Source of the DNA: a virus | Direction: 5' to 3' (one strand) | Virus record (IMG/VR): IMGVR_UViG_3300032087_001104 | Span: 1-21,151 of that record | Length of the DNA: 21,151 bases | Shown here: piece by piece, positions 1-21,151 of the stretch | Layout of the letters: every line of letters starts with the position of its first letter | Position numbering within the stretch: the stretch's first letter is position 1 | The notes under the pieces: model-generated | The model's database searches: none | Seen by the model: the letters and a program-made list of their open reading frames with translations, nothing else | What the model was told of the DNA's origin: nothing | Translations under genes and position numbers: made by a program

Positions 1-268
1 GGGCATATATTCTTGATTCTAAGTTTCTAATAAATCTTGCTAATGTTGTGTTCTCTGCTTCTCTTTCTAGCTCTTCTCGGTAAGCTTTTATTTCAGCCTT
101 GATGGCTGCTTTTCTGTTGAACTCTTGGTTCTCTATAGTAAGGTAATGAGCTGAACTATTAATACCACTAAAGGAAGGTGATTTAAACTTGTGAACTATT
201 TCATCTGCCACTAGGCTACCATTAACACCTAGCAACATTATTATAAATGTTGTTACTAATGCTTTCAT
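1..268 (-). CDS. csgF: CsgF-like curli assembly/transport protein, 3' end off the window
   Basis: I translated this myself from the minus strand; it is open for 89 codons to the window edge, so the C-terminus is missing. Residues 1-21 form a signal peptide (MK, then a hydrophobic stretch, with likely cleavage at LVA|DE) and there is no lipobox cysteine. The mature start has KFKSPSFSG, which corresponds to the FRNPNFGGN motif at the mature N-terminus of E. coli CsgF. Further on, LARFIRNLESRIYA corresponds to the CsgF helix before its C-terminal domain. Known family role: CsgF is a periplasmic/outer-membrane factor that binds the CsgG secretion channel and positions curli nucleation. Start choice: GAGGAG lies 9 bases before the ATG at 268 and only 3 bases before the in-frame ATG at 274, so I prefer 268. 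It follows the lysis genes closely, and its Shine-Dalgarno overlaps the end of the upstream gene. Family call from motifs only; function in the phage is unknown. Confidence 0.75.
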   Translation of the reverse strand, partial: MKALVTTFIIMLLGVNGSLVADEIVHKFKSPSFSGINSSAHYLTIENQEFNRKAAIKAEIKAYREELEREAENTTLARFIRNLESRIYA

Positions 269-281
269 TTCCATAATCTCC

Positions 282-632
282 TCAATCTTTTCGTTGGTCA
301 TCTCTATCAGCTTTCGCTATCTTTTCTATATCAATCAAATTTGGTACTCCTAATAAAGTTTTCAAAAGTACATCTTGTCTAATCGTTTGGTTATCTAAAG
401 CTCTAACTCGGTCAATCAAACTGACAATAATGCCATATTGACTATCAAGTTTAGTTCCGAGTCTTTGCTCCATAGCTGTTATTTGTTCAGCTACTTTCTC
501 ATCTACAACATCAAGTTTGGTTTCCATACCATCAACGATACGCATGATTAGTTTGTAAATAAACCAACCAAGACCTAAAGCTGCTGCTATAGGAAAACCT
601 ACTTGTTGTATTATAGTGACTATCTCTTCCAC
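282..632 (-). CDS. Single-span membrane protein with coiled coil, holin-like candidate
   Basis: This 116-residue protein has one hydrophobic segment at about residues 10-31, including a GFPIAAALGLGW stretch, followed by a charged helix of coiled-coil character at about 36-80 (METKLDVVDEKVAEQI and onward). The short N-terminus is acidic and the residues after the span are basic, so the positive-inside rule predicts N-out, C-in. The GFPIA-type N-terminus recalls small BhlA/YvrJ-like holin-associated proteins, but I cannot confirm the family. The start codon is GTG, overlapping the holin stop (TAGTG), with no strong Shine-Dalgarno nearby, which suggests translational coupling. Its place between the holin and the CsgF-like gene supports a role in lysis or its timing. 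An inner-membrane spanin is less likely because the predicted topology is inverted. Confidence 0.8.
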   Translation of the reverse strand: MEEIVTIIQQVGFPIAAALGLGWFIYKLIMRIVDGMETKLDVVDEKVAEQITAMEQRLGTKLDSQYGIIVSLIDRVRALDNQTIRQDVLLKTLLGVPNLIDIEKIAKADRDDQRKD

Positions 633-1105
633 TACTTATCGTTTGAGTTTGAAGCTCCAAAGTAAAATGAGATAACAGCACTAGCTAAGCCACCTAAATA
701 ACCTAAGACAAGGTTAATTAGAGCCTCTGAGTTTTGCTCTGGTGGTTGTAGAGTTACTAAGAATATGTAACCTAAGAAACCACCGACAGTAGCTATACCC
801 ATAATACGAGCTGTCCAGTCTTTACTAAAGTTCTTTCTAGCATCTTGCGTATCTGCTATTTCTAATTTGTAGACATCAACATCTAACTCTTTCATCTGTA
901 ACTCAAAAGCTTGTTCAGCTTTTTTAAGTTCTAGCATTTGTTCAGGTGTAGCTTCTGCTACTGCTTTCTCAATCGCTTTAGGGTTGTTAGGACAACCTAG
1001 CACTTCAGAAATCATATTACCTGCCATACCACCCATCGGGCCACCGAGAGCTGTACCAAGTGTCGGAGCCACTGCTCCCACGATATTTTTTAATAAATCT
1101 TTCAT
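632..1105 (-). CDS. Holin, 3-TM type
   Basis: A 157-residue protein resembling the three-transmembrane holin family found in phages and gene transfer agents. An N-terminal Gly/Ala-rich hydrophobic segment (about residues 6-36) is followed by a long polar helix (about 45-95) that ends in the characteristic ADTQDARKNFSKDW stretch. Two clear membrane spans follow at about 100-119 and 129-150. Holins accumulate in the inner membrane and open it at lysis. The gene overlaps the endolysin by four bases (ATGA), and AGGAG sits 7 bases before its ATG inside the endolysin 3' end. Adjacency to a cytoplasmic-type endolysin without a signal peptide supports the role, since such enzymes need a holin to reach the cell wall. 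Confidence 0.8.
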   Translation of the reverse strand: MKDLLKNIVGAVAPTLGTALGGPMGGMAGNMISEVLGCPNNPKAIEKAVAEATPEQMLELKKAEQAFELQMKELDVDVYKLEIADTQDARKNFSKDWTARIMGIATVGGFLGYIFLVTLQPPEQNSEALINLVLGYLGGLASAVISFYFGASNSNDK

Positions 1106-1557
1106 TTAACTTCTCCTAATACCATTTCTTGTAATTCTTTACTTCGTCTCCCTACTTGTCCAAACCATTTACTATCTTCCATTTGTCGAGCCATTTCTGT
1201 CCAATCATAAGAACGACAGGCTATTAACATGTTTCTAAATTTACTTAAGCGACTAGCTCCTAAGTTAAAACACATATTAACTAAAACATGTTGTATCTTT
1301 TCTGGTAAGTTATAAAAAGCTTCTTCCTCACCAAAGACATGTATTGTTTCTGCCAAATGTTTATCAAAGTCATCTTTAAAATATTTATCGACAACTTCTT
1401 GGCTAACTGATGCACCCACTTCCCATTCATATTCAGGGTCATGAGGTTGGAGGAGGTGGCCTACCCCTAAGGTTTTTAAACCTAAACTATCTAAATAGAC
1501 TTCAAGGACTTCACCTTCATGTCTTTTTATTTCTTGTTTACATAAATCAATGTTCAT
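1102..1557 (-). CDS. Endolysin, T4-type lysozyme (GH24 muramidase)
   Basis: A 151-residue protein of the usual single-domain T4 lysozyme length. The catalytic triad is visible as Glu14 (RHEG), Asp23 (YLDSLG) and Thr29 (KTLGVGH), with the same 9 and 6 residue spacing as Glu11/Asp20/Thr26 of T4 lysozyme. The C-terminal half keeps the family pattern NMCFNLGASRLSKF and the SKWFGQVGRRSKEL helix. The family cleaves the MurNAc-GlcNAc bond of peptidoglycan. There is no signal peptide or signal-anchor segment, so release should depend on the neighbouring holin. The start overlaps the upstream gene by 11 bases; GGAG lies about 10 bases before the ATG. Confidence 0.95.
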   Translation of the reverse strand: MNIDLCKQEIKRHEGEVLEVYLDSLGLKTLGVGHLLQPHDPEYEWEVGASVSQEVVDKYFKDDFDKHLAETIHVFGEEEAFYNLPEKIQHVLVNMCFNLGASRLSKFRNMLIACRSYDWTEMARQMEDSKWFGQVGRRSKELQEMVLGEVK

Positions 1558-1801
1558 CTTCTTCTAACTCCAGTTCTATAGTATCTTCTATGGATTCAAT
1601 AATCTCTTCTGGTATTTTTAAATCAAAAGTTTCTAAGTAATAGCTTGCTTGGTCGTGTAATCCGGCAACTTTTAAATCTAAACAAGCCTCAAACATATCA
1701 CGATATTTTTCTCGGGCTAACCAAGGCTTATCAAATCTGCTACGATGCTTACAATCTAGTTGCCATGACTGGTCTAATTGTTTTTCTGTGTATAAAATCA
1801 T
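1547..1801 (-). CDS. Small acidic protein of unknown function
   Basis: This 84-residue protein is soluble by appearance. The N-terminal half is basic and aromatic (MILYTEKQLDQSW, then CKHRSRFDKPWLAREKYRDM) and looks helical. The C-terminus is strongly acidic (IEDTIELELEEDEH). I do not recognise a family. The gene starts in an ATGA overlap with the large upstream ejection protein and has no strong Shine-Dalgarno, so reinitiation is likely. It ends 11 bases inside the endolysin gene. Position between the last ejection protein and the endolysin is the only functional hint; a virion-assembly or lysis-control role would be a guess. Confidence 0.75.
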   Translation of the reverse strand: MILYTEKQLDQSWQLDCKHRSRFDKPWLAREKYRDMFEACLDLKVAGLHDQASYYLETFDLKIPEEIIESIEDTIELELEEDEH

Positions 1802-4800
1802 TCTTTAAATAACTCATCCATTTGTAATTCAGCAGGAGACTTATCTGAGTAAGGCTCACCAGTTAATTTGTTAATAGTATCTGCTGGGTCTTCTTTAACA
1901 TTAGGTATTGTCGGTCCTTGGACAAAACCACCTGTAGCAAAAGCGGTAGGCCTAGATTCTTTTTCTGATAAAGCCAAATCTGTTGCATATCTATCAAAAT
2001 CCCTACCAAGTTTTTTTAAGTTTTGTCGCACTTCTTGTGGTAAAGCAGAATAAGCAGGAATATTTTTTAGCACAACTTCTCCCGGTCCTTGTCTATATAA
2101 TATGGTATCAATTACATCAGCAGGAAGCGGACCAAAAGGTGCTTTATAAGTTGCTCCTAAAATACCACCACCAGTTTCTAAGTTACTTTGCCATCTTGAA
2201 GCATAATCAAGCGGACCAAAACCACCCCATCTTCTAATAGAATCTGATATCATTTCTCCTGTTGGCTTATCTAAACTTCGACCTTCACTTCTCACTGCAT
2301 TACCTAAAGTTGCAACAGCAGTCATAGCTAACATTGTACCAAATACTTTTGGAGTAGCTATCATAGGATATCCTAAAGCTTCATTATAAAATCTTTTTAG
2401 TATGGTGTTGTTAAATGCTGCTGGATATTTAGCAAACTGGAATAGTAATTGTCCGGCTGGTGATGAAAATATTGTTGGGGTATTTGCTGCAGCTACTCTT
2501 GTGTCCATAACAATTTCTCTAGCAAAACGACTTGCACCTTGGTTTATTGTTGTTTTATAAAAGTCATCGTCAAATGCTTTATCAAAATCAAATTTATCAT
2601 CTTTTAAATTTCTACGATAAAATGCTAAACCTTCGGTTTCATCAATACCTAATTCATTAATTTTGTTGATTTCATATTCTAGTCTTTTTTTATTAAGTTT
2701 TTTTACACCAGTAAAGTGTTTATGTAATTTACCTAAGCTTTTTAAAGTTATTTTTTTACCTACATTAAAAGCAGCTGCTTGTGTCATTGCGGTAAAAGGA
2801 GTTAATCCATTAGCCATAAAAAATAACTCTTGTAGTTTTTTAGCTGATGAATTTTCTAATGCTTCTCCAGTTAAACCTTCTAATCTATGCATAACTGCTT
2901 GTTCTAAAGCTAAACTACTTTCATATATTTCTGTCCAATAGTCATCGTCTAAATCTTTTAAATTTTTTGTTTCTTTACCAATAGTTCTTTTTATACCTTG
3001 TAAAGTTCTGTCTATGGTTTTACTAGTTTGTTTTTGAAAAGCTTTAGCTAATTCTTTTACTACCAAAGGAGTATCTTCTAAATCTACTCTTTGTAACATT
3101 ATCATTGGTTCAGTAATACTAGAGATAGTTGCTAAAGGCAAGTGAGCCATTTGTTGTGATAGTTTACCCCAATCAGATAATTGTTGTAGAGCAGGATTTT
3201 CAATTCTACTTTTATCTACTCCGGTAATAACACCATATACCTTATCTGCTCGGTTTATGACTCTAGTAGCTTCTTCTTCAGATACCCCAGCTTTTGTCAT
3301 TTCATAAAACATACCTGTTTCATCATCATCATTTCTAAGAAAGTTTTTTCTAAAAATTGCCCTATCTCTTCCTAAAGTTTTAGCTCTGGCAATAGCAGCA
3401 GAGGAAGCAGTAATGTAATCTTGAAGCACTGTTTTAACATCAGTTTCAATAAAAGGTAACATATCAACATCACTAATATTATCGAAAACTCTATGTTTTA
3501 AGAAACCATAGCCACCAGCACCTTGATTTAATTTTTCATATTGAAAAGGGTTATATTTTTGATTGAGCATATCTTCAATAATTCGGTCAGCCTTTAATTG
3601 TCTAGCTTTATTGATATCGCCACCAGCATCTGCTAAGAAGTCACGACCAAAGACTTCCATATCTCTTGCTAATGCGTTTTCCGGTACACCTTCTTTTAAC
3701 TGACCATGGACATCATAATATTTCTGATAAGCTTTTTTAGGAACTTCATTTATAGGTTCAGCATGTTGGCCTTTAATTAATAATTTTTTAAATACTTTTT
3801 TATTTTCTGGGTTAGAAAGTTTGGTGAAATTTATTTTATGAGGAAAATAATTTAAAACTTTTTGTGTTAATAACAACAATCCTGATTCATTGGCTAAATT
3901 AAAATGTGTATCTAATATATCTCGTATTTCTGTAGCTGCTTTTCTAGCTTCTGGAGAAATGTCAGAACCATCAAAGAAATTTTTAGTAGCTTTTGGGTCT
4001 ACGATAGCTGATAGTAAATCATTATTAGCCTTAGTGCTTAATGCATTATCTAAGGCTCCTGTTTTAGCTAATGGATTTAAGGCTTTTTCTAATCTTGTGA
4101 TAGAAGTACCCCATAATCGACTATGAGTTTCATTGTAATCACTACCTCTAACTGTTTTTTTCTTCTTACGACCTAGCATCCAGTCCCAGTCGTATCTTAT
4201 TGCAGCACCAAATTTAGAAAATTTACTTCCCTCATCTAATGCTAATTTATCAAAAACTCTAGCAAAGGAAGCAGTTGGCTTTTCGGTTAACAATATCCTA
4301 CGAAAAAAAGCTAAAGGATTTTCTTCATTAAAATTTAATTCAACTTGCCCATTTTCTGTGACATCTTTTCGAGATGTAGCATCTGTGTGTTTTAAAATAT
4401 CATTTTCATTATTATATTTTTTAACCTGATTAACATAACGATAGCCATTAGGGATTCCAAGAACTCCGCCTAAAACACCACCAAGACCACCTCCTAAAGC
4501 AGTTGAACCTAATACTTGCCCGTAATCAATACCTTCTCTTAAGCCTAAACCAACATCGCTTCTTTGGTTATAATAATCATAAGAGCCAGTCCAAGCAGCA
4601 CCTTCAGCTGCACCAAATAAGGCAGACCTAGTTGTTGCATCATTAAATACAGCTTTCTCTAAATCTTTACTGGTTGTATATTTCTTTAAAGCTTCTTTAG
4701 TTAATTTTCCAGCTGCTGCTTTAGCTCCTAATGAACCTCCGAATGTAGGAATAGCAAATAAAAGACTAAGAGCATTAATAGGGTCTGCTACTACATCAAT

Positions 4801-5244
4801 AGTAAAATCTTTAACAAAATCTAATCTTTCTTTTAGGCCGGACAATTTAGCATTAGCAAATTTATTTTTTAAATAAGTATAATCTTGTTTTTGTTCGTCA
4901 GTCCACTTACCTGTCTCAAAAGACCTTTGAATTGCTGAGCTTAAACTGTAATCGGCATCTCTTAAATACTCAAAAATATTTTCATTGATACCTAGACCTT
5001 CCATAAACCTTGCAGCTCTGGTCATAAACTCATCATTACGTTCTAAATCAGTAACACTATATTGATAAGGTAAAGGACCTTTATCTAATTCTTGTTGGCT
5101 ATTTTGATGTCTATTAAAGAAATCTTTTTTAGGCTCAACAGTAACAGGTGTATTTTGATTACGTTGAAAAAAAGAAGAAGAAGAAAGAGGTTGTTCTTGT
5201 TCCTCTTCAATAGTTATTTTATTTCTAGTAAAAAAATCACTCAT
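1798..5244 (-). CDS. Large internal virion (DNA-ejection) protein, T7 gp16-like position
   Basis: The 1148-residue product is the last and largest of the five-gene ejection block, matching the place of T7 gp16, which is ejected first-class with the genome and forms part of the channel across the envelope. The N-terminus (1-60) is polar and carries three FFxR motifs. About 135-165 and 210-265 are Ala/Gly-rich, with a GGGLGGVLGGVLGIP stretch that could insert in a membrane. The middle (about 290-900) is a long charged, mostly helical region. Hydrophobic segments recur near 970-1010, and the tail has ATGGFVQGPTIPNVKEDPAD and LTGEPYSD, a style seen in marine phage internal proteins. I see no lytic transglycosylase motif, unlike T7 gp16. 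Its ATG overlaps the previous stop (TAATG) and lacks a clear Shine-Dalgarno. The role is inferred from size, position and composition. Confidence 0.8.
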   Translation of the reverse strand: MSDFFTRNKITIEEEQEQPLSSSSFFQRNQNTPVTVEPKKDFFNRHQNSQQELDKGPLPYQYSVTDLERNDEFMTRAARFMEGLGINENIFEYLRDADYSLSSAIQRSFETGKWTDEQKQDYTYLKNKFANAKLSGLKERLDFVKDFTIDVVADPINALSLLFAIPTFGGSLGAKAAAGKLTKEALKKYTTSKDLEKAVFNDATTRSALFGAAEGAAWTGSYDYYNQRSDVGLGLREGIDYGQVLGSTALGGGLGGVLGGVLGIPNGYRYVNQVKKYNNENDILKHTDATSRKDVTENGQVELNFNEENPLAFFRRILLTEKPTASFARVFDKLALDEGSKFSKFGAAIRYDWDWMLGRKKKKTVRGSDYNETHSRLWGTSITRLEKALNPLAKTGALDNALSTKANNDLLSAIVDPKATKNFFDGSDISPEARKAATEIRDILDTHFNLANESGLLLLTQKVLNYFPHKINFTKLSNPENKKVFKKLLIKGQHAEPINEVPKKAYQKYYDVHGQLKEGVPENALARDMEVFGRDFLADAGGDINKARQLKADRIIEDMLNQKYNPFQYEKLNQGAGGYGFLKHRVFDNISDVDMLPFIETDVKTVLQDYITASSAAIARAKTLGRDRAIFRKNFLRNDDDETGMFYEMTKAGVSEEEATRVINRADKVYGVITGVDKSRIENPALQQLSDWGKLSQQMAHLPLATISSITEPMIMLQRVDLEDTPLVVKELAKAFQKQTSKTIDRTLQGIKRTIGKETKNLKDLDDDYWTEIYESSLALEQAVMHRLEGLTGEALENSSAKKLQELFFMANGLTPFTAMTQAAAFNVGKKITLKSLGKLHKHFTGVKKLNKKRLEYEINKINELGIDETEGLAFYRRNLKDDKFDFDKAFDDDFYKTTINQGASRFAREIVMDTRVAAANTPTIFSSPAGQLLFQFAKYPAAFNNTILKRFYNEALGYPMIATPKVFGTMLAMTAVATLGNAVRSEGRSLDKPTGEMISDSIRRWGGFGPLDYASRWQSNLETGGGILGATYKAPFGPLPADVIDTILYRQGPGEVVLKNIPAYSALPQEVRQNLKKLGRDFDRYATDLALSEKESRPTAFATGGFVQGPTIPNVKEDPADTINKLTGEPYSDKSPAELQMDELFKE

Positions 5245-7256
5245 TATAAACTAAGTTCAAGTTCTTGTTTTCTTTGCTTTAACTGCCTTAATCTATCTTC
5301 GGTATCTTGAATTTGTTTTGGAGTTAATGCTCTACGATTCTCAAGTCTTTCTTCTGTATTTTTTATATCAGCTTCTATGCGACCTAATTCACTTCTTTTA
5401 CTTAAGCCAGTAACAACTCTACCTATAGTTGTTGTCCCTCTATTTTCAATTAGACCAGCAATACCTGTCTCAGTCTCTCTTATCATTTCTCTTAAACGGT
5501 CTTGTCTAGCAAGAGAAATATCAGGAGATTCTAATTCTTCTAATAGATTTAATCTTTTATTTATAGACATATTATAGATATTTTGTTGGGCTTTATTCAT
5601 CTCATTAAACTCTGTCTCAGTAGCTTCTTTAAATGGTTCGTCTCCTAGACCTAACAATTTGTCTAATACTTCATTTCTGACACCAAAGTCATTTTGATAA
5701 CTTTCATAATACCTTTTCTTTTGGCTTTCAGTCATGGTACCTAACTTATGTGCTTTATCTCCTAACATAACAGATTGACCTATCAATTCTTCTGGAGGAT
5801 TAAATAAAAACTCTAATTGTCCAGCCACATAGTCTTTTTCACTAGCTTGTGATAATTTGTTCTGTTCAACACTAGTATCTAAGCCTTCTTTTCTTCTATT
5901 AGCTATTCTATCGTTAAGATATTGTTTATAAGTTTCTTCTAGATTTAAAGCATTTTCAGACATTACTCCTTCTGCTTCATTAACCATTGAAGTAACAGCA
6001 TCTAAAGTTTCAGGGTCAATATTTTCAAATTCCATTCTACGACCCAAATCTATAGGTACTTTGAAAACAACACTGCCATTTTTACTTTCTTTAGTTAAGT
6101 AACCTCCGGCAATTAATTCTTCAACAGATTTTTTATTTCTTGCAATAATACCTAAATCAGGTATTAAATTATTTGGGTCATTCTCTTGGTTATATTGTTG
6201 AAAAGCTGATAAGTAGCTTATATATTTTGCTAGTTCTGTTTTAGCATTGCTATTTTTATCTTCAATATATTTTGGTTTTCCATTTTCTAAAACAAGAGTA
6301 CCATCTGTATTTCTTTGAGCAACCATAACTTTTATCTCATCCAATTCATCAAAAGGAGTAGAAGATACAGTTTGTTCAGGATTATCATATAAAGGTAATT
6401 GATACTCATTGTCAGCAATATCTTCAAAATTACTTTCAATTAAATTTTTCTGGTCCTTATCAATATTCTTAAAATATTTATCATAAACAGGTTTACCTGT
6501 AAAAAAGCCCATCCAAGGAGCTTTGTCACCCGTAGCCTTTTTCTTATAAAAATTATTTAAGTCACTTTTAAAATTAGTATAACTTTCATCTAATTTTTTA
6601 GATTCAATCATGTAATCTTCCATGTCAACTTCCATAGCTACTTGACTACTTTCTTTTTTACCAAAAACTTTTTTAAAAAGATTCATCAGTACACTAGTTT
6701 TACTAGGGTCGTTTTCAAGTTCTCTAATTTTACCTTTTAATTCAGCAACAACAGGACCAGCTAACTCTTCATAACTAGTAGCTTGAACATAAGGATTATT
6801 TTTTCTTAATTCCATTTCTTCTACAATTCTTTCTCTCTGACTGGTTACCCAATCTTGATAACCTTTTTCATACTTAGTTCCTTTAATTTTTCCTAAATCT
6901 TGTCTAGTAATATTATTATTTTGAGCAAAATCAGAAAACTCAAAATCGTTGGCTATTCGTTTGTTAATATAGATTTCTGGATTTCTATCATACTCTAGTA
7001 AATCCTGTTTTGTCTTCTGAGCATTTTCAAAATTTATTTCTATATTTTTAAACACCGGAATATAGGCATCTTTATAGCTTTCTATTTCTTCGGATAAATT
7101 ACGACCTAGTTTTTTTTGATAAGCACTAAAAAATTCAGCACCTATAGTTGCAAGGGCCACGTCTTTCAGTTGCTTTTTATCGGTTTTTTTTCTTCTTTCT
7201 AATATACTTCCAAGATAATAACCAAAGGGTTGTCCTGACATATTATTATTTGACAT
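5244..7256 (-). CDS. Internal virion protein, T7 gp15-like position
   Basis: A 670-residue, highly charged, helical protein with no signal peptide and no membrane span that I can see. Long Lys/Glu-rich stretches suggest helical bundles or coiled coils, especially at the C-terminus (about 615-670: an IEADIKNTEERLENRR helix, then a DTEDRLRQLKQRKQELELSL end). I do not recognise a catalytic motif. Size and position directly before the 1148-residue protein match T7 gp15, a structural component of the ejectosome; this is inference from synteny. GGAG lies 8 bases before the ATG, which overlaps the previous stop as TAATG. Confidence 0.75.
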   Translation of the reverse strand: MSNNNMSGQPFGYYLGSILERRKKTDKKQLKDVALATIGAEFFSAYQKKLGRNLSEEIESYKDAYIPVFKNIEINFENAQKTKQDLLEYDRNPEIYINKRIANDFEFSDFAQNNNITRQDLGKIKGTKYEKGYQDWVTSQRERIVEEMELRKNNPYVQATSYEELAGPVVAELKGKIRELENDPSKTSVLMNLFKKVFGKKESSQVAMEVDMEDYMIESKKLDESYTNFKSDLNNFYKKKATGDKAPWMGFFTGKPVYDKYFKNIDKDQKNLIESNFEDIADNEYQLPLYDNPEQTVSSTPFDELDEIKVMVAQRNTDGTLVLENGKPKYIEDKNSNAKTELAKYISYLSAFQQYNQENDPNNLIPDLGIIARNKKSVEELIAGGYLTKESKNGSVVFKVPIDLGRRMEFENIDPETLDAVTSMVNEAEGVMSENALNLEETYKQYLNDRIANRRKEGLDTSVEQNKLSQASEKDYVAGQLEFLFNPPEELIGQSVMLGDKAHKLGTMTESQKKRYYESYQNDFGVRNEVLDKLLGLGDEPFKEATETEFNEMNKAQQNIYNMSINKRLNLLEELESPDISLARQDRLREMIRETETGIAGLIENRGTTTIGRVVTGLSKRSELGRIEADIKNTEERLENRRALTPKQIQDTEDRLRQLKQRKQELELSL

Positions 7257-7969
7257 TATTCTTCTCCTTTTTCTAATAAACTTTCTCTAATATTTGGACC
7301 AGCTTGTTTGACTCTATCAAGTAAGCCTTTGTCTACAACACCTGATTCTAATTTTTCTGGACTAATTTCTTTTTCTCTAGTTCCTGCTTTAATTTGTTGA
7401 AAAGCATCTTCAACTTCTTTTAATTTTTGAGCCACTTCTTCTTCATCAGGTTCATCAAGGTCATCGCCATCAATGTTGTACTGAATGTTAGCTTCTTCAG
7501 CAATACCCATAATTAAATACATAATAGGTTCCATAACCAATAACATCACATCAGGATTTATTTTACCTTCTGCAAACTTAGCATAAGCAATAGCTGTTGC
7601 TAAATCACCAACACTTGCTCCTTTAGATAATGAATTAATAATTTCTTTAACTGCTTCAGGTTGTAAAAGACTAGTTAGAATATCATTTAAAGCTTCTCTC
7701 GGGTTAGCAAACTCTGCTGGTTTTTCCCATGGATAAGGTTGCTCAGGGTCATTAGTTAATGATTGACCGGGAATAGCAGCTCCTCTACTACTAAGGTCTA
7801 CTAATTCATCTAAGGCTGCTTGGTCATCTAATAATCTACCTTTTATTTTGGGATTATCTTCAATGTCATCTAAATTAACACCTGCATCTTGAGCATCTAA
7901 AAGAATCTGTTGAACAGCATCCGAAACATTTCGTGATACTACTGGTCTTGGATTTCTCATTTCTTCCAT
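7256..7969 (-). CDS. Acidic structural protein of unknown function in the ejection block
   Basis: This 237-residue protein has a PYPWEKPAEFANPREAL motif at about residues 78-94, a hydrophobic helix at about 138-157 (NPDVMLLVMEPIMYLIMGIAEE), then a very acidic stretch (GDDLDEPDEEE, 168-178) and a charged C-terminal helix. I recall similar PWE-motif proteins beside structural genes in marine phages, but give no firm family name. A strong GGAGG lies 9 bases before the ATG at 7969, which overlaps the upstream stop (TAATG). A second ATG at 7960 is less well placed. Its location among ejection proteins suggests a virion component or an assembly chaperone. Confidence 0.7.
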   Translation of the reverse strand: MEEMRNPRPVVSRNVSDAVQQILLDAQDAGVNLDDIEDNPKIKGRLLDDQAALDELVDLSSRGAAIPGQSLTNDPEQPYPWEKPAEFANPREALNDILTSLLQPEAVKEIINSLSKGASVGDLATAIAYAKFAEGKINPDVMLLVMEPIMYLIMGIAEEANIQYNIDGDDLDEPDEEEVAQKLKEVEDAFQQIKAGTREKEISPEKLESGVVDKGLLDRVKQAGPNIRESLLEKGEE

Positions 7970-8847
7970 TATACCATACCTCCTGTTAGCGGTTGACTAT
8001 ACAAGTCATTTGATAAGTAACCTATATCACCAGTACCAAATGTTAAATTATTATAAGCATCATTTAAATTAACTCCTGCTTGAGCATAAGCAATTTCTAA
8101 AGGATTCATTTCAATACCTCTTTCTTCACCTAATCCAGCACCTACAGCTCCATATTGTTCTGGGTCACCTTGTAATTTAGCCATAAGATAGCCAGACCCA
8201 ACACTTGTAGTCACTCCTCTAATAACATCTCCAGCAATAGTACCTTGAGCAAAGTTACCTGCTGTGCTTCCTGTAGTAGCAGCTCCTGTGACACTCGCTG
8301 GTGAATAAGTTGCAGCGACTCCTTCTGGAAGTGCTTGACCTGTGGCTTGTGCTAATGTTTGAGCTTGTAAGGCACCAGTGCCTCCTTGAACATCAATATA
8401 AGCTTTAGCTAAATCTAAATTTTGCTGTGCAGTCATTTGACCAATAACATCTTTAGATACTCCTGCTCCTTCTAAAATTTCTACAGCTTTGGTAGGGTCT
8501 ACTAAACGACCTGATTTAGTGGTAAAACCCAAAAAGTCTGTAACTTTACCAGCTCCTGTACCTACAGCAGTTCCTAACATTTGGAAAGGTTTTGCTAATG
8601 TACCTATGACTGGAGTTGCTAATATCTTACTTGATGCTGTAGTCAACCAAGTACCCATGGTGGAACTTGCAAACGTGCCTCCAAAGGCTCCAACAGCCGC
8701 ACCTCCTGTAACAATAGCTGCTCCGACAAGAGCTATAGTTTTAAGTAGTTTACTTTTTTTAATTTTCTTAAAAACTTTTTTAGCAAACCTACCAACTTTC
8801 TTAAATTGTTTTTTAACTTTTTTTACTAATTTTTTTAAAAATCCCAT
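7969..8847 (-). CDS. Internal virion protein with very basic amphipathic N-terminus
   Basis: The 292-residue product begins with an extreme cationic amphipathic region: 16 Lys and 1 Arg among the first 36 residues (MGFLKKLVKKVKKQF and onward). A Gly/Ala-rich hydrophobic segment follows at about 38-60 (TIALVGAAIVTGGAAVGAFG). The rest is Ala/Gly/Thr-rich with low charge, typical of membrane-active or loosely packed virion proteins. It occupies the place of small T7 ejection proteins such as gp14. Start choice: an in-frame ATG at 8865 sits directly on its own GGAG (GGAGATG, no spacing), whereas the ATG at 8847 has GGAG 6 bases upstream and follows the previous stop by one base. I therefore use 8847. 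Confidence 0.75.
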   Translation of the reverse strand: MGFLKKLVKKVKKQFKKVGRFAKKVFKKIKKSKLLKTIALVGAAIVTGGAAVGAFGGTFASSTMGTWLTTASSKILATPVIGTLAKPFQMLGTAVGTGAGKVTDFLGFTTKSGRLVDPTKAVEILEGAGVSKDVIGQMTAQQNLDLAKAYIDVQGGTGALQAQTLAQATGQALPEGVAATYSPASVTGAATTGSTAGNFAQGTIAGDVIRGVTTSVGSGYLMAKLQGDPEQYGAVGAGLGEERGIEMNPLEIAYAQAGVNLNDAYNNLTFGTGDIGYLSNDLYSQPLTGGMV

Positions 8848-8848
8848 T

Positions 8849-11266
8849 TTATACTCCGAATACATCTCCTGTTATTGTTTTAATTAAATTCTGTATTGAT
8901 GTTAAACTACTGCCATATCTGCTAGGGTCAGAAGCTAGAGCAGTATTAACTAACTGTGCTATTCTATTTTGATTATTCTCACCAGCTCTAAAATCATAAT
9001 CAGCTTTGTCTCGTAACTCTTGCCACATAAAGGAGAGGGCAGTCTGAGACATATTGAAAGCATTCATAGCATTCTGCATATTGATAGCATTCTGGGCTGC
9101 TGTGTTAGCAGTATTTGCTTGTCTTCGCCATTGCACATTAGAAGCTTCTACTGCTGCAGAGTTTTGAGCATTGAACTGATTTCTAGCAAAATCTTGATTA
9201 GCATTAAACTGTGCTATTTGAGTTTTTAACTGACTATTAAATTTATTTAAGTCTGCTGTTCTTTGAGCTGCACGAGCTTCTGCTGCATTGTTTTGCGTAG
9301 CATTAAACTGTGCTACTGCATTAGTCTGCTGAGCATTAAACTGTTCAACTTGAGCTGCTAAGTTAGTATTAAACTGCATCATCTGATTTTCAGAAGTAGC
9401 ATTAAACTGTTGAGCTGCATTATCTGCTGCTTGATTAGATAATATTCTTTGTTGCTCTTGTTGAGCTTCTATCATATAAGTTTGTTGCTCTGCATTTAAA
9501 TTAGCTATGTCCATGCTTAAGAAGTTCTTAGCATTTTGTATCTGAGCCTGTTGAGCAAAGTTAGCTTCTGCAATATTAGCCTGTGAAGTTAAGACTGCAT
9601 TTTGAATAGCTACTTGCTGTCTATTGTTAGCTTCAGTTAAACTTACTGTTTGTAAGAATTTACTATTAGATAACTCGGTTTGTTGGTCAGCAGTGAACTG
9701 AGCCATGTTCATACCAAAGACTTTATTAGCTCTGTCTAAACTAACCTGTTGTAATCTCTGAGCATCTGCTTCAGCTGCTTGAGCTTCAATAGTTCTTTGT
9801 TGTGATACTGAAGCTTGAATAGCTTGAGCATTAGATTGAGCTATTGGGAAAGCTGCTTGAATAAGAGTATTTAGTAATGAGTCTCGACCAACAGTAGAAG
9901 CTGACATCCCTCTTTCAGCTAACTGAGCTTCAACTGCAGCCACCGCTGGTCTAGCCCATACTGGTATCTCACCTTCTTGTATGCCTGATAATAGGCTATC
10001 AATCTGATTAGAAACTAAAGCATCTTCTGGTAAACCTTCAATGATACCTCTTTGTTCTTCAGTAAAATCTGTTAATCTATCTTCAAGAGCTTCAGGTTCA
10101 TTACCTAATTCAATAATATCTTCTTCTGATAGTCCTGCTCTTCTTAATTGTTTCTTAGCTCTGGTTACTCGGGCTAAAGTTGTACCAACATTTTTAGCGG
10201 CATCGGCCATAGCTTGTGGACTTAGAACTCCAACAACTCTTTTAGCTAAAGCACCTTCTTCCATCTCTACTTCAGCTGGAGTAATGACACCGATACGGGC
10301 AACTTTGATAGCTTCAGCAATATTAGAGATTTGACCTTGTGCCATTTGTAAAGCAACATCTTCAGGAACTTTAACTAAGTTTTGAATAGTCTCAGCTTTT
10401 TGGTCTAATGGTCCTTCAGCTTTAGCTATTTGGTCAATGATATCAACAGTCTCTGGAGGTACTTCCATAGCCTCTTCATCAGGGACTGTAGTTGGTAAAG
10501 GCATTGGAGTAACTTGCTGACCTTTTAAAGGCACTGGATTACCTTGCTCATCTAAAATTAAATTACCTTGAGCATCTCTTTCAAAACCTAACTGAATAGC
10601 ATCAGGAATAGTTATAGTCTCTGGCATCTCACCACGAGCTTGAGCTGCTACTTGTTCTCTTAGAGCTGCTTCTTCAGGTGAAGGTGTTGGCTCAGGTGTT
10701 GGTTCAGGAGCAGGTGTTGCTACTGGTGTTGGTGCTGGTGTTGGTGCCGGAGTTGGTTCTGGTTCTCCCGGTTCTGGCTCACCTCTACCATCATAACCAC
10801 CATCACTGGTAGGTATCCAAGCATTACCATTCCAAATATGTTCTTGACCGGCAATAAATTTTCTATCGCCTACTTGAACACCACCACTAGGTGCGGGGGT
10901 TGGTTCTGGAGTAGGCTCTGGTGCAGGGCTAGGTGCTGGGGTTGAGCTTGGAGGTGGAGTAGGACTTGGTTCAGGTGTTATAGTTCCACTAACAACAGGT
11001 GCAGGGCTAGGTGCAACACCAACATCAGGTCGGCCTGTTTTAGTTCCTTTAGCTACTATATCAGATTTTGCAATCGGGTCTGGTTGTATATTATTATCAA
11101 AAATACCATCTCCAACTGAAATGTCATCTTTATTTAGCTCATCAATTTGAGCTTGTGATTCTCGTGCCATACGGTTCATAGCTCCTAAAGCTACAGTATT
11201 AAAACCGCCTGTAAATTTTTTATATCGTTCTTTTTTCTTTAAATCTTTTTTTCTTTTCCTAGCCAT
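8849..11266 (-). CDS. Repeat-rich internal virion protein with proline linkers and hendecad helix
   Basis: An 805-residue modular protein. Residues 1-40 are basic. Two Pro-rich, Thr/Ala/Glu-containing linkers (about 85-127 and 163-198) flank a small island (about 128-160) with [20 protein letters not shown]. Residues 200-435 are mixed helical and acidic. About 436-483 reads [20 protein letters not shown] and then SLLNTLIQ, a style I associate with marine podovirus internal proteins. Residues about 501-740 are an almost unbroken 11-residue repeat rich in Gln, Asn and Ala. The C-terminus (740-805) is a conventional folded-looking tail. AAGGAAG precedes the ATG. First of five consecutive presumed ejection-protein genes. 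Role inferred from position and composition. Confidence 0.75.
9047..9766 (-). repeat. Coding region of an 11-residue (33-base) hendecad repeat
   Basis: Residues 501-740 of the 805-residue virion protein fall into consecutive 11-residue units. The clearest are the C-terminal ones, starting [QK]FN at residues 620, 631, 642, 653, 675, 686 and 697 (for example [11 protein letters not shown]), with a divergent unit at 664. Units also run from 523 to 610 ([22 protein letters not shown]). A 22-residue super-repeat is visible at 545 and 567 ([11 protein letters not shown] and [11 protein letters not shown]). One short unit of 9 residues (611-619) breaks the register. The DNA copies have diverged, so this is a protein-level repeat. 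Confidence 0.85.
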
Positions 11267-11280
11267 AGTTCTTCCTTATT

Positions 11281-11523
11281 TTACTTTACCTCAAATAGCC
11301 TATCAATCTTTTCTTCTAATTTGTCAAATCTTTCCATAACAGACTTCATAATATCTTTATTATCAGACTTTAAAACATAATTAGTTGCTACTTCTTCTCG
11401 GGTTTTATTCAATAGTATATCAACCCTCTTTAACTCTGATGCGTTTTGTCTAATGCTATAAAGCACTGGAGCTAACACCAGAGTTATAAAGGCATTCCAT
11501 AATATTAAGCTCGATATTTCCAT
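11281..11523 (-). CDS. Small single-span membrane protein with coiled coil
   Basis: An 80-residue protein with one hydrophobic segment (about residues 5-23, LILWNAFITLVLAPVLYSI), then basic residues and a charged helix ending KSVMERFDKLEEKIDRLFEVK, of coiled-coil character. The acidic N-terminus and basic residues after the span predict N-out, C-in. Small proteins of this build occur next to tail fibre genes in marine phages; T7 has its holin 17.5 just after the fibre gene, so a holin or lysis-accessory role is possible but unproven. The start lies two bases after the upstream stop with only a weak Shine-Dalgarno, which suggests coupled translation. Confidence 0.75.
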   Translation of the reverse strand: MEISSLILWNAFITLVLAPVLYSIRQNASELKRVDILLNKTREEVATNYVLKSDNKDIMKSVMERFDKLEEKIDRLFEVK

Positions 11524-11525
11524 GC

Positions 11526-11873
11526 TTATTCAAAAGACATAGTTTCGCTAACACTTGATGGGCTTTTTAACTCATCAATTTGTGAGCTTAGATTGCTTTC
11601 TAGATTTGTCACTTCTTCACTACCTATCGCTAGTTTGACCCAGTTTTCTACGTCTGCTGCTGTCAAGTCTGCGTATTCTGTGAAGCTTGATAAATCTGAT
11701 GTGTCTAGTGACTGGCTACCATAAACCTCAGCAGAGTATGGGTTCCCTTCACCATCTACGGAATCTGAAGTACCTTTCAGTCTCCAGTGTACATTGTAAA
11801 TAACTTTAGACTTGTCATCCAGTGTTGGATAATAGTCAACCTGTTTACAATTCCATTCGTATGATATAGCCAT
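11526..11873 (-). CDS. Fibre-adjacent protein of unknown function
   Basis: A 115-residue protein. The N-terminal 45 residues look beta-rich, with YEWNCKQVDYYPTLDDKSK followed by VIYNVHWRLKG, a pattern shared with short uncharacterised phage proteins found beside tail fibres. The C-terminal half is acidic, with a helix around AADVENWVKLAIG and a Ser-rich end. A strong AAGGAGG Shine-Dalgarno is embedded in the last codons of the fibre gene, 8 bases before the ATG, one of the best initiation sites in the window. It could be a fibre assembly chaperone or a minor fibre component; the sequence alone does not decide. Confidence 0.75.
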   Translation of the reverse strand: MAISYEWNCKQVDYYPTLDDKSKVIYNVHWRLKGTSDSVDGEGNPYSAEVYGSQSLDTSDLSSFTEYADLTAADVENWVKLAIGSEEVTNLESNLSSQIDELKSPSSVSETMSFE

Positions 11874-11874
11874 T

Positions 11875-14800
11875 TTAATTTCCTCCTTTCAATAGCTTTA
11901 TTTCACTCTTCAGTGACTCGATTTGTTCTTGTTGTTCTTGGATAGCTTTTATCAGTGGTGTTACTAGTTTTGAGTAATCCATTTGATAATAACCATCTTC
12001 ATTTTGTGATACTGCATTTGGTACTAGCTCTTGGACTTCTTGAGCTATCAAGCCTTCATCAGACTTGCCATCTGCTTTCCAGTCGTAAGCAACTGGGTTA
12101 AGTTTGTTAATAACTTCTAAACCTCTGGCAGACCCTGTGATGTCTTTTAGTCGTGCATCAGATGAAGTGTTGTAAGCTGTGGCTGAACCATCTGTGCTAA
12201 TGCTACCAACCTCTGAGTTTGCATATCTAAATTTAACTAATGCTCCTGTAGACGTTAATCTATTGCAAATTAACCCTTCACCACCACTTCTTGTTGCTAC
12301 CAATGCACCAGCTGGTTCTAAAGTCAGTCCTGCTGTAGAACTTGCACTTGTAGTCTTACCAACCAAGAAGTTGCCTGAACTATCAAACCTAGCACGTTCA
12401 TTTGCATTAGTACCGAATCTTAAATAGTTACTACCATGGTCGTATTGAATGTAACCAACATCATTGTCTAAGACATCACCAAACTTAAGACTATTAACTC
12501 CAGTAGTACCTAAAACTCCTAACCTTAATTCACTATCATTACCTGAAGGAGCCATTACTCTCACAATAGCATCCTCACCACTAATAGCTTTGACATTTAG
12601 TTGTGAATCACCAGCTGCTGTAGAACCATCGGCATCACCAACTTTAACGTGTCCTGAGACCTCTAAAGGTACAGTAGGCGAACTAGTTCCTATACCCCAG
12701 TTTTGTGTGCCAATAACACCTACAACAGAATCATTTTTAGCTATTTTTATAACATCGCCATCAGATGTTTTTCTGTTTAGATATAAAGGTTCTCCACCAT
12801 CTCTAGCAAAAGAAGCAAAACCTGAAGCACCATCAAATCTAAAACCAACTGTAGCATTATCAACTACTGTTTTACCTATTAGTAGTCTGCCTGAGCTGTC
12901 TATTCTGACTTTTTCTGAGCCAGCGATAAACCATTTATGAGCAGTAGCTCCATTTCCATTTTTTGATATTTGATAATCAGTAGAAACAAATGAACCACTC
13001 GAGTCTCTTGTATTTAAATTTAATGACCCAGCAGCATTTTGAATAGCTGTTATATTATATGTTGACCCTGCATCACTATCTTGTAGTCTTATTTCTGGTG
13101 AATTTGTATCTGATATATGTAACTTAGCACTTGGCGAACTAGTTCCTATACCGACATTTTCAGAAGAATCTAAAGTAATTCCTCTTTCACCAACAGTTCC
13201 ACCACCCCCATTTTGTATTTGTAACTTATTAGTTGCGTTATTTAGTATTATTTGTGCGTAGTTATCGTCATCAGTATCACCTAAAGCTAACTGAGCTAAA
13301 TTTGATGTTGAAGTTGTAATTGCTAAAACTGCTGCTGCACTAGTGTTGTAAACTTGCAGTTTTCTACTTGGCGAAGTAGTTCCTATCCCTACGTTGCCTG
13401 AGCTGTCTATGCGGAGACGTTCAGTTGGCTCTGTACCACCACTTCGTGTTCCAAATGTTAAAGAAGCATCTCTATCGCCTGATGAATCCCATGCTTGTTC
13501 TTTGACAGCCTTTACAAAAGCTGCATCATTTAAACTTGGAGTATAGCTTCTATAAAGTCTAAACATTATTTCTGAAGCATCATTGGCAGCATCAGTTGTA
13601 TAACCATTAGCTATTATCAAGCCTGTAGAATCTGCTGAAGATGTATCATTAATTTCCAACTTAGCAGAAGGCGAAGTAGTTCCTATGCCGACGTTACCTG
13701 AGTTATCAATCCTCATGCGTTCAGTGTTGTTGGTAAATATCATCAAGTGGTCATTACTTGAAGTACCAAGAGCAGCTAAAGAGCCTCCAAAGTTTGCATT
13801 TATTGCTAAAGTACGAGAACCTGCATAAGTTTGAAATTGGTCTGAAGCTCTTACTAAACCTACAACATCTAATGCGTGGGAAGGACTACTTGTACCGATA
13901 CCTACGTTGCCTGAATCTGTAATCCTCATTTTCTCAAAACAAGAACCAGCAGCAAGTGCAGTAGAAAAAGTTAAATCAGTACCAGCACCAGTTCCATCCA
14001 TTACTGGTGCAATAGCTGCACCTAAAGTAGCACCATTTGAGTTGGCTTTAGAAAAACCAAGCACTCCATAATAATTGCCATCTGTATATGAGCCTGATTG
14101 ATGGCTTAAAACAATAGAATCGCTTACTGATGTTAATGTAGCACTATCGCTAGTATTCTTTACATGAAGTGTGCCTTGAGGACTTGTTGTACCTATACCT
14201 ACGTTGCCTGAGGAATCAATACGCATATGTTCAGAACTTCCACCATCTCCAGCAAAAGTTAAAGCTGCACCAGAACCAACTGATATTCTTCCTTCTGATG
14301 TACTTCTTAAATAAAGACCTGTAGCATTTGAAACAGTATTTTCATCATTTAAAACTAATGCTGTGGTATCTGCTCCTGTATGGTTTATTTCTAATTTGTA
14401 GTTAGGGTTTGATGTACCGATACCAACGTTACCTGAGGAGGCGATTCTCATGCGTTCAGCCCCTGCTACATCAATAATTAAATTTGGACTAGAGCCTTCA
14501 GCATTTGCATCTACATCTATTGTTAGATTTCCTACAGAACTGTTAGCATTTATTATATGGTCAACATTTGTATTTGTATCTGTAAGCTGGATACGTGGGT
14601 CGGCTGCTGAAAGATGAAGCAAATGGGCAGGACTGCTTGTACCGATACCTACGTTGCCTGAACTGTCGATACGCATGGCTTCTGAGCCACTTGTAAAGAA
14701 CTGTTGTGTTCCATAATTAAGAAGCAAAGAATCACTTAAACTAGCACTATTCTCTTGTGCTAATTGGAATTTAAGCCTACCTTGACCACCTACTCCTGCA

Positions 14801-17208
14801 TACTGAGCATCTATTAATGCCCTAACACCAGCAGCATTTGTTGAAGAATCTTGTCCTTCAAATTCTATCTTACCTATTGTTTGTCCTGATGTTGCTGTTG
14901 TATCGGTATTTTCTATTCTGATTGCTGGGTCGGCTGCTGCTGAAATATGTAATAGTTGGTCTGGACTTGCAGTACCAATACCTACGTTGCCATTTGCTTG
15001 GATTCTAAATCTTTCTGGTAATGTTCCAGCATTTCTATTAATGAAAACCCAATCAGCATCTTCACTTGCTGCAGTTGTATCGGTAATTTCCATTTTAAAA
15101 ATACCCATACTGGTTTCAGTACCACTTGCATTATTACCTTTTACTAATAAACCACCTATATCATCTGAAGCTGCAGGTGAAGCAGAATCTCTAAATAAGG
15201 TTAAGTATGGTCCAGCATCTGCTGTTGCATCTGTAGAAACCAAACGTCCAGCAAATCTGCTAGATGTGTTTATTTCTAAAATTTCTGAAGGACTTGCAGT
15301 ACCGATACCTACGTTGCCTGAAGCATTAATAACCATGCGTTCAGTACCAAACGTATCGAATCTAATAATATCTTCATCGGCTGATTCTTCTACTTGAATC
15401 TTAGTATCGCCATCGGCATCTGAAATAGAATTGCTTGATATACCGCTAACTGAAGAATCAACGTAAGCTTTAATGGACTCTGAAGAAGCTAAGGTACTTG
15501 CAGTAGCTGTAGCAAAGGTATCGTCATCTAAGAAAGCTGTACCAGAAACTCCAGTATTTAGCACTGGGCTTGTAAGTGTTTTATTGGTTAAAGTTTGTGT
15601 ACCGGTCAGTGTAGCCACTGTAGAATCTATGGCTAGTGTGTCTGTGCTGAGTGTTAAACCTGTACCAGCTGTTAGAGCTGTCTTAGAAACACTAATGGCT
15701 GCACTAGCATTAATATCGTCATTGACTATAACACCTGAGCTAATAGCTGCCACACCAGTATCGGCAATAGTAATATCGCCTGACACCACATTGTCAATCC
15801 ACTTAGATGTTAAAGTATCATAAAATAATAGTGAAGCATCTGCAGGGGTTGTTAAATTAACATCTGTCAATTCTGATAGCTCATTAGCTGTTGCTACTTG
15901 AGCATCGACATAAGCTTTAACGGATTGTTGGGTTGGGACCAGTGTTGCTGAGTTTGAAACCATATCATCTTCATCAGCAAAAGCTGTAATGGTTATAACA
16001 CCATCTGATAGGGAACCATAAGTAACAGTCCCGGTAGTTGTAATGTTTGATGAGCCATTGTCGATAGCTCCGAAGCCTGACGTAATGCTACCAGCATTTA
16101 AGGCTCCAACTGTTGTAACATTTGATAGCGTATCTAAAGCTCCTTCAAAGTAAGTTTCAAAGTCTGTTAGAGCAACTTGCTTCATTACTCCAGCATCGTT
16201 GACAACAACTCTGTCAGCATCTGCTAAGGTGGTAGCAGTGGCTAATGTGTCGCCATCTACAATGTTGAGTTCTGTAGCTGTTGAAGTAACTCCGTCAAGA
16301 ATATTTAGTTCAGCAACAGTTGCAGTAATACCATCTAAGGTATTAATTTCAGCTGCTGTCGCAGTAACTCCATCAAGAATATTGAGTTCTGCTGCTGTTG
16401 AAGTAACAGCTGTACCATCAATAGATAGAGTATCAACTTCTGCTGTACCATCTATGTAAAGGTTTCGCCATTGTTTTGTAGCTGTACCTAAGTCGTAAGT
16501 ATCGTCAACATCTGGGACAATATTAGAAGCTACATCGGCTGTCAAAGTAATACTATCGGTATCGGCATCACCGAATGTTAGATTACCAGATATGGTGGCA
16601 TTACCAGTAACAGTCAGATTACCGCCAACTGATAAATCATTAGAGGCTGTAACATTACCTGTAAGTGTGGATGTACCAGTAACTGCTAAGGTTGAGCTAA
16701 GGGTTGTTGCACCTGTGACACCAAGAGTGCTGGAAAGAGTGGTAGCACCTGTGACACCTAATGTGCTGGATAGTGTGGTAGCTCCGGTAACTCCTAAAGT
16801 TGTACCGATTGTAGCAGCTTCATCAACTGTTAGAGTATCTATGGTGGCAGTACCATCTAAATATAAATCTTTAAACTCTAATGAAGAAGTACCTAAGTCT
16901 ATGTCGTTATCGGTAACAGGAATTATTGCACCATCTGCAATATAAAGTTGTTGTACTGGACTACTAGATACTTCAACATAAAATTCTATGTAGTTGTTAG
17001 TAGTATCTATGACTACTTTATTATTTGGTGAAGTCTCACCAGCATCACCTATCAGTCCTATAACTGGACCTTCGGCTGCTGTGCCATCGTGTTTGTGTCC
17101 TGAAGTATTGCTAAATGCATTTACTAATTGATTGTATTCGTTGTTAAATAACGCAGCTGTGATGGTATCGCCATCTGCCATCGTACTTTGTCGTGTATAA
17201 CCTGCCAT
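11875..17208 (-). CDS. Giant tail fibre/spike with C-terminal peptidase S74 chaperone
   Basis: The 1777-residue fibre is a quarter of the window. Residues 1-60 (MAGYTRQSTMADGDTITAAL, then HKHDGTAAEGP) are a likely virion-attachment region. Two tandem arrays follow, of 12-residue LGVTGATTLSST units (about 130-180) and 13-residue AELNILDGVTATA units (about 269-320). From about residue 625 to 1515 come ten GNVGIGT-type modules, each with a [TS]SP turn and a short beta strand, plus two degenerate versions (LLIGKT, FLVGKT). Residues 1681-1777 are a peptidase S74 intramolecular chaperone: TSSDARLK carries the Ser1683-Lys1688 pair at the spacing known from phage endosialidases, followed by GLIAQEVQELVP and a terminal coiled coil. 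The family trimerises, assists folding and then cuts itself off, so the mature fibre should end near residue 1682. AAGGAG precedes the ATG. Base composition is richer in GC than the neighbours by eye. The probable role is host recognition; the receptor is unknown. Confidence 0.9.
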   Translation of the reverse strand: MAGYTRQSTMADGDTITAALFNNEYNQLVNAFSNTSGHKHDGTAAEGPVIGLIGDAGETSPNNKVVIDTTNNYIEFYVEVSSSPVQQLYIADGAIIPVTDNDIDLGTSSLEFKDLYLDGTATIDTLTVDEAATIGTTLGVTGATTLSSTLGVTGATTLSSTLGVTGATTLSSTLAVTGTSTLTGNVTASNDLSVGGNLTVTGNATISGNLTFGDADTDSITLTADVASNIVPDVDDTYDLGTATKQWRNLYIDGTAEVDTLSIDGTAVTSTAAELNILDGVTATAAEINTLDGITATVAELNILDGVTSTATELNIVDGDTLATATTLADADRVVVNDAGVMKQVALTDFETYFEGALDTLSNVTTVGALNAGSITSGFGAIDNGSSNITTTGTVTYGSLSDGVITITAFADEDDMVSNSATLVPTQQSVKAYVDAQVATANELSELTDVNLTTPADASLLFYDTLTSKWIDNVVSGDITIADTGVAAISSGVIVNDDINASAAISVSKTALTAGTGLTLSTDTLAIDSTVATLTGTQTLTNKTLTSPVLNTGVSGTAFLDDDTFATATASTLASSESIKAYVDSSVSGISSNSISDADGDTKIQVEESADEDIIRFDTFGTERMVINASGNVGIGTASPSEILEINTSSRFAGRLVSTDATADAGPYLTLFRDSASPAASDDIGGLLVKGNNASGTETSMGIFKMEITDTTAASEDADWVFINRNAGTLPERFRIQANGNVGIGTASPDQLLHISAAADPAIRIENTDTTATSGQTIGKIEFEGQDSSTNAAGVRALIDAQYAGVGGQGRLKFQLAQENSASLSDSLLLNYGTQQFFTSGSEAMRIDSSGNVGIGTSSPAHLLHLSAADPRIQLTDTNTNVDHIINANSSVGNLTIDVDANAEGSSPNLIIDVAGAERMRIASSGNVGIGTSNPNYKLEINHTGADTTALVLNDENTVSNATGLYLRSTSEGRISVGSGAALTFAGDGGSSEHMRIDSSGNVGIGTTSPQGTLHVKNTSDSATLTSVSDSIVLSHQSGSYTDGNYYGVLGFSKANSNGATLGAAIAPVMDGTGAGTDLTFSTALAAGSCFEKMRITDSGNVGIGTSSPSHALDVVGLVRASDQFQTYAGSRTLAINANFGGSLAALGTSSNDHLMIFTNNTERMRIDNSGNVGIGTTSPSAKLEINDTSSADSTGLIIANGYTTDAANDASEIMFRLYRSYTPSLNDAAFVKAVKEQAWDSSGDRDASLTFGTRSGGTEPTERLRIDSSGNVGIGTTSPSRKLQVYNTSAAAVLAITTSTSNLAQLALGDTDDDNYAQIILNNATNKLQIQNGGGGTVGERGITLDSSENVGIGTSSPSAKLHISDTNSPEIRLQDSDAGSTYNITAIQNAAGSLNLNTRDSSGSFVSTDYQISKNGNGATAHKWFIAGSEKVRIDSSGRLLIGKTVVDNATVGFRFDGASGFASFARDGGEPLYLNRKTSDGDVIKIAKNDSVVGVIGTQNWGIGTSSPTVPLEVSGHVKVGDADGSTAAGDSQLNVKAISGEDAIVRVMAPSGNDSELRLGVLGTTGVNSLKFGDVLDNDVGYIQYDHGSNYLRFGTNANERARFDSSGNFLVGKTTSASSTAGLTLEPAGALVATRSGGEGLICNRLTSTGALVKFRYANSEVGSISTDGSATAYNTSSDARLKDITGSARGLEVINKLNPVAYDWKADGKSDEGLIAQEVQELVPNAVSQNEDGYYQMDYSKLVTPLIKAIQEQQEQIESLKSEIKLLKGGN
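11878..12168 (-). other. Peptidase S74 self-cleaving chaperone domain of the fibre
   Basis: This encodes fibre residues 1681-1777. Ser1683 (codon at 12160-12162) and Lys1688 form the expected catalytic pair in SDARLK. The rest matches the family layout: a central LNPVAYDWKADG strand, then GLIAQEVQELVP, MDYSKLVTPLIKAIQEQQ and a final Glu/Lys coiled coil. Predicted outcome is autocatalytic release of about 95 residues after trimer assembly. Confidence 0.88.
12330..15360 (-). repeat. Dispersed GNVGIGT-type modules in the fibre gene
   Basis: Ten copies of a short module reading roughly MRIDSSGNVGIGTSSP plus a beta strand are spaced irregularly along this stretch, nine with NVGIGT and one with NWGIGT. 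Two weaker versions near the low-coordinate end read LLIGKT and FLVGKT. The DNA is also similar between copies: on the plus strand, variants of cctacgttgcctga recur near 13390, 13910, 14200, 14650, 14980 and 15310. The unequal spacing shows that different sequence blocks sit between the repeats. Confidence 0.9.
16247..16402 (-). repeat. Four tandem 39-base repeats in the fibre gene
   Basis: Plus-strand units begin at 16247, 16286, 16325 and 16364, exactly 39 bases apart, and encode the 13-residue unit AELNILDGVTATA with small changes. A partial continuation starts at 16403. The unit is probably a repeated beta-strand and turn of the shaft. Confidence 0.9.
16673..16816 (-). repeat. Tandem 36-base repeats in the fibre gene
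   Basis: Two near-identical 36-base units at 16709-16744 and 16745-16780 are flanked by degenerate units at 16673-16708 and 16781-16816. They encode the 12-residue repeat LGVTGATTLSST, a likely triple-stranded beta shaft segment. Confidence 0.9.
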
Positions 17209-17214
17209 AATTTT

Positions 17215-18822
17215 TTATCTCCTTCCTGATGGTATGTAGTCTACATAAAATCCATTAATAGTATAGGGTGCATTAGTATCATCACTTAATACCCTAAAAC
17301 TGTTACTATAACCACTACCCACTAATGGTATTCTTACTAATGGTTGTTCAGCTGCACCAAATTTAGCTGTGCCAAATAAAGCTGTGCCAAATTTTGCTGG
17401 TGCTGGAACAGAGTCCAAAATAATATCATTAGGTTGTGGTGTTTCATTACTATCGTAATCAAATCTAACTCTAAGTGTGGGTTGCACATCGTTGTCTGGT
17501 CCTATAGACATTTTAATGTAATGTAAAGTTTTTAGTGTACCAAAATCACCATAATCATAATCAGGTGTTTGATACCTAGCATCTATATTACTACCATCAA
17601 AATCATCACCAGCATCATGCACATAAACATAACCTGTTTGTGAACCATGATAATGTTCTTCTACTCCAACTTCATTAAAAGCGGTACCTATTGCTGTAAC
17701 TTCTATGCCTTTTAATTGTGACCATTGAAAGCCATCTGGTCTTAATGTTCCTATAATTCCTTCTTGTTGATTAGCATTTAATAATCTATTGGTATAAAAC
17801 AATCTATATTGTGACTTGTCTCTATGTACCATACTGGTAATAACATAGTCATTAATGTTTCTTGCTAACGTATTAATTATTGGTTGTATTGGTTTAGATA
17901 CTGTACCTAACTCAACGTCACCAATTCTTGCAGTACCAGCAACTGTTCTAATACCATCTGGTGCTAAGAATACTAAGTCACCGCCAATCTCTTGTATGCT
18001 ATAGCCACTTAAACAGCCTACGTTTTCAGCAATAGGGTCTATTCTTATATTTGCTGAATCGTTTATATTGACTAATTTATGTAAGCTATTTTCACAAAAC
18101 ACTATTAAGTCTTCACGGAAACCTCTAATACCAACTATCTCATCTGAAATAGAAACAGAACCTGCTCCAACTCCAGTAAAGTTATTAGGATTATTATAAA
18201 CACTATAATAAACTGTTGTCTCTTCTCCGTCTAAACCAGCAGCAATTAAGTGATGGTCATGTGAAGTAATATATTTTACAGGAGTTGAACTTCCGTTTGG
18301 TGATATTTCTTTTCCGTAAAAAGTTCTAGTATTTAAAGCTCCAGTACCTTCCATTCTAAATGAAAAGATATCTTTCGTGGAATTATCAGCAATAAATATT
18401 TCACCATAATCCATACCAGAACTTTCAAATAAAGCAAACGTTGCTTGTCCTTGTCCAGTTCTTACAGATGCTGATAAGCCTGTAAAGGTTGTATAATTAT
18501 CTCCAGAACCTGATGATATTTTATTTATTTGTAACCAAGTAATGCCATCTTGGGTAAAATATAATGCATTACCAACAACAGCAATAACACCATCAGCATA
18601 AGGCATCACACCAAAAATTTCACTAGTGCCACCTGTAGGCTGTGTAGCACTACCTTCACCAAACTTATAAAAACCATTTATTCTGCGGTAGCCACCCTCT
18701 GTAGCCACTTCAAAGTTTTGTAAAACTGTTGCTGCACCGGGAGTTCTTAATAAGTCTATAGAGTTAGCTGACTTATTTAAACCACCACTACAGGCAACTG
18801 TATAAGGTTGTGAACGTGCCAT
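17215..18822 (-). CDS. Tail nozzle/hub-like protein (T7 gp12 position)
   Basis: A 535-residue, beta-rich protein without membrane spans or signal peptide. The start MARSQPYTVACSGGLNKSANSI with LLRTPGAATVLQNFEVATEGGYRRI resembles phage tail proteins that assemble at the portal-distal end of short tails. The middle has repeated strand-turn segments reminiscent of a propeller or barrel (for example YADGVIAVVGNALYFTQDG and GGDLVFLAPDGI), and the end has LVGSGYSNSFRVLSDDTNAPYTINGF. Its place directly after the tubular-A-like gene matches T7 gp12 (tubular protein B). The two genes are separated by two bases, and I see no good Shine-Dalgarno before the ATG, so translation is probably coupled. A P22 gp10-like stabilisation protein is an alternative name for the same position. 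Confidence 0.75.
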   Translation of the reverse strand: MARSQPYTVACSGGLNKSANSIDLLRTPGAATVLQNFEVATEGGYRRINGFYKFGEGSATQPTGGTSEIFGVMPYADGVIAVVGNALYFTQDGITWLQINKISSGSGDNYTTFTGLSASVRTGQGQATFALFESSGMDYGEIFIADNSTKDIFSFRMEGTGALNTRTFYGKEISPNGSSTPVKYITSHDHHLIAAGLDGEETTVYYSVYNNPNNFTGVGAGSVSISDEIVGIRGFREDLIVFCENSLHKLVNINDSANIRIDPIAENVGCLSGYSIQEIGGDLVFLAPDGIRTVAGTARIGDVELGTVSKPIQPIINTLARNINDYVITSMVHRDKSQYRLFYTNRLLNANQQEGIIGTLRPDGFQWSQLKGIEVTAIGTAFNEVGVEEHYHGSQTGYVYVHDAGDDFDGSNIDARYQTPDYDYGDFGTLKTLHYIKMSIGPDNDVQPTLRVRFDYDSNETPQPNDIILDSVPAPAKFGTALFGTAKFGAAEQPLVRIPLVGSGYSNSFRVLSDDTNAPYTINGFYVDYIPSGRR

Positions 18823-18824
18823 AA

Positions 18825-19592
18825 TTAAAAGTAAGTTCTATCGTCTGTCATATACTTAGGTTGAGGATTCATTAAGTTTGACTTCATGTATTTCATAGCT
18901 TTTTTAAAGTCCTCTAAAGCAAATGCTGCTTGTTGTGGAGATTCTTTAAATTGCCAAACATAATATCTTGCTCGTGAAGTTATGACATTACTATATTGTT
19001 CTGGGAGGACTATAGTGTCGTCATAAGCTGATAAAGCTGTTGGTCTATCAAAGGCATAAAAATGTATATTATATACTTTATCAGGTATCGGACTTAGTCC
19101 AAATTTTCTATTATCTGGAGATTTAATAACATATTTAGGCTCTCCATAGGCCTGTGTATCTGCATCGTCAGCATTTTCATTATCTCTATGATATCTTTTC
19201 CAATCAGCTAATGTTAAAAATTGTAAGCCTTTAGAAACGTAAGGTGCTGATTCTCCTGAGACATTAATCGTTGTCATGTAAAAATCATCCCAGTCTATTG
19301 ATGCATAATCTGTTGTTATACTAGAACTACCATCTTTTAGTGTGTACCATCTAGTACCTGCTACACTAGCGACAGTGACATTCCCATAAAACGGGTCTGT
19401 GCTCCCACTAACTCCTGCTGAAAAAAAAGGCAACTGAGGCTCTTCGTTAGCAATATCAAATACTGCTTTATTAATAGAATCTTTCACAAACTTTTGTAGC
19501 CCTATAGCATTGGCAAAGTTTGCTGCAGTTAGTGGTACTTCATTAAGTTCTCTTAAAACTTCGTTAGTTATATCTAAATATGTAGTTGCCAT
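18825..19592 (-). CDS. Tail tubular protein A-like head-tail adaptor (T7 gp11 position)
   Basis: The 255-residue size and the helical start (TYLDITNEVLRELNEVPL, then FVKDSINKAVFDI) fit tail tubular A/gatekeeper proteins that bind below the portal. The central part is beta-rich with aromatic residues (WYTLKDG, WDDFYMTTI), then the typical KYVIKSPDNRKFGLSPIPD, and a final helical segment with YSNVITSRARYYVWQFKE that recalls the family's C-terminal helices. The start overlaps the preceding stop (TAATG); upstream DNA is A-rich with no visible Shine-Dalgarno, so coupling is likely. Together with the next gene it should build the short tail tube. Confidence 0.85.
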   Translation of the reverse strand: MATTYLDITNEVLRELNEVPLTAANFANAIGLQKFVKDSINKAVFDIANEEPQLPFFSAGVSGSTDPFYGNVTVASVAGTRWYTLKDGSSSITTDYASIDWDDFYMTTINVSGESAPYVSKGLQFLTLADWKRYHRDNENADDADTQAYGEPKYVIKSPDNRKFGLSPIPDKVYNIHFYAFDRPTALSAYDDTIVLPEQYSNVITSRARYYVWQFKESPQQAAFALEDFKKAMKYMKSNLMNPQPKYMTDDRTYF

Positions 19593-19735
19593 TATTTTTT
19601 ATGTTTTTTTTGTATTTCAAAATTAGCTGATAAGCTTGCTCCTTTATGAGGGACAAACTTACCAGTATGTTTCATAAGCTTATAAGACTTACCAGATTTC
19701 ATCCAGTGATAGCCTTTAGGTGCTTTAACCTTCAT
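19592..19735 (-). CDS. Tiny basic protein of unknown function
   Basis: I choose the start at 19735 (MKVKAPKGYHWMKSGKSY), giving 47 residues. Its ATG overlaps the previous stop as TAATG, whereas a longer in-frame start at 19786 would run 51 bases into the upstream gene. The protein is rich in Lys, His and aromatic residues (KLMKHTGKFVPHKGASLSA) and ends in QKKHKK. I recall similar tiny proteins between the coat and adaptor genes of marine podoviruses but know no function. Nucleic-acid contact or a small capsid decoration are possible from the charge alone. Confidence 0.65.
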   Translation of the reverse strand: MKVKAPKGYHWMKSGKSYKLMKHTGKFVPHKGASLSANFEIQKKHKK

Positions 19736-19998
19736 TACTTCTCGCCTTCTATTTTCATGGTATTCATACCAGCCATAGAACTGCATTTCTTTTCCATTTC
19801 TTGAACAGAAGCATAGCCACCATGTTTATAGTTGACTCTACCGCCACCCATCATTTTTTTCTTTTTAGCCATACCGCCATACATTAATGAACTTCTGCCC
19901 ATTTCATTTTTTTTAGCTTTAGGTTTTCTTGGTAGTTCTCTAGGCATAATAGGTTTTCTTTTTTTCATTTTACCCATTGCTCTTTTTAAAAATTTCAT
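19735..19998 (-). CDS. Small Lys/Met/Gly-rich protein of unknown function
   Basis: This 87-residue protein is highly basic at its N-terminus (FLKRAMGKMKKRKPIMPREL, then PRKPKAKKNEMG), has a Met/Gly/Lys-rich middle (GGMAKKKKMMGGGRVNYKHG), and ends with a more ordinary EMEKKCSSMAGMNTMKIEGE segment. A good Shine-Dalgarno (AGGAGAGATA then ATG) lies immediately downstream of the terminator that follows the capsid gene. No membrane span or known motif is visible. The charge suggests binding to DNA or to the acidic inner capsid surface. Confidence 0.7.
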   Translation of the reverse strand: MKFLKRAMGKMKKRKPIMPRELPRKPKAKKNEMGRSSLMYGGMAKKKKMMGGGRVNYKHGGYASVQEMEKKCSSMAGMNTMKIEGEK

Positions 19999-20009
19999 TA
20001 TCTCTCCTA

Positions 20010-20039
20010 TAAAAAATGGAAGGCTCCGAAGAGCCCTCC
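20010..20039 (-). terminator. Intrinsic terminator after the capsid gene, UUCG loop
   Basis: In the transcript, GGAGGGCUC pairs with GAGCCUUCC (nine pairs, one G-U) around the very stable tetraloop UUCG, followed by A and a run of six U. On the plus strand the arms are 20018-20026 and 20031-20039, with the A-run at 20011-20016. It begins 9 bases after the capsid stop codon and ends about 12 bases before the next start, inside the otherwise continuous late operon. This equals the location of the partial terminator after T7 gene 10. Confidence 0.92.
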
Positions 20040-20048
20040 GAAGTATCG

Positions 20049-21008
20049 TTAGTCTACTAGGTAGAAAGCTGATACTAAAGCTTTTGGTCTAAGAACTTTA
20101 GCTCCATAGACGTGTAATCCTCTTACAATGTCACCGAAGGAATCAGGGTCTCTGATAACTTCTGTTGATGTAATTGTTTGAGCTGTAGATACACTTGAAA
20201 TGTGTCCACATAAGATTTTACCTGTAGCAGTTGTAGGTGCTGCAATGTTATTTGATTTGTACATTGAGAACCCTCTTAACTTACCACTTGAAACTAAACC
20301 ATTTCTGATTGAGCCTTGTCCAGCATTAAAGTCTACTGACAATAATTTTGAACCTGACTGTGATAGTTCTTCATAAAAACTTGGCGGAGCAACGAACCAT
20401 CTACCTTCTTCAGGTACATTTTGGTCGTCTAATTTTCTAGCCATTCTAGCCATAAGGTCTAAAGCATCAACACCTGTTCCGTCTGAACCTAATAGGTCAA
20501 CAGAACCTGACGCTGGCTCAACACCTGAACCTACTGCTGCATCTGTACCGATAATATTATCTGGTGAAGATGAAGATACTCCTGCGAACATCTTAGCTAA
20601 AACACCTTCGTCAAAAGCATCTCTTAATGAGTATGCTGCTGAAGATGTAGCAACTTCTTTGAAGTTCACGTGTGACATTTGACTTTCAATATCATCTACG
20701 ATAAATTTGAAAGCGTTAGCTGTATCTACGATAAGAGTTGTTTCTGCATCTGTAAGAACTGTTTTTGTTACATCTGCTCCTCTTTCGTACTGATACACTG
20801 TAATTTCTGGTTCGTTAATTATCTTAACAGTATCTCCGTATCCTGAAATCTCACCTGCGTAATCTGTGTTTGTAATTGCTTCGACAACAGAGGCTTTCCT
20901 AAAAAAGTTTAAAACTTTCTTGGAATAAATTTCAGGCAAGAAATTATTGTTAGCAAAGTTAGAACCAGACGATTGTGCGAAATTTTCATCCGATTGGTTA
21001 TAAGCCAT
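20049..21008 (-). CDS. Major capsid (coat) protein
   Basis: The 319-residue protein matches the length and style of short-tailed phage coat proteins with the HK97 fold. It has an N-terminal arm (about 1-25, Asn/Ser-rich), then LPEIYSKKVLNFFRKASVVE, a central YGDTVKIINEPEITVYQYER segment typical of the extended loop region, a spine helix around SSAAYSLRDAFDEGVLAKMF, a P-domain stretch with DLMARMARKLDDQNVPEEGRW, and the C-terminal HVYGAKVLRPKALVSAFYLVD. It follows the presumed scaffold gene and precedes the terminator. AAGGAA lies before the ATG. No maturation protease is visible in the window. Confidence 0.93.
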   Translation of the reverse strand: MAYNQSDENFAQSSGSNFANNNFLPEIYSKKVLNFFRKASVVEAITNTDYAGEISGYGDTVKIINEPEITVYQYERGADVTKTVLTDAETTLIVDTANAFKFIVDDIESQMSHVNFKEVATSSAAYSLRDAFDEGVLAKMFAGVSSSSPDNIIGTDAAVGSGVEPASGSVDLLGSDGTGVDALDLMARMARKLDDQNVPEEGRWFVAPPSFYEELSQSGSKLLSVDFNAGQGSIRNGLVSSGKLRGFSMYKSNNIAAPTTATGKILCGHISSVSTAQTITSTEVIRDPDSFGDIVRGLHVYGAKVLRPKALVSAFYLVD

Positions 21009-21036
21009 TTTTCTTTCCTTAAATTATTATAAAAGT

Positions 21037-21151
21037 TTATCTTTGAACTCTGCCTTCAAACATGGCTTTACTGATTTCTTCTTCATATTTGTCGAATTCA
21101 TCCATGCTCATAGCAGAAATCTCCTTAGTAGTCCAAACTTTCTCTTGCTTA
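21037..21151 (-). CDS. C-terminal end of probable scaffolding protein, 5' part off the window
   Basis: I translated 37 codons from the minus strand to a TAA at 21037-21039, reading KQEKVWTTKEISAMSMDEFD, then KYEEEISKAMFEGRVQR. A charged helical C-terminus with an SMDEFDKYEEEI pattern and basic end is typical of capsid scaffolding/assembly proteins of short-tailed phages, which bind coat protein through a basic C-terminal helix. Location directly upstream of the coat gene, 28 bases away, fits. The bulk of the gene lies beyond the window, so this is a position-supported call. Confidence 0.75.
   Translation of the reverse strand, partial: KQEKVWTTKEISAMSMDEFDKYEEEISKAMFEGRVQR

Follow-up and report, generated by a model that had tools for sequence, protein, structure and literature searches.

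A CsgF-family gene beside lysis-type genes in a marine podophage fragment, and the optional curli-type module to which it belongs

Introduction

Curli genes have been described in marine phages (PMC7029224, PMC9599517, PMC9004378; GenBank KC465899 and MZ577097), as the original prediction made for the DNA studied here also states. A "sibling capture" idea for the CsgF/CsgG of marine phages has already been published. In the SAR11 phages of Zhang et al. (PMC9599517), a "histidine kinase" (HK) gene always precedes csgF, as a single or a double copy; neither the lysis-gene neighbourhood of the module nor its empty sites were found in the text of that paper. For the Methylophilales phage Melnitz, a role in lysis was proposed from the synteny with thyX/ssrA (PMC9004378). 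The same paper considered csgA/B to be missing, suggested that CsgF may have lost its pairing with CsgG, and reported no clumping in Melnitz infections. The Melnitz record MZ577097 annotates two curlin-associated repeat proteins after csgG (L083:10327-11046, 12105-13121), which conflicts with the stated absence of csgA/B.

The function of these genes has been puzzling, with a fibre, an uptake pore and a lysis timer as the three ideas. The window analysed here, a virus record of 21,151 bases, ends within a csgF gene. This gene belongs to a curli module of the kind already known from SAR11 phages. For its placement beside lysis genes, its empty sites and the alternative cargo reported below, no description was found in the open-licence literature searched, and priority is uncertain.

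Gene Layout of the Window

The window is a fragment, and its gene layout was derived from open frames and profile matches. Every long, plausible gene lies on the minus strand. These genes encode the capsid, the adaptor and other structural proteins, a 1,148-aa internal-virion-type protein and an 84-aa protein before the endolysin. The major capsid protein is closest to those of the SAR11 podophages HTVC115P, HTVC104P and HTVC103P (51-59% identity), and no isolate near the window at the DNA level was found. The protein encoded at 11875-17208 is 1,777 aa long, contains many near-repeat blocks (SSGNVGIGTxSP) and ends in an S74 peptidase, a self-cleaving chaperone.

Towards the left edge, four minus-strand genes follow each other. 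The endolysin (1102..1557) is of the phage lysozyme family (PF00959, PHROG 7). It is followed by a P1544 family membrane protein (PHROG 1544; 632..1105) with two strong hydrophobic stretches, which is holin-like by its position beside the endolysin and to which no library searched gives a function. The next gene (PHROG 18771; 282..632) encodes a small membrane protein, with one hydrophobic stretch and then a coiled coil, which is the companion of csgF in nearly all loci and is called small-TM here. The first 89 codons of csgF (2..268), cut by the contig end, encode the signal peptide, the CsgG-binding motif and the start of the helix region. Of the original claim that csgF lies just downstream of a holin and an endolysin, the endolysin and a holin-like gene upstream were recovered, but the holin label for 282-632 comes from a weak PHROG match (E 0.0023, over 21 residues only), the sole lysis assignment of this gene, which is not a proven holin.

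The csgF Gene

The open frame 2..301 runs off the left edge of the window. Within it, a start at 268 (MKALVTTF...) appears better, because a GAGGAG lies upstream at a spacing of ~9 bases and the hydrophobic signal-like stretch begins there. The fragment carries SPSFSG after the signal peptide and LARFIRNLESRIYA at its end. The Pfam CsgF profile (PF10614) matches it with an E-value of 0.0024 in a whole-library scan and 4.9e-5 in a search of the record alone. The truncation at the contig end keeps its score (18.5 bits) below the gathering score of 25.8.

Longer relatives are clearer. Among viral contigs, at least 590 relatives were detected and 80 of them kept. The CsgF profile matched 18 of 18 aligned longer relatives (E <= 0.001; best 2.2e-20). 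The relative L002, 94% identical over the fragment, reaches 58.2 bits (1.2e-15) with nearly the whole profile covered, and L086 (45.8 bits) also lies above the gathering score. In a search with the phage-family profile, E. coli CsgF was the top PDB sequence, at an E-value of 0.09 only, and the alignment covers exactly the signal peptide and the N-terminal motif (HKFKSPSFSGIG / FQFRNPNFGGNP). Each of 70 full-length relatives has this CsgG-binding motif, and 68 of the 70 have the helix motif too. The residues F, P, F and G of the former and N, E, S, R, Y and A of the latter are among the invariant ones, HTVC008M and Melnitz included. The dN/dS of the window gene against its relatives is 0.04-0.13. 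The predicted model, of low confidence (pLDDT 64, with low confidence at 25-42), has helices and four strands, and a Foldseek search with it gave no match to CsgF in the PDB. Membership of the window gene in the CsgF sequence family is firm on its profile matches, its two signatures and its full-length relatives above the cut-off, in agreement with the original prediction of a CsgF-like protein at this edge.

The window is 94.6% identical to L086 over positions 1-299, and the similarity ends exactly at the csgF start. L003 and L005 match the window at 81-83% through csgF, small-TM, P1544 and the endolysin. A recombination joint at the csgF start is likely from these comparisons.

The Curli Module beyond the Contig End

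Since the window holds only part of csgF, the genes downstream are known from relatives. The exact first 28 bases of the window are present in two contigs. The overlap with the window is 144 bases (95%) for L085 and 299 bases (94.6%) for L086. Past base 1, L085 completes CsgF and then encodes CsgG of 272 aa, a secreted curlin-like protein of 234 aa, FecR of 361 aa, a protein of 147 aa whose start is signal-like, and a CHASE2-cyclase of 581 aa. Directly after csgF stands csgG, in this near relative as in the large majority of the loci retrieved, and CsgG was found in 77 loci. A csgG beyond base 1 had been anticipated, and it is indeed the next gene where near relatives continue. With CsgF matched, CsgG as its neighbour and the motif present in homologues, every condition that had been set to refute the original identification failed.

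Phage CsgG matches PF03783 with an E-value of 7e-49, and the L002 protein matches the solved E. coli CsgG over residues 50-271 (E 1e-41). A lipobox is present in 72 of 77 phage CsgG proteins and the constriction-loop phenylalanine in all of them. In 73 loci, csgG is followed by the curlin-like gene. Its product matches the Pfam curlin repeats weakly (E <= 0.1 in 9 of 21 aligned members; best 8.6e-6). Its AlphaFold model is all beta (pLDDT 78), and a fold search of the PDB with this model gave no curlin match. The cyclase, present in most relatives, has in full length a CHASE2 and an adenylate/guanylate cyclase domain. The module consists of small-TM, csgF, csgG, the curlin-like gene, fecR and, mostly, the CHASE2-adenylate/guanylate cyclase.

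The genes of the module are identifiable, stand in a fixed order and overlap, as in one translation unit. Crude Nei-Gojobori estimates of dN/dS are about 0.04-0.2 for csgF, csgG, the curlin-like gene and fecR. All four are under purifying selection, so the substrate gene is not a relic. CsgE, CsgC and CsgD were not seen in the phage module.

Judging from the genomes sampled, the hosts lack a curli system: csgF occurs in 2 of 197 Pelagibacteraceae genomes, both times on phage-like contigs. In a sample of Alphaproteobacteria, 6 of 289 genomes have it, five of them over the cut-off. Most of the bacterial genomes with the closest CsgF matches look as if phage contigs had been binned with them, and these genomes were not read as bacterial operons. 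In the gammaproteobacterial MAG contig L097 (5186-10286), csgF, csgG and curlin-like genes are followed by FecR, so FecR adjacent to curli genes also occurs outside phages. None of the three readable bacterial operons (L097, L111, L113) showed the small-TM gene, three being few. A 1.5-kb record named Salmonella phage (OR851715.1, hit H33) encodes CsgG and is likely host DNA.

The Small-TM Companion Gene

Of 68 loci in which a gene precedes csgF, 60 have a member of the small one-TM coiled-coil family at this place, in one or two copies of about 82-117 aa. Six records of the phage collection have CsgF, and these same six are the only ones with the family. When loci were searched from the small-TM family alone, with two subfamilies as queries, CsgF/CsgG lay downstream in 79/79 and 72/77 loci with sufficient room (151/156 together), counts biased upwards as the kept matches are those nearest to csg-derived queries. 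From its position and copy number, the HK of PMC9599517 is probably the small-TM gene. If it is the same gene, the histidine-kinase label does not hold: the members are short, and none of 24 has a HisKA or HATPase domain at E <= 0.01.

Lysis-Gene Neighbourhood and the Optional Block

Endolysin, P1544, a second putative holin-like family and Rz-type spanins were counted as lysis-type genes, both holin-like families being named from position and hydrophobic segments only. The spanins match PHROG 739 (E 2e-12) and PHROG 812 (E 3e-15). Of 81 loci, 51 have such a gene at most four genes away from csg, as do 29 of the 34 loci flanked by at least three genes either way; the loci are not independent lineages and no significance is claimed. 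They lie upstream of csg in the lineage of the window and downstream in L020, L030, L045, L058 and L066. In HTVC008M and Melnitz, csg is not adjacent to annotated lysis genes. Of the coupling of csgF to the lysis cassette that had been suggested, the physical link is real, but a functional one is unsupported, because small-TM accompanies csgF in myophages away from lysis genes and relatives without csg keep their lysis genes. That the block is optional counts against a role in lysis.

Beside the lysis genes, the csg block is present or missing as a whole. In L194-L196 (one phage type) and L262, a small-TM pair is followed by spanins and endolysin without csg, and in L245 by endolysin. L194 runs collinear with the csg-carrying L023 as far as the csgF start codon (87%) and again from the i-spanin start codon onwards (85%; L194:3540-3680 vs L023:9917-13010). 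L023 is longer by 2,943 bases, which correspond to csgF to fecR; spanins and endolysin are intact in L194. The joint lies in a short sequence common to both start sites. The i-spanin of L194 is read from the counterpart of the csgF initiation site, and the empty site is precise from start codon to start codon.

For the arrangement of the window, a P1544 scan gave, among loci with sufficient room, 32 with endolysin, P1544, small-TM and csg and eight with endolysin and P1544 but neither small-TM nor csg. In this arrangement, small-TM and csg occur either together or not at all. Up to where P1544 ends, L306 and L336 align collinearly at 83% with L039 and L077, which carry csg. Past it, L306 and L336 encode a protein of long Thr/Asn repeats, signal-like at its start, and a second, large protein. 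Such proteins occupy the slot behind P1544 at L299:4462-7426, L306:4810-7303, L336:4813-8050 and L289:2142-5188; the slot can hold predicted secreted proteins other than those of csg. Neither protein has a Pfam match, and the large one was found in no phage record. A NIDO-like reading of the large protein was considered and is unsupported by Pfam.

Proposed Function of the Module

We lean, with moderate confidence, towards a late-expressed type VIII (curli) secretion cargo that exports a surface fibre and is not a component of lysis. CsgG would form a lipoprotein-anchored ring in the outer membrane, and the N-terminus of CsgF would sit inside it, as in E. coli. The phage curlin-like protein would be exported and would polymerise on the infected cell late in infection. 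Such a fibre may hold neighbouring cells or released virions close, or shield the cell from competing phages. The placement in the late region suggests that it would matter at release or shortly before it. Three observations favour export of the curlin-like protein through a canonical CsgG:CsgF channel: the substrate gene is conserved, CsgF has kept its motif and CsgG matches in full length. This argues against the ideas of an unpaired CsgF and missing curlin genes (PMC9004378). The weak curlin-repeat matches, the unseen CsgE, the two predicted models that find neither curlin nor CsgF in the PDB, and the Melnitz infections without clumping (PMC9004378) count against the fibre.

In another explanation, CsgG, alone or together with CsgF, would be a repurposed pore that times lysis or disrupts the outer membrane, as already proposed for Melnitz (PMC9004378). 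The closeness of lysis-type genes to the module (51/81 of the non-independent loci, 29/34 of the well-flanked ones) speaks for it. However, complete-looking lysis genes in the csg-less relatives argue against a required role: endolysin is kept, in L194-L196 and L262 together with two Rz-type spanin genes, and several csg-carrying lineages also have spanins. Moreover, the curlin-like substrate is conserved and under selection, the CsgG-binding motif is among the most conserved parts of CsgF, and curlin-associated repeat proteins are annotated in the Melnitz record even though csgA/B were described as missing. We consider this pore unlikely.

It also seems quite improbable that the small-TM gene is a holin or antiholin that provides the real link to lysis, with csg as a passenger behind it. 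The small-TM pairs kept without csg beside spanins and/or endolysin in L194-L196, L245 and L262 would fit, as would the weak PHROG holin match (E 0.0023 over 21 residues). Against this, small-TM disappears together with csg in the arrangement of the window while endolysin and P1544 stay, and HTVC008M and Melnitz have it in front of csgF at a distance from lysis genes. An ungated CsgG pore for the uptake of larger nutrients or cofactors during infection, with fibre export secondary or absent (PMC7029224, PMC9599517), agrees with the unseen CsgE gate gene and with the sensing suggested by FecR and the cyclase, but is just as improbable, as it leaves unexplained the conserved CsgF and curlin-like protein and a location in the lysis region, where uptake would pay little.

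The surface-fibre reading may be taken further, into a proposal that we regard as possible but doubtful. The region behind the lysis genes of marine podophages would be a cargo slot for alternative extracellular-protein cassettes, with the surface of the dying host routinely remodelled, and small-TM would give phage curli systems a new subunit of their own in the inner membrane. If so, phages would control where their progeny and neighbouring cells end up, curli being one cassette and the Thr/Asn-repeat and large proteins another. Natural phages with and without csg have the same kind of lysis genes, and one pair differs by the exact block, which makes the fibre, the uptake pore and the lysis timer separable. 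Their comparison also suggests where to look for other surface cargo.

Comparison with Known Systems

With the E. coli csgDEFG/csgBAC system, the phage module shares the homology of CsgG over the ring and barrel regions and the N-terminal motif of CsgF. It differs in that CsgE, CsgC and CsgD are not seen, the substrate is divergent, FecR and a CHASE2-cyclase are added, and the constriction loop reads SNSxFAxF in place of YPASNF. The HTVC023P-type SAR11 podophages (PMC9599517) have the same order of csgF, csgG, curlin, FecR and cyclase, with one or two copies of the "HK" before csgF, whereas the genes at this position here have no histidine-kinase domain. HTVC008M and other pelagimyophages (PMC7029224; KC465899) also carry two small-TM genes, csgF, csgG, a curlin-like gene, a gene at the FecR position and the cyclase. 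HTVC008M differs in being T4-like, in having csg away from annotated lysis genes and in a CsgF of about 37% identity. The Methylophilales phage Melnitz (PMC9004378; MZ577097) has the same module, with the conserved CsgF motif.
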